Assembly: GCA_019358875.1 (NCBI GenBank)
Contig: JAHHIF010000037.1
Span: forward strand, 1-64,000
Direction: 5' to 3'
Origin: Symplocastrum torsivum CPER-KK1
Lineage (GTDB): Bacteria > Cyanobacteriota > Cyanobacteriia > Cyanobacteriales > Coleofasciculaceae
Length of the DNA stretch: 64,000 nucleotides
In this document: positions 1-64,000 of the stretch, in pieces
Layout of the letters: every line of letters begins with the position of its first letter
How positions within the stretch are numbered: position 1 is the stretch's first letter
Program-made: the position numbers and the translations under genes
Notes under the pieces: generated by a model
The model's database searches: none
Seen by the model: the letters and a program-made list of their open reading frames with translations, nothing else
Told to the model about the DNA's origin: nothing

Positions 1-79
1 CGAACTCGGTTGTGAAACGTTGCTGCGGCGAAGATACTTTGGGGGTTGCCCCACGGGAAAATAGCTCGGTGCCAGGTCA
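1..79 (+). rRNA. rrf: 5S ribosomal RNA, 3' part (5' end outside window)
   Basis: The first 79 bases match the 3' two thirds of a cyanobacterial 5S rRNA: the CGAACTCGGTTGTGAAACGT segment, the GCTGCGGCGAAGATA segment and the closing GCTCGGTGCCAGGTC. The 5' part, with the bases that pair to the GCCAGG end, is cut off by the window edge. A terminator follows at once, so this is probably the last gene of an rRNA operon. The exact 3' end is uncertain by one or two bases. Confidence 0.88.
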
Positions 80-90
80 ATTTTCATAGT

Positions 91-130
91 AAAGCGCCCA
101 CTTTAGCAAAGCTGGGCGCTTTGCTATTTT
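91..130 (+). terminator. Rho-independent terminator after 5S rRNA
   Basis: AAAGCGCCCA (91-100) pairs perfectly with TGGGCGCTTT (113-122). The loop holds a small CTTT/AAAG stem, and the T-rich run GCTATTTT follows. It lies 12 bases after the 5S end and probably ends the rRNA transcript. Confidence 0.85.
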
Positions 131-177
131 CTGCCTATTCTCGATATCCTAAGAGTATTTAGCCTAGAGAATTTGCT

Positions 178-1521
178 GTGGATGCAATATTAGAGCGATC
201 GCGCGAACTCAAGCAAGCCTTAATAGAATTTGTTCTTGATGCCGAGGGAGAACTAGCAGAATCTTTAGAGTCCTATGTTGCTTCCAAATCGCGTTCCCAA
301 GGCAACCGTTATGATGCAACTTATGAACAGAATCTGCTAATTGATTCTTTTATGACAGAGGGAAAAGTTGGAGAAAAAACTCCTCTAGATTTATTTATTG
401 ATAGCACTCCAGAATTGTCAGAAGCTGATCGAGCCTTAGTTAGGAGTTGGCGGCGCAGCTTCATTGGTTTATTTGCCGTCAGCCAACTTCTCCCAGATGG
501 CTTTGAGCTGATGAACTGGTTAACAACCAAGCAATACATTGTCAAGCCGAATGATGCCGTTACCCTGGAAGAAATGGCGCGGTTTAAAGAAGGGGAAATT
601 TTGCTAACCCGTATTGCTCCTGTAAGTGACGATGATTGGATGTTTTCTGGTCCTTGTCGGTCAATGGGTTCTTTGGGTAAACCGAAACTGGCGGTAGCAA
701 TTGGTAGCTTTAAAGACAATCATAAAGATGCTCTTTACAGGGATGCCCCAGATTTACTGGAAGAAGCATGGAACTCAGTTGCAGAGTATCATCAAGAATT
801 TCTTGACTTTTTTGGGAGTGATGAAGTAACTCTACCTGGTTATCAGCTCAATAAGAAAATTAACGAACTGCAAGAGCTAATGACTAAGCGTCGTCTATTA
901 AAGGCAGGCATTGATGAATCAAAATCCTTGTCAGAGATAGCAGAAGAAGCTGGAGTTACCGAAGAAGAGATAAAAGCGGCGGCTGAAGAAGCAGGGGCTG
1001 AGTCTGAGGCAGTTTCTCAACTATTTGACAGCAGCAAAGGCTTGACGAAAATGGTAATGCCTAAGGTTGACTTACCTGCTGAACTTAAGAAGGCAGAACA
1101 AGTAACCGTTTTCACACATCCTCGCTGGGGTCAAATATTTTTGCCGACCTACACTCAGTTCAAGACAATCCTAGAATCAGAAGACTGGCAGAGCAATCCA
1201 GCTACTAATAAGCTGGTTCGCAAATACCTGGAAGACCCAACGATTAACGTATTCATTTGGCACAAATTAGCTCAACTCTATCCAACTCAGCTAGAAAAGG
1301 TCTTACAATCCTTCTTGGAGCGTCCAGACTTTAAGATTGAGCGTGATTTAGAGGCTTTGCTGCAAGAACACAATAAACCTCTAGAGCCAGAACTCCCAGA
1401 AATAGCAAGTGTGCCTATTCATTTACACGAACTCTTTCAAGAAGCCATGGCAGAGGTCAACAAATCAAAGTCCAAAGGTAAGGGTAAAACAAAAGAGAAG
1501 ACTGCACGAGGCTTTAAATAA
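178..1521 (+). CDS. Conserved hypothetical protein, 447 aa
   Basis: I do not recognise a named family. The ORF opens with GTG at 178 about 50 bases after the rRNA terminator and encodes an acidic soluble protein with no signal peptide or membrane segment. Residues about 225-285 are a charged, predicted helical stretch ([22 protein letters not shown]) that could be a small helix-turn-helix or coiled coil. The last 20 residues are a lysine-rich tail. Its codon use looks like that of the neighbours, so I take it as real. It ends 55 bases before the aroA start on the same strand and may be co-transcribed with it. The function is unknown. Confidence 0.7.
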
Positions 1522-1576
1522 ATTTGACAGAAGCCTGGTAGGATTCTATGAGCCAGTTTCATCCCAGCTTATCCAA

Positions 1577-2929
1577 ATGTCTGCTGCCGTTGTCACGCTG
1601 AATATTACTGAACATCAGCAAAATTTGATGATTCAAAGCCCTGTATCAGGTCTATCTCTACAGGGATGCATCACGGTGCCAGGGGACAAGTCTATCTCTC
1701 ACCGTGCCTTAATGTTGGGGGCGATCGCAAAAGGAGAAACCCAGATTCAAGGACTACTTCTGGGCGAAGACCCTCGCAGCACCGCTAGCTGTTTCCGGGC
1801 TATGGGTGCAGAGATTTCTGAGTTGAATACAGAACAGGTCATTGTAAAGGGCATAGGATTAGGACAATTGCAGGAACCTGAGGATGTTTTGAATGCTGGA
1901 AACTCTGGCACAACGCTCCGGCTAATGCTCGGCATTCTAGCTTCTCAACCCGGACTATTTTTCACAGTAACAGGAGATAGTTCACTGCGATCGCGTCCTA
2001 TGTCCCGTGTTATCAAACCCTTGCAACAAATGGGAGCGCAAATCTGGGCACGTAAGGATGCAACACTTGCGCCTCTAGCCATTCAAGGACAACGGCTCAA
2101 ACCAATTCACTACCACTCCCCGATCGCCTCAGCCCAAGTTAAGTCCTGTATTCTCCTGGCTGGTTTGATGGTGGAAGGACAAACCACGGTTACTGAACCA
2201 GCCCTCTCGCGTGACCACAGCGAAAGAATGCTGCAAGCGTTTGGAGCCCAACTCAGCGTTGATCCGGAAAGCAAGAGCGTTACCATAACAGGACTAGCCC
2301 AGTTGCAAGGGCAAACGGTGATTGTTCCTGGTGATATTAGCTCAGCTGCCTTTTGGTTAGTGGCTGGTGCAATTGTGCCCGGTTCAGAATTACTAATTGA
2401 AAATGTCGGTGTTAATCCCACCCGCACTGGTGTTTTAGAAGCCTTATTGATGATGGGGGCTGATATTAACCTAGAAAATCAGCGAGTGGTTGCTGGGGAA
2501 CCAGTAGCAGACTTACGGGTACGACACGGACAGCTTAAAGGATGCGAAATTGCAGGTGATTTGATTCCCCGATTGATTGATGAGATTCCAATTCTGGCAG
2601 TAGCCGCCGTTTTTGCGGAAGGGACGACAGTAATCCGGGATGCAGCGGAACTGCGAGTTAAGGAAAGCGATCGCATTGCTGTTATGGCATCTCAGTTGAA
2701 CCAGATGGGGGCACGGGTTACAGAATTACCGGATGGTCTGGAGATTACTGGTGGCACCCCTTTAGTCGGTACTGATGTTGATAGTCATACCGACCACCGC
2801 ATTGCCATGAGTCTTGCCGTTGCCGCACTCAATGCTACTGGCACGACTACGATCCACGGTGCTGAAGCTGCTGCTATCTCTTACCCTGACTTCACTACCA
2901 CCTTGCAACGACTCTGCGACCAGAGATAA
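1577..2929 (+). CDS. aroA: 3-phosphoshikimate 1-carboxyvinyltransferase (EPSP synthase)
   Basis: Transfers enolpyruvate from PEP to shikimate-3-phosphate, the sixth step of the shikimate pathway, in the cytoplasm. Family signatures are clear: [13 protein letters not shown] near the N-terminus (shikimate-3-phosphate binding), [15 protein letters not shown], the SRDHSERML segment, and RVKESDRIA plus [11 protein letters not shown] in the C-terminal half. The product is about 450 aa, normal for the family. I chose ATG 1577 ([10 protein letters not shown]). ATG 1628 (MIQSPVSG) is a possible shorter start, and the longer open frame back to 1409 overlaps the upstream gene and is unlikely to be translated. 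The 'GNSGTT' and 'SISHRA' residues suggest a class I-like or intermediate cyanobacterial enzyme. Confidence 0.95.
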
Positions 2930-3012
2930 ATCTCACAAGTGTAATCGCAGCCAACAGATTTACTCCCCAGGAACTCGTTTGCTTACTTAAGCTTGAACTA
3001 TACCCTCATTAG

Positions 3013-4236
3013 TTATTTGGCTGCCTGTAGCTTGCCGCTACTAGCCACGAAAAGACCTGCTGCCAAAAAGGCGGCAGCTCCGATAAGCACACCAACAATT
3101 GGTGATAGACTCTCTGGCTGACCGAATAAAGAACCAAAGACACTAGACGCAACTGCTCCGCCACTAAAATAAATGCCAGTCCCTAAACCTGCCTTATCTG
3201 GCGGCACCATTGATAGAGCAAACGGAATCGTCCCATTAGAAACGAGGCTGAAGGTTGCACCTAAAGCGATCGCAATTCCAGACGCGATCGCGCCATTGCG
3301 AGTAAAAACCATCAGTCCCATAAATCCAGCCATTGCCACCAAACCATAAGCCATTGCCTGACGATTTCCTAAACGTGAGGCAAGCTTTCCGGCAGGAATT
3401 GCAGTCACTGCCAGAGCGATAAATATTCCGCCTAAAATCAAACCTTTGTTCGCACCTGGAACTTGACTATCCAGAATTTGGGGAAACGTTTGCATCATCA
3501 AGCGAAATCCCAAAGCAACTCCCACCCCCGCACCAAACACCAACGCCAAACGGGGAATGGAAATCTGCCGCCAACTACTAGATGATTGGGGACTTAGAGA
3601 AGACTCCGACGTTTCCTGCTGTACACTACTGTTCGGGTTTACCGACCTTAACGCAACGGCAGCAACCAGCAATGTGAATGAGCCAATCGAAAACGTGACA
3701 ATTGGACCTAAGCTAAGAATAAATTGATTGGCGAGTGGACCCATCGCCCCAGCTAAGCCCCCTACTAAGGTAAGGATACTAGCCGCTTGCGGGAGATTTG
3801 TGCCAAAGGCATAACGCCCCAATAATGATAGGGCTGGACTCCGAAACACAGTCATTGCCAAAGCCCAAGCTACCATTAACACTGGCAATACCCAGCGAAT
3901 AGTGGCTGTCGGAGAGCCGAAGACCAAAAAGGCTGGGATGGAAATGAATAAGGCTGATGCCAAGACAACTCCCACAGAGATAAAGGGGAAGCGAGTGCCA
4001 ACCCAACGCTGCGCTTGGTCGGAAAGTCCACCCATCAATGGCTCCATTACTGCTGCCAAGATATTTTCTAGAACTAGCAGTCCTGTAGCTAGTGTTTTGG
4101 GAAAGCCAAAATCTGTCAGTAGTTTCAGCAGGTAAAGGTTGTAAATCACCCAAGTTAAAGCGATCCCTCCCTGGACAGCGGCTAGTCCCCAGACTTGCAG
4201 CCATAGGACTCTGGGTGAGGCGTTGGAGATACTCAT
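3013..4236 (-). CDS. MFS transporter, 407 aa
   Basis: An integral membrane protein with about 12 hydrophobic segments spread along 407 residues, the normal length for the major facilitator superfamily. The early segment LTWVIYNLYLLKLLTDFGF and the motif EPLMGGLSDQ (the D-Q-type loop 2-3 motif) resemble SLC45/GPH-like sugar transporters. A second loop motif occurs in KLASRLGNRQAMAYG. The central cytoplasmic loop (about residues 195-225) is serine/glutamine rich and variable. It is transcribed convergently with aroA across an 83-base gap. The substrate cannot be told from the sequence. Confidence 0.85.
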   Translation of the reverse strand: MSISNASPRVLWLQVWGLAAVQGGIALTWVIYNLYLLKLLTDFGFPKTLATGLLVLENILAAVMEPLMGGLSDQAQRWVGTRFPFISVGVVLASALFISIPAFLVFGSPTATIRWVLPVLMVAWALAMTVFRSPALSLLGRYAFGTNLPQAASILTLVGGLAGAMGPLANQFILSLGPIVTFSIGSFTLLVAAVALRSVNPNSSVQQETSESSLSPQSSSSWRQISIPRLALVFGAGVGVALGFRLMMQTFPQILDSQVPGANKGLILGGIFIALAVTAIPAGKLASRLGNRQAMAYGLVAMAGFMGLMVFTRNGAIASGIAIALGATFSLVSNGTIPFALSMVPPDKAGLGTGIYFSGGAVASSVFGSLFGQPESLSPIVGVLIGAAAFLAAGLFVASSGKLQAAK

Positions 4237-4321
4237 TGCTGATGCCAGAAGTTTTGCGTGAGCCAGAATCTTAGCAAAAAAGCTGACAATGTGTTATGGC
4301 TTTAGCGACTACCTGGCTTGA

Positions 4322-5278
4322 TTAATGCCGATTGTGCGGCGAATCAAAATCAAGAATTGGTCCCTTGGGAACGATGCCATGAGGGTTAACGTTGGGATGA
4401 CTCTTGTAGTAATGCAACTTGATGTGTTCAAGATTGCAAGTTTCCTTCACCCCTGGCTGTTGGTACAAGTCTTTGAGATAGTTCCAGAGATTTGGATATT
4501 CAAAAATGTGGCGCAGGTTGCACTTGAAGTGGACGTAATAAACCGCATCGAAGCGGAACAAAGTCGTGAATATACACCAGTCAGCTTCAGTAATGGCATC
4601 ACCACAAAGATAGCGCTGCTTTTCCAGAACCCCTTCCCAGTGATCCAAGGCATCGAATAGTTCTGTCACGGCTTCCTCGTATGCCTCTTGTTGCGTCGCA
4701 AATCCCGCTCGATAGACACCATTGTTGATGGGTTGGTAGATAGCGTCAATCGTCTTATCTATACTTTCCCGCAACTCCTCCGGGTAGAAGTTCCTATCGG
4801 ATTTGACAACAGCATCAAACTGTGTATCAAGCATCTGGATAATCTCGCGGGATTCATTGTTGACGATTTTGTTCGTTTCTTTATCCCAGAGAATCGGAAC
4901 TGTCACTCGTCCTGTGTAGTTAGGCTCAGCTTTCAGGTAAACATCTCGAAGATATTGGGTACCCTTCACCGTATCAGGTATCGAGCCTGGAAAATCCGAG
5001 AATGCCCAGCCCTCTTCACCCATGAATGGATCGACAACGGCAAGCGTGATTACATCCTCTAACCCCTTCAACTTCCGCATAATCGCGGTGCGCTGCGCCC
5101 AAGGACAAGCCCAGGAGACATAGAGATGATAGCGTCCTGACTCTGCCTTAAAACCACTCGAACCATCGGCAGTAATGCGATCGCGAAATGTCGTTGATGG
5201 GCGCAGGAACCGTCCTTTCGTGTCTTCCTGCTCACGTTTGGATACCCACTTTCCCTCAACTAACTGCCCTAATGCCAT
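4322..5278 (-). CDS. Glutathionyl-hydroquinone reductase family (YqjG/ECM4-like glutathione transferase)
   Basis: A soluble 318-aa protein of the Xi-class glutathione transferases, which reduce glutathionyl-hydroquinones. The N-terminal thioredoxin-like half carries the signature VSWACPWAQR with the catalytic cysteine at residue 58, followed by VDPFMGEEGWAF and the cis-proline region VPILWD. NNESREIIQML is the glutathione-binding SNAIL-like segment. The C-terminal half is all helical (ALDHWEGVLEKQRYLCGDAITEADW). Length and motif order match YqjG. It stands alone between an MFS gene and gatC, all on the minus strand. The physiological substrate is unknown; quinones from photosynthetic metabolism are possible. 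Confidence 0.9.
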   Translation of the reverse strand: MALGQLVEGKWVSKREQEDTKGRFLRPSTTFRDRITADGSSGFKAESGRYHLYVSWACPWAQRTAIMRKLKGLEDVITLAVVDPFMGEEGWAFSDFPGSIPDTVKGTQYLRDVYLKAEPNYTGRVTVPILWDKETNKIVNNESREIIQMLDTQFDAVVKSDRNFYPEELRESIDKTIDAIYQPINNGVYRAGFATQQEAYEEAVTELFDALDHWEGVLEKQRYLCGDAITEADWCIFTTLFRFDAVYYVHFKCNLRHIFEYPNLWNYLKDLYQQPGVKETCNLEHIKLHYYKSHPNVNPHGIVPKGPILDFDSPHNRH

Positions 5279-5373
5279 GATGACTCCCTATAAATGCTTG
5301 TATCAACGAAGACTTAAATCGTCCTTCTGTGGAGACTATCTGCCATCATCAACTCTTAAATCTCAAATACCTG

Positions 5374-5667
5374 TTACTCTTCAGCCTGAAGAATTTTTGG
5401 CACCTTGAAGAAATCACCATCCTGATCAGGTGCTCCCTTCAAGATTGCTTCCCGATCCGGATAAGGTTGTAAATTATCAGGTCTCGTCACATTGCTAATG
5501 TCAATCGCTCGTGTAGTTGGCGGGACATCGGCAGTGTCGAGTTCACTTAGCTGTTCAAAATACTCCAAGATACTGTTCATCTGAGCCGCAATCTGCTCTT
5601 CTTCCTCGTTCGTCATTTCCAAACGGGCGAGATTTGCAACTTTGTGAACTTGCTCACGGTCAATCAT
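5374..5667 (-). CDS. gatC: Asp/Glu-tRNA amidotransferase subunit C
   Basis: GatC of 97 aa, the small subunit of the GatCAB complex that converts Glu-tRNA(Gln), and in some organisms Asp-tRNA(Asn), to the amidated form. It starts [19 protein letters not shown], the usual GatC N-terminus, followed by [18 protein letters not shown] and the [15 protein letters not shown] region that wraps GatA. gatA and gatB are not in the window, so the gene is unlinked, as is usual in cyanobacteria. It shares the minus strand with ycf3 upstream; a hairpin repeat lies between them. Confidence 0.93.
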
Positions 5668-5697
5668 GGTTGTTAGTTGTTAGTTGTTGGTTATTGG

Positions 5698-5732
5698 TTG
5701 TCAGTAGCTAATGAGTCACTAACTACTGACAA
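5698..5732. repeat. Small palindromic repeat between ycf3 and gatC
   Basis: TTGTCAGTAG (5698-5707) is the perfect inverse of CTACTGACAA (5723-5732). It is preceded by a simple TTGTTAGTTGTTAGTTG run at about 5669-5690. Such short repeats are scattered in filamentous cyanobacterial genomes. It could act as a hairpin in the ycf3-gatC interval but has no clear T run on either side. Confidence 0.6.
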
Positions 5733-5743
5733 CTTGCAAATCA

Positions 5744-6265
5744 TTAGAAGTAGATATCCATTGCTGAGCGACCTGTCGTTTTTAGCCAGTTTTGCGCCTC
5801 AATATAGTTATTGGGGGCAAGGCGAATCGCTCGTTTCCAATATTCGGCAGCTTCCTGATACATAGCTTCAGCCGCTTCGCTGTTTCCAACTTCGTCCGCC
5901 CTATCCCCCTTGAAGTGATAAATCACCGCAATATTATTGAGTGCCTGTGGTAGACGCGGATTGAGATCTATTGCCTGATGATAGAGATCCAAAGCCGTGT
6001 CATGATCACCGTTACTTGCGTGAATCAGCCCCATATTGTAAAGAATATAGCTGCGATCATAGGCATCTTCTTCCAGAGTAAGCGCTTCCTTGTAGTTATC
6101 CAAAGCTTCGGCGTATTCACCATCAGCCTGAGCTGACATACCATCCCGGTAATAGGCAAAGGCTTCTTTGGCTTTCTTGTTAGCAGGCATAACCTTCAGG
6201 ATCATATCTGCCATTACCGTGAAGCTTTTGTCGATGAAGTTATCGTTACGTTGATTTCTTGGCAT
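5744..6265 (-). CDS. ycf3: Photosystem I assembly protein Ycf3
   Basis: A 173-aa protein matching Ycf3 along its whole length: the N-terminus [20 protein letters not shown], then three tetratricopeptide repeats at about residues 35-68, 72-105 and 119-152 (for example [20 protein letters not shown] and [19 protein letters not shown]). Ycf3 is a thylakoid-associated chaperone needed to assemble the PsaA/PsaB core of photosystem I. The ending [14 protein letters not shown] is typical. It is a single gene, divergent from the lipoprotein gene at 6542. Confidence 0.96.
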
Positions 6266-6541
6266 GGATGCGTCTATGTGATTGCGAACAGTTGATTAGA
6301 CTAGCTTGTCTGCTGAGTGGTATTCAATACTTACTTGTTAATTTAACGTTGATTAGCCGATGAATGAGGCTTCTATCCTAAGGGAATGTGTACTCAGGCA
6401 AATCAGTACACAAAGTTATGTAACAAAGCGATCGTGTAAACACGCTCTAGTTACTGTGCTTTATCAGCTTCGACAAGATGGCAGTGGAACAAATATGCCT
6501 CTATTTAGAGTCAATTCCTTAATTAATATACAGAAACATAA

Positions 6542-7234
6542 ATGAAGCTTACTCAGATTTTTTCTTTACTAGCAGTAGCCTTTCTCCTGAGTACAATGGC
6601 TGCCTGTGCGTCTGCCTCAGAAAAGGCAGTGACTAAAGGTAGAAGCTCAACCACACAAACCACGACAACAGAGACAAGCCAATCCACTCAAGTTGCTCAA
6701 ACACCGCCGAACACACAACAATCACGTACAAAAACCGATGTCATCAGTGTGGAAGGGGAAGAAACTGAAATTTCTTTAAAGCTTTACGACGCAGCTAGTG
6801 AGGTTTTTACCACTTATTTTCCAGAAAATGACTTTGTTGCTGAATCGGGTGGTTCTGGGGAAGGAACAGGCGCTCGGTTTTATTTCAGTGCGGGTGGGGC
6901 AAAAAATGAAGCAGTTTATGTTCATATGTTCTTCCCTGCCCAAGCGACAAGTCTAGAGCAAATTAAAAAGTTGGTGACGCAACAAGGCGGATTGCTTCAA
7001 GGTAATCAGTGGCAAGTCGTGAATCAGACGGAAGAGGTTCCTTATTCCTGGGCAAAGGAAAAGATTACCTTCTACGAGCAACGTACCGCTTCTGAACCAA
7101 TAGGCGGTGAGGTGTACATTGGTGAATCTGACGGCAAAGCCTTTTATGTCATTACCCATTATCCTGCGGAATATGCAGAGGGTTTTAGTCCGAGGGCTGA
7201 CCTTATCCTGAAAAATTTGCAAGTAAGCCCATAG
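6542..7234 (+). CDS. Predicted lipoprotein, 230 aa, unknown function
   Basis: The N-terminus MKLTQIFSLLAVAFLLSTMAAC is a lipoprotein signal peptide with lipobox TMAAC, so the mature protein is anchored through the cysteine near residue 22. A Thr/Ser/Gln-rich linker follows (about residues 25-65), typical of periplasmic or outer-membrane lipoproteins. The folded part (about 70-228) includes ISLKLYDAASEVFTTYFPENDF, RFYFSAGGAKNEAVYVHMFFP and KAFYVITHYPAEYAEGF. I recognise no enzyme motif. The start is the ATG at 6542. The gene stands alone, divergent from ycf3. Confidence 0.8.
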   Translation: MKLTQIFSLLAVAFLLSTMAACASASEKAVTKGRSSTTQTTTTETSQSTQVAQTPPNTQQSRTKTDVISVEGEETEISLKLYDAASEVFTTYFPENDFVAESGGSGEGTGARFYFSAGGAKNEAVYVHMFFPAQATSLEQIKKLVTQQGGLLQGNQWQVVNQTEEVPYSWAKEKITFYEQRTASEPIGGEVYIGESDGKAFYVITHYPAEYAEGFSPRADLILKNLQVSP

Positions 7235-7533
7235 GCAATTCCTAAGGTAAAAAGGCGATCGCCTAGTTGTGTTCTGCCCGTTTCAGGTGTTAAAGCCACT
7301 AGGTAGCGTGGAGATAAGAGCGATCGCTTTCAGGGAGAGTTAAGGCAAAACACTGAAAGTATAAATTTGGGTTATTGAAGATGATTTGAGGATTGAAGGG
7401 AGGGATTAACACTTGCCTGCTGAGACAAGCAGATGGCTTCCCAGTCCCCATCTTCCCTTGATAGTATCGATAATTGTAGCTAGCTGAGTCTCAACAAAGC
7501 CCACCAACCCAGCTCATCAGCAAGGAGAGGGGC

Positions 7534-8847
7534 ATGAAAATTCACGAACTTGAAGTTATAAATTTCCGAGGCTTTGAGCATCAGATATTCCATTTCTCCA
7601 ACCAGTTTACGGTACTCATTGGAGATAACGGCACTGGAAAAACTGCCATCCTTGATGCCATAGCAATTGGCGCAGGTTGCCTCTTTTCTAGGTTTGATAA
7701 CTTTGAAAATCTCCAACGTCCTATTAGCGACGACGAGGTGCGTCGCGTGAGATATGAAAAGGGACAGACACCAACAATTGAACCGCAATATCCTGTGTCA
7801 GTTTCTTGTATTGGTGTTGTTGATGGCTCTGAAATTACCTGGGAGCGGACCTTACAGCTCCTCGATAGAGATAATAAGGGTCCCTTCTTAAATCAATCCT
7901 TATACTCCCATAAGATAGTGAATATCTCAAAACAGCTTCTGGAAAAAGTTCGTAAGGGAGAGGACGTATTATTACCCCTGCTTGCCTATTATGGCACTGG
8001 TCGTCTCTGGCTACAAAAAGAGGAAAAGTCTGTTGAAACCGTTAAACCTGGCTCGCGGATGCTGGGATATATAGATTGTTTAAATCCAGCATCGAACCAA
8101 AAAGTGCTATTGGGGTGGTTCAAAACGATGGAGATAGCGTCTCTCCAAAGGGGAGGATCTCTTGGAGTACTCAATGCAGTAAAAGCTGCAATTACTAATT
8201 GCATAGAAAACTGTCACAGTGTCAAATACGACATTCTTGAAGATGAACTTATTGCTACATTTAAAGATGGACGCACACTGGCATTTCGGATGCTGAGTGA
8301 TGGTGTCCGTAATATGTTAGCTATGGTTGCTGATATTGCGTATCGAGCCGCAGTTTTAAATCCTCAACTTGGAAGTGAAGCAGCCCAGAAAACGCCTGGG
8401 ATTGTATTAATTGATGAAATTGATTTGCATTTACATCCAAACTGGCAGCGGCGTGTTGTAGAGGATTTAAGGGCGACTTTCCCTGCTATTCAATTCGTAG
8501 CCACCACACATTCACCGTTTATTGTGCAATCCCTTCGTGAGGGAGAACTAATCAATCTTGACTCTCAACCTCCGGAAGAATATCACGATAAAAGTATTGA
8601 AGATATTGCCGAAAATGTCATGGGAGTCGAAATGCCTCAGAAAAGTGAGCGCTATCTTGAAATGATGGAAGCGGCTGAGGAATACTATCGGGTTCTACAA
8701 GAAGCAAAAGATGCTAATCCAGAGCGGATCGAAGAACTAAAAGCCAGACTAGATGAGCTAACAATACCCTACAGTGACGATCCTGCTTATCAAGCTTTTT
8801 TGAAAATGGAACGGGAAGCATCTGGACTTGGCAGCACAGAGAAATGA
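7534..8847 (+). CDS. AAA ATPase, PtuA-like (Septu-type defence ATPase)
   Basis: A 437-aa SMC/OLD-like P-loop ATPase. Residues 1-37 read as the usual start of this class: MKIHELEVINFRGFEHQIF, then Walker A GDNGTGKT at residues 30-37. The middle region (about 60-250) is the variable insert. The signature-like LSDGVRNML lies near residue 252, Walker B GIVLIDEIDLHLHP near 290-302, and a THSPF switch histidine near 326. A strong ribosome site AAGGAG lies seven bases before ATG 7534. The stop overlaps the start of the HNH nuclease gene (ATGA), so the two are translationally coupled. ATPase plus HNH nuclease in this order is the layout of Septu (PtuA-PtuB), also found as the effector pair of some retrons. 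No reverse transcriptase is present here. The Septu call is by architecture and motif, not by a search. Confidence 0.75.
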   Translation: MKIHELEVINFRGFEHQIFHFSNQFTVLIGDNGTGKTAILDAIAIGAGCLFSRFDNFENLQRPISDDEVRRVRYEKGQTPTIEPQYPVSVSCIGVVDGSEITWERTLQLLDRDNKGPFLNQSLYSHKIVNISKQLLEKVRKGEDVLLPLLAYYGTGRLWLQKEEKSVETVKPGSRMLGYIDCLNPASNQKVLLGWFKTMEIASLQRGGSLGVLNAVKAAITNCIENCHSVKYDILEDELIATFKDGRTLAFRMLSDGVRNMLAMVADIAYRAAVLNPQLGSEAAQKTPGIVLIDEIDLHLHPNWQRRVVEDLRATFPAIQFVATTHSPFIVQSLREGELINLDSQPPEEYHDKSIEDIAENVMGVEMPQKSERYLEMMEAAEEYYRVLQEAKDANPERIEELKARLDELTIPYSDDPAYQAFLKMEREASGLGSTEK

Positions 8848-9539
8848 GACCGATTGAGCGAGGTTCCTGTCCGATAGATAAAGCGGGTGTACCAAAGATA
8901 TTCAGTAAGTATCAAGATGCACGGGGAGATTTAATCAACAGATTAGGAGAATATTGTTCCTTTTGCGAAACTCCTCTAGGTGCATCTTTGGCGATAGAAC
9001 ACATTCTACCTAAAAATTTGAATCCAGAACTTGAAGGGGATTGGAATAATTTCCTGCTTGCCTGTACTAATTGCAATTCGACTAAAGGGTATAAAAATAT
9101 TGTGTTGTCAGACTATTATTGGCCTGATCGTGACAACACAGCTCGTGCTTTTGTTTACCTAACTGGTGGGCTTGTGCGCGTTAACCCAAACCTAAGGGAT
9201 TCTGAGCAGCAGCAAGCGGACAAGACTCTTAAATTAACTGGATTAGATCGTATTCCTGGAAATGATCCTGCTATGAGAGATCGGCGCTGGCTCAATCGCC
9301 GCAAGGCTTGGGATATTGCAGAAAGATCACTGCAAAATCTGAGAAACAATGACACAGTGTTCATGCGAGAGCAAATTGTAGAAACAGCAAGAACAAGAGG
9401 ATTCTGGTCGGTCTGGATGACTGTCTTTCGGCAAGACACCGATATGATAGAGCAGTTTATCAATGCCTTTGAGGGGACTTGTCGCTCATGTTTTGATGAC
9501 GAGTTTAATTTAGTGCCTCGCCCTGGTGGTGCCATATGA
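8844..9539 (+). CDS. HNH endonuclease, PtuB-like partner
   Basis: A 231-aa protein with a zinc-type HNH nuclease near the N-terminus: CSFC at residues 38-41, IEHILPK with E52-H53, then LLACTNCNSTKG with the second cysteine pair at 74 and 77. This arrangement (CxxC, EHxxPK, CxxCNxxK) is that of PtuB/TIGR02646-like nucleases. It presumably cuts DNA when licensed by the ATPase. The C-terminal 130 residues are helical, rich in Arg and Asp, and unrecognised. The start codon overlaps the ATPase stop by four bases. The next gene, purL, is a housekeeping gene on the same strand 57 bases downstream, so the pair sits as an insert in a core region. Confidence 0.75.
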   Translation: MRPIERGSCPIDKAGVPKIFSKYQDARGDLINRLGEYCSFCETPLGASLAIEHILPKNLNPELEGDWNNFLLACTNCNSTKGYKNIVLSDYYWPDRDNTARAFVYLTGGLVRVNPNLRDSEQQQADKTLKLTGLDRIPGNDPAMRDRRWLNRRKAWDIAERSLQNLRNNDTVFMREQIVETARTRGFWSVWMTVFRQDTDMIEQFINAFEGTCRSCFDDEFNLVPRPGGAI

Positions 9540-9596
9540 CAGCAATACACCAATAAACCGATAAAATTAACCCTGTGCTATCTGTGCAAGGGTTCT

Positions 9597-11951
9597 ATGT
9601 CTACAACCTCCTCTGCTCCTTTTTCTCCCGAAGAAATTGCCGCTCAAGGCTTGAAGCCTGAAGAATATGAAGACATTGTTCAACGGCTAGGGCGTCATCC
9701 CAATAAGGCGGAGTTGGGAATGTTTGGCGTAATGTGGTCAGAACATTGTTGCTACAAGAACTCGCGCCCACTACTGAAACAGTTTCCTACAGAAGGCGAT
9801 CGCATTCTTGTTGGTCCCGGAGAAAATGCCGGAGTTGTAGATTTGGGAGATGGATTACAACTAGCGTTTAAGATCGAATCTCACAACCACCCCTCAGCCG
9901 TCGAACCGTTCCAAGGTGCTGCGACAGGTGTAGGAGGCATCCTGCGGGATATCTTTACCATGGGGGCGCGTCCAATTGCCCTACTCAACTCTTTACGCTT
10001 CGGTTCCCTGGAAGATGCACGGACGCGAAGGCTTTTTAACGGCGTAGTAGAAGGAATTTCTCACTATGGAAATTGCGTAGGAGTGCCGACAGTTGGAGGT
10101 GAAGTTTACTTTGACTCGGCATACAGTGGTAATCCCTTAGTCAATGTCATGGCACTAGGCTTGATGGAGACAACAGAAATTGTAAAGTCTGGTGCAGCAG
10201 GCATTGGCAATCCAGTCCTTTACGTTGGTTCCACCACAGGTAGGGATGGGATGGGCGGCGCAAGTTTTGCTAGTGCGGAACTTAGTGATAAATCAGTAGA
10301 TGACCGTCCTGCGGTGCAAGTGGGCGACCCTTTCTTAGAAAAATCTTTAATTGAAGCTTGCCTAGAGGCGTTTAAGACGGGTGCTGTCGTGGCGGCACAG
10401 GATATGGGGGCAGCAGGGATTACCTGTTCTACATCGGAGATGGCAGCGAAAGGTGGGGTAGGGATTGAATTGGATTTAGACCTCATCCCAGTCAGAGAAG
10501 CTGGCATGGTGCCTTATGAATACCTACTGTCAGAATCCCAAGAACGAATGCTATTTGTTGCCCACAAAGGTCGGGAACGGGAATTAATTGATATTTTCCA
10601 CCGTTGGGAACTTCAGGCAGTGGTAGCAGGCAAAGTCATTGAAGAACCAATTGTGCGAATTCTGTTTGAGGGTAAGGTTGCTGCTGAAATTCCCGCAACC
10701 GCTTTGGCAGATAACACGCCCATTTATCATAGAGAAATCTTAGCAGAACCACCGGACTATGCTCGTCGAGCCTGGGCGTGGACAGCAGAATCCTTACCTG
10801 AGTGCACTGCCAAGGGAATTGAAATCTCAGGCAATCACAAAAGCTGGAATGATATCCTCCTCCAGCTATTAGATACCCCTACCATTGCTTCTAAACGTTG
10901 GGTTTATCGTCAATACGACCATCAAGTACAAAACAATACAGTGATTTTACCTGGTGGGGCTGATGCCGCTGTTGTGCGAGTCCGTCCGGTTGATGCAGTC
11001 CCCGCGCCCCAACGTGGTGTTGCAGCAACAGTAGATTGCAATTCCCGCTACGTCTATCTTGACCCCTACGAAGGAGCCAAGGCAGTCGTCGCAGAAGCAG
11101 CCCGTAATCTTAGCTGTGTCGGTGCAGAACCTTTGGCGGTTACTGATAATCTCAATTTTGGCAGTCCAGAAAAGCCGATTGGCTATTGGCAGTTGGCATC
11201 CGCTTGTCAGGGCATTGCAGAGGCTTGTCGGGAGATGGGAACACCTGTAACTGGGGGGAATGTTTCTCTCTATAACGAAACTCTGGATGCTACTGGTCAA
11301 CCCCAACCCATCTACCCAACGCCAGTGATTGGCATGGTGGGATTAATTTCTGATCTTAGCCAAGTCTGTGGTCAAGGCTGGCAAGCAGAAGGTGATTTAA
11401 TTTATCTGTTGGGACTGCCTCTGGCTGACTCCACTCCTCACCTCTCGTTGGGTGGTTCTGAATACCTGGCAACAATTCATGGTTTAGTGGCTGGTAAACC
11501 GCCTGTGGTGGATTTTGATTTAGAGCGTCGTGTCCAAGCTGTGACACGGGAGGGGATTCGTCAAGGTTGGATTCGTTGCGCTCATGACTGTGCTGAGGGA
11601 GGAGTGGCTGTTGCCCTTGCTGAATCTTGTATTGCAGGTCAACTGGGTGCCCAAATCAACTTGGGGCTGACAGAAGAGTCTCTCTTAAGCCGTTGGGATG
11701 AAGTTCTCTTTGGTGAGTGTGCCAGTCGCATTTTAGTAGCTGTGAGTTCCCAGCAACAGGCTCATTGGGAATCCTATCTAAAGGAGCAACTAGGAGAACA
11801 ACTCCATTACTGGCAACTCCTTGGCAGTGTCAAGAGTAAAGATGCTGGTTTACACCTTCTGATGGCTGACAACCTACCTCTAATCGACGTTACTATCACA
11901 GATATAAGCGATCGCTTTTCAAACGCTATCGAACGGCGTTTGGCAGTTTAG
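9597..11951 (+). CDS. purL: Phosphoribosylformylglycinamidine synthase subunit PurL
   Basis: A 784-aa small-type PurL, the ATP-dependent FGAR-to-FGAM subunit of purine synthesis that works with PurQ and PurS. Signatures: [20 protein letters not shown], the substrate loop [41 protein letters not shown], and the second-half repeat [11 protein letters not shown] and CHDCAEGG-like [16 protein letters not shown]. The length is normal for bacterial PurL. The ATG at 9597 follows the tract AGGGTTCT. purF lies downstream on the same strand, separated by a structured 379-base interval. purQ and purS are not in the window. Confidence 0.96.
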
Positions 11952-12099
11952 CTATAAGACTGAGTGATGACAAACCAGATTATCCAACAGTGCCATCAGG
12001 GAGCATCATTTCGGTACTGTCATTGGTGGTCTTGTTAAGAAAATGTTAAGCTTGGTTAACCTTCCAGTGCCTATCAGCTTTGATACAAGTCTCACCACC

Positions 12100-12295
12100 A
12101 TCAAATCCGCTTGATTAATTCATTTTATGGATCTACTTTTTCTGTCTGCTTTGCTTTCAGCAACTGAACTAGTGAACAAACAGCAAAGGCTCATAACCTT
12201 AGGGATAGGGAGGCGAGCCTAGCTAGAGTTGCTCTCGTTTTTCAAAGCGATGGGCAGTTTCCCCAATACGGAAGCAATGAACAAGCGGATTTGAT
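12100..12295 (+). ncRNA. Candidate 6S RNA (SsrS/SsaA-like rod-shaped RNA)
   Basis: The purL-purF gap folds into one long rod. The closing stem ATCAAATCCGCTTG (12100-12113) is a perfect inverse of CAAGCGGATTTGAT (12282-12295). It is extended by TTCATT (12119-12124) with AATGAA (12276-12281). Then comes a two-sided bubble of about 17-18 nt per side. Further stems are CTGTCT (12142-12147) with GGGCAG (12252-12257), GCTTTG (12148-12153) with CAAAGC (12243-12248), AGCAACT (12159-12165) with AGTTGCT (12227-12233), CTAG/CTAG, and AGGCTC (12187-12192) with GAGCCT (12215-12220). The total size of 196 nt and the central bubble match bacterial 6S RNA, which mimics an open promoter and binds RNA polymerase. 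I cannot match it to a known primary sequence, so a structured purF leader is the alternative. Confidence 0.5.
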
Positions 12296-12330
12296 ATGAC
12301 TTACCACCATTATCAGGAGCAATCTTTACT

Positions 12331-13833
12331 ATGATCCCCCACCAATCCCTCTCTGAGAACAACCCTGCTCAATCCCCTGAGGAGCCTATACAGCGACCCG
12401 ACAAACAAGAGGAAGCCTGCGGAGTCTTCGGTGTTTATGCACCAGGAGAAGATGTCGCTAAGCTGACTTACTTTGGTCTTTATGCCCTTCAACACCGAGG
12501 TCAGGAATCAGCAGGAATTGCTACCTTCGACGGAGAACAGGTGCATTTACACAAAGATATGGGATTGGTGTCCCAAGTGTTTAATGAGGCAATCTTGAGC
12601 GAGCTACCAGGAGACATGGCAGTTGGTCATACTCGTTACTCTACCACTGGTTCTAGCCGTATTGCCAATGCCCAGCCTGCTGTTGTTAAGACTCGCTTGG
12701 GAACGTTAGCTTTAGCGCACAATGGTAACTTGGTAAATACAAAAGATCTGCGGGAGCATTTGCTTCAGCGTAATTGTAACTTTGTTACAACTACCGATTC
12801 AGAGATGATTGCGATCGCGATCGGTTCAGAAGTGGACAGTGGCAAAGACTGGTTGGAAGCCGCCATCAGTGCTTTTGAGCATTGTACAGGAGCTTATAGC
12901 TTAGCGATCGGCACTCCTGCTGGCTTAATGGGTGTCCGTGACCCGAATGGTGTTCGTCCTCTGGTTATCGGGACTCTTCCCAGAAGTGACTCCACAAATC
13001 GCCCTTACTACGTTCTAGCCTCTGAAACCTGTGGCTTAGACATCATTGGTGCTGAGTACCTGCGTGATGTTGAACCGGGAGAATTGGTTTGGATTACCGA
13101 AGAAGGCATGGCATCTTTCCACTGGAGCAAAAAGCCAGAACGAAAGATGTGCATTTTTGAAATGATTTACTTCGCAAGACCTGATAGCGTCATGCATGAT
13201 GAAAGCTTGTACAGCTATCGCTTACGACTAGGGCGTCAATTGGCACGAGAATCACTAGTGGATGCCGACATTGTAATTGGTGTACCGGACTCTGGTATTC
13301 CTGCTGCTATTGGCTTTTCCCAGGAATCCGGTATTTCCTACGCTGAAGGGCTAATTAAAAATCGCTATGTGGGTCGTACCTTTATCCAACCCACCCAAAC
13401 GATGCGAGAATCTGGTATCCGCATGAAGCTCAATCCCCTGAAAGATGTCTTATCAGGAAAACGAGTTTTGATTGTTGATGACTCGATTGTCCGGGGTACT
13501 ACAAGCCGCAAAATTGTTAAAGCACTGCGTGACGCTGGTGCAACTGAGGTGCATATGCGAGTTTCTTCGCCACCAGTCACTCACCCCTGCTTCTATGGCA
13601 TTGATACAGATAGCCAAGATCAGTTGATTGGCGCAAGAATGTCAGTGGAAGAAATTGCTGTGCAGATTGGCGTAGATAGCCTTGCTTACCTTAGCTGGAA
13701 GGGAATGCTTGAAGCGACTGGTGAAGACCCCAACAGCTTCTGTTCTGCCTGCTTCACTGGTGATTATCCGGTTCCAGTGCCAGAACTAGTCAAGCGTTCC
13801 AAACTTATGTTGGAAAAAGTAGCTAGAGTCTAA
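12331..13833 (+). CDS. purF: Amidophosphoribosyltransferase
   Basis: The first committed enzyme of purine synthesis: glutamine plus PRPP gives phosphoribosylamine. The 500-aa product has a 29-residue propeptide, then CGVFGVYAPGEDV; Cys30 is the expected N-terminal nucleophile after self-cleavage. The glutaminase domain shows YFGLYALQHRGQESAGI and VGHTRYSTTG. The PRPP-binding loop is VLIVDDSIVRGTTS in the C-terminal domain. Cysteines in MCIFE, HPCFYGI and FCSACFTGD are those expected for the [4Fe-4S] type of PurF. The start is ATG 12331, about 35 bases after the rod-shaped RNA candidate. Confidence 0.97.
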   Translation: MIPHQSLSENNPAQSPEEPIQRPDKQEEACGVFGVYAPGEDVAKLTYFGLYALQHRGQESAGIATFDGEQVHLHKDMGLVSQVFNEAILSELPGDMAVGHTRYSTTGSSRIANAQPAVVKTRLGTLALAHNGNLVNTKDLREHLLQRNCNFVTTTDSEMIAIAIGSEVDSGKDWLEAAISAFEHCTGAYSLAIGTPAGLMGVRDPNGVRPLVIGTLPRSDSTNRPYYVLASETCGLDIIGAEYLRDVEPGELVWITEEGMASFHWSKKPERKMCIFEMIYFARPDSVMHDESLYSYRLRLGRQLARESLVDADIVIGVPDSGIPAAIGFSQESGISYAEGLIKNRYVGRTFIQPTQTMRESGIRMKLNPLKDVLSGKRVLIVDDSIVRGTTSRKIVKALRDAGATEVHMRVSSPPVTHPCFYGIDTDSQDQLIGARMSVEEIAVQIGVDSLAYLSWKGMLEATGEDPNSFCSACFTGDYPVPVPELVKRSKLMLEKVARV

Positions 13834-13861
13834 CCATCTCTGCTGAATAGTCGCTATGGGG

Positions 13862-13877
13862 GCGCAAAATCTTGCGC
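13862..13877. repeat. Hairpin GCGCAA-AATC-TTGCGC after purF
   Basis: GCGCAA (13862-13867) is the perfect inverse of TTGCGC (13872-13877). A T7 run occurs only about 25 bases further on. This is a common dispersed cyanobacterial mini-repeat ('gggcgcaa...ttgcgc'). A weak terminator role for purF is possible but not shown. Confidence 0.45.
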
Positions 13878-14027
13878 TCCTACAGAATGCTTATGGATAG
13901 TTTTTTTGTGGAAGTTCCTTTGCTGAATTAGCGATCGCCTTGGCCACTCTTGACTCTCGCTCTCATACTGAAACCAAGACTCGTCAATATCCATCCCTTC
14001 TGCCCTCTGCCTTTTGTACCAATCCCC

Positions 14028-14630
14028 TCATACCTTGATCTGCGTTTCTCCGAGATATTTTTTCAGATAAGGTGAAAAAACCTCATAAATTAGCGTTAGA
14101 GGTTGCCCATGGTGCCAGAACAGGTAGTGGCGACCCCAAAAGGGTCCTTTCTCACCAAAAGCCGACTCCAATGCCTCTGAGTGACCGTAATAAATTCCTT
14201 GAACATCTCGATACAACTCACTCCGCAGCCGAGCAAGACTTGCCCAAATCGGTATAGTCCGATTCTGTAAATACTCATCAACATGGTTAGCATCCCACCA
14301 AGATGCCGCATAAGCCAACCGTTGACCAGACGCTGTGCGTAGCCACACCTGTCGTCGTAGCCTTGGTCCTGGTACGGCTTGGATATGCTTGGGTGCCCCA
14401 TCATCACTCATTCCAATTATGGACATATCGATGACATCGACCTCAGTCGGCTCACTTGTAAGAAGTTGTAAGTGACGAGTTGGAGAGCCATCTCCCAACA
14501 GCAAGATCTGCCAAGTTGGGGCTAGCTGGCTATGGGGTAATCCTTGCTGTACATTTGCTTCCCCACCCTCCCAGATGGGGTTGAGGGCGTGCCAGGTTGT
14601 TTGCAGAGTAAAGCTGTTTATTTGTTTCAA
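14028..14630 (-). CDS. Chorismate lyase family (DUF98/UbiC-like)
   Basis: A 200-aa soluble protein of the cyanobacterial DUF98 chorismate lyase family, which makes 4-hydroxybenzoate from chorismate as the first step to plastoquinone. Family segments include LLGDGSPTRHLQLLT, VPGPRLRRQVWLRT, IPIWASLARLRSELYRDV and the ending FWGRHYLFWHHGQPLTLIYEVFSPYL. The arginine in RRQVWL and the glutamate in LIYEVFSP correspond to conserved ligand-binding positions in this fold; that is family knowledge, not shown here. Single gene, minus strand. It may depend on chorismate supply from aroA 11 kb away, but the two are not an operon. Confidence 0.88.
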   Translation of the reverse strand: MKQINSFTLQTTWHALNPIWEGGEANVQQGLPHSQLAPTWQILLLGDGSPTRHLQLLTSEPTEVDVIDMSIIGMSDDGAPKHIQAVPGPRLRRQVWLRTASGQRLAYAASWWDANHVDEYLQNRTIPIWASLARLRSELYRDVQGIYYGHSEALESAFGEKGPFWGRHYLFWHHGQPLTLIYEVFSPYLKKYLGETQIKV

Positions 14631-14657
14631 AGTTAGAGTTCTTTACATAACTTAACC

Positions 14658-14806
14658 TTATTCCATAATAGCGCCCCTAACCTCTTGCTCTAGCTCATTT
14701 AACCAAGTTGCTAAATCCGCAACTGTAGAGAAATCCAACAGCACCTCTCCTAATCCCTCCAATCGAGCGATCGCACCCGTTCTTCCAGTTGAGGGTCACT
14801 ACTTTT
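14658..14806 (-). pseudogene. C-terminal remnant of a DUF4351 / Rpn-family nuclease-like gene
   Basis: Read on the minus strand, 14658 to about 14770 gives RLEGLGEVLLDFSTVADL followed by ATWLNELEQE and a TAA stop, the typical C-terminus of the cyanobacterial DUF4351 domain. Just upstream, in another frame, is SDPQLEERVRSL, which belongs immediately before it in the same domain. A frameshift therefore separates the two parts, and no N-terminal PD-(D/E)XK part or start codon is present. It is a decayed fragment next to a short direct repeat. Confidence 0.7.
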
Positions 14807-14850
14807 GAAGCATAAGATGAACGCCTGACAGGTGAAGCATAAGATGAACG
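14806..14850. repeat. 18-bp direct repeat pair next to the DUF4351 remnant
   Basis: TGAAGCATAAGATGAACG occurs at 14806-14823 and again at 14833-14850, nine bases apart. It marks the edge of the decayed DUF4351 fragment and may be a duplication scar. Confidence 0.8.
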
Positions 14851-14910
14851 TTTGTCCAACTTATGCGTAGAGTCATAGTCACCTATTCATCAGCCGGCAT
14901 CACTTAGTAA

Positions 14911-14992
14911 TGCGGATGGCGAGACTCGAACTCGCAAGGCTTACGCCACACGCCCCTCAAGCGTGCGTGTCTACCAATTCCACCACATCCGC
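14911..14992 (-). tRNA. tRNA-Leu (GAG)
   Basis: On the minus strand the acceptor GCGGATG (14992-14986) pairs perfectly with CATCCGC before discriminator A at 14911. The D-arm GTGGAATTGGTAGACAC is the standard leucine type. The anticodon stem CACGC/GCGTG encloses loop TTGAGGG, anticodon GAG, reading CUC/CUU. A long variable arm and the T-arm GCGAGTTCGAGTCTCGC follow. CCA is not encoded. It stands alone between the chorismate lyase and accC genes. Confidence 0.95.
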
Positions 14993-15230
14993 GCAGTTAT
15001 CTAATATAGCAAAAAGTAGGCAGATCGTAACTTTTTATTTTTATCGCCGCCGAATCTACTTTGCAATAGTTAAGTCTACCCTCTACCCTCTGCCCTCTGC
15101 CTTTGGCTATAATCACTGACCTTTCAGCCTATCCCTGTGAGTTAACCTGGAACAATTTCCCAGAAAAAGTAACAAATAGTGTACGCGATCGCCTTTATCC
15201 TATCTGATACGGATGTAGCAGCACTGTTCT

Positions 15231-16586
15231 ATGCACTTTTCAAAAATCTTGATTGCCAATCGTGGGGAAATTGCCCTACGGATTCTCCGAACTTGCGAAG
15301 AAATGGGAATTGCCACTGTTGCCGTTCACTCCACAATTGATCGGCACGCCCTTCATGTCCAACTAGCAGACGAAGCTGTGTGCATTGGTGAACCACCCAG
15401 TAGCAAAAGTTACTTGAATATTCCCAACATCATTGCCGCCGCACTGACTCGCAACGCCACTGCTCTTCATCCCGGCTATGGTTTTTTGGCAGAAAATGCC
15501 CGTTTTGCAGAAATCTGTGCTGATCATCAAATTTCCTTCATTGGTCCTACTCCAGAAGCAATTCGGGCGATGGGTGATAAATCCACCGCCAAAGAAACGA
15601 TGCAACGATCTGGTGTGCCAACAGTACCAGGAAGCGATGGGCTGCTGACGAGTGAGCGACAAGCCGAAGCGATCGCCCGCAAAATCGGTTATCCTGTGAT
15701 GATCAAAGCCACTGCCGGGGGTGGTGGACGTGGGATGCGCCTTGTCCACGAAGAGAGTGAACTCGCCAGACTTTTTCAAGCCGCTCAAGGAGAAGCCGAA
15801 GCTGCCTTCGGTAATTCAGGAGTCTATCTAGAAAAATTTGTCGTGCGTCCTCGCCATATCGAGTTTCAAATCCTCGCCGATAGCTACGGTAACGTTATCC
15901 ATCTGGGTGAGCGAGACTGCTCGATTCAGCGGCGTCATCAGAAACTACTAGAAGAAGCCCCTAGTCCCGCTCTGACGCCAGAACTACGGGAAAAAATGGG
16001 AACGGCAGCAGTGATGGCAGCAAAATCCATTAACTACGTGGGTGCAGGTACTGTCGAGTTTCTTCTCGATGCCTCCGGTGCCTTCTACTTTATGGAAATG
16101 AATACCCGCATTCAAGTTGAGCATCCTGTCACTGAAATGATTACAGGATTAGACTTAATTGCCGAACAAATTCGCGTTGCTCAAGGGGAGAAACTACAAC
16201 TCACCCAAGACCAGGTTACTCTCAAAGGTCATGCGATCGAATGTCGGATTAATGCCGAAGACCCTGAACATAACTTCCGTCCCCAGCCGGGACGAATTAG
16301 CGGCTACTTACCACCCGGTGGCCCAGGTGTGCGTATGGATTCCCATGTCTACACGGATTACGAAATCCCACCCTACTACGACTCCCTGATTGGTAAATTA
16401 ATCGTCTGGGGACCCAACCGCGACGCAGCGATTAAACGAATGAAGAGAGCCTTGCGGGAGTGTGCAATTACTGGTGTCCCAACCACAATTGGCTTCCACC
16501 AAAAAATCTTGGAAACACCAGCATTTCTGGAGGGTGAGGTTTATACCAATTTTGTGGAACAGATGATGCTCTCTGCTAAGGGCTAA
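15231..16586 (+). CDS. accC: Biotin carboxylase subunit of acetyl-CoA carboxylase
   Basis: Carboxylates the biotin on AccB using ATP and bicarbonate, the first half-reaction of malonyl-CoA synthesis. The 451-aa product starts [22 protein letters not shown], the usual AccC start. It has [14 protein letters not shown], the ATP-grasp glycine-rich loop [16 protein letters not shown]-type [14 protein letters not shown], the catalytic segment [19 protein letters not shown], and [15 protein letters not shown]. The C-terminal domain is complete. Length is normal. accB is not adjacent, as is usual in cyanobacteria. Confidence 0.97.
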
Positions 16587-16640
16587 AGCATCGGGAAATG
16601 GTGAGTATACTTATGACTCCCACTCCCGAAGCCTGTTGCC

Positions 16641-16949
16641 CTAGTGCATCATTGTCAGCAGTCCTTGCTGACCGAGAAGAATTTCCCGAAGCAAGCTAAA
16701 AATCCCTACCCAAATAATTGGGGTGATATCAACGCCCCCAATTGGTGGGACAAGCTTGCGGAGCAGCACCAAAAAAGGTTCTGTCGGCAAAGCCACTAAG
16801 TTTAACGGGAAACGATTCAGGTTTACCTGAGGATACCAGGTGAGAACAATCCGAAAGATAAACAAAAGCGTCATCAGTCCTAGCAAAGAACCGACAGTCC
16901 AGTTAATCAAGCTATCAGCAGTCATGGGTTGTTGAGTGATGAAAGTCAT
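16641..16949 (-). CDS. YggT family membrane protein (Ycf19-like)
   Basis: A 102-aa protein with two hydrophobic helices, one near the N-terminus (WTVGSLLGLMTLLFIFRIVLTWYP) and one in the C-terminal half (TPIIWVGIFSLLREILLG). Between them is the family motif NLVALPTEPFLVLLRKLVPPIGGVDITPI, characteristic of YggT/Ycf19. Homologues act in thylakoid or chloroplast membrane organisation and cytochrome b6 maturation (CCB3-like) or in osmotic tolerance; which applies here is unknown. It is convergent with accC. Confidence 0.88.
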   Translation of the reverse strand: MTFITQQPMTADSLINWTVGSLLGLMTLLFIFRIVLTWYPQVNLNRFPLNLVALPTEPFLVLLRKLVPPIGGVDITPIIWVGIFSLLREILLGQQGLLTMMH

Positions 16950-17267
16950 GCCCCAGCCTTAGAAAGACTGACATAACTCTAGATATGTTAATTTTACGCT
17001 TTATAACTAAATGTTAATGGCGTTTCTCAGCTAAGTCATTGAGATTGTCATCCGGGTTGTTCTACGACTTCTGCTAAGCCATCCTGAGAGCGAACAGCCC
17101 CGAAATAGCTAGACCCCTTTCTGGATCTGGGATTTTTGTGCTATTGACACTCACTAGCAAAGAAGCTGGTCAGGGTAGATCGAAAACTCAAAGCTGAATT
17201 GGCTTCTCAAGGGGGAAACACACTATTAGAATTAGTATGAAGAATATCAAACAAGGGTTGAAGTTCT
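16950..17267. other. Intergenic region upstream of psbX
   Basis: 318 bases between the divergent yggT-like and psbX genes. No ORF of note and no clear stable hairpin. An AT-rich stretch with TTAGAATTAGTATGAAG lies about 40 bases before psbX and may contain its -10 element. Nothing else is visible. Confidence 0.5.
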
Positions 17268-17387
17268 ATGACACCTTCATTAGCAAACTTTTTGTGGAGT
17301 CTCTTTTGGGGTGCGGCGATTGTTGTTATCCCCGCAACCGTTGCGCTGATCTTTATTAGCCAGAAGGATAAAATCCAACGTTTCTAA
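17268..17387 (+). CDS. psbX: Photosystem II protein PsbX
   Basis: A 39-codon ORF encodes [18 protein letters not shown] and then [21 protein letters not shown], almost the consensus PsbX sequence. PsbX is a single-span thylakoid subunit of photosystem II near cytochrome b559 and the QB exchange channel. One transmembrane helix spans about residues 10-30, with the polar tail QKDKIQRF. A good intrinsic terminator follows 30 bases after the stop, so it is probably monocistronic. It is easily missed because of its size. Confidence 0.95.
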
Positions 17388-17416
17388 ACCTAGCGAGTTG
17401 TCAAAACCTCAACTCA

Positions 17417-17452
17417 AAAACAGGGCAGTAGGTCACTTAGCTGCCCTGTTTT
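17417..17452 (+). terminator. Intrinsic terminator of psbX
   Basis: AAAACAGGGCAG (17417-17428) pairs perfectly with CTGCCCTGTTTT (17441-17452) around a 12-base loop. The T run is part of the 3' arm. It ends the psbX transcript and could also work in the other direction. Confidence 0.88.
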
Positions 17453-17624
17453 ATGCTATCTAGAGGCAGATTAGTGACTCTTCGTTTTGCCTAAAGCAAA
17501 GGCGAGTAGCTTAAGCTGATATCAGTAGAGTTTGCGACTCAGCCAGCTTTACCGAAAACGTCTAGTTAAAGTAGAGATTTGCTATGATAACTCGCTACCA
17601 TAGGACTGACTTAGGAGAGCAGCA

Positions 17625-18443
17625 ATGGTAAATTTTGGGCTGAACTCAGCTAGTATTTTAGGCATTTTTCTGGCGGTTGCAGGAGCAGCGTTGTATTTCT
17701 TGCGCTCGATACGCCCAGAACTATCACGAGACCAGGATATCTTTTTTGCGGCAGTCGGACTCTTGTGCGGCTTCATTCTTTTATTCCAAGGATGGCGACT
17801 TGATCCAATTCTGCAATTCGGTCAGTTTCTGCTGACTGGTACGACAATCTTTTTCGCCTATGAAGCCATTCGTCTACGGGGCGTTGCGACGGAACAGGCA
17901 AAGCGGAATACACCGATTGTGGACGATGAGCGACCTGTTAGCAGGACGTATGCGTATCAACAAGAAGCAGAATTGTACGACCAACTAGAGCCGGAAGAGG
18001 AAAGATATACAAGCCGACGGCTTCGAGGAACGGAAGATGCCCGTAGTAGCACTAGAGAGCGCTATGAAGGAGAATCTCGTCGTCCCCGGAGTCGAGGGAG
18101 TTCAGAACGATTGGGGTCAGGAGAGCGACCTTCAAAACGTCGTCCTCGTCCCACCAGCCGCCCTCCAGAACGCTCCGTGGATACGTGGGAAGCAAACTTA
18201 GATACTGGCTGGGAGGAAAAACCGTCTCGCAGTAGCCGTCCTCGTCCTAGCAATCGCCCGGAAAGCAGCGACTCAGAGATACCAACGAAGCCAAGAAAGC
18301 GTCGTCCACCGCAAGATAGGCAAGCCTCTGTACCTACTAGAGAGGTGGAGACGGCATCAGCCGATTATGTCGATTATCAACCCATAGATTCTCCAGAGGA
18401 CGATAGAGACAGCGATAATTCATCCGGGCGTTTTGACTACTAA
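17625..18443 (+). CDS. ycf66: Ycf66 family protein
   Basis: The N-terminus MVNFGLNSASILGIFLAVAG is diagnostic of Ycf66, followed by two further membrane segments (DQDIFFAAVGLLCGFILLFQGW and PILQFGQFLLTGTTIFFAYEAIRLRG) in the first 90 residues. The remaining 180 residues are a low-complexity hydrophilic tail rich in Arg, Ser, Pro and Glu, which is variable in this family. The function of Ycf66 is unknown; it is restricted to cyanobacteria and some plastids. The last 10 bases overlap the next ORF start in another frame. Confidence 0.92.
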   Translation: MVNFGLNSASILGIFLAVAGAALYFLRSIRPELSRDQDIFFAAVGLLCGFILLFQGWRLDPILQFGQFLLTGTTIFFAYEAIRLRGVATEQAKRNTPIVDDERPVSRTYAYQQEAELYDQLEPEEERYTSRRLRGTEDARSSTRERYEGESRRPRSRGSSERLGSGERPSKRRPRPTSRPPERSVDTWEANLDTGWEEKPSRSSRPRPSNRPESSDSEIPTKPRKRRPPQDRQASVPTREVETASADYVDYQPIDSPEDDRDSDNSSGRFDY

Positions 18444-19095
18444 AAGATTGCCTAATGCACTAGGGGTGCTTTTACTGAAAGAGTGTCCAGTATTGAGCAA
18501 GGCAAAGCGTTTTAGTACAGCTAAATCTGTACAGCCCAAGGTGAGAAGATTGACTGTTGTCCGGAAAATCTATCGATCGCGTCGCTGGCGTGTGGGGTTT
18601 CTGATGGGCTTTGTTGTCGCCTGTACTCCAGTTAACCCGATCCAAGAGCCAACTACTCTCAATAGCCGCTACACAGATGAGCAACCGACATTAAGCGGCA
18701 ATGGTCGGTATGTTGCCTTTGTTTCTAACCGGAATGGCGATCGCAAAATTGTGATGTATGACTTGGAACGACAAGTATTTATTGATTTGCCACGCTTGAA
18801 TCAACAACAAGCGATCGCCGAAAGTCCCAGCCTCAGCCGTAATGGTCGCTACATGGCATACATTTCCAGCGACCAAGGACGCTCAGAAGTAGCCATCTAT
18901 GACCGGGCAACTAAACGCTCCGAAATTCTCACTCGCAACTATCGTAGCTGGGTACGGAATCCAACCCTGAGTCCCGATGGTCGCTACGTTGCCTTTGAAA
19001 CCAGTCGTCGCGGTCAATGGGACATTGAAGTGCTAGACCGGGGACCTAATATTGAATTAGATATTCCGGATGGAAGCACATCGTTTCGACAATAA
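18433..19095 (+). CDS. TolB/WD40-like beta-propeller lipoprotein, copy 1
   Basis: A 220-aa ORF overlapping the end of ycf66. A basic stretch is followed by a hydrophobic segment ending in the lipobox-like FVVAC (RRWRVGFLMGFVVACTPV). The rest has TolB-type blades with the repeated pattern NGRYVAFVSNRNGDRKIVMYD, NGRYMAYISSDQGRSEVAIYD and DGRYVAFETSRRGQWDIEVLD. Only about three to four blades are present, too few for a closed six-blade TolB propeller. The true start is uncertain: about 55 residues precede the hydrophobic segment, so a downstream GTG or TTG may be used. First of three tandem paralogues. Confidence 0.75.
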   Translation: MTTKRLPNALGVLLLKECPVLSKAKRFSTAKSVQPKVRRLTVVRKIYRSRRWRVGFLMGFVVACTPVNPIQEPTTLNSRYTDEQPTLSGNGRYVAFVSNRNGDRKIVMYDLERQVFIDLPRLNQQQAIAESPSLSRNGRYMAYISSDQGRSEVAIYDRATKRSEILTRNYRSWVRNPTLSPDGRYVAFETSRRGQWDIEVLDRGPNIELDIPDGSTSFRQ

Positions 19096-19107
19096 AGGGG
19101 TGTAGCA

Positions 19108-19635
19108 GTGAAACGCTCCCTCTTTTTATCAGCAGCCATTACCCTCACCAGTTTGTTAACTAGCTGTACGGGTTCTGTGCAGCTACTCGATTTTCCCTTT
19201 GACCCAGCAGGGCGCAGTTTGAATAGTCTCCAGTCAGAATTGGCTCCCCATCTCGCAGGGCAGTACATCGTGTTTATTTCTGACCGACGTGGTAGCCAGG
19301 ATGTTTATTTATATGACGCGGTTGCCCGCAATCTGATCGATTTGCCGGGACTCAATGCTTTAGATGCGATCGCTTCTCACCCCGCTGTCTCCGAAGATGG
19401 TCGAACCATTGTCTTTGCTGCTACACGCCAAGGGCGTACAGGAATCTACCTCTACAACCGGGAAACGCGCCAGTTACGGAACCTTACAGAAAAACTCCAA
19501 GCCGAAGTGCGTAACCCAACGATTAGTGCCGACGGTAGTAGGATCAGCTTTGAAACTAGTGAGAACGGTCAGTGGGATATTGCCATTTATGACCGTTCAG
19601 GAAAACCACTCAATTTGTCTATACCGATTCGATGA
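19108..19635 (+). CDS. TolB/WD40-like beta-propeller lipoprotein, copy 2
   Basis: A 175-aa paralogue of its neighbour, starting 13 bases after it, with GTG as start. The N-terminus MKRSLFLSAAITLTSLLTSC is a clear lipoprotein signal with lipobox LLTSC. Blades: GQYIVFISDRRGSQDVYLYD, DGRTIVFAATRQGRTGIYLYN and DGSRISFETSENGQWDIAIYD. Like copy 1 it is too short to close a propeller alone. It may oligomerise or pack with its paralogues; that is inference. No catalytic motif. Confidence 0.82.
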   Translation: MKRSLFLSAAITLTSLLTSCTGSVQLLDFPFDPAGRSLNSLQSELAPHLAGQYIVFISDRRGSQDVYLYDAVARNLIDLPGLNALDAIASHPAVSEDGRTIVFAATRQGRTGIYLYNRETRQLRNLTEKLQAEVRNPTISADGSRISFETSENGQWDIAIYDRSGKPLNLSIPIR

Positions 19636-19660
19636 AGTTGTTGATGAAAGGAAATAAAGA

Positions 19661-19808
19661 TTGGGGGCTGGGGATTGGGAAGATGCCGAAATGTAAGGAG
19701 ATTCTGTAGAGATGTTCTCCGGAGTAAAGTGTCTTCCTGTCGGGGTATCCTCTTCCCGATTCCCAATTCCCAATTCCCCAATCCTTAATCCCCAATCCCT
19801 AATCCCCA
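19661..19808. repeat. Low-complexity inverted repeat between and within the TolB-like genes
   Basis: TTGGGGGCTGGGGATTGGGA (19661-19680) faces a long run of CCCAATTCCC / CCCCAATCC units at 19755-19808. This is the common cyanobacterial 'GGGGATTGGGGA' repeat in both orientations. The 3' half lies inside the reading frame of copy 3 and encodes its N-terminal RFPIPNSPILNPQSLIP stretch. Confidence 0.8.
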
Positions 19809-20293
19809 AGTCTTGCTGGTTACTCGTTTTGGTAGGATTCCTCACCAGTGGTTGCGGGACTCAGTTCAACTCCCCCCCGCAAATCCTCTCCGGTGGACTC
19901 AACAGCCAACGAGCGGATGAGTCTCCCGCCTATAGTAGCGATGGTCGTTACCTAGCCTTTGCTTCTGATCGCGATCGCTCTCGTGATATCTTCCTCTACG
20001 ACTTACAGCAACGGCGTCTGATTGATTTACCCAACCTTAATCGCCCGAACTCTAGTCAAGACCAACCAGCGCTGAGTGCTGATGGTCGCTATATTGCCTA
20101 TGTCTCCAGTGAAAGAGGGAAAACAGATATCTTGGTCTACGACCGACAAACCCAACAGTCACGGCTCTTAACTGGTGGTGTTAAAGGCTCACTCAGGCGT
20201 CCAACAATTACTGGCGATGGGCAGTATGTCGCCTATGAAACAAGTCAACTCGGTCAGTGGAACATTGCAGTTGTCAAATTAGACACTAAATAA
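19712..20293 (+). CDS. TolB/WD40-like beta-propeller lipoprotein, copy 3, with repeat-derived N-terminus
   Basis: A 193-aa ORF. The body matches copies 1 and 2: DGRYLAFASDRDRSRDIFLYD, DGRYIAYVSSERGKTDILVYD and DGQYVAYETSQLGQWNIAVV. A lipobox segment WLLVLVGFLTSGCG lies at about residues 36-49. The 34 residues before it are translated from a dispersed low-complexity repeat (RFPIPNSPILNPQSLIP). The only ATG is at 19712. The original start was probably displaced by the repeat, so the present product has an odd N-terminus or starts at a non-ATG codon. Third of the tandem set. Confidence 0.72.
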   Translation: MFSGVKCLPVGVSSSRFPIPNSPILNPQSLIPKSCWLLVLVGFLTSGCGTQFNSPPQILSGGLNSQRADESPAYSSDGRYLAFASDRDRSRDIFLYDLQQRRLIDLPNLNRPNSSQDQPALSADGRYIAYVSSERGKTDILVYDRQTQQSRLLTGGVKGSLRRPTITGDGQYVAYETSQLGQWNIAVVKLDTK

Positions 20294-20620
20294 AGCTTTG
20301 AGTTGTTAGCGTTGAAGAAACTAGCTTTGGGTTGGTAGAGTCTTGTTCTTATGAGCCGATTGGAGGAATCTGATTAGCCCCGTTTGCCTAACCCTTGTTC
20401 CGAACCGATGGAAGATAGGGAAATATGGATTATAGCCATCAGCAGTCAGCTTTCAGCGGTCAGCTTTGGGTCAAATCAGCTCTAGTTAAGGAACGCTCTT
20501 CTCCCCTTAATGTCCTAACATTCGTGGCTACTGCTATAAATAGAATTTGATTTCAAACCATCCATCGCTGCCATGCTCAATATGCTAAAACAGTTCCACC
20601 AGATTCATGCACACTAACCC

Positions 20621-22066
20621 ATGAGTACCAGACGTCTGCGTATCGCTACATCGGGAATGATTGCTGTAGCTGCTATCGGTGCCACGACCATTGACGCAAT
20701 CGCTCCGATACAGTTACTGAATTTATCCCTCCAGCCGAATAGCGCTTTTGCCCAAGACATTGATGAACAAACCAACATCCGAGTCTATCAACGGGCAAGT
20801 CAAGCGGTCGTCTCCATCAATGCAGGTGATGGAACGGGTAGCGGCAGTATCATCAGCTCAGATGGTTTGGTCTTGACCAATGCACACGTTGTACAAGGCT
20901 CTCAGACTGTCGAGGTAGTTCTGGCAGACGGTCGGAAGTTTCAAGCCGATGTTGTTGGCTTTGGTGAGAATGGTCTTGACTTGGCGGTTGTGAAAATTCA
21001 AGGGCAGACTAATCTTCCTGCAATTTCCTTTGCCCAGAGTCCCGTGCAAGTCGGTCAACGAGCGTTTGCCATTGGTAATCCCTTCGGTCAATTTCAGGGA
21101 ACCTTTACGACAGGGATTGTCAGCCGTATTGACAATGAGCGCGGCTTGATTCAAACCGATGCTGCGATCAATCCAGGTAATTCTGGAGGACCACTCCTAA
21201 ACAGACAGGGCGAATTGATTGGGGTGAATACGGCAATATTTAGTGGCCCTAGAGGTGGCAATATTGGGATTGGTTTTGCGATCGCAATTGACAAAGTACA
21301 GCCTTTCCTGACCGCAGTACGAGAAGGACGCGCTTCCCGTACCGCTCAGCGGTTAGGACCCGTTCCAGGTGATACTCCGCCTAAACCACTAGTTCTCAAT
21401 GGTACTCCTGTCACAGGCAGACTGGGGCGGGGTAGCAGTGTTTTGCCAGTAGATAACAGCTTCTTTGACCTTTATGCTTTTGAAGGTAAAGCAGGTCAGC
21501 GAGTCCAAATTGACATGACAAGTCGGGAAATTGACTCCTACTTGATTCTGCTTGACCCAAATGGTGACGAAGTTACTCAAGATGATGACGGCGGCGGTGG
21601 TCCAAACTCCAGAATTGTTGCGACACTGCCAGCCGATGGCACCTACTTATTGATGGCAAATTCCTATGAAGCAGGACAAGCGGGTGCTTATAGCTTAAAA
21701 GCCGAGGCAACTAGTGCTAGTGCCGGGAATGCCGTAAACCAGGGAGGCTTTATCTTAAGGCAAGAGGGTATCCTTGGTTCTGATGCTGCTGTACTGCCTT
21801 CTGATGGGAGTCTGTATCAGGAATATGATTTTCAAGGTCGCGCCGGACAGGCAGTGACAATTGAGCTAGCAAGCCCTGATTTTGACACTTACATCGCACT
21901 GCTCGATGCCAACGGTCAGCTAATTGGCGAAAATGATGACGCGAATGAGAACGATCCCAATTCTACTCTTACCGTTACCTTGCCCCGTAGTGGTGTCTAC
22001 CGAGTGATTGTCAATGCTTACGACAAGAGAGGTCGCGGTCGCTATCTTTTAACTATTAGAGAGTAA
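20621..22066 (+). CDS. Trypsin-like serine protease (S1C) with two PPC domains
   Basis: A 481-aa exported protease. An N-terminal signal-like segment (about residues 1-42, ending near NSAFAQD) precedes the catalytic domain with His in LVLTNAHVV, Asp in GLDLAVVKIQ and Ser in NPGNSGGPLLN (about residues 55-215). This is the HtrA/DegP type of catalytic domain. Instead of PDZ domains it carries two pre-peptidase C-terminal (PPC) beta-sandwich domains at about 258-362 and 380-480, each with a YLILLDPNG/YIALLDANG core and a GTYLLMANSY/GVYRVIVNAY end. PPC domains usually occur in secreted enzymes. It is likely periplasmic or extracellular. It is monocistronic, with a terminator candidate downstream. 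Confidence 0.9.
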   Translation: MSTRRLRIATSGMIAVAAIGATTIDAIAPIQLLNLSLQPNSAFAQDIDEQTNIRVYQRASQAVVSINAGDGTGSGSIISSDGLVLTNAHVVQGSQTVEVVLADGRKFQADVVGFGENGLDLAVVKIQGQTNLPAISFAQSPVQVGQRAFAIGNPFGQFQGTFTTGIVSRIDNERGLIQTDAAINPGNSGGPLLNRQGELIGVNTAIFSGPRGGNIGIGFAIAIDKVQPFLTAVREGRASRTAQRLGPVPGDTPPKPLVLNGTPVTGRLGRGSSVLPVDNSFFDLYAFEGKAGQRVQIDMTSREIDSYLILLDPNGDEVTQDDDGGGGPNSRIVATLPADGTYLLMANSYEAGQAGAYSLKAEATSASAGNAVNQGGFILRQEGILGSDAAVLPSDGSLYQEYDFQGRAGQAVTIELASPDFDTYIALLDANGQLIGENDDANENDPNSTLTVTLPRSGVYRVIVNAYDKRGRGRYLLTIRE

Positions 22067-22509
22067 GTAGTCGATCATGAAGGGCGTACTCCATAGCACC
22101 TAAAAATCTATCTTCAATTAAGGTGAACAGTACACAAACGGAAAGAAAATCTATCTTCCTCTCCTTGGTCGGAATGGGGAGATAGATTTTCATCCTTATG
22201 TCAGTAAATGCCGTTCATATTGATGAGAGATTAATTTGATATCACCTCTGTCTACCGAGAGGTTTATCAGCCCAACTTCTTAGGAAAGCTTCTATCTTTC
22301 TATAGGAGTGATTTTTTTCCTTAAAGTTGAGCCTTTTATAAGGGCTAACTCAAGCCACTTAGACTAGCCAAAAAGTATTTGGAGTTATCTTAAGACATCT
22401 TGCACAAACCCCAGGATTCTGTAAAGTAACAACAGCTATAGGATAGAGGTTGTTAAATAACGAAGTAGTTAACTAATCCTGTTATGGAATAGTCTTCTCC
22501 TGGGGTTTG
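22067..22509. other. Intergenic region between the protease and Hli genes
   Basis: 443 bases between convergent genes. It holds a terminator-like hairpin at 22146-22190 and a second copy of its 5' arm (AAAATCTATCTTC near 22103). No credible ORF or RNA gene was found in the rest. Confidence 0.5.
22146..22190 (+). terminator. Likely terminator of the protease gene
   Basis: AAAATCTATCT (22146-22156) pairs perfectly with AGATAGATTTT (22180-22190). The inner part TCCTCTCC against GGAATGGGGA can pair partly. The T run is the 3' arm. It lies 80 bases after the protease stop. Confidence 0.7.
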
Positions 22510-22704
22510 CTAGAGTAGACCTAACCACGTTAATAGACCGTGACCTGTGAGCAATTCCAGCAATAATAGACCGACAAATCCAATCATGGCAAACCGTCCA
22601 TTGATTTGCTCAGCATAAGGTGTCCAACCAAAAGCAGGTTCAGGTTGGTTATAAGAGCCTTGAGGGGGCTGGTTAGAAGTAGCAGTAGGGGTTTCAGAAC
22701 TCAT
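22510..22704 (-). CDS. hli: High light-inducible protein (Hlip/SCP)
   Basis: A 64-aa single-helix member of the light-harvesting-like family. The helix region [20 protein letters not shown] has the chlorophyll-binding signature ExxNGRxAM, followed by [17 protein letters not shown]. The first 25 residues are a flexible Pro/Gln-rich cytoplasmic tail. Hli proteins bind chlorophyll and carotenoid in thylakoids under light stress and help photosystem II repair. It lies 21 bases after sdhB on the same strand, so read-through from sdhB is possible. Confidence 0.94.
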
Positions 22705-22725
22705 GGCTTTGGCTTAACTTCCTTC

Positions 22726-23718
22726 TCAACTGTCTACGGACTCTAAGTTTTGCACTGATTCAATCAGCGATCGCACTTGGGATACGCCTGTTGACGGCTC
22801 AAATCCTAAGGGGAATTTACCTCGTACTAACATTCTTAAACCCAGTGGACCAAGACTAAGTAAGCCTTGAATATCTCGGAAAGAATTACCTACTACTTGT
22901 AAGCCAAACTGGCGCTCATCAATCCAACCGCCCTCTTTGACTAAGTCAATCAGCACTTTGCGATGACGAATTTGGCGACTAGCTTGGTCATCTTTTCGAT
23001 CAAGAATTTCCTGTTTGATTTTACCGATTTGATCCATTGGGGCAACATCCATTGGACAAACCGCGTTGCACATATAACAGCGAGTGCAACCCCAAACGCC
23101 TTGGGTTCCTTTGTTGTATTCCTCAAGACGGCTTTCTGTTTTGGCATCACGGGAATCTGCTACCATTCGTTGCGCCTTTGCCAAGGCGTGAGGACCAACA
23201 AAATCCGAATTCACCTCACGGGAGTTGCATTCAGAATAGCAGGCACCACAGAGAATACAGTTACCGTTTTGATTTAAACGCGATCGCTCTTCGGGACTCT
23301 GCAAAAACTCGCGTTCGGGAACAACTCTTGCACCTGTGCTGACATAAGGATCAACCGCTTCTAAGTTATCCCAGAAGCTATGCATATCTACCACTAAATC
23401 CTTAATCACTGGCATATTACCCATCGGTGCGACAGTAATTTCAGGAATCCCAGATTCATTGTGCGTATGCTGCTTCGCCAATTCACTGCCCACATTTTCT
23501 TTACAAGCCAAAGCTGAGCGACCATTGATTCGCATTCCACAACTGCCGCAAATTGTATTCCGACAATTCTTACGAAAAGCAAGAGTCCCATCTTGCTCCC
23601 ACTTAATTCGATTCAGACAATCGAGAATCGTGTTTCCTTCCTCCACATCCAGCGTATAAGTCTGGATCATCGGGGAGGTATTTTGAGTCTGGCGAATAAT
23701 TTTAAAACAAACTTGCAT
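22726..23718 (-). CDS. sdhB: Succinate dehydrogenase/fumarate reductase iron-sulfur subunit
   Basis: A 330-aa SdhB, the electron-transfer subunit carrying three clusters. The [2Fe-2S] site is CRNTICGSCGMRINGRSALAC (about residues 52-72). The two C-terminal cluster motifs are CILCGACYSECN and CTRCYMCNAVCPMD. It is longer than E. coli SdhB at the C-terminus (about 60 extra residues, ending VSQVRSLIESVQNLESVDS), a feature of cyanobacterial forms. It feeds electrons from succinate to plastoquinone in the thylakoid or plasma membrane. sdhA is not adjacent. Confidence 0.95.
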   Translation of the reverse strand: MQVCFKIIRQTQNTSPMIQTYTLDVEEGNTILDCLNRIKWEQDGTLAFRKNCRNTICGSCGMRINGRSALACKENVGSELAKQHTHNESGIPEITVAPMGNMPVIKDLVVDMHSFWDNLEAVDPYVSTGARVVPEREFLQSPEERSRLNQNGNCILCGACYSECNSREVNSDFVGPHALAKAQRMVADSRDAKTESRLEEYNKGTQGVWGCTRCYMCNAVCPMDVAPMDQIGKIKQEILDRKDDQASRQIRHRKVLIDLVKEGGWIDERQFGLQVVGNSFRDIQGLLSLGPLGLRMLVRGKFPLGFEPSTGVSQVRSLIESVQNLESVDS

Positions 23719-24129
23719 AACTTACTGACAAGCTCTTGATTATCTAAACATTTCTATGAAAAACTAGCAATCCGCGAGGCATGACAAACATGACGCCTTC
23801 TCAGCTAATCTATCTTTCCTTATAATAAACGTTCCAGATTTATGATCACTGCTTATAGTCTAGGACACCAGTGCTGTCCTCATGTACTAAAACCCATCTC
23901 TAATTTGATCATTCGACCCAGCTAATTGCCATAGATAGAATTTTACAGATAGAAGCGTTATTGAGTGATGTTAATCTACCTTTGCTCCAAATGCGTAAAG
24001 ATTCTAAGAATGATAAAAAAATACTTGTCAATGTCGAGAGATTTAACGATATATTTTTTATAGAGCTTTCATAGCTTTGTAAAAAATGACCAATACCATC
24101 CTGAAATTTGAAGGATATCTTACGAGATT
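23719..24129. other. Intergenic region upstream of the cyAbrB gene
   Basis: 411 bases between divergent sdhB and the cyAbrB gene. It is AT-rich, with no ORF. Near its right end TTGTCA (24025-24030) and TATATT (24050-24055) form a promoter-like pair with 19-base spacing, possibly for the regulator. No other structure seen. Confidence 0.5.
24025..24055 (+). promoter_or_regulatory. Candidate sigma-70-type promoter of the cyAbrB gene
   Basis: TTGTCA at 24025-24030 and TATATT at 24050-24055 are close to the -35 and -10 consensus with a slightly long 19-base spacer. The start codon is about 75 bases downstream. This is pattern matching only. Confidence 0.35.
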
Positions 24130-24546
24130 ATGATAGAGACCGCCACTGCTCCACTAACGGGCAAAGCATTGCTTCAAAAAGTAAAAGAGCTATCACACTT
24201 GCCCCGGCGAGAAACAGCAAAACGCTGCGGCTATTACACCGTAACTAAAAACGACCAAACTCGCGTCAATTTAACAGACTTTTATGACGCAGTGCTGGCA
24301 GCGAAGGGTGTTCCCCTTGATCCAGAGGGAACAAAAGATGGTCGTGGTCGCGAACCGACCTATCGAGTAAGTGTCCATAAAAATGGGCAAATTGTTATTG
24401 GTGCAACCTATACTCAGGCAATGGGATTAAAATCAGGTGACGAGTTTGAAATTAAACTGGGTTACAAGCATATTCACTTAAAACAGGTGGATAGTGATAC
24501 AGCCAAAAACCCAGAAGATGACGACTTGGAAATCGAAGAGGACTAA
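24130..24546 (+). CDS. cyAbrB-family transcriptional regulator
   Basis: A 138-aa protein of the cyanobacterial AbrB family (CalA/CalB, cyAbrB1/2). The N-terminal half includes LTGKALLQKVKELSHLPRRE and the conserved RCGYYTVTKNDQTRVNLTDFYDAVLAAKG. The C-terminal AbrB-type swapped-hairpin DNA-binding domain is YRVSVHKNGQIVIGATYTQAMGLKSGDEFEIKLGYKHIHLKQ. It ends in an acidic tail. In this family the DNA-binding domain is C-terminal, unlike Bacillus AbrB. Members regulate nitrogen, carbon and hydrogenase genes. The ATG is at 24130. Single gene. Confidence 0.93.
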   Translation: MIETATAPLTGKALLQKVKELSHLPRRETAKRCGYYTVTKNDQTRVNLTDFYDAVLAAKGVPLDPEGTKDGRGREPTYRVSVHKNGQIVIGATYTQAMGLKSGDEFEIKLGYKHIHLKQVDSDTAKNPEDDDLEIEED

Positions 24547-24645
24547 TAGAACTAATCACTTCTGCTCAAGGATAGATCTTAGTTTTATCTATCCTTTGTA
24601 CAGAATCATGATCTATAGATCCTTACAATTTGCCGCAAAAAGCCA

Positions 24646-25488
24646 ATGGCTATCTTTGATCAGGCAGTAAGTCAGGGGTTGATGTCACTGAGGACATCGA
24701 CGGCTCTTTTGAAAGTAGCGGCTTTTTTCCTCGCTTGGGCTGCTTTATGGCTGCCTCTGGCAATTCCGATCGCTACAGCGCTGAAATGGCATCCTCCTAT
24801 GCCTTTGGCAGTAAAGCAAAAGTTACCATTAATAGTCGCACTTTACCTCATTGCCCCTCTCATTTTATGGGGGGCTTCTTGGGTAGATCAGGAGTCTTTT
24901 TCGGATTACGGCTTGAACTGGCAATTACCTGTTTTGGTGTCATTAGGGCTGGGTTTAGGCTTAGCTGTTCTCAGCTTAGTAATTATTTTTACTGGGCAAT
25001 GGACACTCGGCTGGATCGAGTGGCGTTCTGAACATTCCCCACGCTTAGGGCAGGTATTATTGCCAGTATTTTTGTTGGGGTTAGGGATTAGTGTCACTGA
25101 GGAGTTGGTCTTTCGTGGATTCTTACTGAATACGCTTCAACAAGATTATTCAGTCTGGGTAGCAGCAGCAGTTTCGAGTGTAATTTTCGCCTTATTGCAC
25201 TTAATTTGGGAGCAGCAAAATACCCTACCTCAATTGCCAGGACTATGGCTGATGGGGATGGTATTAGTGCTTGCCCGTTGGGTAGATGGTGGTAGTCTGG
25301 GCTTGGCAACGGGACTCCACACGGGTTGGATTTGGGGCTTAACTTGTCTGGACTCTACTGAACTAGTTTCTTATACAGGTAAAGGTCCAACCTGGATAAC
25401 TGGCTTAGGTGCCAATCCCTTAGCTGGTGTCGCTGGAATTGTTTGTTTACTAACAACGGGTATCCTGCTCCAGTGGCTTTTTGCTTAA
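24646..25488 (+). CDS. CPBP-family intramembrane glutamic protease
   Basis: A 280-aa membrane protein with about eight hydrophobic helices. It has the CPBP (Abi/Rce1-like) motifs: EELVFRGFLLNTL with the catalytic EE..R, then FALLHLIWEQ with the conserved histidine, and HTGWIWGL with the third-motif histidine. Such proteins cleave within the membrane; in bacteria roles range from bacteriocin immunity to protein maturation. The target here is unknown. A strong hairpin follows the stop at 25506. Confidence 0.88.
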   Translation: MAIFDQAVSQGLMSLRTSTALLKVAAFFLAWAALWLPLAIPIATALKWHPPMPLAVKQKLPLIVALYLIAPLILWGASWVDQESFSDYGLNWQLPVLVSLGLGLGLAVLSLVIIFTGQWTLGWIEWRSEHSPRLGQVLLPVFLLGLGISVTEELVFRGFLLNTLQQDYSVWVAAAVSSVIFALLHLIWEQQNTLPQLPGLWLMGMVLVLARWVDGGSLGLATGLHTGWIWGLTCLDSTELVSYTGKGPTWITGLGANPLAGVAGIVCLLTTGILLQWLFA

Positions 25489-25505
25489 AATGAACGAGGA
25501 ACAAA

Positions 25506-25538
25506 GTCTCCCTGAGTGTTGTCAGCACTTAGGGAGAC
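25506..25538. terminator. Bidirectional terminator hairpin
   Basis: GTCTCCCTGAGTG (25506-25518) pairs with CACTTAGGGAGAC (25526-25538) over 13 positions with one G-T pair and a 7-base loop. It sits between the convergent CPBP and EamA genes and can end both; T-rich sequence follows on the plus side (CGTTTATT). Confidence 0.8.
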
Positions 25539-25558
25539 TCGTTTATTGAACTTCAAAT

Positions 25559-26479
25559 TTAGCTATTCTTGCTGGAATCATTTCTGAATAACAGCAGAAT
25601 TGCTCCAACTAATAGCATTCCCCCAAGCAACCCGAAGAAACCGAGTTGCTCTTTGAAGAATAACCAGGCAAGTAATGTTGAAGTTAATGGTTCCAGCAAG
25701 GTTGTGATGCTAGCGAGTGTCGCTGTCGTATGGCGCATTCCCGATAGGAACAGCACATAGGCGAGGACAGTAGGAACGAGTCCCAAGTACAGTAATATTG
25801 ACCAACCAATTGCTGGATAGCTAACGACTAACCCACTAAACAGGGCAAAGGGTAGCAGTATAACCGCACCTGTACCAAACCCAATCGTGAGCGACTGGAG
25901 TGGGTGATACCGTCCAGCTAAGGCACGGCTACATAGAGCAATTACGGCGTAACCAAACGCTGAACCTAAGGCTAACAGAACCCCTAGCGCCGCATTACCC
26001 TGTTCTCCCACCGTATTGGGTTGGACATCCACACACAAGGCTGTACCCACAAGCGCAAAACTAAGAGCGACGATTAGCCTTGGCGTGAGTTTTTCCCGAA
26101 ATAGCCAAAGGGAGAGAAGGGCAACGATTACAGGTGCAATGCACAGTGTCACGAGAACTGCGATCGCAACTCCTATTTGAGCGATCGCAGCAAAGTAGCA
26201 GACTTGGTAAAACGCCATCATTGCGCCAAGCAACAGCATTAACACTAAGTCACGCCGTCGAACTCGGAACATTCGGACTCCCAAGGTATACCAGCAAGCC
26301 GAAAATAGTGCTGGTAGTGCGATCGCTAATCGAAAAAACCCGATTGAAAGCGGATTAGTATCCACCAAGCCATAAAGTGCTTTGATCGCCACACCTACTG
26401 TGCCCCACAGGACGGCTGAAAGCACAATCAACAACAGCCCATAGGTAGAGCTACCCTGAGCTACAGCTTGAATTTTCAT
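25559..26479 (-). CDS. EamA/DMT-family transporter
   Basis: A 306-aa membrane protein with ten hydrophobic segments in two homologous halves, the EamA (RhaT-type drug/metabolite transporter) layout. The first half begins LLIVLSAVLWGTVGVAIKAL and has FYQVCYFAAIAQIGVAIAVL; the second half has FGYAVIALCSRALAGRYHPL and TVLAYVLFLSGMRHTTATLASITTLLEPL, which is characteristic. Likely an exporter of amino acids or other metabolites at the plasma membrane; the substrate is not predictable. It ends in a polar tail NDSSKNS. Confidence 0.9.
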   Translation of the reverse strand: MKIQAVAQGSSTYGLLLIVLSAVLWGTVGVAIKALYGLVDTNPLSIGFFRLAIALPALFSACWYTLGVRMFRVRRRDLVLMLLLGAMMAFYQVCYFAAIAQIGVAIAVLVTLCIAPVIVALLSLWLFREKLTPRLIVALSFALVGTALCVDVQPNTVGEQGNAALGVLLALGSAFGYAVIALCSRALAGRYHPLQSLTIGFGTGAVILLPFALFSGLVVSYPAIGWSILLYLGLVPTVLAYVLFLSGMRHTTATLASITTLLEPLTSTLLAWLFFKEQLGFFGLLGGMLLVGAILLLFRNDSSKNS

Positions 26480-26897
26480 GAAAAAACTATCCTTGCCTCA
26501 CAAGATAAACAACGACCGAGCCGTGAGGGCAGGATAGGTATAGTGTTATTTTGGCTTAGCCTTAGGCGAAGCCACTAGATAAAAACTGAACCTCCTGCCC
26601 TAGTAGGTGCAGGTAGGTGGAGGAGTGCTTTTGTAGCGCGTTCTTAGCACAGTTATGTGTCCTTGATTCGTTATCACTTAGAACCTGCTGAGGACAATAT
26701 CATAAAAACACACTTATTGTGAAGAGTATTTAGCTTATTAGCAAAAACAAAGTGCTGTTATCAAATATCAATTAGTATCAACGTTCCCCAGAATTGGGGG
26801 ATAAGGTGAGCAAGTGCGTAACACCTGCAACTATAAAAAAGCGTGAGGGAAAGCCTTGCCCCCACGCCGACACAATTCATGTGCGATTTCCTAACCG
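26480..26897. other. Intergenic region between EamA and glyoxalase-like genes
   Basis: 418 bases without a credible ORF. It holds a terminator for the gene to the right (26835-26868) and GC-rich CCTCC/GGAGG half-sites near 26592-26625 (CCTCCTGCCC ... GCAGGTAGGTGGAGG) that can form a hairpin. No known small RNA recognised. Confidence 0.5.
26835..26868 (-). terminator. Intrinsic terminator of the glyoxalase-like gene
   Basis: On the minus strand GCGTGGGGG (26868-26860) pairs with CCCTCACGC (26850-26842), followed by TTTTTT. It lies 30 bases after the stop of the gene that ends at 26898. Confidence 0.78.
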
Positions 26898-27494
26898 CTA
26901 ATTAGAAACTTCCGCCAATTCAATCACCCGACCATCCATATCCTTCACCAAAAAATTTAGAGGCTTCTCGCTGCGAACTTTGTACTTGAGTCGTCGCATT
27001 TGTACGCGCATCAACACTTGTTCTAGGCAATCGTGGTCGAAACATACGTGGCGTTGTTGGTTTTTATTGCCTATGCTTGCCCCGGAGATGACATGGAGCT
27101 GAGTATTCTTTTTGAGCTGATACCATAAACCATCAGTACCATTCATCCTTGTCGCACTGGTGGTTCCCAGGCTAGTTGACATATAAAGTGGGTCAAGACC
27201 TGTGGCTCCTAATGTTTGCTCGTAGTTGTAGTAGTAGTGTAGAGGGACTTCTGCTGCTGCTAAATTGAGCAAACCCTCATAAAACTGTCGTGCCACTTCC
27301 ATATCGGACACCATTACAGTATGGACTTTTGGGGCACTGGTGAGAAACATCCACATCGCAACCGCGTAGGCTGCCAATAGCATCACCATGATGCCCTGTG
27401 TAGAAAACAGGCTATCTAAAGGTAGACCAGGCAAGAAAGCGCCAAGCGGCAGAGGCTGAACTAGGAAGGAAATAATATCAACTGATAGAATCAT
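26898..27494 (-). CDS. Glyoxalase/VOC-like protein with N-terminal membrane segment
   Basis: A 198-aa protein. Residues about 30-52 form a hydrophobic helix (QGIMVMLLAAYAVAMWMFL). The rest looks like a glyoxalase/bleomycin-resistance (VOC) fold: PKVHTVMVSDMEVARQFYEGLL at the start, NQQRHVCFDHDCLEQVLMRVQ in the middle and FLVKDMDGRVIELAEV at the end. VOC enzymes bind a metal through His and Glu; a His in RHVCFD and Glu in VIELAE are present, but an activity cannot be assigned. Membrane-tethered VOC proteins of this kind are known mainly as cyanobacterial hypotheticals. It is monocistronic. Confidence 0.75.
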   Translation of the reverse strand: MILSVDIISFLVQPLPLGAFLPGLPLDSLFSTQGIMVMLLAAYAVAMWMFLTSAPKVHTVMVSDMEVARQFYEGLLNLAAAEVPLHYYYNYEQTLGATGLDPLYMSTSLGTTSATRMNGTDGLWYQLKKNTQLHVISGASIGNKNQQRHVCFDHDCLEQVLMRVQMRRLKYKVRSEKPLNFLVKDMDGRVIELAEVSN

Positions 27495-27780
27495 GAACTG
27501 ACAAAGCGTAATGAATCAAGTTTAACTTTGATGAATCTGTTGTCCTGTTACGGGTAAGATTATTACCACCAGACCTGTCCATAGATGTTACTAATTTTAG
27601 CTAAGTTATATCATCACTCTCAAAGGCTTCAACATGAAGCAGTCGGTTATCATTTCTCCATAGTCTGGAAACAGGATGGTGGGAAAGTAGCTAGCTGCCT
27701 TATTCTGAGGGCAAAGGAGCGATAGATATAGTGGGAAGCATCTGCTTTGATTTTGCTGATTCTATGGGAATTTAAAGATT

Positions 27781-28434
27781 GTGCAAATTCCGCATTTTTC
27801 TGAATCCAATCATCTGATTGTCAAGTCACTGTTTCATCACAGCGATCAGGAGTTGCTAACTCTGTTTCAGCGTCACCCGGAGCATGGGAAGTACTTCACG
27901 GCAATATTCTGTCGCTATAGTCCCATTGTCTTTACGTTAATTCGGCATTCAGCGCGATCGCCTGTGCAGGCAGATTATCTATTTGCCCTCACCTGGCGTC
28001 ATATTTTCTACGAACTGGGTGGACTGGATTTACGTGACGATAATACGCCTGGGTCGAATTCTTTCCAAAACTGGCTCATCAATATGACGGCTGTCTGTAT
28101 TAACCAAGCCGATTTACCGCCAGTGGAGTCGATTCACTACAACCTCAAAGCCGCACCACCACCATTTTGGTGCTACCTCGAACAAGCCATGGAAAAACTG
28201 CCAGCCGTAATTCGGTTAATGGTAGTGATGGCACAGACGTTCCACTGGAGCGAAACGCGGATTGCGGCGTATCTACAAGCGGAGGGAGAAGTCATTTCAC
28301 CAGCACAAGTGAGAACTCAGCTAAACCAAGGGTATCAACTTTTGGAAGAAGCTCTCCCTGATGATATTCGTGAGGTTTATTTGGGTGGGGAAGCCGCTCA
28401 TCCAGAGCGCAAGTCGGCAGTCAGTACACTCTAG
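27781..28434 (+). CDS. Sigma-70-like (ECF-type) protein, 217 aa
   Basis: Starts with GTG at 27781. Residues about 20-85 (DQELLTLFQRHPEHGKYFTA and LFALTWRHIFYELGGLD) resemble sigma region 2. Residues about 138-195 (LEQAMEKLPAVIRLMVVMAQ and SETRIAAYLQAEGEVISPAQ) resemble the region 4 helix-turn-helix. The spacing suits an ECF or group 3 sigma factor, but the region 2 core is diverged, so promoter activity is unproved. A tetratricopeptide gene follows 70 bases downstream on the same strand and may be its partner. No anti-sigma gene is visible. Confidence 0.55.
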   Translation: MQIPHFSESNHLIVKSLFHHSDQELLTLFQRHPEHGKYFTAIFCRYSPIVFTLIRHSARSPVQADYLFALTWRHIFYELGGLDLRDDNTPGSNSFQNWLINMTAVCINQADLPPVESIHYNLKAAPPPFWCYLEQAMEKLPAVIRLMVVMAQTFHWSETRIAAYLQAEGEVISPAQVRTQLNQGYQLLEEALPDDIREVYLGGEAAHPERKSAVSTL

Positions 28435-28503
28435 CCATGCTAGTGTTTGGCAAACACTCCCAAATCGGCGGGTTAGATAGGGTAGCTAGCACAAAGAGCA
28501 GCA

Positions 28504-29589
28504 ATGAAGAGAGGGTATCTGTTGGTAAAGGCGATCGCTAGTTCTTCGGGAGTGGGGTTACTAACGCTTCTAGCATCTGTGCTAGTCACCAGTACGGGTG
28601 CGTTTGGGCAAACTTTACCCAGTGGTTTCCCAATAATTGACCTCGACGAGCAACTGAATATCCAGTTAAACAACGGTATTCAGAGAGAATCGAGAGATCA
28701 AGCGGACTCACTCCTGCGACAGGGAGGACAAGCGCAGCGCCGTGGAGATTTGGAAAGTGCGATCGCCACCTGGTTGCAAGCGCTTGACCTTTATCAACAA
28801 GCGGGTGACTTACAGGGATTAGGTCAAACTTACAATTACTTGGGTATAGCCTATGTCAATCTGGGACGCTACCGACAGGCAGAAGATGCCTTCCGCCGAC
28901 GCTTGGGAATTGCTCGTACCCTAAACGATTTTCAAGCACAGGTTTATGCCTTAAATAATGTGGGTACAGTGCTACTAAAAGATAGGAATCTGGAAGCCGC
29001 ACAAGATACTTTTTTACAAGCCCTGACGGTTGCCCGTAGTATTAAAAATCGAGAGGGTGAAGGATTAAGTCTGAGTAATCTTGGTTTAGTAGCCGCTGAA
29101 GCAGGAAACTATACGGAGGCAATCAATCGCTACGAAGCCGCCTTGGATTTTCGGAGTGCCGCGACAGACCGACTAGGGCAAGCAAATACGCGCAATAATT
29201 TGGGAGATGCCTATCGTGCCGCTAAACGTCAAGCAGAGGCTCAAATTTCTTACCGACTAGCACGGATACTCGCTGAAGATAGTCGTGATCTCACCAACCA
29301 ATTTCGGGCATTGAGGGGCTTGGTACTGTCTCACAGTGCAGCTAGAGAGTATCAATTGGCATTTAGATCGCTTAACCAATATATCGCTCTGGCGCAAAAA
29401 GAAGCCAACCGCTCTGAAGAACTGATCGCACTACGGCTATTTGCTGAGCTTTCTCAAGTCACGGGCAATTTGTCCAATGCCCGGACTTATTACATACAAG
29501 CGATCGCAGTGGCAAATGCGATCGGAGATACCCAGGAAGAAACCTTTTTACGCAACGATCTCGCTCAAATCCTGTATGAGCAAAGGTGA
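28504..29589 (+). CDS. Exported tetratricopeptide-repeat protein
   Basis: A 361-aa protein with an N-terminal signal-like segment (residues 1-36: VGLLTLLASVLVTSTGAFGQ) and at least six TPR units from about residue 75 to 350, such as LGQTYNYLGIAYVNLGRYRQ, VYALNNVGTVLLKDRNLEAA and LSLSNLGLVAAEAGNYTEAI. TPRs mediate protein-protein contacts. The signal suggests a periplasmic location. It lies just after the sigma-like gene on the same strand, so co-expression is possible. No enzymatic domain. Confidence 0.85.
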   Translation: MKRGYLLVKAIASSSGVGLLTLLASVLVTSTGAFGQTLPSGFPIIDLDEQLNIQLNNGIQRESRDQADSLLRQGGQAQRRGDLESAIATWLQALDLYQQAGDLQGLGQTYNYLGIAYVNLGRYRQAEDAFRRRLGIARTLNDFQAQVYALNNVGTVLLKDRNLEAAQDTFLQALTVARSIKNREGEGLSLSNLGLVAAEAGNYTEAINRYEAALDFRSAATDRLGQANTRNNLGDAYRAAKRQAEAQISYRLARILAEDSRDLTNQFRALRGLVLSHSAAREYQLAFRSLNQYIALAQKEANRSEELIALRLFAELSQVTGNLSNARTYYIQAIAVANAIGDTQEETFLRNDLAQILYEQR

Positions 29590-29965
29590 CATCTCCAGAC
29601 GCTGACTCTTCGAGTACAGCGCAGATCTTATCGTTCCCCCAAACCCCCACAAGATGATAAAACTACTTGTTTGATACAAGGGGAAAGCTAATGCTCTTTT
29701 TCCTTTTCCCAAAATTGAATAGGCAATCCCTAGAACCGCTTATTTAGTCATTTGTGCGATCTCACTAACCTTGACTTGTTTAGGAAGCACTTTCAGGTCA
29801 TAGAACATATCAGTCAGTCTGAACCTGTTAAATGCGATCGCCTTTCAAAGAATGTCTCTCAGAAGCTAACTGTAACTATGAAAAGCTTTAGATTTTAGAT
29901 TAAGGCAGTGAGGATTTGTAATTCTAAATCTAAAATCACAGTAGGATGTTTCCAACTGATTAGCG
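29590..29965. other. Intergenic region with an AT-rich inverted repeat
   Basis: 376 bases between same-strand genes. GATTTTAGATT (29891-29901) is the inverse of AATCTAAAATC (29927-29937), a common cyanobacterial repeat type; it lies 30 bases before the next start codon. One HIP1 site at about 29836. No ORF. Confidence 0.5.
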
Positions 29966-30766
29966 ATGCTTTCTACTGATTTTCTCAATCCCTGGCTAGT
30001 TGCTGTTGGATTAAATACGGCTTTACTCGCGATCGCTTTTATTGCTCCCAAGAAGTTACTGACACCCGCAGGACTATTCCACGGTTGGCTACTTGGTGTC
30101 TTGATCTGGGGGACGCTTGGCTGGCAAGGCTACTTGGTAGTACTGTTTTACTTTCTAGTAGGTTCAGGCGTTACTCGCATCGGTATGGCCCAGAAAGAAG
30201 CCGAGGGAATTGCGGAAAAGCGATCAGGGGCAAGAGGCCCAGAAAATGTCTGGGGTTCAGCCCTTGCCGGAGCCTTGTGTGCCTTGGGAGTACTGCTAGT
30301 TCCGTATTTTAATCAAGACGTAGGAGCGCAACGTCTTATATCCCTACTGTTACTGGGATATGTGGCAAGTTTCTCTACAAAACTTTCTGACACCACTGCT
30401 AGTGAGGTTGGAAAAGCTTATGGAAAGCGCACGTTTCTCATCACTACCTTACAGCCTGTGGCGCGGGGAACTGAAGGAGCGGTTAGTTTAGAGGGAACCC
30501 TGGCAGGGATCGTTGCTTCAGCCGCGATCGCATTTGTTGGTTGGGGGGTTCATCTCATTGATTTGAGAGGTGTAGCGATTTGTATAATCGCCGCCTTCAT
30601 TGCCACCAACCTGGAAAGTGTAATTGGGGCAACGCTGCAATCAAAATTTGATTGGATGACGAATGAACTGGTGAACGTTTTTAATACACTGATTGGTGCG
30701 ATCTCAGCGGTACTGTTGGCTTTAGCATGGCAAGGGTTAAGCTTGGGTACAACCGGAATCGCTTAA
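29966..30766 (+). CDS. DUF92/TIGR00297 membrane protein (VTE6-like)
   Basis: A 266-aa polytopic membrane protein with about seven hydrophobic helices. The family signature KLSDTTASEVGKAYGKRTFLITTLQPVARGTEGAVSLEGTLAG is intact. The plant homologue VTE6 is a phytyl-phosphate kinase that recycles phytol from chlorophyll into tocopherol and phylloquinone. A similar phytol-salvage role is plausible but inferred. It is convergent with hetR, 30 bases away. Confidence 0.88.
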   Translation: MLSTDFLNPWLVAVGLNTALLAIAFIAPKKLLTPAGLFHGWLLGVLIWGTLGWQGYLVVLFYFLVGSGVTRIGMAQKEAEGIAEKRSGARGPENVWGSALAGALCALGVLLVPYFNQDVGAQRLISLLLLGYVASFSTKLSDTTASEVGKAYGKRTFLITTLQPVARGTEGAVSLEGTLAGIVASAAIAFVGWGVHLIDLRGVAICIIAAFIATNLESVIGATLQSKFDWMTNELVNVFNTLIGAISAVLLALAWQGLSLGTTGIA

Positions 30767-30796
30767 CTTAAGCGATTCCCTTCCACCCTCAGTTAT

Positions 30797-31738
<942 letters not shown>

Positions 31739-31771
31739 TTAAGTGATTTGCCTCACCGTTGCACCAAATCA

Positions 31772-31786
31772 GTGAGTTCACCTCAC
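31772..31786. promoter_or_regulatory. Short inverted repeat in the hetR upstream region
   Basis: GTGAG (31772-31776) and CTCAC (31782-31786) flank TTCAC, 75-90 bases before the hetR start. It could be an operator for hetR autoregulation. The half-sites are short and may be chance. Confidence 0.3.
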
Positions 31787-31881
31787 GCCGCAGAACATGC
31801 GCTTACGTTAAGCACCCTAATATTTAAAACTGAATATTCTATTATAGGAAACAAATTAATAAGCGTAAAAACTGAAAAAAC

Positions 31882-31894
31882 TCCGCTACCACGA
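31882..31894 (-). other. Possible third, decayed RGSG-coding copy
   Basis: The 13 bases TCGTGGTAGCGGA on the minus strand are identical to the RGSG-coding core of the peptide gene at 32436-32528. In one frame they read LRGSGVFS. No ATG in that frame lies near; only GTG 31983. It may be the debris of a third tandem copy between the patX-like gene and hetR, or chance. Confidence 0.3.
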
Positions 31895-31930
31895 AGGGAA
31901 GCAAGATAGATGAAGGTCTTCCAGTAACAA

Positions 31931-32152
31931 TCATAGCTGGGTAAATGGATTTTCTTGTAATTGAAACAAAGGTTTGCGTCCACTTCCGGGATGTGGTGCT
32001 GGATTTCCTCTTATTGTAGTTTTTGCCGCTAGCAATTGGGTAGCAGAAGCATCCTGTAATTGTGCTATTCTCCAGTCGGTGATGACCTGAGAACCAACAG
32101 AAAGTGGAATTGCTAGTAGAGTAAACACAATAGTAGAGGTAAGAGTACGCAT
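31931..32152 (-). CDS. PatX-like HetR-inhibitor peptide precursor, motif variant PGSGR
   Basis: A 73-codon gene from ATG 32152. The N-terminus MRTLTSTIVFTLLAIPLSVG is a hydrophobic export-like segment. Near the C-terminus is NPAPHPGSGRKPL, aligning with the RGSGR pentapeptide of PatS/PatX but with Pro in place of the first Arg. PatX, as known in filamentous cyanobacteria, has just this layout: hydrophobic N-terminus plus an RGSGR motif near the C-terminus, found together with HetR. The gene is 234 bases upstream of hetR on the same strand. An imperfect inverted repeat lies 11 bases before the ATG, shared with the next peptide gene. An upstream TTG start at 32227 would extend it through the repeat and is less likely. 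Whether PGSGR still binds HetR is unknown. Confidence 0.7.
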   Translation of the reverse strand: MRTLTSTIVFTLLAIPLSVGSQVITDWRIAQLQDASATQLLAAKTTIRGNPAPHPGSGRKPLFQLQENPFTQL

Positions 32153-32163
32153 AACAAAAATTT

Positions 32164-32189
32164 GTGTCAGGGTTTCTAGTCCCTGATAC
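32164..32189 (-). promoter_or_regulatory. Inverted repeat upstream of the PGSGR peptide gene
   Basis: On the plus strand GTGTCAGGG (32164-32172) faces CCCTGATAC (32181-32189) around TTTCTAGT; eight of nine positions pair. On the minus strand it reads GTATCAGGG-ACTAGAAA-CCCTGACAC. Its GGG-N8-CCC core recalls the short inverted GGGG/CCCC site bound by HetR at Anabaena hetP, but the match is loose. TCCTGA, one base from the DIF1 core TCCGGA, lies about 25 bases upstream on the same strand. Confidence 0.5.
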
Positions 32190-32435
32190 GAGATTTCTGC
32201 TATGGGATCAGGACAAACTCTCGTCAAAGCTTACTTGCAGAGCGGCAAAACTCTGGTAATTTTTGAGTAGCGCGATCGCTTCTTACCATAGTCTTGCCGC
32301 TCACAGTCGCGGGTGTGCTGAAGGACTCTACATTCACCGTTGCCCCACGGAAATGCTACCCGAAGAGCAAAGCTTAGCTTACTATCTCCTCCTACACCTT
32401 CCCAAAAATTCATTGGTGCATGTATAATTGGGGAT

Positions 32436-32528
32436 TCAGCGTCCGCTACCACGATGAGGAGCCTTGTTGTCTTCTTGCTGAGTTTTAGCCGAGAGCGATT
32501 GACCAAAGAAAGTAGTGTAAATGCTCAT
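32436..32528 (-). CDS. 30-aa PatS/PatX-like peptide ending in HRGSGR
   Basis: From ATG 32528 the minus strand encodes 30 residues beginning MSIYTTFFGQ and ending NKAPHRGSGR, followed by TGA at 32438-32436. An exact RGSGR pentapeptide at the C-terminus is the hallmark of PatS, the diffusible inhibitor that binds HetR; PatX carries the same motif. It sits about 740 bases upstream of hetR on the same strand, next to the PGSGR gene. The APHRGSGR end parallels APHPGSGR in that gene. Unlike normal PatX it lacks a hydrophobic N-terminus; an in-frame GTG at 32582 would add 18 residues but no membrane segment. It may be a PatX copy with an internal deletion or a PatS-like cytoplasmic peptide. No clear ribosome site is seen. 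Confidence 0.72.
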   Translation of the reverse strand: MSIYTTFFGQSLSAKTQQEDNKAPHRGSGR

Positions 32529-32538
32529 AGCAGATGTC

Positions 32539-32566
32539 CGTATCAGAGTTTCTAGTACCTGATACG
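32539..32566 (-). promoter_or_regulatory. Perfect inverted repeat upstream of the HRGSGR peptide gene
   Basis: CGTATCAG (32539-32546) is the exact inverse of CTGATACG (32559-32566), ending ten bases before the ATG. The loop (AGTTTCTAGTAC) matches the loop of the repeat at 32164-32189, so the two upstream regions are homologous. A second perfect repeat TTCCTGA/TCAGGAA lies next to it at 32570-32576 and 32584-32590. Likely an operator or promoter element; the protein that binds is inferred, not shown. Confidence 0.55.
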
Positions 32567-32658
32567 GAGTTCCTGAAGGCACATCAGGAATAACTTCCTT
32601 GGAAGTTTATTTTCTTGTGCGAGAATTGGTGTTAAAATTACAGATTTTACGAATGTAA

Positions 32659-34665
32659 TTACGGTATTTCAATCTTTTCGACGACTAACCAGCAACCTGA
32701 GTGGTTAAGACGACCCCAAACCGTAAGCTGTTCTTGGTCGAGGCAAGCTTGTAGTTGCTCATCCACGCTGGAGAGTAGAGTAATTAGCCTCCAGGTTTGA
32801 CCCTCATGAGCCTCTGGAGCCGTCAATGTAATACAGTAATCTTGCTGATTGCAGCGCTGAAAAATGCCTGTGAATCGTGTTGGGGGCTGTGAATTAGGGA
32901 CTGGTGGTTGGGAAGATTCTGCTGTGACGTTACTTTCAGGCTCGACACTTCCTAGTGCAGTGTGGTCGAAATAACTATCCAGTTGAAAAAGGTTAAAAAA
33001 CTTACCTTTCAAGCTTTCTTTCCTTCTGCCTTCTGCCTCCTGCCTTCTGCCTTCTTGTACTAGTCCTTTCGTATTACCTGTCGCTGGATAGTTCTCTGGA
33101 TTATCCAGGTAGTAGCGTTGCCAGGACAGCCAGTCGGGATGGTTTGAAGGCAAATTGAATAAAGGAATAATCGCAGCTGGAGCAACTGGATCTTGCAATA
33201 AGGCTTCTTGAATAGATCTAACTTGCAAATCCCTAGGTTGACAATTCAAGCTTACGGATAAGGCGGCTGCCATCCCCGCCGCTTGCCCAATGTTCATAAC
33301 CACGGGTTGCAACCGCGTTGCACCATTAGCAATGTGAGACACAGAAATATTTTTCTCACAGACCAAAAGACCATCGGTTGAAACCGGGATCAAGCAGCCA
33401 TACGGAATCGTAAACGGTGTTCCTGTCCAGCGCCCTCCCCAGCGAATGGATTTCGGTTTTAAAGGAAAGTTGATACCGGGATAGTGGTGGTCATTAGCAT
33501 AGTTACCCACAGCAATGGAGGCGATAGCGAAGCGCTGCTGCGATAGCGAAGCGTTAGCGAGTCTACGCGCTTCGCGCATGCTTCGCAAACGAGCGTCAGC
33601 GCAGATCGCATTTCCTCGGCTAATATCGACAGGCAACGCTGCTACTCGTCCGTCAGCAACTGGCAATAAATCTTGCTCCCGCACCGTAACGAGTCCTTGA
33701 AGACGACGGCTTTCGCGGTAGTAAGGATGTAGCGCATAAGCCCCTCCACCAAATTGGGAGTTGGGAAAGATGTTATCAGCTAAACCATAGCGATGCCCTA
33801 GCTGAGACTGAATAAAGTGAGCAAAACCTTGAGTGTGCCAACGGGCTTCCTGAAGAAACTGTTGCTGCTTATCACTAGATTCAACTAAGCGCCCAACGCC
33901 TTCACCATAATCATTGCCACACTGAGGCCAGTTAATCATAAACAGTCCTCCTGGTAGGCGTCCGTAATTTAGAAATTGCTCTGCCCCATAATTGTCCCAA
34001 GCACCCACAAATTGCTCCGGGGAATAATCAGGAGGGGCAGGAATCTCTGGGGCATCTTCTGCCTCCCCAAAATCTTTGAGGACGACTACCCAAGTTGGCG
34101 CTTGTACGGGATACTGCTGAGTCAACTGATTAACTGACACCGGGGCGCTAGGTTCCTCAAACTCAGATTGCAGTTCCCACCCCCAACGGTACGGCACTTC
34201 GGCTAAAGCCAACACATCTCCCAGTTCCGTAGCATCTAGCGTGACTTTGGCTTTAACGGTGAAATTTTCAAATCGAACACCCGTAATGCAGTTGCCTTGG
34301 CGCAAAATCTCTAAGGGAGTTTGCCCAGCAATCCACTTCAGGTTAGGTAGCTGCTGCACCCAATCAGCAAGTAGCTTCGCACCTGTGCGAGGGTCAAAAC
34401 TAAACATACTCACCCAACTGTTGTCTAATCCACCTATCTGCCGTTGCCGCAGTTCCCGCAAAAATGCCCCCCATAAACCCGTTTGAAAGGCGACAAGTTC
34501 ATTCCCATCAGGCGCTGAGACACCCGCAGAAGTCAGCATTCCCCCCAACCAAGGAAATTCACTCACTAGTAAGGTTTGGGCACCTTGACGTGCAGCTTGA
34601 ATAGCCGCGGCTGTGCCACCGGTACCACCCCCAACCACTAAAACATCAGTCGTTAATTCATTCAT
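32659..34665 (-). CDS. FAD-dependent oxidoreductase, 668 aa
   Basis: Starts MNELTTDVLVVGGGTGGTAAAIQAARQG, a Rossmann GxGxxG dinucleotide-binding start typical of the FAD_oxidored family ('xanthan lyase'-like). Later segments include DATELGDVLALAEVPY, GGRWTGTPFTIPYGCLIP and ANGATRLQPVVMNIGQAAGMAA, which closes the FAD domain. The substrate is unknown. Two dispersed repeats are embedded in frame: at 33521-33586 (encoding RLRSMREARRLANASLSQQR) and at 33010-33060 (encoding EGRRQEAEGRRKES). A Ser/Pro-rich linker follows, then a 55-residue C-terminal domain. The gene is intact despite the insertions. Confidence 0.85.
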   Translation of the reverse strand: MNELTTDVLVVGGGTGGTAAAIQAARQGAQTLLVSEFPWLGGMLTSAGVSAPDGNELVAFQTGLWGAFLRELRQRQIGGLDNSWVSMFSFDPRTGAKLLADWVQQLPNLKWIAGQTPLEILRQGNCITGVRFENFTVKAKVTLDATELGDVLALAEVPYRWGWELQSEFEEPSAPVSVNQLTQQYPVQAPTWVVVLKDFGEAEDAPEIPAPPDYSPEQFVGAWDNYGAEQFLNYGRLPGGLFMINWPQCGNDYGEGVGRLVESSDKQQQFLQEARWHTQGFAHFIQSQLGHRYGLADNIFPNSQFGGGAYALHPYYRESRRLQGLVTVREQDLLPVADGRVAALPVDISRGNAICADARLRSMREARRLANASLSQQRFAIASIAVGNYANDHHYPGINFPLKPKSIRWGGRWTGTPFTIPYGCLIPVSTDGLLVCEKNISVSHIANGATRLQPVVMNIGQAAGMAAALSVSLNCQPRDLQVRSIQEALLQDPVAPAAIIPLFNLPSNHPDWLSWQRYYLDNPENYPATGNTKGLVQEGRRQEAEGRRKESLKGKFFNLFQLDSYFDHTALGSVEPESNVTAESSQPPVPNSQPPTRFTGIFQRCNQQDYCITLTAPEAHEGQTWRLITLLSSVDEQLQACLDQEQLTVWGRLNHSGCWLVVEKIEIP
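33010..33060. repeat. CTTCTGCCTTCTGCC repeat inside the oxidoreductase gene
   Basis: Several units of CCTTCTGCCTTCTGCCTCCT type run through 33015-33057. The same simple repeat is found between genes in this window (CTACCCTCTGCCCTCTGCC near 15077). Here it is in frame and encodes a charged EGRRQEAEGRRK stretch in a linker. Confidence 0.8.
33521..33586. repeat. GCGATAGCGAAGCG repeat inside the oxidoreductase gene
   Basis: GCGATAGCGAAGCG occurs at 33521-33534 and 33540-33553, followed by the inverted part CTACGCGCTTCGCGCATGC at 33563-33581. This is a widespread cyanobacterial palindromic repeat; a related copy is at 58991-59022. It is in frame and adds an Arg/Ala-rich helix-like insert to the protein. 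Confidence 0.8.
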
Positions 34666-34824
34666 TAGCCATTACCCGGATTAGGAATTAAAAAATTCTC
34701 TCAGTCCGTCACTTAAAAAGCGATGAGGAGATGCGGAGATTGGGATTTTTTGTCAGTTATTTCTGCCAGCCTGGTCTAGCGAGTGGTAAAGTCTAAAATC
34801 GCGGAAGTTACTAAAAGCAGCAGG

Positions 34825-35886
34825 ATGAAAGCACAAGTATTCCGAGGGGTTAATCAACTGAATTACGAAGAGGTGCCAGTACCCGAACTCCAAAGTGATG
34901 AGGTGTTGGTACAGGTGCGAGTCGTAGGACTTTGCCAGTCGGATATTAAAAAGATTCGCTATCCTCTCTATGAACCACCCCGCATTTATGGGCATGAAAC
35001 CGCTGGGATAATAGCGGCGTTAGGAGAGGATGTTAAGGGTTGGCAGATTGGGCAACGGGTGGTTGTTATGCACCACATTCCCTGTATGCGCTGTGGCTAC
35101 TGTCTAAATGACAACTTTTCAATGTGCGAGGTTTATAAAAACATCACGACAACGGCTGGGTTTACGCCTAGTGGTGGTGGCTTTGCAGAGTATGTCAAGG
35201 TTCCAGGGCATATTGTTCGGTGTGGGGGGTTAATTCCAATCCCCGATCGCGTTAGTTTTGAACAAGCGAGTTTTGTCGAACCGACTAGCTGTTGCCTCAA
35301 GGCGGTAAAAAAAGCGCAAGTTAGCCCCGGACAAACGGTTTTGGTAACGGGTGCGGGTCCAATTGGGCTAATGTTCATTATGTTGGTGAAGTGTTTTGGG
35401 GCAAGAGCGATCGCAACTGACCTCATCCCTAGCCGCATTGAGAAAGCACTAGCTGTTGGTGCGGAAGCCGCTTTTGATGCCCGTGATGCTGATTTACAAC
35501 AGAAAGTCTTCTCCCTTACTGAGGGTATGGGTGTTGATACGACTCTCTTAGCTGTTCCTAGTGACAAAGCCTTTTTCCAAGCGCTTGACTGTACACGCAA
35601 GGGTGGAAAAATCCTATTTTTTGCCGAGTTCCCGGATGAGGTGGAAATTCCCATTAATCCTAATATCCTGTACCGCCGAGAAATCGACCTGATGGGAAGC
35701 TACAGTTCCTCCTATCGCCTTCAGTCTCTTGCTGCTGATATTGTATTTAACCAGCGCATTGATGTGGATGCGTTAATTAGCGATCGCTATCCTCTCCAAA
35801 AATTAGCAAAGGCTGTTGAACAAGCGATTACACCAACCCCCGATACTTACAAAATCTTGATCTACCCTCAAGCTACTGTTGGATAG
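34825..35886 (+). CDS. Zinc-dependent alcohol dehydrogenase family protein (MDR)
   Basis: A 353-aa medium-chain dehydrogenase/reductase from ATG 34825 (MKAQVFRGVNQLNYEEV). Catalytic zinc ligands: Cys in GLCQSDIKK and GHETAG His-Glu. The structural zinc site is CMRCGYCLNDNFSMC. The NAD(P)-binding Rossmann motif is VLVTGAGPIGLMFI. The closest relatives by motif are sorbitol/threonine dehydrogenase-like proteins. The open frame begins with GTG at 34783, but the ATG has the better family start. The last 14 bases overlap the convergent ChaN gene. The substrate is unknown. Confidence 0.88.
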   Translation: MKAQVFRGVNQLNYEEVPVPELQSDEVLVQVRVVGLCQSDIKKIRYPLYEPPRIYGHETAGIIAALGEDVKGWQIGQRVVVMHHIPCMRCGYCLNDNFSMCEVYKNITTTAGFTPSGGGFAEYVKVPGHIVRCGGLIPIPDRVSFEQASFVEPTSCCLKAVKKAQVSPGQTVLVTGAGPIGLMFIMLVKCFGARAIATDLIPSRIEKALAVGAEAAFDARDADLQQKVFSLTEGMGVDTTLLAVPSDKAFFQALDCTRKGGKILFFAEFPDEVEIPINPNILYRREIDLMGSYSSSYRLQSLAADIVFNQRIDVDALISDRYPLQKLAKAVEQAITPTPDTYKILIYPQATVG

Positions 35887-36757
35887 GTTGCCAAAAGTAA
35901 TCTGCGATCGCGTTTTCTCCTACCACTTGGGCATCTTGAGGACTATCGAACAAGACTGAACGCTGTACTAACTGATTATTAAGGCGTCGCGCAACACGAC
36001 TCGGTATCCCGTGTCCGTAAACAATATGAGTTTGCCCTGCTAACACCACCACTTGATAGTCTGGATTGGCTCTAATAAATTGGGCAATTTTTTCTGCCAT
36101 TGTTTCATCCCACAACACCAGCGCTGTGAAAAACCGCTCAAAGCTGTTGCTGTTGCCCTGTCCTGCTTGATGATGCAATTGGTAGCTTCCCTCTGCCATT
36201 TTTCGATATTCAGCGTTATCTGTCCGAATTTCTGAAAAGGGTGGGATATGCCGACGTTCAGCAATTGTTAGGCTTTCTAACCCACTACGAGCAACTTTTC
36301 GTGTCACCTCTGTCGGTGTATTCAAGGCTAAGACAGGCAGTTGATGAGTTTTAGCGAAGCGAAGTATCGGTGCATAGTACTCCCAAGGGAAACCCCAACG
36401 ATTGTCATACTCAGTTTGCTCAACTAACTGAGCTTCTGTAATTTTCCCTGCTAAGTATTGGTCAAGAATGTCCTGGTAGGGACGCTGAAACATCTCCATT
36501 GCAACGGCGATTTTTTGATTCTGCTGGTGGAGTGCTTGCAGGATTTCTAGTTGCGCTTGATGGTCTTCGGCGCGATTATGTGTTTCTCCCAGGTAAACAA
36601 CATCAGCTTGCCCAAGTTCCTGCAATATCTGTTGTTGAGTAAGTTGTTGCTGTTCTTGCAGGGGAGATGTTGGTATTTGGGCATAAGTTGGAGTGGTACA
36701 GAGAAAGAAAATTCCTAACGACCATGCGTAAAGTTTAGTAATTTGGCGTTTTTTCAT
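35873..36757 (-). CDS. ChaN-family haem-binding protein (DUF399)
   Basis: A 294-aa exported protein. The signal peptide is KLYAWSLGIFFLCTTPTYAQ near the N-terminus. The ChaN core follows: ADVVYLGETHNRAEDHQAQL, VAMEMFQRPYQDILDQYLAG, WEYYAPILRFAKTHQLPVLALN, and VVVLAGQTHIVYGHGIPSRV near the end. ChaN-like proteins bind haem in iron uptake in some bacteria; its role in cyanobacteria is unclear. The lipobox seen in some homologues is absent here (cleavage looks like AQ-I). Convergent overlap with the dehydrogenase gene. Confidence 0.87.
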   Translation of the reverse strand: MKKRQITKLYAWSLGIFFLCTTPTYAQIPTSPLQEQQQLTQQQILQELGQADVVYLGETHNRAEDHQAQLEILQALHQQNQKIAVAMEMFQRPYQDILDQYLAGKITEAQLVEQTEYDNRWGFPWEYYAPILRFAKTHQLPVLALNTPTEVTRKVARSGLESLTIAERRHIPPFSEIRTDNAEYRKMAEGSYQLHHQAGQGNSNSFERFFTALVLWDETMAEKIAQFIRANPDYQVVVLAGQTHIVYGHGIPSRVARRLNNQLVQRSVLFDSPQDAQVVGENAIADYFWQPIQQ

Positions 36758-36836
36758 AACATTTGCACAGCGTTGGCACAGTTCACCTTAGGCAACAGTT
36801 TACAGAAGTACTTACTGAGGTAAATCGCGTTTGCAA

Positions 36837-37499
36837 CTAACTTGGAGATGATACGGTCTTATCATCAGCCACTAAAACTGGCTCCGAGAGTGCAGCGGCA
36901 ACAGCTTTGAGACATCGCTCATCGGTTAGCATCCAAGCATGGAGGCGAGCAGGCACTATCACTTCTTTACCCACTGGCATCTGAGAACTCTTCGCTGGGA
37001 CAATTATCAAATCATAAGGTGTCCACATCACAGTGAAGTTCAGCCGTTCCAGCATTATTGAGGCATCCCGATTCAAATCCCGTAGAAACTCACTATCTGG
37101 ACGCATCTGAATACAGCCAGGACGCCAAGAGAGGTGAGCGGCTAAGGTGCCATGATTGGGCGCAGAGATGCTGATGTAGCGCTGCACTCGGTCGATACCA
37201 CCCAACCGTTGAATGTAGTAGCGTGAGACAATGCCCCCCATACTGAAGCCAATGACATCTATCGATTGCTTGGGGTCAAAGGTCTTAGCTACATAATCAG
37301 CTACTTGTGCCGCTAACTGGTCAAGACTAAGGTCACCGTTGTTCGGTATCAAATTGAAGCTATGTACCGACCACCCTTGGGCGCTCAGGTAGGTAGCCAT
37401 ACCCTGAAAAACGGCGATTGTGTCGGTAATGCCGTGAATCAACAATACAGGATTGCGATCGCGAAGTTTGGGCGTAGCGTAATCACTTGCAATTTTCAT
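36837..37499 (-). CDS. Lipase/esterase, alpha/beta-hydrolase
   Basis: A 220-aa hydrolase from ATG 37499 (MKIASDYATPKL). It has the oxyanion segment NPVLLIHGITDTIAVF, the nucleophile elbow VIGFSMGGIVSRYYIQRLGG (GxSxG) and SAPNHGTLAAHLS, all typical of triacylglycerol lipase-like hydrolases. The Asp is likely in WTPYDLIIVP and the His in PARLHAWMLTDE. No signal peptide, so it is cytoplasmic. An in-frame TTG two codons earlier is a less likely start. The substrate is unknown. Confidence 0.85.
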   Translation of the reverse strand: MKIASDYATPKLRDRNPVLLIHGITDTIAVFQGMATYLSAQGWSVHSFNLIPNNGDLSLDQLAAQVADYVAKTFDPKQSIDVIGFSMGGIVSRYYIQRLGGIDRVQRYISISAPNHGTLAAHLSWRPGCIQMRPDSEFLRDLNRDASIMLERLNFTVMWTPYDLIIVPAKSSQMPVGKEVIVPARLHAWMLTDERCLKAVAAALSEPVLVADDKTVSSPS

Positions 37500-37899
37500 A
37501 GTCAATCGAATAACTTACCTAACCTCAGCTTAGTCAGCCCCATACCCTAAGCGATCGCTACTGTGGTACACCCAGTGAGAGTGTCCCAATCTGTACAGGA
37601 AACATGAGATGATTGTAAATATAGATAAATTCCCTTGTGACCTTGACTAAGCAGAAGTTGAGCATTTATACCGTTTAGAGACAGACTGTAAAGTTTTGTG
37701 GAGAAGCTAAGGTGAATCTTGCACTGGGTCGCCGTAAAAATTCATAATTCAATCTGGCAGGAACTTTCGGGCAAACTTCATCTAAAAAGTCGTCACTTGA
37801 GCCAAGCCGCGCTAATAACCTTTTGTATCAAAGTTGGAATAGTCGGCTCTCATCTTTGGCAACACCATTAAATTCATCTAAAGCCAGGAGTATTGGTAA
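37500..37899. other. Intergenic region
   Basis: 400 bases between divergent genes. A HIP1-like GCGATCGC at about 37551, otherwise AT-rich sequence with no ORF above 60 codons that looks coding, and no stable hairpin seen. Confidence 0.45.
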
Positions 37900-38457
37900 A
37901 TGTTCGGTTTTATCAAAAAGTTGTTCAGTGGAATTGCCGCCTTCTTCGGTGGGCTTATCGGTGGCAAAAAATCTCAAGATAATACGTCAACTGCTCCCAA
38001 GCCTAAAAAATCAAAAGGATTTTACCTAGAGCTAGACGAAATTGACAATGCTAAGGCAGTAGTTCAAGAGAAGATAGCAGAACCGCTGAAAGCCGCAGCG
38101 GGGACTGTAGCCGAAAAGCTAGAATCTGCAAAGGAAACCGTAGGTGTAGCCGTGGCAGATCGGCCCAAAACCGAACCATCGCCAGAAGCCAAGAAGCCAG
38201 AAGCCAAGAAGCCAGAAGCAAAAGCCCAAAAGCCCGATCCCGGCAAGGTTGCCGTCCCATCCAAGAACGAGACAGTAAAAGTTGAAGCTCAGCCAAACCC
38301 ACCAGCCCCATCCACAAATGGCAAAGTTGAACCTCAAGCTGAACAAACTTTTGCTCCCAACTACTTAATGCCGACAGCTAGTCAGAGTCGCCGTCGTCCT
38401 GGGCCAAGCCTTGATATGTTCCGTGATATGGCGCGTCAGGTGAAAACGCCTGGTTAA
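37900..38457 (+). CDS. Hypothetical protein with amphipathic N-terminus and PEAKK repeats
   Basis: A 185-aa basic, low-complexity protein. The N-terminus MFGFIKKLFSGIAAFFGGLI is amphipathic or membrane-associating. A helical part (about residues 45-85: DNAKAVVQEKIAEPLKAAAG) follows, then a Pro/Glu/Lys linker with the unit PEAKK repeated three times (residues about 95-110). It ends with a conserved-looking FAPNYLMPTASQSRRRPGPS. It resembles short conserved cyanobacterial hypotheticals of unknown function. The stop is 6 bases from the convergent TPR gene. Confidence 0.75.
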   Translation: MFGFIKKLFSGIAAFFGGLIGGKKSQDNTSTAPKPKKSKGFYLELDEIDNAKAVVQEKIAEPLKAAAGTVAEKLESAKETVGVAVADRPKTEPSPEAKKPEAKKPEAKAQKPDPGKVAVPSKNETVKVEAQPNPPAPSTNGKVEPQAEQTFAPNYLMPTASQSRRRPGPSLDMFRDMARQVKTPG

Positions 38458-38463
38458 GCGCTT

Positions 38464-39618
38464 TTATTGCCCAGAGGCATTTTTGAGGAAAACTAATCCG
38501 CTATACAACTGAAATGCTGGGTCCCAAGGCGTTTCTTTACGTCGAAATAAGTCGATGTGAGAGGTCAAGTGTCCCAGCATTTCTTTGTAATCGATGGCTG
38601 TTTCGGCAAAGGTTGTGAAATCTGAGCAGACTGGTACCTGAGGCAGTGATTGGTTGAGGAAAGCTAGCAAGTTGTTCCAGCTTCTTCTAGTCGTTGTTTG
38701 GTGCAAGGAAGATACGTCTGGTTTAGGGTGCTGAATATTTGGCTGAATTTGGGAAAGAGGAATTCCCTGCTGAAATTGATAATTGCGATCGCCTAATCGC
38801 AAAATAGTACGACGCTCAGGTAAATGTAGGTCACAAAACTGCACATAATCGAGAGTTTGAGTTTTGCGTTGTAGATTGCGGCGTGCGTCCAAATCTACAA
38901 CTTCGTCAAATAGAGGCAAAAGCCCTTCTACTCTTTGGGTCACTTCTGACCACTTGAAGGCAAGCGTTCCTAACTGTCCGTCTGCATTTTTGCAAACAAC
39001 TGTAGCTTGAGACGAACGATTGTTGGACGTTCCTAACGTTGTCCCTGCTTCACTACTAGAAAAATAATTGACGTTAAAGACGTTAATTTCTTGGATACCA
39101 CGTAGAGTTCCTGAAAAGCAGGGAATCTCCGCTTGTCGCAGCGATGAAACATAAAATTGCAGTTCTCCTACAGGACCAACGCGATACAGACGCCAGCCTC
39201 GTGTTGGAAGTTGTAGCCTTGCGGTGTAAGCATCTATCTGCATAATCCGAGCAAGCTTCTGGGCAGCTGCCTGTTTCACTTCAGCAGCGATGGGTTCTAG
39301 GATTAAAAGCCCTAATTCTGTACTATCGGGGTTAGCCGTCGCCTGAGCAAGTGCTTGCTGTCGTTGCTCTTTTTCCCTTCTTTCTATGCGTCCTAGTCCC
39401 TGACGCGCTTGCGTCATAATCTTAGGGTTCGTTGTACCTTGGAGTAACTGACGGTAGACTGTTTCAGCCGATTCCGGCTTACCTGTCTCTTCATGCAGTC
39501 GTCCAACATAAAGCCGTACCCAAGGGTTTTTCGGTTCCTGCTTTACTAGCTGTTTGAGTAATCGGGTAGCTGTTCGATAATCTTTTCGCTCAAAGGCATC
39601 AGCAACTTGGTCAATCAT
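38464..39618 (-). CDS. Tetratricopeptide-repeat protein, 384 aa
   Basis: The N-terminal 75 residues hold two TPR units (DAFERKDYRTATRLLKQLVK and PWVRLYVGRLHEETGKPESA). A charged helix follows, then a large unrecognised domain (about residues 100-380) with AYTARLQLPTRGWRLYRVGP, ETFKWSEVTQ-like FKWSEVTQRVEGLLPLFDEV and the ending PWDPAFQLYSGLVFLKNASG. The last part recurs in cyanobacterial conserved proteins, but I cannot name it. No signal peptide. It lies 79 bases downstream of the rsmE start on the same strand only in reverse order (rsmE follows it), so they may share a transcript. Confidence 0.78.
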   Translation of the reverse strand: MIDQVADAFERKDYRTATRLLKQLVKQEPKNPWVRLYVGRLHEETGKPESAETVYRQLLQGTTNPKIMTQARQGLGRIERREKEQRQQALAQATANPDSTELGLLILEPIAAEVKQAAAQKLARIMQIDAYTARLQLPTRGWRLYRVGPVGELQFYVSSLRQAEIPCFSGTLRGIQEINVFNVNYFSSSEAGTTLGTSNNRSSQATVVCKNADGQLGTLAFKWSEVTQRVEGLLPLFDEVVDLDARRNLQRKTQTLDYVQFCDLHLPERRTILRLGDRNYQFQQGIPLSQIQPNIQHPKPDVSSLHQTTTRRSWNNLLAFLNQSLPQVPVCSDFTTFAETAIDYKEMLGHLTSHIDLFRRKETPWDPAFQLYSGLVFLKNASGQ

Positions 39619-39697
39619 GATGGCAGGGAATTGGGAATTGGGAGTGGCGGAAATTCACACTAAGGGTAGCTTAGCTGAGGAATCTTCCTGAATATTT

Positions 39698-40453
39698 CTA
39701 CTCTAAAACTGAAGCGACAAGAGATAGAGCAACGATTGGAGCTGTTACAGCTCTTAAGACGCGGCATCCTAAGGAAACAGGTTGAAATCCGGCAGCAGTG
39801 GCTTTATCTACCTCGGTAGTTGTCCAGCCCCCTTCTGGTCCAGTCGCAATGACAACGGAGGGAAGTTGAGGGGTAGAAGCCTGAGCTGTTTTAAGTTGTA
39901 TTCTTATGTCTTGTAAGCAACTGAGGAGATGAGGAGGATTGCCACGAGCGACGCAAATATAGCGGTAGGTGTGTGGAGTGTCAGCTAGCTGAAGGCTAGT
40001 AGCAAAGTCAACAGGATCGAGGATTGTTGGTACAACTTGACGCTCGGATTGTTCAGCGGCTTCTTGGGTAAGGCGTCGCCAGCGTTCAACTTTTTGGGGA
40101 CTGGGATTGAGCCGTGTGCGATCGCTTTTCAACGGGATGATCGCCGTAACTCCCAACTCGGTTGCCTGATACACCACCTCGTCAAATCCGCTACTTTTGG
40201 GCATTGCTGCCATTAACGTCACCGCAAAAGGCAGCTCAGTTTGAACAGATAGAGATTCAATAATTCTAGCTTGCGTGAGGTTGGCTTCTAACTCGCTTAA
40301 CAACCAACTGCCTTGTCCATCCATTGCAATAAAGCGATCGCCATTACCCAGCCGTAGTACTCGACCCAGATAATGCTGTTGCGCGTCAGTTAAAAGAATC
40401 TGCTGGTTTATTCGTTGTTCTAGTGCAATAACCAACCGTTGTAACTGAGCCAA
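39698..40453 (-). CDS. rsmE: 16S rRNA (uracil1498-N3)-methyltransferase
   Basis: A 251-aa SPOUT methyltransferase. The N-terminal PUA-like part is QQHYLGRVLRLGNGDRFIAMDGQG. The knot part has KSDRTRLNPSPQKVERWRRL, EAAEQSERQVVPTI and the SAM-binding signature ATGPEGGWTTTEVDKATAAG with LGCRVLRAVTAPI. It methylates U1498 of 16S rRNA in the ribosomal decoding region. Length and motif order are standard. Confidence 0.95.
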   Translation of the reverse strand: MAQLQRLVIALEQRINQQILLTDAQQHYLGRVLRLGNGDRFIAMDGQGSWLLSELEANLTQARIIESLSVQTELPFAVTLMAAMPKSSGFDEVVYQATELGVTAIIPLKSDRTRLNPSPQKVERWRRLTQEAAEQSERQVVPTILDPVDFATSLQLADTPHTYRYICVARGNPPHLLSCLQDIRIQLKTAQASTPQLPSVVIATGPEGGWTTTEVDKATAAGFQPVSLGCRVLRAVTAPIVALSLVASVLE

Positions 40454-40563
40454 TTAATATCTCCTGTTATCTAAACGTTCTCCTCAGAAACAGCAATGTT
40501 TCTTTTCACTCAATACTTAATTTTGCTTATAACAGTTTCCTGGAGAGATGAGGTACATCTCAG

Positions 40564-40634
40564 GTGTGTGAAATCTAGATAGAGCAAGGAAAACAAAAAA
40601 GCTGATAGCTGATAGCTGACCGCTTTCTGCTATA
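40564..40634. repeat. 70-bp repeat, copy A (3' of potC)
   Basis: Starts GTGTGTGAAA, includes AGAGCAAGG, then AGCTGATAGCTGATAGCTGA and CTTTCTGCTATA. A second copy in the same orientation is at 44673-44745. Each copy ends within about five bases of the stop of a minus-strand pot gene. Confidence 0.85.
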
Positions 40635-40639
40635 GCTAC

Positions 40640-41491
40640 TTACTTAAAACGTTTTTGTTCCGCCCGATAACGTATGGTTTCTGCAATGAAGGCAACTACC
40701 CCAGACCCTAGCATTAGCAGAACACTTAGGGCATTAATATCTGGTTTAACTCCTGTGCGGATACGGCTAAAGATTTCCATTGGGAGAGTTGTTGAACCCG
40801 TACCTGCTGTGAAGCTAGCAATGAGAAAGTCATCCATACTGAGAACGAAGGATAAAAGACAACCCGCAATAATCGCTGGCATCAATTCTGGCAACAGAAC
40901 TTTGATAAAGGCTTGTAGCGGAGTTGCGCCTAAATCAAGCGCTGCTTCTTCCAGGTGAGGGTCAAGACCAGAAATTCTTGAGGAGACGACAATTGCGATA
41001 TAAGCTAGACAAAAGACCACATGGGCAGCGACAATCGTCCACAAACTCAGGGGTGTACCAATAACAGCGAGGAAGACAAGCGTAGCAACCGCGATTGCAA
41101 TATCAGGAATAATCAGCGGCAGGTAAGATACACCTCGATACAAGCTTTTGCCGGGAAATTGGTAGCGTGCTAAACCGACTGCCATCAGAGTTCCAATCAC
41201 AGCCGAAATCCCAACAGCGGCGAGAGCAACTATCAAACTATTTTGCAGTGACGTAAGAATCCGGGAGTCTCCCAGTAACCGCGTGTACCACTTGAGAGTA
41301 AATCCCTTCCAACCCGCGCTGTATGCCGAATTATTAAAGCTATAAAACGTCAGCACAAAGATGGGTAGATACATATAGAAGAACATCAGTACAGAAAAAA
41401 TCCCTTGCCAGGAGAAGCTGGGTTTGGATTTAGACTGCAAGATATCTCTGGGAATCTCCTCTTCCTGCTGATGCGAAAGTGTATCTTTCAT
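40640..41491 (-). CDS. potC: Spermidine/putrescine ABC transporter permease PotC
   Basis: A 283-aa inner-membrane permease from ATG 41491 (MKDTLSHQQ). It has six helices and starts FMYLPIFVLTFYSFNNSAYS, typical of PotC. The ATPase-coupling EAA loop is EEAALDLGATPLQAFIKVLLPELMPAI. Together with potB, potD and potA it forms a complete type-I polyamine importer. A longer open frame to 41548 exists but its extra residues do not look like the family. It is separated from potB by a Uma2 gene on the plus strand, so it needs its own promoter or an antisense-crossing transcript. Confidence 0.9.
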   Translation of the reverse strand: MKDTLSHQQEEEIPRDILQSKSKPSFSWQGIFSVLMFFYMYLPIFVLTFYSFNNSAYSAGWKGFTLKWYTRLLGDSRILTSLQNSLIVALAAVGISAVIGTLMAVGLARYQFPGKSLYRGVSYLPLIIPDIAIAVATLVFLAVIGTPLSLWTIVAAHVVFCLAYIAIVVSSRISGLDPHLEEAALDLGATPLQAFIKVLLPELMPAIIAGCLLSFVLSMDDFLIASFTAGTGSTTLPMEIFSRIRTGVKPDINALSVLLMLGSGVVAFIAETIRYRAEQKRFK

Positions 41492-41601
41492 TGAGTCATA
41501 CCTATTGCCTTTAGGCATCGCGTCCCTTACTTGCTCAGTAGCTCTCAATTTACCGAATAAATGCTCATCGCTATAATTTTTTCATTAGTTTTGGGACTGT
41601 C

Positions 41602-42306
41602 ATGTTAGAGTACAACCCCCAGAGATACTTTCCTTCTTCCGAAGAGCTACCTGACTCTGATGATACGCCTGTGGATAATGAACTACAAGAATTGATTCCT
41701 GGTCTGTTGAAGGCAATACTGTTGATGCTGTGGGCAGAGCGCATGGATTGGTTCTTCGGCATAGATATGGGGATTTACTACGATGCCGATAAACCTGCAA
41801 TTGTACCCGATGGATTTTTGAGTCTGGGAGTAGAGCGGTTTTTTGATGAAGAACTGCGCTTAAGTTATCCGCTTTGGGAAGAGAATGTTGTCCCAATCCT
41901 GGTGTTAGAAGTGGTTTCCCAAAATTATCGGGGAGAATACAGCACCAAAAAGGAAGTGTATGCTTCTATGGGTGTGTTGTACTACGTGATTTATTCCTCC
42001 CGTCGTCGGAGAAAGCCCCGATTGGAAGTACATCGCTTGGTTGATGGTGCTTATGTGTTGCAACCAGAAAATCCAGTTTGGTTACCGGAAATTGGCTTAG
42101 GAATTGGGGCTGAACGGGGAACTTATGGAGGTGTAACGCGAGAGTGGCTTTATTGGTATGACGAACTATCTACACGGTTGCCGACACCGGAAGAACGTAC
42201 TAAGCAAGCCGAGCAACGCGCCCAACAAGCCGAGCAACGCGCCCGAAGGCTTGCAGAGCAATTGCGATCGCTTGGAGTCGATCCAGAGAATCTGGATCTT
42301 CCATAA
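41602..42306 (+). CDS. Uma2-family (DUF820) endonuclease-like protein
   Basis: A 234-aa protein of the Uma2 family, very abundant in cyanobacteria, with a PD-(D/E)XK-type restriction-endonuclease fold. The core shows KPAIVPDGFLSLGVE (acidic residue in PDGF), LVLEVVSQNYRGEYSTKKEVYASMGVLYYVIY (the ExxS...K part of the motif). The C-terminus is a coiled-coil tail of repeated QAEQRA units. Function in vivo is unknown. It is on the opposite strand inside the pot operon, so it probably inserted there. Confidence 0.88.
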   Translation: MLEYNPQRYFPSSEELPDSDDTPVDNELQELIPGLLKAILLMLWAERMDWFFGIDMGIYYDADKPAIVPDGFLSLGVERFFDEELRLSYPLWEENVVPILVLEVVSQNYRGEYSTKKEVYASMGVLYYVIYSSRRRRKPRLEVHRLVDGAYVLQPENPVWLPEIGLGIGAERGTYGGVTREWLYWYDELSTRLPTPEERTKQAEQRAQQAEQRARRLAEQLRSLGVDPENLDLP

Positions 42307-42340
42307 TGCTTCGCCCTTCAACGAGAAAAGTAGACGTGTT

Positions 42341-43279
42341 CTAACGCTGTGCTGCTTCCCGATCGCCATATTTAAGCAAAAGTGCGATCGCAACACTTAC
42401 GGCAAAAATTAACACCATACTCAAAGCTGAACCAAATCCCCAGTTTTGAGTTGCTCCCAAAAACTGGTTATAAATCAAACGTGCGCCTGTCATGCTGGAC
42501 GCACCACCTAGCAACTCTGGATCGACGAAATCTCCCAAACCACTAATAAATACCAACAATGAACCTGCTGCAATTCCTGGTAAAGTTTGCGGGACTGTCA
42601 CCTTCCAGAACGTCTGAACAGCATTCGCCCCTAAATCAGCAGAAGCTTCCAGCAGGCGCTTATCTAACTTTTCTAGAGAAGCATAAAGAATCAAAACCAT
42701 GTATGGCAGGTAACTGTAAGCCATACCAATTAACACCGCAGGACTACGATTTAATAACTCTAAAGCGGGTAATCCGATACTGGTTAACACAGTGTTGAGT
42801 ACCCCAGTCGGTCGCAGAATCGTAATCCAGGCATACGATCGCAACAGTGAGGAAGTCCACAAAGGCAAGATAAACCCCAACAGCAGCAAATTTTGCCAGC
42901 GCTTCGGTGCCATCTGTGCTATCCAGTAGGCGACAGGGAACCCCAGAAGCAGGCAAATTACCGTTGTGCCAATCGCAAACAAAAGCGATCGCCACATCAC
43001 TTGTAGATTAATCGGTTCAAATACCCGCAGATAGTTACCAATCCCAGACGGATTAACCACCATTCCTGGTCGGATATCGGGAACCAAACTCAGCTCAAAA
43101 ATCACCAGCGTTGGCAGCACCAGCAACAACGTTAACCAAAGACCCGCAGGTGAGAGCAAGATCAAGGGTTCCAACCACTGCCACCGAGGGCGTTTCGTCT
43201 CGTTCAGAACTGGCAGTTCAGCGACACTATCCGTTGTACTGGGATTCGGTAGAGAAGGAGGGGTGATGTTAGTAGACAC
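42341..43279 (-). CDS. potB: Spermidine/putrescine ABC transporter permease PotB
   Basis: A 312-aa inner-membrane permease with six helices. The N-terminal cytoplasmic tail is about 35 residues; then LILLSPAGLWLTLLLVLPTLVIFELSL. The EAA loop is LLEASADLGANAVQTFWKVTVPQTLPGI. The region GDFVDPELLGGASSMTGARL is typical of PotB. It partners PotC. potD lies 80 bases upstream on the same strand. Confidence 0.92.
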   Translation of the reverse strand: MSTNITPPSLPNPSTTDSVAELPVLNETKRPRWQWLEPLILLSPAGLWLTLLLVLPTLVIFELSLVPDIRPGMVVNPSGIGNYLRVFEPINLQVMWRSLLFAIGTTVICLLLGFPVAYWIAQMAPKRWQNLLLLGFILPLWTSSLLRSYAWITILRPTGVLNTVLTSIGLPALELLNRSPAVLIGMAYSYLPYMVLILYASLEKLDKRLLEASADLGANAVQTFWKVTVPQTLPGIAAGSLLVFISGLGDFVDPELLGGASSMTGARLIYNQFLGATQNWGFGSALSMVLIFAVSVAIALLLKYGDREAAQR

Positions 43280-43359
43280 AGGTAGTTTCTCTGAACTGGG
43301 GAATAAGGTTGCGCTGGTTCTAGAACACTAGAACAAGAATGCACATTAGACAAAGGCAA

Positions 43360-44487
43360 TTAGGCACTGGTCAGTCTCGTCCAATAGTTGTCATACACTT
43401 CAGTAATCTTTTCCTCAACAGGTGCAACACCTTCACAACGCTCTAATGCTGATTCTGACGGAAATAAGCTTTGATTTTCCTGGATTTCTGGAGGTAAAAG
43501 CTCAAATGCTTCTTGGTTCGGTGTCGCGAAGCTTAATCGTTCACAAATTTGAGCTGCAACATCGGGCTGTAACATGAAGTTAATCCAAGCATAGGCTCCC
43601 TCAACATTTGGAGCTGTTTTTGGAATCGCTAGCGTATCCATCCATACGGAAGAACCACTTTTAGGAAGTACATACCGCAAGTCTTCGTTTTCTTCCATGA
43701 TTTCATTGGCATCAGAGGAGTAGCACATCGCTACGATTAAATCTCCGCTCAACACTTGAGGTCGCCAAGCATCAGAAGTAAACGAGGCTAGATAAGGCTT
43801 CAACTCTACCAATTTTGTATAAGCCTGTTGAATCTCCTGAGGATTAGTTGAGTTATACGAATACCCCAACAATTTCAACACAGCACCCATGACTTCTCGG
43901 ACATCATTCAGTAACGACATTCGTCTTGATAGTTGTTCCCGGTATTGCCATAGGTAGCTCCAATCAACAGGTTCCGGTTTCAATTTTTGAGCGTTGTAAA
44001 CTAAACCTGTAGTTCCCCAACTTACGGGTACGCTGTGCCGATTTCCTGGATCATATTTAGGATTAAGAAACTTGGGAAATAGCTGCTCTAGACCAAGAAG
44101 GCGCGATGAATCAAGTTCAGCTAATAGCCCTTTATTCACCATCTCCCGCACCATATAGTCAGACGGGTAGATAATGCTGTAAGAACCACCACCTCCCGCT
44201 TGAAGTCGAGCCAGCATTGACTCGTTGGAGTCAAAAACATCAGCTACAGCCTTGATTCCTGTCTCCTTCTCAAAGCGGTTGAGCAAATCCTGATCGGTGT
44301 AGCCAGACCAAGTGTAGATGTACAACTCTGTGGAAGAACTGGAACGGCTAGCTGGTGGTCGTACATTAGCAAGCGTCCAGCCACATCCAGACAACGCAAT
44401 ACTACTTAGAGTTGCCGAGGCCGCTACCTGTAAGAACTGACGCCGTGTGGAATGTCTTAGGGATGTCCGTCGATCTGTGGGAGGCAC
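43360..44487 (-). CDS. potD: Polyamine-binding lipoprotein PotD, Tat-exported
   Basis: A 375-aa extracytoplasmic binding protein. The N-terminus has a twin-arginine signal (STRRQFLQVAASATLSSIAL) ending in lipobox ALSGC, so it is a Tat-exported lipoprotein. The mature part has ELYIYTWSGYTDQDLLNRFE, KETGIKAVADVFDSNESMLAR, and YAWINFMLQPDVAAQICERLSFATPN, all characteristic of PotD/PotF. Acidic residues in the cleft bind the polyamine. potD lies between potA and potB. Confidence 0.92.
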   Translation of the reverse strand: MPPTDRRTSLRHSTRRQFLQVAASATLSSIALSGCGWTLANVRPPASRSSSSTELYIYTWSGYTDQDLLNRFEKETGIKAVADVFDSNESMLARLQAGGGGSYSIIYPSDYMVREMVNKGLLAELDSSRLLGLEQLFPKFLNPKYDPGNRHSVPVSWGTTGLVYNAQKLKPEPVDWSYLWQYREQLSRRMSLLNDVREVMGAVLKLLGYSYNSTNPQEIQQAYTKLVELKPYLASFTSDAWRPQVLSGDLIVAMCYSSDANEIMEENEDLRYVLPKSGSSVWMDTLAIPKTAPNVEGAYAWINFMLQPDVAAQICERLSFATPNQEAFELLPPEIQENQSLFPSESALERCEGVAPVEEKITEVYDNYWTRLTSA

Positions 44488-44672
44488 AATTGTCTAGTGA
44501 CTAAGGGTTAAGAAGGTCTACGTGTTAGAAAGCTTTGAAAAATAAATTATGTGATGTAGCAAAAGGCAGAAGGCTTATTACTAGTACATGGTCGCTTGGG
44601 TCGTTAAATTTGTCCTTACCTTTATGGCAACAGCTATATAGCGGTTTTCAGTTGGATTAGGTACAGAGGGAA

Positions 44673-44745
44673 GTGTGTGAAACAAAGAGACAGAGCAAGG
44701 ACAACAAAAAAGCTGATAGCTGATAGCTGACAGCTTTCTGCTATA
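44673..44745. repeat. 70-bp repeat, copy B (3' of potA)
   Basis: Same orientation and nearly the same sequence as copy A at 40564-40634: GTGTGTGAAAC, CAGAGCAAGG, then AGCTGATAGCTGATAGCTGA and CTTTCTGCTATA. The two copies bracket the potD-potB-potC part of the operon. Confidence 0.85.
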
Positions 44746-44748
44746 TGA

Positions 44749-45879
44749 TTACTCCTCCAAAGCCAGACAATCCGTGGCTGCCCAACGAGCATAAACAGCC
44801 GTATTGGCATCTGGTAACTTGTTGGTAACATTGGGTAGCCTGACAGTCAGGAGGTCGCCACTGTTTAACTCAACAACATAGTGAACATGGGTTCCCAAGT
44901 ACATAACGTGCTTAAGATGTCCTTCAAAGCAATTAGTTCTTGAGTCTGGGGGAGAAAGGCTCAGGCGAATTTTTTCAGGGCGTACACTTACCACAATATC
45001 TTTAGTATTGCTTGCTGTATCCCTAGGTGACTTGGGCTGCACCACAATCTTCAAGCCTGTTGACGTTGTAATTTGCAGGGTTGAGGCATCAGCGGCTTCT
45101 AAATGTCCTCTAAATAAATTTGTATCACCAATAAAATCAGCGACAAATGGTGTTCGGGGACGTTCGTAGATTTCTGTAGGGGTACCAATTTGCTCAATTT
45201 TCCCCGATCGCATGACAGCAATACGGTCAGATAGACTCAAGGCTTCTTCTTGGTCGTGGGTCACCATGATGAAGGTTAAGCCTAAGTCTTGATGCAGATT
45301 CGAGAGTTCTACCTGCATTTCTTTGCGTAGTTTGAAATCCAACGCTCCTAACGGTTCATCCAATAACAATACAGCGGGACGATTGACTAGCGCCCGTGCT
45401 AACGCCACCCGTTGCTGTTGTCCTCCAGACAGTTGAGCGGGGAAGCGATTGGCATAAGCCTCCATCTTTACTTGCTTGAGGGCTTGTTTCACCCGCTCAT
45501 CAACTTCTGCGGCTTTGAGCTTTTTGAGCCGTAGACCAAAGGCAATATTCTCCACTACGCTCAAGTGATTAAATAATGCGTAGCTTTGAAATACGGTATT
45601 TACAGGTCGGCGGTGGGGGGGAACCTGATTCATCGATTGCCCTTGAATCAGTACCTCTCCGGCTGAGGGCAGGTCAAACCCAGCGACTAAGCGTAGGGTG
45701 GTTGTTTTCCCACATCCAGAGGGACCGAGAATACTGAAAAATTCACCCCGACGAACACTCAGGTCAATCCCTCGGACAGCTGTCTCGCCATTGAAAACCT
45801 TGAAAACTTTGCGAAGTTCAACATCAAGCTCAGCAGCAGTATCCGGAGAGCGTTGTTTTTTAACGGAAGTTTGAGACAT
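44749..45879 (-). CDS. potA: Spermidine/putrescine ABC transporter ATP-binding protein PotA
   Basis: A 376-aa ABC ATPase. Walker A is GPSGCGKTT, followed by the Q-loop FQSYALF, the signature LSGGQQQRVALARAL, Walker B VLLLDEPLGALD and the H-loop MVTHD. The C-terminal TOBE domain (about residues 285-370) is typical of PotA. It energises PotBC. The gene is first in the minus-strand order potA, potD, potB, potC, though a 260-base gap with repeat copy B separates it from potD. Confidence 0.93.
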   Translation of the reverse strand: MSQTSVKKQRSPDTAAELDVELRKVFKVFNGETAVRGIDLSVRRGEFFSILGPSGCGKTTTLRLVAGFDLPSAGEVLIQGQSMNQVPPHRRPVNTVFQSYALFNHLSVVENIAFGLRLKKLKAAEVDERVKQALKQVKMEAYANRFPAQLSGGQQQRVALARALVNRPAVLLLDEPLGALDFKLRKEMQVELSNLHQDLGLTFIMVTHDQEEALSLSDRIAVMRSGKIEQIGTPTEIYERPRTPFVADFIGDTNLFRGHLEAADASTLQITTSTGLKIVVQPKSPRDTASNTKDIVVSVRPEKIRLSLSPPDSRTNCFEGHLKHVMYLGTHVHYVVELNSGDLLTVRLPNVTNKLPDANTAVYARWAATDCLALEE

Positions 45880-46149
45880 ATTGGTTATTCAATTACAGTG
45901 GCGATCGCCTAATCTGGAATGTAATTCTGTCTGAATTGTCAAGCTGTGTTTCTGTACATTGGTTTATTTTATCTGTCTAGTCCTTAATCTTGATGAGTAA
46001 TCACTTCACCTCGCACTACCCAAAAGTGTGTCGTCCTATACAGGATTAAACATTGGCGATATCCATCATGCCAAATTGTCATAATCAGCAATAAACTGGG
46101 TAGAAATTTCTTTTAAACTCAACCACTGAAACTTTCTAATATAACCGTG

Positions 46150-47949
46150 ATGCAGATTTCTCCAGTGGGGCGTCAAATTACGCCCCGTACCGTCGGACGC
46201 AATTATCAATCCCTGTTTGTCATGCTGCTAGTCAGCATCTTCCTGCTGGGAGGTATGGGTTCTCGCCTCGCCTATTTGCAGTTGGTTCAGGGAGAACGTA
46301 ATCGGCAACTTGCAGAAAACAACCGCATTCGTCTGGTTCCGAAACAACCCGTGCGGGGCAATATTTTTGACCGCAAGGGGAAAGTGTTGGCGAGTAGTCG
46401 GTTGTCTCACGCTGTGTTTCTCTGGCCGATTGCCATCAAAGAGGCAGAGTGGCCAAAAACCCGTCAACTCCTCTCCAAATTATTGGATCTCCCTCAAGAC
46501 GAGATCCAAAAGCGTGTTGAAAAAGCAGGATCTAACTCACTTTCGCTCATCCGGATTGAGCGGGGCATCAGTCCTGCCCAAATTACGGCGTTGGCAGAGT
46601 ATAGCAGCCAGCTTAAAGGCGTAGAAGTTGATATTGAAGCCGTGCGGGACTACCCCAACGGTGATTTGGCGGCTCATATCTTAGGCTACACCGGAGAGAT
46701 GAACGATCAAGAGCTAGAAAAGCGTAAAGCCGAAGGCTACCGCCTCGGTGACATTGTTGGACAAATGGGTATCGAGGAGTCCTATGAACAACTGCTACGA
46801 GGAGAATGGGGGGGGCAGCAGGTTGAGGTTGATGGTGCAGGTCAGGTACTGCGGATTCTCGGTGAGAAAGACGCAAAATCGGGTAAGGATGTCCAAACTA
46901 CATTAGATCTGACGACCCAGAAAGCAGCAGAGGCGGCATTAGGCAATCAAAAAGGTGCGATTGTTGCCATTAATCCCAACACGGGTGCGGTTTTGGCAAT
47001 GGTCAGCCGCCCAACCTTTGACCCCAACATCTTCTCTACCCGTGTTACAGCAGATACTTGGAAACAACTGCAAGCTAAAGGCACTCCTTTCGTCAATCGC
47101 GCCATGCGAGGCTTTCCACCAGCCAGTACATTCAAGGTTGTCACCCAAACCGCTGGCATGGAATCTGGTAAATATTCACCTAGTACTGTGTTGCAGACGT
47201 TTGCTGCTTTGAACGTTGGTGGAACTTCCTTTGGCGAGTGGAACCATGCTGGCTTTGGTGCTATAGGATATGTTCGCGCTATGGCGATGAGCAGTAATAC
47301 ATTTCACGGTCAAATCGGCAGAGGTGTTGGCGGACCAACGCTGATTAAATGGTCGCGGAATTATGGCTTTGGTCAAAAAACAGGGATTGAGTTGGAAGAC
47401 GAAGCCACTGGATTAGTAGCGGATGACGCTTGGAAGCGAAAGCAATTCGACTGGGAGTGGACGGTTGGCGATACGGTCAATATGTCTATCGGTCAGGGAT
47501 TTACCCAAGCCACACCGCTACAAGTCGCTGTGATGTTTGCTGCTCCTGCGAATGGCGGCTATCGAGTCAAACCTCACTTCTTCAAGAACAATGAGCAGGC
47601 GAAAAATTCGCGAGTGTCGCTGAATCTGAAGCCAACTACCTTAGAAATGCTGCGAAAGGGTTTGCGCTCCGTTGTTGCTGATGGGACTGGGGCAGCCTTG
47701 AAAGTGCCACATCTCCCACCCGTTGCGGGGAAGAGTGGGACAGCAGAGGCTCCTCCTGGCAAGCCTCATGCTTGGTTTGGAGCCTATGCACCATTTGATA
47801 AACCAGAAATCGTTGTTGTGGCGTTTGCAGAACATTCTGGCGGTGGTGGTGGTAAGGTGGCAGCACCGATGGTGCGTCAAGTGATGGAAGCTTACTTTAA
47901 CAAAAAGCCTCCTGAAGCTCCTAAAGATAAAGCAGCCGCTCAGAACTAG
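46150..47949 (+). CDS. mrdA: Penicillin-binding protein 2 (elongation-type transpeptidase)
   Basis: A 599-aa class B PBP that cross-links peptidoglycan during cell elongation with RodA. One N-terminal membrane helix (YQSLFVMLLVSIFLLGGMGS), then the dimerisation/pedestal domain with PVRGNIFDRKGKVLASSR. The transpeptidase domain has the active-site SxxK in PPASTFKVVTQ, SxN in AMSSNTFHGQ and KTG-type KSGTAEAPPG. GTG at 46147 directly precedes ATG 46150; I took the ATG. It is divergent from potA. Confidence 0.92.
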   Translation: MQISPVGRQITPRTVGRNYQSLFVMLLVSIFLLGGMGSRLAYLQLVQGERNRQLAENNRIRLVPKQPVRGNIFDRKGKVLASSRLSHAVFLWPIAIKEAEWPKTRQLLSKLLDLPQDEIQKRVEKAGSNSLSLIRIERGISPAQITALAEYSSQLKGVEVDIEAVRDYPNGDLAAHILGYTGEMNDQELEKRKAEGYRLGDIVGQMGIEESYEQLLRGEWGGQQVEVDGAGQVLRILGEKDAKSGKDVQTTLDLTTQKAAEAALGNQKGAIVAINPNTGAVLAMVSRPTFDPNIFSTRVTADTWKQLQAKGTPFVNRAMRGFPPASTFKVVTQTAGMESGKYSPSTVLQTFAALNVGGTSFGEWNHAGFGAIGYVRAMAMSSNTFHGQIGRGVGGPTLIKWSRNYGFGQKTGIELEDEATGLVADDAWKRKQFDWEWTVGDTVNMSIGQGFTQATPLQVAVMFAAPANGGYRVKPHFFKNNEQAKNSRVSLNLKPTTLEMLRKGLRSVVADGTGAALKVPHLPPVAGKSGTAEAPPGKPHAWFGAYAPFDKPEIVVVAFAEHSGGGGGKVAAPMVRQVMEAYFNKKPPEAPKDKAAAQN

Positions 47950-48053
47950 GAACAGTTGATTCAGTTAGCTCTTCTGATATAACGGGTAGCCCAGACTGCC
48001 ATTGACGCAGAGGCACTACAAGTGCTGCCTTGATACTATAGTAAAGACGCTGG

Positions 48054-48356
48054 ATGACAGTGCTGGTAATCGATCGCTACCTAGAAGATGCTCCTCAGTT
48101 GTTACAAGTGAGGAGCATAGGCGCTAACAAGGGCAATGTCATGGTGTTACTTGATAGGACTTACACTTTTCAGTCAAGTAGTGCCAAACTGGGTGCATTA
48201 AGGCTATACAAGTTGTCTCAGGCTCCCAAAGACATGAGCAAGCATGGCACGATAAATGCGGCACTGAAGCTGGTGTCCCAGATAAAGGTTGACGATAAGC
48301 GGGTCGAGGTAACGTTAGATACCCAACGGCAGCCATATCAGCGATATCAAGGATGA
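48054..48356 (+). CDS. Hypothetical protein, 100 aa, coupled to the response-regulator gene
   Basis: I do not recognise a family. The protein is small and soluble (MTVLVIDRYLEDAPQLLQV at the start) with no signal or helix-turn-helix I can see. Its TGA overlaps the ATG of the downstream regulator (ATGA), which suggests translational coupling and supports that it is a real gene. It could be a small regulatory partner of the diguanylate cyclase; that is inference. Confidence 0.5.
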   Translation: MTVLVIDRYLEDAPQLLQVRSIGANKGNVMVLLDRTYTFQSSSAKLGALRLYKLSQAPKDMSKHGTINAALKLVSQIKVDDKRVEVTLDTQRQPYQRYQG

Positions 48357-49357
48357 ACGTAGTCTCTCTCCCCGAAGACCCACCAGTGATTCTGGTGGTG
48401 GACGACGACCCGTCTATGCGTGCAGTAATACGCAGATTTATGGAAAAAGACGGGTATCGAGTCGTGGAAGCCGTTAATGGTGAACAGGGCTTAGAAGTCT
48501 ACAAACGCCTTCAGCCGCATCTTGTCCTGTTAGATGCGCTGATGCCCGTGATGGATGGCTTTGCTTGCTGCACTCAACTGCAATTAATCGCTAGTGAGAG
48601 TATACGGGATGCTGAGGTTTTTACCCACATCAAGAGCTTACAAGATGCTTCACGCACACCTGTACTGATGATTACGGGTCTTGATGACCAAGAGTCGGTA
48701 GATAGAGCGTTTGCTGTTGGAGCAACTGATTACCTCACCAAACCGATTCATTGGGCAGTGCTGCGTCAACGAGTACGGCGTCTCCTGCAACAGTCTCAGC
48801 TTTATCAACAACTAGAGCTAGCGACTAGGGAGTTGCAGCGTCTGGCTAATCTGGATGGACTCACAGGTGTCGCCAACCGACGCCGATTTGATGAATACCT
48901 TGATGCGGAGTGGCAACGCTTGGCACGGGAGAATTTGCCGCTATCTCTCATTCTCTGTGACATTGACTTTTTTAAGAAATACAACGACACGTATGGTCAT
49001 CAAGCGGGTGATGCCTGTCTACGTCGAGTTGCTGATGCTCTAAGCTTTTGTGCAAGACGTTCAGTAGATTTGGTAGCACGGTACGGTGGAGAGGAGTTCG
49101 CGGTGATTTTGCCGGATACTACCGTTGCTGGTGCGTCTCAAGTTGCCGAAGAAATTCGGGCAGTTGTTAATACTTTAGAGATTGCTCATGCTCAGTCTGC
49201 TGTGAGCCATCACGTTACGCTTAGTTTGGGTATCGCTTGCACCCAGCCAAACCTTAACCTTGAACCAACAATGCTGATTGCCTCTGCTGACGCGGCGTTG
49301 TATCAGGCAAAAGCCGCAGGACGCAATACCTACTTTCCTCAGACTTGCGCTCCGTAG
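48353..49357 (+). CDS. Response regulator with GGDEF diguanylate cyclase domain
   Basis: A 334-aa PleD-like regulator. The receiver domain (about residues 12-140) has VILVVDDDPSMR, the phospho-acceptor Asp in HLVLLDALMPVMDG, MITG and the conserved Lys in YLTKPIHW. There is an extra insert between the Asp and the MITG strand. The GGDEF domain (about 165-325) has LANLDGLTGVANRRRFDEYL, CDIDFFKKYNDTYGHQAGD and the active-site GGEEF, with an RxxD inhibitory site just before it (RSVDLVARYGGEEF). It should make c-di-GMP on phosphorylation. No histidine kinase gene is adjacent. Confidence 0.93.
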   Translation: MNVVSLPEDPPVILVVDDDPSMRAVIRRFMEKDGYRVVEAVNGEQGLEVYKRLQPHLVLLDALMPVMDGFACCTQLQLIASESIRDAEVFTHIKSLQDASRTPVLMITGLDDQESVDRAFAVGATDYLTKPIHWAVLRQRVRRLLQQSQLYQQLELATRELQRLANLDGLTGVANRRRFDEYLDAEWQRLARENLPLSLILCDIDFFKKYNDTYGHQAGDACLRRVADALSFCARRSVDLVARYGGEEFAVILPDTTVAGASQVAEEIRAVVNTLEIAHAQSAVSHHVTLSLGIACTQPNLNLEPTMLIASADAALYQAKAAGRNTYFPQTCAP

Positions 49358-49419
49358 TTCGCTAATTCTAGTTCACCAGTGGATGTATCTTTACCCTAAA
49401 TAGAATCTCACAGTTTTAT

Positions 49420-49665
49420 TCAATCACTGAAGTAACGACGGAAGCGGGAGTCAAGGTGGTGTTTTTTCTGCTGGTTACAGGAAATGCAGAGGGTTTGTAG
49501 GTTACTAATGTCATTTTGACCACCACGAGCAAGAGGAATAATGTGGTCAATACTTAGTTGAGTTTCTAGCTTAGTTTTACTACAGCTTTGGCACTGGTAG
49601 CGATCGCGTTCAAATACGTATTTCCTCACTTCTGGAGGAATGGGGATTCTGGGTGTTTTTGCCAT
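49420..49665 (-). CDS. Small HNH endonuclease
   Basis: An 81-aa HNH nuclease: VFERDRYQCQSCSKTKLETQ, then LSIDHIIPLARGGQNDISNLQTLCISCNQQKKHH. The two CxxC pairs and the DH of IDHIIP are intact. It starts three bases after the stop of a KGK-domain gene and ends a tandem KGK/HNH array. Free-standing HNH proteins of this size are common in cyanobacteria and their targets are mostly unknown. Confidence 0.88.
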   Translation of the reverse strand: MAKTPRIPIPPEVRKYVFERDRYQCQSCSKTKLETQLSIDHIIPLARGGQNDISNLQTLCISCNQQKKHHLDSRFRRYFSD

Positions 49666-49667
49666 AA

Positions 49668-50051
49668 CTATAACTGCTGATTTTCCTGGTTCATCATCTG
49701 GCGAATATCATCAAGCGGGGATTCGGGTTGGGGAATTTCATTGCTTGGCGCTGTTTCGTCAATTTCAGGCTCATCAGGGCAAAACTCTACGGACACGTTG
49801 ATTCTGACTTTGCCTTTTTGCCAAGCTTTTTTACCAACTCTTAAAACTTCAGAATCTAGACCGTTAGCAAACAAAGAATTTTTAATTCCTTCCCCTATGC
49901 TTAAGCGCCTTTTAATTACTTCGATAAACTCAGGTGATTTGAGATAGATGCTGGCAAAGTTGTTAGATGACACATTAAATTCCCTACCATAAGTTGGCGC
50001 GTGTAAAGACAAAATATCATCCTGACCCAATTGTTCAAATTTGGTGTCCAT
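49668..50051 (-). CDS. KGK-domain protein, copy 2
   Basis: A 127-aa protein from ATG 50051 (MDTKFEQLGQDDILSL), the start that aligns with its paralogue at 50193-50615. The family name comes from the motif AWQKGKVRINVSVEFCPDEP. The C-terminal PESPLDDIRQMMNQENQQ is shared by both copies. KGK-domain proteins are small and cyanobacterial, and their function is unknown. It is directly followed by the HNH gene, three bases away. Confidence 0.85.
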   Translation of the reverse strand: MDTKFEQLGQDDILSLHAPTYGREFNVSSNNFASIYLKSPEFIEVIKRRLSIGEGIKNSLFANGLDSEVLRVGKKAWQKGKVRINVSVEFCPDEPEIDETAPSNEIPQPESPLDDIRQMMNQENQQL

Positions 50052-50097
50052 GTCAAGCTCCAGTTTAAACAATCTTCCTGTTAACTATTCTGGTTCA

Positions 50098-50190
50098 TCA
50101 TTCAACGAATGTCATCCAGTGGCAATTTAGATATTCAAATACATATTTCCTCACTTCTGAAGGAATGGGAATTCTGGGTATTTTTGCCAT
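50098..50190 (-). pseudogene. Fused remnant: HNH N-terminus joined to a KGK C-terminus
   Basis: From ATG 50190 the frame reads MAKIPRIPIPSEVRKYVFE, nearly the same as the first 19 residues of the intact HNH gene at 49665. It then runs into sequence that in another frame reads PLDDIR-stop-MMNQ, the C-terminus of a KGK gene. So a KGK/HNH unit lost everything between, leaving a 30-codon chimera. It shows that the array once had at least three KGK and two HNH genes. Confidence 0.8.
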
Positions 50191-50192
50191 AA

Positions 50193-50615
50193 CTATGACT
50201 GCTGATTTTCTTGGTTCATCATCTGGCGAAGATCGTCTAGTGGTGATTCTGGTAATTCAATTTCGGATGACTCAATAAGTTGTTGTTCTGAATCTTCTTC
50301 AACATAAAATTCAACACTGACTTTAATTCTTACTTTTCCTTTTTGCCAGCTTTTTGAGCCAAGCTGAAGCATCTCACAGTCTATACCATCAGTGAACCAC
50401 CTCGCATAAGGCTCATTTACGCCCTTAGGAGCTAGTATTGCATTATCTATTTTTATTCCATGATAAGAGCTTAATTGACGATTAAGCTGATCTCCTAAAT
50501 TATTTCCAAATGCTGCATTTACTGCTCTCCTGAATTTACTTACTTTGAAAGTATCATCCCCAAATAATAAAACATCATCCTCATCACAGTTTTGCAAAGA
50601 AAATTTTTCTTCCAT
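50193..50615 (-). CDS. KGK-domain protein, copy 1
   Basis: A 140-aa paralogue of the protein at 49668-50051: MEEKFSLQNCDEDDVLLF at the start, SWQKGKVRIKVSVEFYVEED in the middle and LPESPLDDLRQMMNQENQQS at the end. The stop is two bases before the start of the HNH remnant, the same junction as in the intact KGK-HNH unit. First gene of the array in the direction of transcription. Function unknown. Confidence 0.85.
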   Translation of the reverse strand: MEEKFSLQNCDEDDVLLFGDDTFKVSKFRRAVNAAFGNNLGDQLNRQLSSYHGIKIDNAILAPKGVNEPYARWFTDGIDCEMLQLGSKSWQKGKVRIKVSVEFYVEEDSEQQLIESSEIELPESPLDDLRQMMNQENQQS

Positions 50616-50686
50616 ATCAATCTCTACTCCTTAAAATTATTTTACCTTAATATTTGGGGTGTCTCAGCTAATCTACTTGGCGAATA

Positions 50687-50777
50687 GAATTCGCAGCTAT
50701 ACAAACGAAGTCCGCCTACGCGGACTAATAGAGTTGAAACCCGCCTACGCGGGTTTTGTTTGTGTAGCCGCGATTTC
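50687..50777. repeat. 90-bp palindromic cyanobacterial repeat
   Basis: Outer arms GAATTCGCAGCTATACAAAC (50687-50706) and GTTTGTGTAGCCGCGATTTC (50758-50777) are imperfect inverses. Inside are two GC-rich hairpins, AGTCCGCCTACGCGGACT (50709-50726) and AACCCGCCTACGCGGGTT (50738-50755). This is a non-coding mobile-type (MITE-like) repeat family common in filamentous cyanobacteria. It lies between the KGK array and the dynamin gene. Confidence 0.85.
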
Positions 50778-50799
50778 CTCTCACCCGGATATCTTCTCC

Positions 50800-53307
50800 T
50801 CAACTCTCCGGTTCTAGAGCATCTACCACATCATCTGAATCTGATACAGCATCAAAGCCTGGGCTAACATCGAACCCCTCTGATTCAACAGAAATAGGAA
50901 TTGCTATTAAATCAGATTCTCCAATCGCAGGTAACTGATGCCTGTTTAACAGCATCCCTTGCAGACAGCTATTAATCCCAGCTACTGCTTGGCTATAAAC
51001 CTCGATCTTTTGCTCAACCTCATCCTGTAAACGACGATTAGATTTAATCTTTCCCTCCGCTTCTTTCTCCAGAGTTTGCTCTAAAAAAGTACGTGCCTGA
51101 TTGTATTGCTGTAAAATTGCATCCGCCTGCTCATCTGCCATTGGTAATAGCAGCGTTTTGATAGTTTGATTGATAGTTTGGCGGAAACTGCGCTTGATTG
51201 TTTGAGAAACTTTTGGCTCAAAATCTAACTTTAGTAATTGCCGAATTGCTGGTTCAGCTTCAATCATGCTCTCGGCATCATAGCCTTGAGAGGTTTGCTG
51301 CAAGGTTTGCCGGAATTGGTAAATTGAAAAGGTGCCTTCATCGTAAAAACGAGGGCTTTCTCGCACAAAGCGATCGCATTCTGTTCTTGCTGCACTCATC
51401 AAAGCGCGAGATACCTGCTTCTCCAGCACCTTTAGCTGTTGCTCAATCCCCCCATCATTCCCTAGCAAGCGATAGAGGTGACTATAGTAATCGGAACGAC
51501 GCACTTGCTCGATCAACCGTTGAAAAAAGCAAGAAGCCACCTCAAGTGACACCTCTACCAAAACATCCTCTAGTTCATTAGCCAGGTAATAAAGTGCTTC
51601 CACTAAAACTGCAAGTAGTGGTGCTGTAGCATTACGAGGATGGTTGCGAGTGGCACGGCTGTAAGCTTCTGCAACAGAGAAAGTATTCAGCAACTCATCG
51701 AGGCGTTGGATCATTCGGCTTTGGAGTTGGCGAAAATCTGCCTCAAAATTTGGGCAAGCGTTATTCACGACTTGATTGACTTCTTCAGCAATGTGGGTAC
51801 AAAACTCTTTGCCAACTTGCTGTAATTCTTGGTTGAGACGTTCCAACTCCCGCGCTTTCATCGCCTCAATCTCTTGGGGTTGACTATCTAAGTCTCGATG
51901 AACGCTCAGTAACTGTTTCTTTAAGCTAATGCACAACGGTTGTAAGTCATCAGCGAGATTCGCAAAGAGTTGGGGGCGCTTTTCTTCAGTGAGATAACGA
52001 GTAATCGCTGCACGAAACTCTTCAATCCCACTATCCTCAATCAGTTGATCGATCAGTGGCGTTCCTTGTTCGGCAAGAATCCGTACATAGTTTTGGTTGG
52101 GTGTTTCGTAATTGTTGACAGAAATACGGAACCGATTAGCAGATAACTTGCCGGAGTTGGTACAGTAGCGAAGAAATTCATAGACAAATTGCGGAGTATC
52201 CTCCCCGCCAGCCATGCCTTTGACGCTAGCAGCAAAGAGAGAATCTAAACCAAAGCGATCGCGTCCACTCGTACTTTTTATCTGACTGCCATAAAATCCG
52301 AGTAATCCACTCGTTTTATGAACCTTGGGTGTATCCCGAAACTGGGAACTAATTAAATCATCCAAGCGTTGCCGCAGTTGGTTGTTGTACCAAGTTTCAT
52401 CAATACGGTTGAAGATATAGAAAACGCGATCGCGAATCCCTGGATTACCCCGCATCTTCTCCAACAGTTCCGTCTCCTCCGTCGTCATATCCCCAGCAGA
52501 CGCAGGTTTCAGTACACACACCACGGCTGACGTTTCCTCATCTTCAATCTTGCGATACGTCAGTTCGGCATCCCTCTTGACTGGTGCATCAATCCCCGGC
52601 ATATCAATCAGCACATTGCCATCTTGTAAGAGGGGATGATTGCAGTAGTATTCAATCCGCTTGAGAACGGCGCTATTACTCCCACGACGCGCATAACCAG
52701 CCGCTTCCTTCAGATTAGAGAAGTCAAATTGCTCCATTGAGTAGGTGGCATTGGTGACAGTGTGGATGCGATCGCGATTGCTCACAAACCCTTCCAGCAA
52801 CAAATCTAGCGCCTTCGCTTGCTTTGCTCTCTCTGACTTACTCTCCCCACCTTCCTGCTGGAGAATTGCCATACATCCCCGGCGTAGCATATCAATCACT
52901 TCCGGTTGATTAACATTAGCCGTCACTAATCCCAATCGCTGACACAACGTTGCTGCCTGTTCCCGAATCTCCCCCTCACTCAAAAATGTCAGTACTACCC
53001 GTTCCTGACTAGGTTCTGCATGAGCGATGTAACATTCCGTACCCGTCGCGTGTCCTTCTGCACTGTAGAGGAGTTCTCGTTCCAGCAGTGCATTAATCAG
53101 CATCGACTTTCCTGCACTAAAGGCACCCGCAAAGACAATCTCAAATGTAGGAGCGATCGCTTTTCGGAGAGATGCCTGAACCACTGTCACATCCTGCGAT
53201 GTCCGTAATGATGGCTCTTGATGTAACAGATGTAACAGACTCTCTACCTGTTCTTGCAGATTCTGGCACTGAGATAGCATTGGTGTCATGGTGGTGGATA
53301 GCTCCAT
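50800..53307 (-). CDS. Bacterial dynamin-like GTPase
   Basis: An 835-aa large GTPase. G1 is VFAGAFSAGKSMLINALLE (P-loop), G2 the Thr in HATGTECYI, G3 LIDMPGIDAPV and G4 FNRIDETW. The long helical part (about residues 400-810) forms the stalk, with many Gln/Glu-rich heptads, for example QVGKEFCTHIAEEVNQVVNN. It lacks an obvious membrane helix. Dynamin-like proteins remodel membranes, and the Nostoc member BDLP is the best-known example. The single gene here has no second dynamin partner beside it. Confidence 0.88.
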   Translation of the reverse strand: MELSTTMTPMLSQCQNLQEQVESLLHLLHQEPSLRTSQDVTVVQASLRKAIAPTFEIVFAGAFSAGKSMLINALLERELLYSAEGHATGTECYIAHAEPSQERVVLTFLSEGEIREQAATLCQRLGLVTANVNQPEVIDMLRRGCMAILQQEGGESKSERAKQAKALDLLLEGFVSNRDRIHTVTNATYSMEQFDFSNLKEAAGYARRGSNSAVLKRIEYYCNHPLLQDGNVLIDMPGIDAPVKRDAELTYRKIEDEETSAVVCVLKPASAGDMTTEETELLEKMRGNPGIRDRVFYIFNRIDETWYNNQLRQRLDDLISSQFRDTPKVHKTSGLLGFYGSQIKSTSGRDRFGLDSLFAASVKGMAGGEDTPQFVYEFLRYCTNSGKLSANRFRISVNNYETPNQNYVRILAEQGTPLIDQLIEDSGIEEFRAAITRYLTEEKRPQLFANLADDLQPLCISLKKQLLSVHRDLDSQPQEIEAMKARELERLNQELQQVGKEFCTHIAEEVNQVVNNACPNFEADFRQLQSRMIQRLDELLNTFSVAEAYSRATRNHPRNATAPLLAVLVEALYYLANELEDVLVEVSLEVASCFFQRLIEQVRRSDYYSHLYRLLGNDGGIEQQLKVLEKQVSRALMSAARTECDRFVRESPRFYDEGTFSIYQFRQTLQQTSQGYDAESMIEAEPAIRQLLKLDFEPKVSQTIKRSFRQTINQTIKTLLLPMADEQADAILQQYNQARTFLEQTLEKEAEGKIKSNRRLQDEVEQKIEVYSQAVAGINSCLQGMLLNRHQLPAIGESDLIAIPISVESEGFDVSPGFDAVSDSDDVVDALEPES

Positions 53308-53431
53308 CCAAAGAGGTGTTTAGGCAGATCTTAGTTCTGCCCTTCTCTAAAAAACACCGTGAAATCAACTACAGTTTGTTGCCTCAGCTCAGGATTTGAG
53401 CAAAATCATTCATCAAACTCTATATGTCGTA

Positions 53432-53451
53432 GGGTGCGTCACGACGCACCC
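53432..53451. repeat. GGGTGCGTC hairpin repeat
   Basis: GGGTGCGTC (53432-53440) is the perfect inverse of GACGCACCC (53443-53451), two bases apart. It is a widespread cyanobacterial mini-repeat ('gtagggtgcgtc'). It lies 33 bases after the DUF305 gene's stop but has no T run. Confidence 0.7.
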
Positions 53452-53483
53452 CACTAGTGAAGCTACTGCGTAAGTCCCATGGC

Positions 53484-54215
53484 TTACTGCTTGTACCAGG
53501 CTTGTCGCCACTGCTTCATTTGGTCAATTTCTTTCTGTTGTGAAGCGACAATATCTTGAGCAAGTTGCTTGATTTCAGGGCGCTTAGACTTACTCAAGGC
53601 ATCTTCAGCCATTGTTACCGCTCCTTCATGGTGAGGAATCATTGCGTTGATGAAGCGCAAGTCAAACTCAGCATTGGCTGCCCCTAAATCTCCCTTCATC
53701 ATCATGCTCTGCATCTGCTCAGGAGACATAGGCATCATGTGTCCCATCTGAGCGTGATAAGCCATTGGGGTATCGCCAGCTTTTGGATACCAGGCTTGTC
53801 GCCACTGCTTTAACTGGTTGATTTCACGCTCCTGAGCAGCAATGATATCTTCGGCAAGTTTTTTGATTTCAGGACGCTGAGATTTCTCTAATGCTTCTTT
53901 TGCCATTTCAACTGCACCTTGATGGTGTGGTGTCATGGCATCAACAAACCGTAAATCGTAGTCAGCATCCGCAGGGCCTAAATCCATAGACATGCTGTGG
54001 TTCATCCCACTGTCACCACTTCCATGATTCATGCCGTCATGATTCATCCCAGGCATTCCACCCGCATCGCTTGCCGGAGGATTTTGAGCTTGGTTTGAGG
54101 GGGTTGAACAGGCTGAGAGAACTCCACCTGCTACGGATGCGATCGCAACAAGGCTAAACGCTAAAAATCCACTTTTCAAGGAGATTGGTTGCATAGGTTT
54201 CATCTTCAGGTTCAT
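53484..54215 (-). CDS. DUF305 tandem-domain lipoprotein (CopM-like)
   Basis: A 243-aa exported protein with lipobox GVLSAC near residue 36. It then has a Met/His-rich linker (GMPGMNHDGMNHGSGDSGMN). Two DUF305 units follow, very similar to each other: DLRFVDAMTPHHQGAVEMAK (about residue 88) and DLRFINAMIPHHEGAVTMAE (about 185), each ending KQWRQAWY. The PHHxGAVxMA motif and Met/His clusters suit metal binding. In Synechocystis, CopM is a DUF305 protein that binds copper in the periplasm. A copper role here is likely but inferred. No CopRS genes are in the window. Confidence 0.87.
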   Translation of the reverse strand: MNLKMKPMQPISLKSGFLAFSLVAIASVAGGVLSACSTPSNQAQNPPASDAGGMPGMNHDGMNHGSGDSGMNHSMSMDLGPADADYDLRFVDAMTPHHQGAVEMAKEALEKSQRPEIKKLAEDIIAAQEREINQLKQWRQAWYPKAGDTPMAYHAQMGHMMPMSPEQMQSMMMKGDLGAANAEFDLRFINAMIPHHEGAVTMAEDALSKSKRPEIKQLAQDIVASQQKEIDQMKQWRQAWYKQ

Positions 54216-54808
54216 CTAAGACTCAATAAGGCGTTTCCTTCTCTCATTCTGAACCCTCCAGTACGCTGGAGTGTCAACCTTCAAGTGCTGTTCTCACGGC
54301 TAGGCAATCAGGAAATCAGAGTTATTCCCCCCGTCAGAGGCACTTAAAGGCGATCGCACCGTCAATTTGTTGCAGGTGAGACAGAAGGAAAATAGTCTAT
54401 GAGGACTACAACGTAAGAATAGGGATGAACAATTGCCCTTTTCCTTACCTGATTAAACCCTACTCAATCAGTACCTCAAACAAATCAATCTCAGTTAGAT
54501 TAGCTTCTCAAACTGATTTGAATGTGCCAATTAAAAAATAGTCCACTAACTCGATTAACTAATTCATTTTAGTGATAGTTCGCTTACTCATTGTCTACCT
54601 ATATATACAAAGGAAGAACTTCTTCTATCTTTAGAGGACACACAATTCAGAAATTAGTACATAGTCTATAATATAACGCTCCTCTTGACTTTTAAAAAAA
54701 GAACCTTATTACAAAAAAAGTTGTAATTTCTTGGAACCTTTTGTTTCTTTCCAACGACCTTAGTAGTAACAACGCAAAAATACACTCTACCTGTTGATGA
54801 AAGGAACT
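54216..54808. other. Intergenic region between the DUF305 and beta-barrel genes
   Basis: 593 bases of AT-rich sequence between divergent genes. One HIP1-like site near 54351. A TTTTAAAAAAAGAACC / ACAAAAAAAGTTG region near 54690-54722 may be part of the promoter of the beta-barrel gene. No credible ORF or RNA gene. Confidence 0.45.
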
Positions 54809-55339
54809 ATGAAACGCACACTTAAGTCTGTTCTAACTCTCTCGGCATTAGCCACTGTTGTAATCGCTCCTGTTTTGCTATCTGCTGGTAGTGCTTCTGC
54901 TAAGCCTGCTGGAACAGATGCAAACTACATCGGCGCTGGGGTTGCAGCCGGTGTTACTAACGGCGGACAAGATGGTGATGCGGCAACTTTTGGTGGCAAC
55001 ATTCAAGGCCGTATCACAACTGATAAAGCTCCTGTTTCTGTACGTGGTTCTGTACTATTTAGTGATGAAACCAGTGCAATTATCCCCATGGTTTCTTACG
55101 ATGTTCCTGTCACTAACAATGCCAACGTTTACGTCGGTGCTGGCTATTCCTTTGTAGAAGAGAATGGAAAACCAACACCTTTAGGTAACCAAGATGCTCC
55201 TGTAGTTTCAGTAGGCGCTGAAGCACAGATTGGTCAAAATATTGTTGTTTATGGTGATACCAAAATAGGCATTGACGCTTATCAAAATAGCCCTAATACT
55301 GCTGTGAGTGTTCAAGCTGGTGCTGGTTTCCGCTTCTAG
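54809..55339 (+). CDS. Predicted outer-membrane beta-barrel protein
   Basis: A 176-aa exported protein from ATG 54809, preceded by AAAGGAACT. The signal peptide TLSALATVVIAPVLLSAGSASA is cleaved after ASA. The mature part alternates polar and hydrophobic residues in eight or so strands (YIGAGVAAGVTNGG, VYVGAGYSFVEENG, AVSVQAGAGFRF) and ends in Phe, the usual BAM signal of outer-membrane barrels. An ATG four codons earlier (54797) is possible. Function unknown; it is a small OmpA/porin-like barrel. Two hairpins follow the stop. Confidence 0.75.
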   Translation: MKRTLKSVLTLSALATVVIAPVLLSAGSASAKPAGTDANYIGAGVAAGVTNGGQDGDAATFGGNIQGRITTDKAPVSVRGSVLFSDETSAIIPMVSYDVPVTNNANVYVGAGYSFVEENGKPTPLGNQDAPVVSVGAEAQIGQNIVVYGDTKIGIDAYQNSPNTAVSVQAGAGFRF

Positions 55340-55342
55340 ATT

Positions 55343-55389
55343 CGCTAGCGCTTTATTTGAATAAGATTTCAAATAAAGGCGCTCTAGCG
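55343..55389 (+). terminator. Long hairpin just after the beta-barrel gene
   Basis: TTTATTTGAA (55352-55361) pairs with TTCAAATAAA (55368-55377). The outer arms CGCTAGCGC and GGCGCTCTAGCG extend it. It begins four bases after the stop. It may stabilise or end the transcript. Confidence 0.6.
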
Positions 55390-55406
55390 AGTTTAGAAAT
55401 AATTGA

Positions 55407-55431
55407 GGACAGGCTATTATAAAGCCTGTCC
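55407..55431 (+). terminator. Intrinsic terminator of the beta-barrel gene
   Basis: GGACAGGCT (55407-55415) pairs perfectly with AGCCTGTCC (55423-55431) around a 7-base loop, followed by TTTTCGTTTT. A textbook Rho-independent terminator. Confidence 0.9.
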
Positions 55432-56430
55432 TTTTCGTTTTAGTTGATGTTAAAAAAATGTATAAAGCGACTTCTCAAAATACTCTGCCTAGAGAAAAGA
55501 TATTTCGTCTTCTAGGTGAGAGCTAAGTTGTTAACTACCCTTCATTAAAAATTGCTAAGATGCGCCCTGTCTGTAACAATTATTGAAGAAAACTGTTGTT
55601 ACAGTTAAAGCTAGTCTCTACTACAGGACTAAGCTTAATCAGTAATGTTAAGCCAGCCTCTTCGGCAAGCGTGAAGCAATCGCTTAATGAGGCGGTTCTG
55701 TTGTGGGTTTATCTTAGAGTCTCGGCTGATGGATTGAAGCTGATGGAGATGGAATCGAGAGATTTGACGAGAACACAGAGACTGGCTGTATATCTGTTCA
55801 ATGCCGGGAGAAGAATCCATTAAAGAGTGCATGATTAAACTCAGAAAACTGTTTTTTTTAAATGGGAGCAATTTATAGTTTTTTGCTCATGACTATAGTT
55901 TGTTATTTTATTCAACACGGATCTTCTGTCGTCAGAGAGATTTAGAAAATAATTCGGACAATAAAAAACTTGGTTTGCTGCTCATTCTGTCTAGATGATT
56001 AAGATGTTAATGCTGACCATCAAAAAGGTAGAGATAAAACTCTACAAAGCCGTATATAAATGTAACTAAATGTTGAGACAAGAGGAATCTTATAGGATTG
56101 GCAACAGTCTAGCGCCTATAACCGATCTTGAAAGTTGGAATGGGGAATATAACGTTTGATTTCCGCAGCGCTTCTAAAATGGCTCGTAGGGCTGACGAAC
56201 CAGGATGAATCGCTAGTAATGTGTTGCTGAAGTCGGTAAACTATCAAAAACCCTAGCTGTAGGGTTTTTGGGTTAGGCGGCTAGCGGCTATAGTACAGAT
56301 TTTAGGATTTCTTTCATCCTTTCCCTTCATTAGGAAAGCTAACATAGCTAAGATTAAGATCTATAGTAATCACCAAAATTCCGCTCGGTTTACCGGGAAT
56401 AACGTACACTTGTTCAGACTTGTAGCTCCA
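55432..56430. other. 1-kb non-coding region upstream of sulfite reductase
   Basis: About 1000 bases between two plus-strand genes without a credible ORF; a 75-codon open frame at 55596 has no family likeness. It contains a perfect terminator-type hairpin at 56246-56269 that no annotated gene explains. A short segment near 56206 (AATCGCTAGTAAT) is like a piece of 16S rRNA but only over 13 bases. It may contain a small RNA or a long leader of the sulfite reductase gene. Confidence 0.5.
56246..56269 (+). terminator. Orphan intrinsic terminator, 162 bp before the sulfite reductase gene
   Basis: AAAAACCCTA (56246-56255) pairs perfectly with TAGGGTTTTT (56260-56269) around GCTG. The nearest upstream gene already has its own terminator 815 bases earlier. 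It marks the end of an unseen small transcript or an attenuator in the sir leader. Confidence 0.8.
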
Positions 56431-58398
56431 ATGGTTAACTCTCAGATTTCCTCAGGCCGCAAACTATCTAAAGTAGAAGGACTTAAAGAACGCAGCAACT
56501 TCTTGCGTGAACCGGTGGCGACTGAGCTGCGGCAAGACACGACTCACTTTAGTGAAGATGCTATTCAAATTCTTAAATATCATGGCTCTTACCAGCAAGA
56601 CAACCGGGATAATCGAGTTAAGGGTCAGGAAAAAGACTATCAGTTCATGCTACGCACCCGCAGTCCGGGTGGATTTATGCCGCCTGAACTGTATTTGACC
56701 CTCGACAAGTTATCAGAAGAGTATGGTAATCATACACTACGGGTTACAACTCGCCAAGGCTTTCAGATTCACGGCATTCTGAAGAAAAATCTGAAAACGG
56801 CGATCGCATCCATTATCCGCAACATGGGTTCAACGTTAGGCGCTTGCGGTGACTTAAACCGTAACGTCATGGCTCCCCCAGCCCCATACAAAAATCGCCC
56901 AGACTATTTATATGCTTGGGAGTATGCCGATAAAATTGCCGACCTCTTGACTCCTCAAACGGGTGCTTATTATGAGATTTGGCTGGATGGTGAAAAGGCA
57001 ATTAGCGCCCAAGAAGACCCAGAAGTAAAGGCGGCGCGTCAGCGTAATGGGAACGGTACCATCTTCCACGATAAAGAAGAGCCACTCTACGGGGAACATT
57101 ATATGCCCCGGAAGTTTAAGTGTGCGGTAACGGTACCCGGAGATAACTCGATTGACCTTTATACGCAAGATGTCAGTCTGGTGGTAATTACGAATGACCA
57201 AGGGGAACTGGAAGGATTTAATGTTCTTGCAGGTGGTGGTTTAGGCCGTACTCACAATAAAGAAGATACGTTTGTCCGGATGGCGGATGCCATTGGCTAT
57301 GTGTCGAAGGATGAAGTCTACGACTTGATGAAGGCGATTGTGGCAACACAGCGTGACTATGGCGATCGCGTAAATCGTCGTCATGCGAGGATGAAATACC
57401 TGCTTAATGATTGGGGTGTGGATAAGTTCCGGGAAACGGTTGAGGGTTACTTTGGTAAAAAGATTGCTCCCTACAAACCGTTACCCGCGTTCAAGTATCA
57501 CGACTACCTGGGGTGGAATGAACAGGGAGACGGCAAACTGTTTTTAGGGATTTCGATTGAGAATGGTCGGGTGAAGGATGAAGGGAATTTCCGCCTCAAG
57601 ACCGCTTTGCGAGAAATCGCTCAGCAATTTGCCCTACCGATGCGGCTTACAGCAAACCACAATATCATCATCTATGATATTGAACCGGAACAGCAGTCAA
57701 CGCTTGAGCAACTTCTTGACCAGCACGGTGTCTCAATTACTCCAGAAACAATTAACCCCTTGGCGCGCTACTCGATGGCATGTCCAGCGCTACCCACTTG
57801 CGGTTTAGCGATCGCAGAATCAGAACGGGTGCTTCCTGGGATGATTGACCGAATCCAGGCACTATTGGACAAGCTTGGTTTAGAAAAAGAGCAATTTGTC
57901 GTGCGGATGACGGGTTGCCCAAATGGTTGTGCCAGACCTTACATGGCTGAGTTAGGATTTGTTGGCAGTGCGCCCGATACTTATCAAATTTGGTTAGGGG
58001 GTTCAGCCGATCAGACGCGACTAGCAGAACCTTATACCGATCGCGTATCATCTCATGAGCTGGAATCCTTTCTGGAACCAATCTTTGCTTACTTCAAGCA
58101 AGACCGCAAGCCCGAAGAATCATTTGGAGATTTTTGCGATCGCGTTGGTTTTGATGCAATCCGCGAGTTTACTGTTGCTTATGAGTCTCCAAAACTGAAC
58201 TTGCAGTCCGATACTGGCTTGGTGAATGAAGTCATCCTGCCAGAACCATCCATGACAAAAGTTAACGGTAAAATTCGTTATCGGATTGGCGTTCGGGATG
58301 AACTTTATGAGCGTGTAAAGGCAGCCGCCGCACAGGAAGGTAAGTCTATGACTCAGTTAACAACAGAAGCTTTGGAAGCTTACTTAAAGAAAAAGTAG
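56431..58398 (+). CDS. sir: Ferredoxin-sulfite reductase with RHH-like C-terminal tail
   Basis: Reduces sulfite to sulfide with six electrons from ferredoxin, in assimilatory sulfur metabolism. A 655-aa product from ATG 56431 ([14 protein letters not shown]); TTG 56410 is an unlikely earlier start. Siroheme/[4Fe-4S] ligand cysteines are in [12 protein letters not shown] and [20 protein letters not shown]. The substrate-binding part includes [18 protein letters not shown]. The last 50 residues are outside the enzyme core: [20 protein letters not shown] and [20 protein letters not shown] look like a ribbon-helix-helix DNA-binding unit (one strand, two helices). A terminator follows. Confidence 0.95.
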
Positions 58399-58442
58399 AA
58401 CGCTTAGAAACTTCCTGAAAAAACTTAATTTCTGCACAATTG

Positions 58443-58469
58443 AAGGGGAACAGTAACTCTGTTCCCCTT
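58443..58469 (+). terminator. Intrinsic terminator of the sulfite reductase gene
   Basis: AAGGGGAACAG (58443-58453) pairs perfectly with CTGTTCCCCTT (58459-58469) around a 5-base loop, and T follows. It lies 45 bases after the stop. Confidence 0.88.
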
Positions 58470-58521
58470 TAATCATTAGTCATCAGGTTATAAGTTGCCG
58501 TAATCCTGCAAATATTTCCCT

Positions 58522-58950
58522 ATGGAAGAATTATTTGAACTTAAAGACTTGCTGTTAAAAGGTGACATCTCAGGTGCGATCGCGATTGTTGAAGACCTCG
58601 AAGAAATGGGTAAAAAGGACATAATCAAGACAATTCGCAGTTATGCTGTGATTCTGTTGCTGCATCTGATTAAACAACAAGCCGAGAATCGTACAACTCG
58701 CTCTTGGGATGTCTCAATTCGTAATTCTATTCGGGAAATTAAAAGGGAAAATAAGCGTCGTAAAGCAGGAGGTTATTATCTATCTACTGAAGAGTTACTT
58801 GAAACATTAGAAGATGCCTATCTGAATGCCCTTGATGAAGCTTCTCTAGAAGTAGAAGAAGGACGTTATTTACCAGATGAATTAGAGCAACTGGTTAATA
58901 AAGAGGATATTCTGAATCGCGCTTTGACTTTAGTCTTACCGTCAGAGTGA
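58522..58950 (+). CDS. DUF29 family protein
   Basis: A 142-aa acidic, helical protein of the DUF29 family, very common in cyanobacteria: MEELFELKDLLLKGDISGAI, IIKTIRSYAVILLLHLIKQQAENRTTRSWDVSIRNSIREI, and ending LEEGRYLPDELEQLV-like EVEEGRYLPDEL. The function of DUF29 is unknown; many copies sit singly or with small toxin-like genes. No partner is seen here. It follows the sulfite reductase terminator, so it has its own promoter. Confidence 0.85.
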   Translation: MEELFELKDLLLKGDISGAIAIVEDLEEMGKKDIIKTIRSYAVILLLHLIKQQAENRTTRSWDVSIRNSIREIKRENKRRKAGGYYLSTEELLETLEDAYLNALDEASLEVEEGRYLPDELEQLVNKEDILNRALTLVLPSE

Positions 58951-58990
58951 AAGAGCGATCACACTACATTAATTTACTACATTCAAAAAC

Positions 58991-59022
58991 GCGATAGCGA
59001 AGCATGCCGAGAGGCTTATCGC
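58991..59022. repeat. GCGATAGCGAAGC repeat copy
   Basis: GCGATAGCGAAGCATGCCGA followed by GAGGCTTATCGC; the ends are inverse (GCGATA/TATCGC-type). Related to the repeat embedded in the oxidoreductase gene at 33521-33586. It lies between the convergent DUF29 and aldehyde dehydrogenase genes. Confidence 0.7.
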
Positions 59023-59048
59023 TCTTTACTTCAAAATCTAAAATTAAC

Positions 59049-60521
59049 TCAATCACCAAAAACAACGGAGTGCCAAGCCTTACGCTGGTCGCCTGTATTA
59101 TCAAACATCACATGCTTAACAATGGTGTACTCTTCTAAAGCGTAGTTGGACATATCCTTACCAAAGCCACTTTGCTTAAAGCCACCGTGGGGCATTTCAC
59201 TCGCAATTGGGAGATGGTCATTCACCCAAACCGTACCCGCTTCAAGGGCGGCTGTTACGCGCATTGCCCGTTGCACATTGGTTGTCCAGACACTCGCGGC
59301 TAAGCCATAAGGGATATCATTAGCTAGTGCGATCGCATTTTCCTCATCTGTAAATCGATTCACCACAACCACGGGACCAAAAATTTCCTCTTGGACAGAG
59401 TTCGCATCTTGAGGGGCTTCTACCAAAATCGTTGGTGGATAGAAAAAGCCACTACCCTCAGGTAACTCACCACCCGTGGCAATCTTAATCCCCTGTTGCC
59501 GCGCTTCCTCTACCAAACCATGCACCTTGTTCCGCTGTACGGCACTCACCAGAGGACCAATATCTGTATCCGCATCAAAGGGTTTGCCCACCCGTATTTG
59601 CTTCGTCAACTCAGTAAAGCGTTCTAGGAATTGGTCAAACACTTCATTTTGAACATAAAAACGAGTCGCTGCTGTGCAGTCTTGCCCAGTATTCATATAC
59701 GAGGCGGCAACTGCACCTTGGGCGCAAGCTTCAATATCCGCATCAGCAAACACGACAAAGGGCGCTTTCCCTCCCAACTCCAGCGTTACCCGTTTCGCAC
59801 GTTGACTCGCTAACTCCATTACCCGCTTACCCGTGCGAGTACTACCTGTGAAGGTAATCATCCGAATATCAGGATGGGTACAGATTGCCTCTCCAACGGC
59901 AGCTTCTCCGGTAACAACGTTGATGAGTCCGGCTGGAAGCCCTGATTCTAGAGCAATCTTGGCAAGTTCAATTGTAGTAATGGGGGTATTGGGTGCAGGT
60001 TTAATCACGATGGCATTCCCCGCCGCCAAAGCAGGACCAATTTTCCACGCTGCCATCATAAACGGGTAGTTCCAAGGCGTAATCGCACCAACAACTCCAA
60101 TCGGTTCCCGGCGGATCATACTGGTGTAACCACCAAAATAACTTCCTGCTGCCGCCCCTTCTTGATGACGCACGACGGAAGCAAAGTAGCGAATATTGTC
60201 AATGGAAAAGGGAATATCTCCACCTTGGCTTAATTTTAGGGGTTTCCCGGTATTTACGCTTTCTAGTTTTGCTAAATCTTCGGCTTTTTGTTCCAGTGCG
60301 TCAGCAAATTTAAGCAGTGCTAGACTGCGTTCACCGTAGGATACCTGCGCCCATTCCTTTTGCGCCTGTTTCGCTACTGCAACGGCTTTCTCAACATCTT
60401 CAGGCGTTCCTATTGCCACGGTTGCAAAAACTTGACCTGTAGCAGGGTCAATTAAATCCTGACTACCACTGGTAACCTCTTTGTCACCAATAATCATTGG
60501 ATAGTGAGTTTGTTTTTCCAT
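59049..60521 (-). CDS. Aldehyde dehydrogenase, gamma-aminobutyraldehyde dehydrogenase-like
   Basis: A 491-aa NAD(P)-dependent aldehyde dehydrogenase from ATG 60521 (MEKQTHYPMIIGDKE). The catalytic Cys is in NTGQDCTAATRFYV and the Glu in VTLELGGKAPFVVF; NAD-binding is TFTGSTRTGKRVM. Segments SMIRREPIGVVGAITPWNYPFMMAAWKIGPALAAGN and EMPHGGFKQSGFGKDMSNYA resemble E. coli PatD (YdcW), which oxidises 4-aminobutanal from putrescine breakdown. Betaine aldehyde dehydrogenase is the main alternative. It lies downstream of polyamine ABC transporter genes on the same strand, which favours the polyamine role. A very long AT-rich hairpin separates it from the GNAT gene. Confidence 0.88.
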   Translation of the reverse strand: MEKQTHYPMIIGDKEVTSGSQDLIDPATGQVFATVAIGTPEDVEKAVAVAKQAQKEWAQVSYGERSLALLKFADALEQKAEDLAKLESVNTGKPLKLSQGGDIPFSIDNIRYFASVVRHQEGAAAGSYFGGYTSMIRREPIGVVGAITPWNYPFMMAAWKIGPALAAGNAIVIKPAPNTPITTIELAKIALESGLPAGLINVVTGEAAVGEAICTHPDIRMITFTGSTRTGKRVMELASQRAKRVTLELGGKAPFVVFADADIEACAQGAVAASYMNTGQDCTAATRFYVQNEVFDQFLERFTELTKQIRVGKPFDADTDIGPLVSAVQRNKVHGLVEEARQQGIKIATGGELPEGSGFFYPPTILVEAPQDANSVQEEIFGPVVVVNRFTDEENAIALANDIPYGLAASVWTTNVQRAMRVTAALEAGTVWVNDHLPIASEMPHGGFKQSGFGKDMSNYALEEYTIVKHVMFDNTGDQRKAWHSVVFGD

Positions 60522-60572
60522 TTTTACTGTTTGATTTGAATTAAAACAACTAATATTCAACAGAAAGGCTTA

Positions 60573-60619
60573 CTTACTATTGTTATTGTTTAGAACATCT
60601 GAACAATAACAATAGTAAG
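60573..60619. promoter_or_regulatory. 18-bp perfect AT-rich inverted repeat upstream of the aldehyde dehydrogenase gene
   Basis: CTTACTATTGTTATTGTT (60573-60590) is the perfect inverse of AACAATAACAATAGTAAG (60602-60619), 11 bases apart. It lies 50 bases before the ATG at 60521 and 24 bases after the GNAT stop. It could be an operator (the arms are long and symmetrical), a transcript processing hairpin or a terminator; there is no pure T run. Confidence 0.75.
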
Positions 60620-60642
60620 GTTGGATTCCAGTAAATTGAAAC

Positions 60643-61179
60643 TCAAAGATAATGTTCCGGCATCGGCTGTTCGTCAACTTTATAAACGCTAAAACCACGC
60701 TTGATATAGTTATCCAATGCGTAAGGACTATCTAAGTTACAGGTGTGAACCCAAAGGCGTTTAGCACCATTATTCCAGGCTTGGACGATGCCGTAACTGA
60801 GTAAGTGCTTGCCTAACCCTTTGCCCATGTAGTCAGGGCACAAGCCAAAATAAACAATCTCGGTTGAGTTGTCCGATTGGGCTAATTCAACGTAACCTGC
60901 TGGACCATCTCCCACATACAAGACATGAACGCTGGTTTCGGGGGCAGCTAAAAGTGCTTCAAGTTCAGGTTCAGCGAGTAAAAGGCGATCGCGCCACTTC
61001 CACTGTTCCCCGACTGAACTATACAAGAAGCGGTAAAACGCGACATCTGGTTCCTCCATTGTCTTCACACTCAATCCGCTACAGTCCTCTAAGAAGGCAG
61101 GACGAAATTGGTTTTCATCTGTCATCTGAAGATAGGTTGTTACCAGAACATCAGGGATAAGGCTTGTTGTGGCAGACAT
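60643..61179 (-). CDS. GNAT-family N-acetyltransferase
   Basis: A 178-aa GNAT. The acetyl-CoA-binding core is STEIVYFGLCPDYMGKGLGKHLLSYGIVQAW (motif A: Q/RxxGxG/A as YMGKGLGKHL). After it comes KRLWVHTCNLDSPYALDNYIKRGFSVYK, the usual helix and strand of the fold. It starts two bases after the stop of the ABC ATPase gene, and the aldehyde dehydrogenase follows, so all are likely one operon. A polyamine or aminoaldehyde acceptor would fit, but the motifs alone do not fix the substrate. Confidence 0.85.
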   Translation of the reverse strand: MSATTSLIPDVLVTTYLQMTDENQFRPAFLEDCSGLSVKTMEEPDVAFYRFLYSSVGEQWKWRDRLLLAEPELEALLAAPETSVHVLYVGDGPAGYVELAQSDNSTEIVYFGLCPDYMGKGLGKHLLSYGIVQAWNNGAKRLWVHTCNLDSPYALDNYIKRGFSVYKVDEQPMPEHYL

Positions 61180-61180
61180 C

Positions 61181-62323
61181 TTAAGGTTTCGCCTCCGGTG
61201 GAATCACAACACAGTCGTTGATACTCCAGTACAGGGAGAGGGGAGAATCTTTCGTATAACTTTCCCTTCCTCCCAACTGAGTAACGGTAAGAGTACCGAT
61301 ACCCGTAGTTACCCGACACTCAACCAGTTGACCAATGTAGGTGATGCTGTCAACTTTGCCTGTAGCCTGATTGACAGCTTCTGGATGAGAGCCAATGTAA
61401 AATTGTTCCGGTCGAATCATTAACGTCACAGTTTCACCTGTTGTTGGCTGGGAGTTGTGGGAAATCGCCCGAAGTTTCACGCCGTTGACATCTACGACAA
61501 TCGCCTCATTGCTAGTTTCTAAAACTGTTCCAACTAAAAAATTTGCCTTACCAATAAACTGGGCAACAAAGTGAGTTTTAGGACGAGAGTAAATTTCCTT
61601 AGGTGTGCCAATCTGTTCAACCTTGCCATCGTGCATGACAGCAATGCGATCGCTTAATGCCAGTGCTTCCTCTTGGTCATGCGTCACGTAAATAAAGGTG
61701 ATATTAGTCTTACGCTGCAATTCGCGTAACTCTTCCCTGACTCCCTCCCGAATCTTGGCATCCAATGCTGAAAGGGGTTCATCCAATAGCAGTACTTTAG
61801 GACGATTAATCAAGGCGCGTGCTAAGGCTACCCGTTGCTGCTGTCCACCGGAAAGTTGAGAGGGAATGCGATCGCTTAATTCCTCTATCTGAAACATCCT
61901 CAACAACTCCCCCACCCGACGCTTTATTTCGTCCTTCGCTACACCCTGCACGGATAGCGGACAGGCAATATTCTGCGCCACATTCATCTGGGGAAACAGC
62001 GCGTATTTTTGAAAAACCGTATGGACATCTCGCAGATAAGGTGGCTTCAGCGTCACATCTTCCCCACCTAAGAAAACCTGCCCATATTCAGGAATTTCAA
62101 ATCCACCAATCAGGCGTAATGTTGTTGTCTTTCCCGAACCACTCGAACCCAGTATCGAGAAAAACTCACCCGCTTGCACATCCAAGGTTACATCCCGAAC
62201 GGCGTAGACATCTCCTTTAGAAGACGGATAAATCTTACTAACACCTTCAAGAGAAACAAGCTTTTGCAGATGAAATTTTGCTTCTTGATGAGGCGTAGAG
62301 TTTTGTTTTAAAAATGAATCCAT
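61181..62323 (-). CDS. Polyamine-type ABC transporter ATP-binding protein (second PotA)
   Basis: A 380-aa ABC ATPase paralogous to the one at 44749. Walker A GSSGSGKTT, signature LSGGQQQRVALARAL, Walker B VLLLDEPLSALD and H-loop YVTHD are intact, with a TOBE C-terminus. The start MDSFLKQNSTPHQEAKF is divergent. It is separated from the permease genes by a plus-strand PEP-CTERM gene, and one base separates its stop from the GNAT start region. With the permeases to the right it forms a second polyamine importer; its binding protein is not in the window. Confidence 0.92.
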   Translation of the reverse strand: MDSFLKQNSTPHQEAKFHLQKLVSLEGVSKIYPSSKGDVYAVRDVTLDVQAGEFFSILGSSGSGKTTTLRLIGGFEIPEYGQVFLGGEDVTLKPPYLRDVHTVFQKYALFPQMNVAQNIACPLSVQGVAKDEIKRRVGELLRMFQIEELSDRIPSQLSGGQQQRVALARALINRPKVLLLDEPLSALDAKIREGVREELRELQRKTNITFIYVTHDQEEALALSDRIAVMHDGKVEQIGTPKEIYSRPKTHFVAQFIGKANFLVGTVLETSNEAIVVDVNGVKLRAISHNSQPTTGETVTLMIRPEQFYIGSHPEAVNQATGKVDSITYIGQLVECRVTTGIGTLTVTQLGGRESYTKDSPLSLYWSINDCVVIPPEAKP

Positions 62324-62372
62324 ATTGGCTGCCTTAATCTAGAATTGAAGACTAAAGAATTTAGGAAGTAAC

Positions 62373-62984
62373 ATGGGTATCTACCAAAAATTAGCAACTG
62401 CTACTACTGGCATAGCCCTAAGCTTAATTGCTATTGAATCAAATCCTGCAAAAGCGGCGACAATTACCTATGACTTTACAGTAGACATAGTTGAAAGCGA
62501 ACTGCTCAATAATAATTTACTTATATCAGGTTTTTTCAGCTACGATGACTCAACGATAGAAGGAACTGGAATCGAAACAATTCCCGTAATTTTAGCGACG
62601 CATATCACCCGATCTAAAAATTTTCCCGACTCTCCTGGATTTATTATTACGTCAGATGATTTGTATGGAGGAGGTGCTCCTGTCTTCCGCAACCAAGCCA
62701 ATGTTTTATTAGAAAATAGAATGTTTAACGGTTTCCAATGGGATTTAGGAATTAGAAGATTTGAATTCAACATTAATAATGAAGAGTACAATAATCTTTA
62801 TTTTGCAAGTAGATCGTGTATAGATCCAATTGAGCTATTTTGCAGATCTACAGGAATTGTATCTTACACATTACGTGAAGAACCTGCCGCCTCTGTTCCA
62901 GAATCTAGAGGGGTAACTGGTATTTTGCTGCTAGGTTTAGGTTTAATTTTGAAGAAAAATAGACATTTATGCAAAGCAAGTTAA
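62373..62984 (+). CDS. PEP-CTERM-like exported protein
   Basis: A 203-aa protein with signal peptide (MGIYQKLATATTGIALSLIA, cleaved after AKAA) and a C-terminal sorting tail VPESRGVTGILLLGLGLILKKNRH: a VPEx motif, a hydrophobic helix and a basic end, as in PEP-CTERM proteins cut by exosortase. The middle (ATITYDFTVDIVESELLNNN and the FSYDDSTIEG motif) is typical of this secreted class. It is on the opposite strand between the potA-like and potC-like genes, so it splits that operon. An exosortase is not in the window. Confidence 0.82.
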   Translation: MGIYQKLATATTGIALSLIAIESNPAKAATITYDFTVDIVESELLNNNLLISGFFSYDDSTIEGTGIETIPVILATHITRSKNFPDSPGFIITSDDLYGGGAPVFRNQANVLLENRMFNGFQWDLGIRRFEFNINNEEYNNLYFASRSCIDPIELFCRSTGIVSYTLREEPAASVPESRGVTGILLLGLGLILKKNRHLCKAS

Positions 62985-63007
62985 CGTCCAAATCAAGCTT
63001 GTAAATC

Positions 63008-63847
63008 CTAAGTATTTTCACGACTTGTAACGGCTTGGTTGAGTAAAACTAAAGCCATACTAGCCAGCAAAACTAACGTTGCTGCCGCCGCAATCTCCGG
63101 TGTGATATCTGTTCGCAACCTTGCCCAAATTTCCATTGGCAGGGTATTTTCGCGTCCTGTCAGGAAGATAGTAACAATAACCTCATCAAACGAAAGCGTA
63201 AACGCTAACAAAGCTCCAGATATCACGGCACTACGAATATAAGGGAAGATAATATCCAAAAATACTTGCTTTGGTTTTGCCCCTAAATCATAAGCCGCTT
63301 CTTCCAGCATTCGCGGAAACTGAGTTAAACGGGCAAGAATTGGCCCCATCGCCACGGGCAAACCAAAAACTAGATGTCCGAGAATCACAGTTATCAAGGA
63401 CAGTTCTAGCCCAAGATTAGAAAAGTAGGCAAGCATTGCGACTCCCGTCACTATCCCTGGCAATAAAATGGGTAAAGTGATAGCAATCCGAAAAGCACTT
63501 TTTCCAAAAAATTGATAGCGATAGATGGCAAAAGCGGCTAGTAATCCCATCAGCGTTGCCAAAACTGTTGCTACTGCTGCAACTTGTAGAGAATTAATTA
63601 ATGCTTCCCTAAGTGAGGCATCACCAAAAGCAGTACTGTACCAGTTGAATGTCAAACCTTTGATAGGCAAAGACAAGATTTTTGAGTTGTTGAAACTTAG
63701 CAAAATAAGGACAACAATGGGCAAGTAGAGAAAAATATAAACTCCGATTGTCCAAGAAGCTAGTAATAATGGCTTTTGTGTAGTTTGTCTCTGCTGTAAG
63801 GGTTCAGCAAGTGTTGTCTCGACTTGACTATTTAATTCACTTGTCAT
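63008..63847 (-). CDS. Polyamine-type ABC transporter permease (second PotC)
   Basis: A 279-aa permease from ATG 63847 (MTSELNSQVETTL); the longer open frame to 63979 reads through the end of the upstream permease gene in another frame. Six helices; the first is IGVYIFLYLPIVVLILLSFN, as in PotC. The EAA loop is LEEAAYDLGAKPKQVFLDIIFPYIRSAV. It is paralogous to the protein at 40640. It follows the truncated PotB-like gene by 35 bases. Confidence 0.9.
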   Translation of the reverse strand: MTSELNSQVETTLAEPLQQRQTTQKPLLLASWTIGVYIFLYLPIVVLILLSFNNSKILSLPIKGLTFNWYSTAFGDASLREALINSLQVAAVATVLATLMGLLAAFAIYRYQFFGKSAFRIAITLPILLPGIVTGVAMLAYFSNLGLELSLITVILGHLVFGLPVAMGPILARLTQFPRMLEEAAYDLGAKPKQVFLDIIFPYIRSAVISGALLAFTLSFDEVIVTIFLTGRENTLPMEIWARLRTDITPEIAAAATLVLLASMALVLLNQAVTSRENT

Positions 63848-63882
63848 TTGAGAAGGTTTTAATATACATATAATCCAAAACC

Positions 63883-64000
63883 CTAAAAGTTGTCCAAAGC
63901 ACCCCGCCTCAAAACTAATGCTAGTGCTGAGAAAACCATGATGATTACAAATAATGTAAAGGCAGCACCCAGCGGCCAATTATAAGCAACACCAAACTGA
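63883..64000 (-). CDS. Polyamine-type ABC transporter permease (second PotB), C-terminal end
   Basis: The minus strand from 63999 to 63886 encodes 38 residues, AYNWPLGAAFTLFVIIMVFS and then ALALVLRRGALDNF, ending in TAG at 63885-63883. This is the last membrane helix and tail of a PotB/PotH-type permease. The rest lies outside the window. It is directly upstream of the PotC-like gene, as expected. Confidence 0.8.
   Translation of the reverse strand, partial: QFGVAYNWPLGAAFTLFVIIMVFSALALVLRRGALDNF

Follow-up and report, generated by a model that had tools for sequence, protein, structure and literature searches.

A signal-less, patX-derived gene ending in HRGSGR upstream of hetR, paired with a signal-bearing copy, in Symplocastrum torsivum CPER-KK1: a probable export-independent HetR inhibitor

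In the 64,000-nucleotide stretch of DNA of the filamentous cyanobacterium Symplocastrum torsivum CPER-KK1 that was analysed here (the window), the signal peptide and the HetR-binding motif of PatX appear, from their sequences, to be partitioned onto two tandem genes, which we call copy A and copy B, upstream of hetR, a master gene of development. Copy A, a 30-codon gene that encodes HRGSGR at its very end, is well supported as a real gene derived from patX. It very probably encodes a HetR-inhibitor peptide, as the initial annotation had proposed, and it is conserved as a small gene. Taken together, the analysis makes it probable that copy A is an export-independent, PatS-like HetR inhibitor that arose from PatX, and that copy B is exported without binding HetR. 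We infer the expression of copy A, the cytoplasmic location of its product, its inhibition of HetR and the fate of copy B from sequence comparison.

That PatX and PatS act on HetR is established. In the usual view, PatX depends on export and on processing in the periplasm, and PatS came later, as an invention of heterocyst-forming strains. Published counts of PatX demanded a signal sequence (PMC12756182), so that genes such as copy A would be missed. No prior report of the split pair, of a signal-less PatX or of the second gene described below was found in the open literature that was searched; Elhai and Khudyakov 2018 lay outside this scope, and a prior mention there is possible. The conserved division into a tag-only and an export-only gene offers a natural test of what each part of PatX does. 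The features of the locus, all on the minus strand, are as follows.

30797..31696, minus strand: hetR, the presumed target (PRK13245 equivalog, 569.5 bits)
31931..32152, minus strand: copy B, a 73-aa PatX paralogue, MRTLTSTIVFTLLAIPLSVGSQ...APHPGSGRKPLFQLQENPFTQL, with a Sec-like hydrophobic N-terminus and the degenerate motif HPGSGR
32173..32213, minus strand: copy B promoter, with the same elements as that of copy A; the second of two matches in the genome
32436..32528, minus strand: copy A, a 30-aa peptide gene without signal peptide, ending in HRGSGR and then TGA; intact in five genomes
32537..32568, minus strand: inverted repeat TCCGTATCAG-N12-CTGATACGGA in the promoter or leader of copy A, between the DIF1-like box and the ATG
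32549..32589, minus strand: copy A promoter, with TCCTGA (DIF1-like, -61 from the ATG), TATCAG and TAGAAA; position conserved

Translation of 32528-32436 on the minus strand gave the 30 codons MSIYTTFFGQSLSAKTQQEDNKAPHRGSGR followed by a stop, in which HRGSGR occupies residues 25-30 and provides the RG(S/T)GR motif of PatX. Copy A lies upstream of hetR on the same strand, with 739 bp between its stop and the hetR ATG, in agreement with the frame and the distance of about 740 bp that were read initially. From base composition, chance alone would yield HRGSGR with a following stop 0.05 times over the two strands of the 7.8-Mb genome, and about 6e-6 times in the 2 kb that precede hetR, counted on a single strand. 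A search of the genome found HRGSGR encoded at copy A only, and a pattern search found exactly two true frames that end in RGSGR, both of them conserved genes with DIF1-like promoters. An intact classical PatX was not found in this genome in the searches made. An HRGTGR-coding stretch elsewhere (G000:C103) sits in a 22-codon frame and was put down to chance. The GTG at 32582, which would give 48 aa, was rejected as a start, since the extra codons belong to the conserved promoter, whose reading frame differs at other loci; translation thus likely begins at the ATG at 32528.

The maximum 12-residue hydropathy of copy A is 0.63, as compared to at least 1.8 in PatX proteins, so that it lacks a recognizable Sec signal, and the absence of a hydrophobic N-terminus noted at the outset is confirmed. 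Against the NCBIfam PatX model (NF047413), copy A scored 24.0 bits over positions 45-66 of 69. This was its sole match among 18950 NCBIfam models, and PatX was the best and only NCBIfam match for the copy A proteins of all five genomes in which the gene was found; a Pfam scan of the small proteins gave no match. The expectation that automatic annotation would miss the gene was also borne out, as it is too short and falls below the model's cut-off of 30 bits.

The initial annotation described a single gene, which stands as copy A, but overlooked its tandem partner, in which the signal is kept and the motif lost. Copy B (full translation of 32152-31931, MRTLTSTIVFTLLAIPLSVGSQVITDWRIAQLQDASATQLLAAKTTIRGNPAPHPGSGRKPLFQLQENPFTQL) is placed between copy A and hetR. 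It has a hydrophobic, Sec-like N-terminal signal and scored 27.1 bits against NCBIfam PatX over positions 1-67 of 69, also below the cut-off of 30. The DNA ahead of the copy A ATG resembles that ahead of the copy B ATG. RGSGV-like codons that follow copy B near 31897 are absent in relatives and were taken as chance.

The hetR neighbourhoods of relatives, where a search for the frame had been recommended, contain the pair in four other genomes (G006, G015, G005 and G003; G005 is represented by contig L032 of the uncultured Coleofasciculus MAG92). In all five genomes, copy A has 30 codons, and its last seven residues are PHRGSGR with an immediate stop. Its motif codons carry at least six synonymous and no non-synonymous substitutions among the five, which has a probability of about 3e-4 if the motif is unconstrained (26% of random single changes are synonymous). 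A broken frame in relatives, with the RGSGR codons not conserved, had been named as the result that would count against the gene; we found the opposite. The codons ahead of the last seven vary much, and the N-terminal residues are weakly conserved. Pairwise dN/dS over the whole of copy A was 0.16-0.43, for short sequences of which some pairs are near saturation.

Elsewhere in the family, wherever the region could be read, hetR is preceded by a single long PatX that combines a signal sequence with HRGSGR; that of the sister genome G012 scored 40.9 bits against NCBIfam PatX. Aligned to long PatX, copy A matches at the N-terminus (MSIYT / MRIYS) and in the linker and motif, with one gap of about 30 residues that spans the hydrophobic core. 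The simplest account of the pair is that patX was duplicated and that the copies then underwent reciprocal loss. As to one or several origins of the split, the backbone of a HetR codon tree was unresolved (supports 23-57), and addition of miaB, within reach in only seven genomes, brought no gain.

Long PatX proteins of sister lineages (L029-L031, L035-L037, L039 and L121) have a degenerate first motif (ARGERR, SPGGQR, NRGCPR or HRGSDR) and an intact second one, and the copy A motif aligns with the first. Elsewhere (L033, L034, L038 (Symploca MAGs), L061 and L107), PatX carries three to five tandem intact RGSGR units along with degenerate ones. These units, of about 21 residues or more, give a prohormone-like build in two separate lineages.

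The pattern TCCTGA-N15..22-TATCAG-N3..12-TAGAAA has two matches in the 7.8-Mb genome, ahead of copies A and B only, and none in the reversed control. PatX was reportedly defined by Elhai and Khudyakov in 2018 with a DIF1-like motif within about 69 nt upstream, and copy A has TCCTGA at -61. TCC[TG]GA was present 57-69 nt ahead of the ATG in 42 of 44 patX-type genes, versus 1% of background ATGs in the window; of the two genes without it, one adjoins an assembly gap and the other is copy B of G003. All readable copy A genes have intact promoters, and one copy B promoter has been lost among the five genomes. In Anabaena, DIF1 (TCCGGA) promoters drive patX, patS and hetR through HetZ (PMC7377430), and in Leptolyngbya BL0902, which is non-heterocystous, patX-hetR has a predicted DIF1 promoter as well (PMC11298460). 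We infer that the TCCTGA variant is functional in this genome. The inverted repeat at 32537-32568 recurs in patX promoters across many lineages, and in L057 its two arms have changed correspondingly (CGTAATCAG/CTGATTACG); it is a possible operator or leader hairpin.

The HetR encoded here has the Hood-domain target residues R223, E253, E254 and D256. R223 is required for the interaction with PatS, and R223W abolishes it (PMC7476756). No match to nifH above the cut-off was found in the genome, so that no heterocyst pattern would be at stake in this host, which very probably makes neither nitrogenase nor heterocysts.

We propose that patX was duplicated in tandem and that an internal deletion of signal peptide and linker then gave rise to copy A, which would have retained the promoter of patX, a few N-terminal residues and HRGSGR as its exact C-terminus. 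The product would stay in the cytoplasm, where it may be trimmed from the N-terminal side only or may bind untrimmed. Its terminal (H)RGSGR would fill the Hood domain of HetR and take HetR off DNA, like PatS in Anabaena. Copy B, still exported, would have given up HetR binding; it may be drifting or may serve a separate function that depends on export.

The PatX hexapeptide HRGTGR bound HetR at 88 nM and blocked its DNA binding, PatX activity needs export, with processing by the periplasmic PatP, and Nostoc PatX without its signal sequence neither blocked differentiation nor interacted with HetR in a two-hybrid assay (PMC12756182). By this last result, the activity of copy A should suffer, unless having the motif as the exact C-terminus offsets the missing signal. 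Of the two peptides reported on either side of HRGTGR (PMC12756182), one, GPDIIFWAHDR, looks like a piece of maltose-binding protein, the fusion partner, so that cleavage of PatX at its C-terminal side may be less well shown than stated. PatS has 13-17 residues and an RGSGR end, and its processing is believed to be cytoplasmic (PMC4133259, PMC7476756).

In a survey for which lineages were collapsed by hand and the signal was judged by hydropathy, signal-less, hetR-adjacent RGSGR genes were present in six lineages: that of copy A and at least five others (Microseira wollei with two MAGs, L045, L055 and L081; L054, which is borderline at 1.62; L057; L060; and L076). RGSGR was the exact C-terminus in 6/6 signal-less versus 5/29 signal-bearing lineages (Fisher p 3e-4). 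These counts fit the idea that a tag which is neither exported nor trimmed in the periplasm has to be synthesized with its C-terminus already in final form. Since the motif ends the protein in every signal-less lineage, copy A most likely supplies a HetR-inhibiting tag inside the cell.

That copy A instead leaves the cytoplasm by a non-Sec route, such as an ABC exporter of the HetC type, and undergoes maturation by PatP outside, so that it would still function as an exported PatX, seems unlikely to us. Such a route would accord with the extracytosolic maturation of PatX in Nostoc (PMC12756182), and for PatS, too, peptidase-exporters of this type have been considered (PMC4133259). However, copy A has no obvious leader or double-glycine-type site, and the loss of the signal together with the exact C-terminal motif in every lineage seen suggests a changed route of maturation. 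It is rather improbable that copy A, though expressed and conserved, encodes a peptide that bypasses HetR in this non-heterocystous host. The expression effects of a patX deletion in Leptolyngbya BL0902 were largely independent of hetR (PMC11298460); against this, copy A is linked to hetR, and both the exact HetR-binding motif and the Hood-domain residues are conserved.

The evolution of copy B bears on two further explanations. Its frame and hydrophobic start were kept in 5/5 genomes, with pN < pS in all pairs, as would be expected if copy B were the active gene rather than copy A and its altered hexapeptide (HPGSGR etc.) a new signal. However, the hexapeptide reads HPGSGR, EPGSKR, EPGSKR, RPASPP and HRGARR in the five genomes, with no common replacement, and conservation of copy B is compatible with activity of copy A too; we regard this explanation as very improbable. 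The protein is also the more variable of the two (pN 0.36-0.47 outside the close pair). The loss of its motif in all five genomes and of one of its promoters, along with the high variability of copy A ahead of the last seven codons, could be read as decay of both patX duplicates, with the copy A motif surviving without function. Decay is most improbable, as the motif has changed only synonymously, length and stop are constant, the readable promoters are intact and there is no HRGSGR gene elsewhere in the genome.

For copy A as a PatX-derived cytoplasmic inhibitor, the evidence says that it is a PatX by descent and promoter and a PatS by architecture. Thus, of the initial alternative between a PatS-like peptide and an internally deleted PatX, the deleted PatX holds, but the either/or does not. 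Like PatX (NF047413), copy A lies upstream of hetR, has a DIF1-like promoter at about -61 and a MSIYT/MRIYS start, and carries a linker remnant ahead of HRGSGR, so that homology extends outside the motif. Unlike PatX, it lacks a hydrophobic signal, has 30 rather than about 65-90 residues, ends exactly with the motif and is paired with a signal-bearing, motif-less copy. It shares with PatS of Anabaena/Nostoc PCC 7120 (13-17 aa) a very short, signal-less form with RGSGR as the exact end, found in 5/5 genomes, and a DIF1 promoter. In contrast to PatS, it has 30 residues, is hetR-adjacent and descends from patX, in a host with no nifH above the cut-off; the two can be aligned, by eye, at the motif only. 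HetN likewise acts on HetR through RGSGR, but it is a large ketoacyl reductase with an internal motif and is unrelated to copy A.

The genome contains two signal-less RGSGR-terminal genes, copy A and one that is unlinked to it, outside the window:

G000:C9:54676-54819 (locus L177/L178), minus strand: second RGSGR-terminal gene, MCNYMTVF...EDDNRGSGR and stop, 47 aa

This gene has no signal sequence, carries TCCTGA at -61 and matched no NCBIfam or Pfam model. Relatives were found in 15/22 genomes of the family, all with a DD[NTG]RGSGR end followed by a stop, and no convincing one outside the family among 391 genomes of the order. It is plausible, just short of probable in our view, that exported PatX has repeatedly become a PatS-like cytoplasmic peptide, here by duplication and reciprocal loss and beside this second gene. 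If so, non-heterocystous cyanobacteria would run separate channels for self-inhibition and neighbour signalling around HetR, and the recurrent signal-less forms with an exact C-terminal tag would mark a concrete route from PatX by which PatS could have arisen.

In G001 and G013 (L191, position 2502, plus strand; L193, minus strand), a signal-bearing PatX-like ORF with a degenerate RGCGR lies about 1 kb downstream of the second RGSGR-terminal gene and forms a short/long pair at this second locus. In G301:C1, RGSGR-coding stretches with identical scores occur at seven places inside 185- and 72-codon frames, and are perhaps a repeated element.
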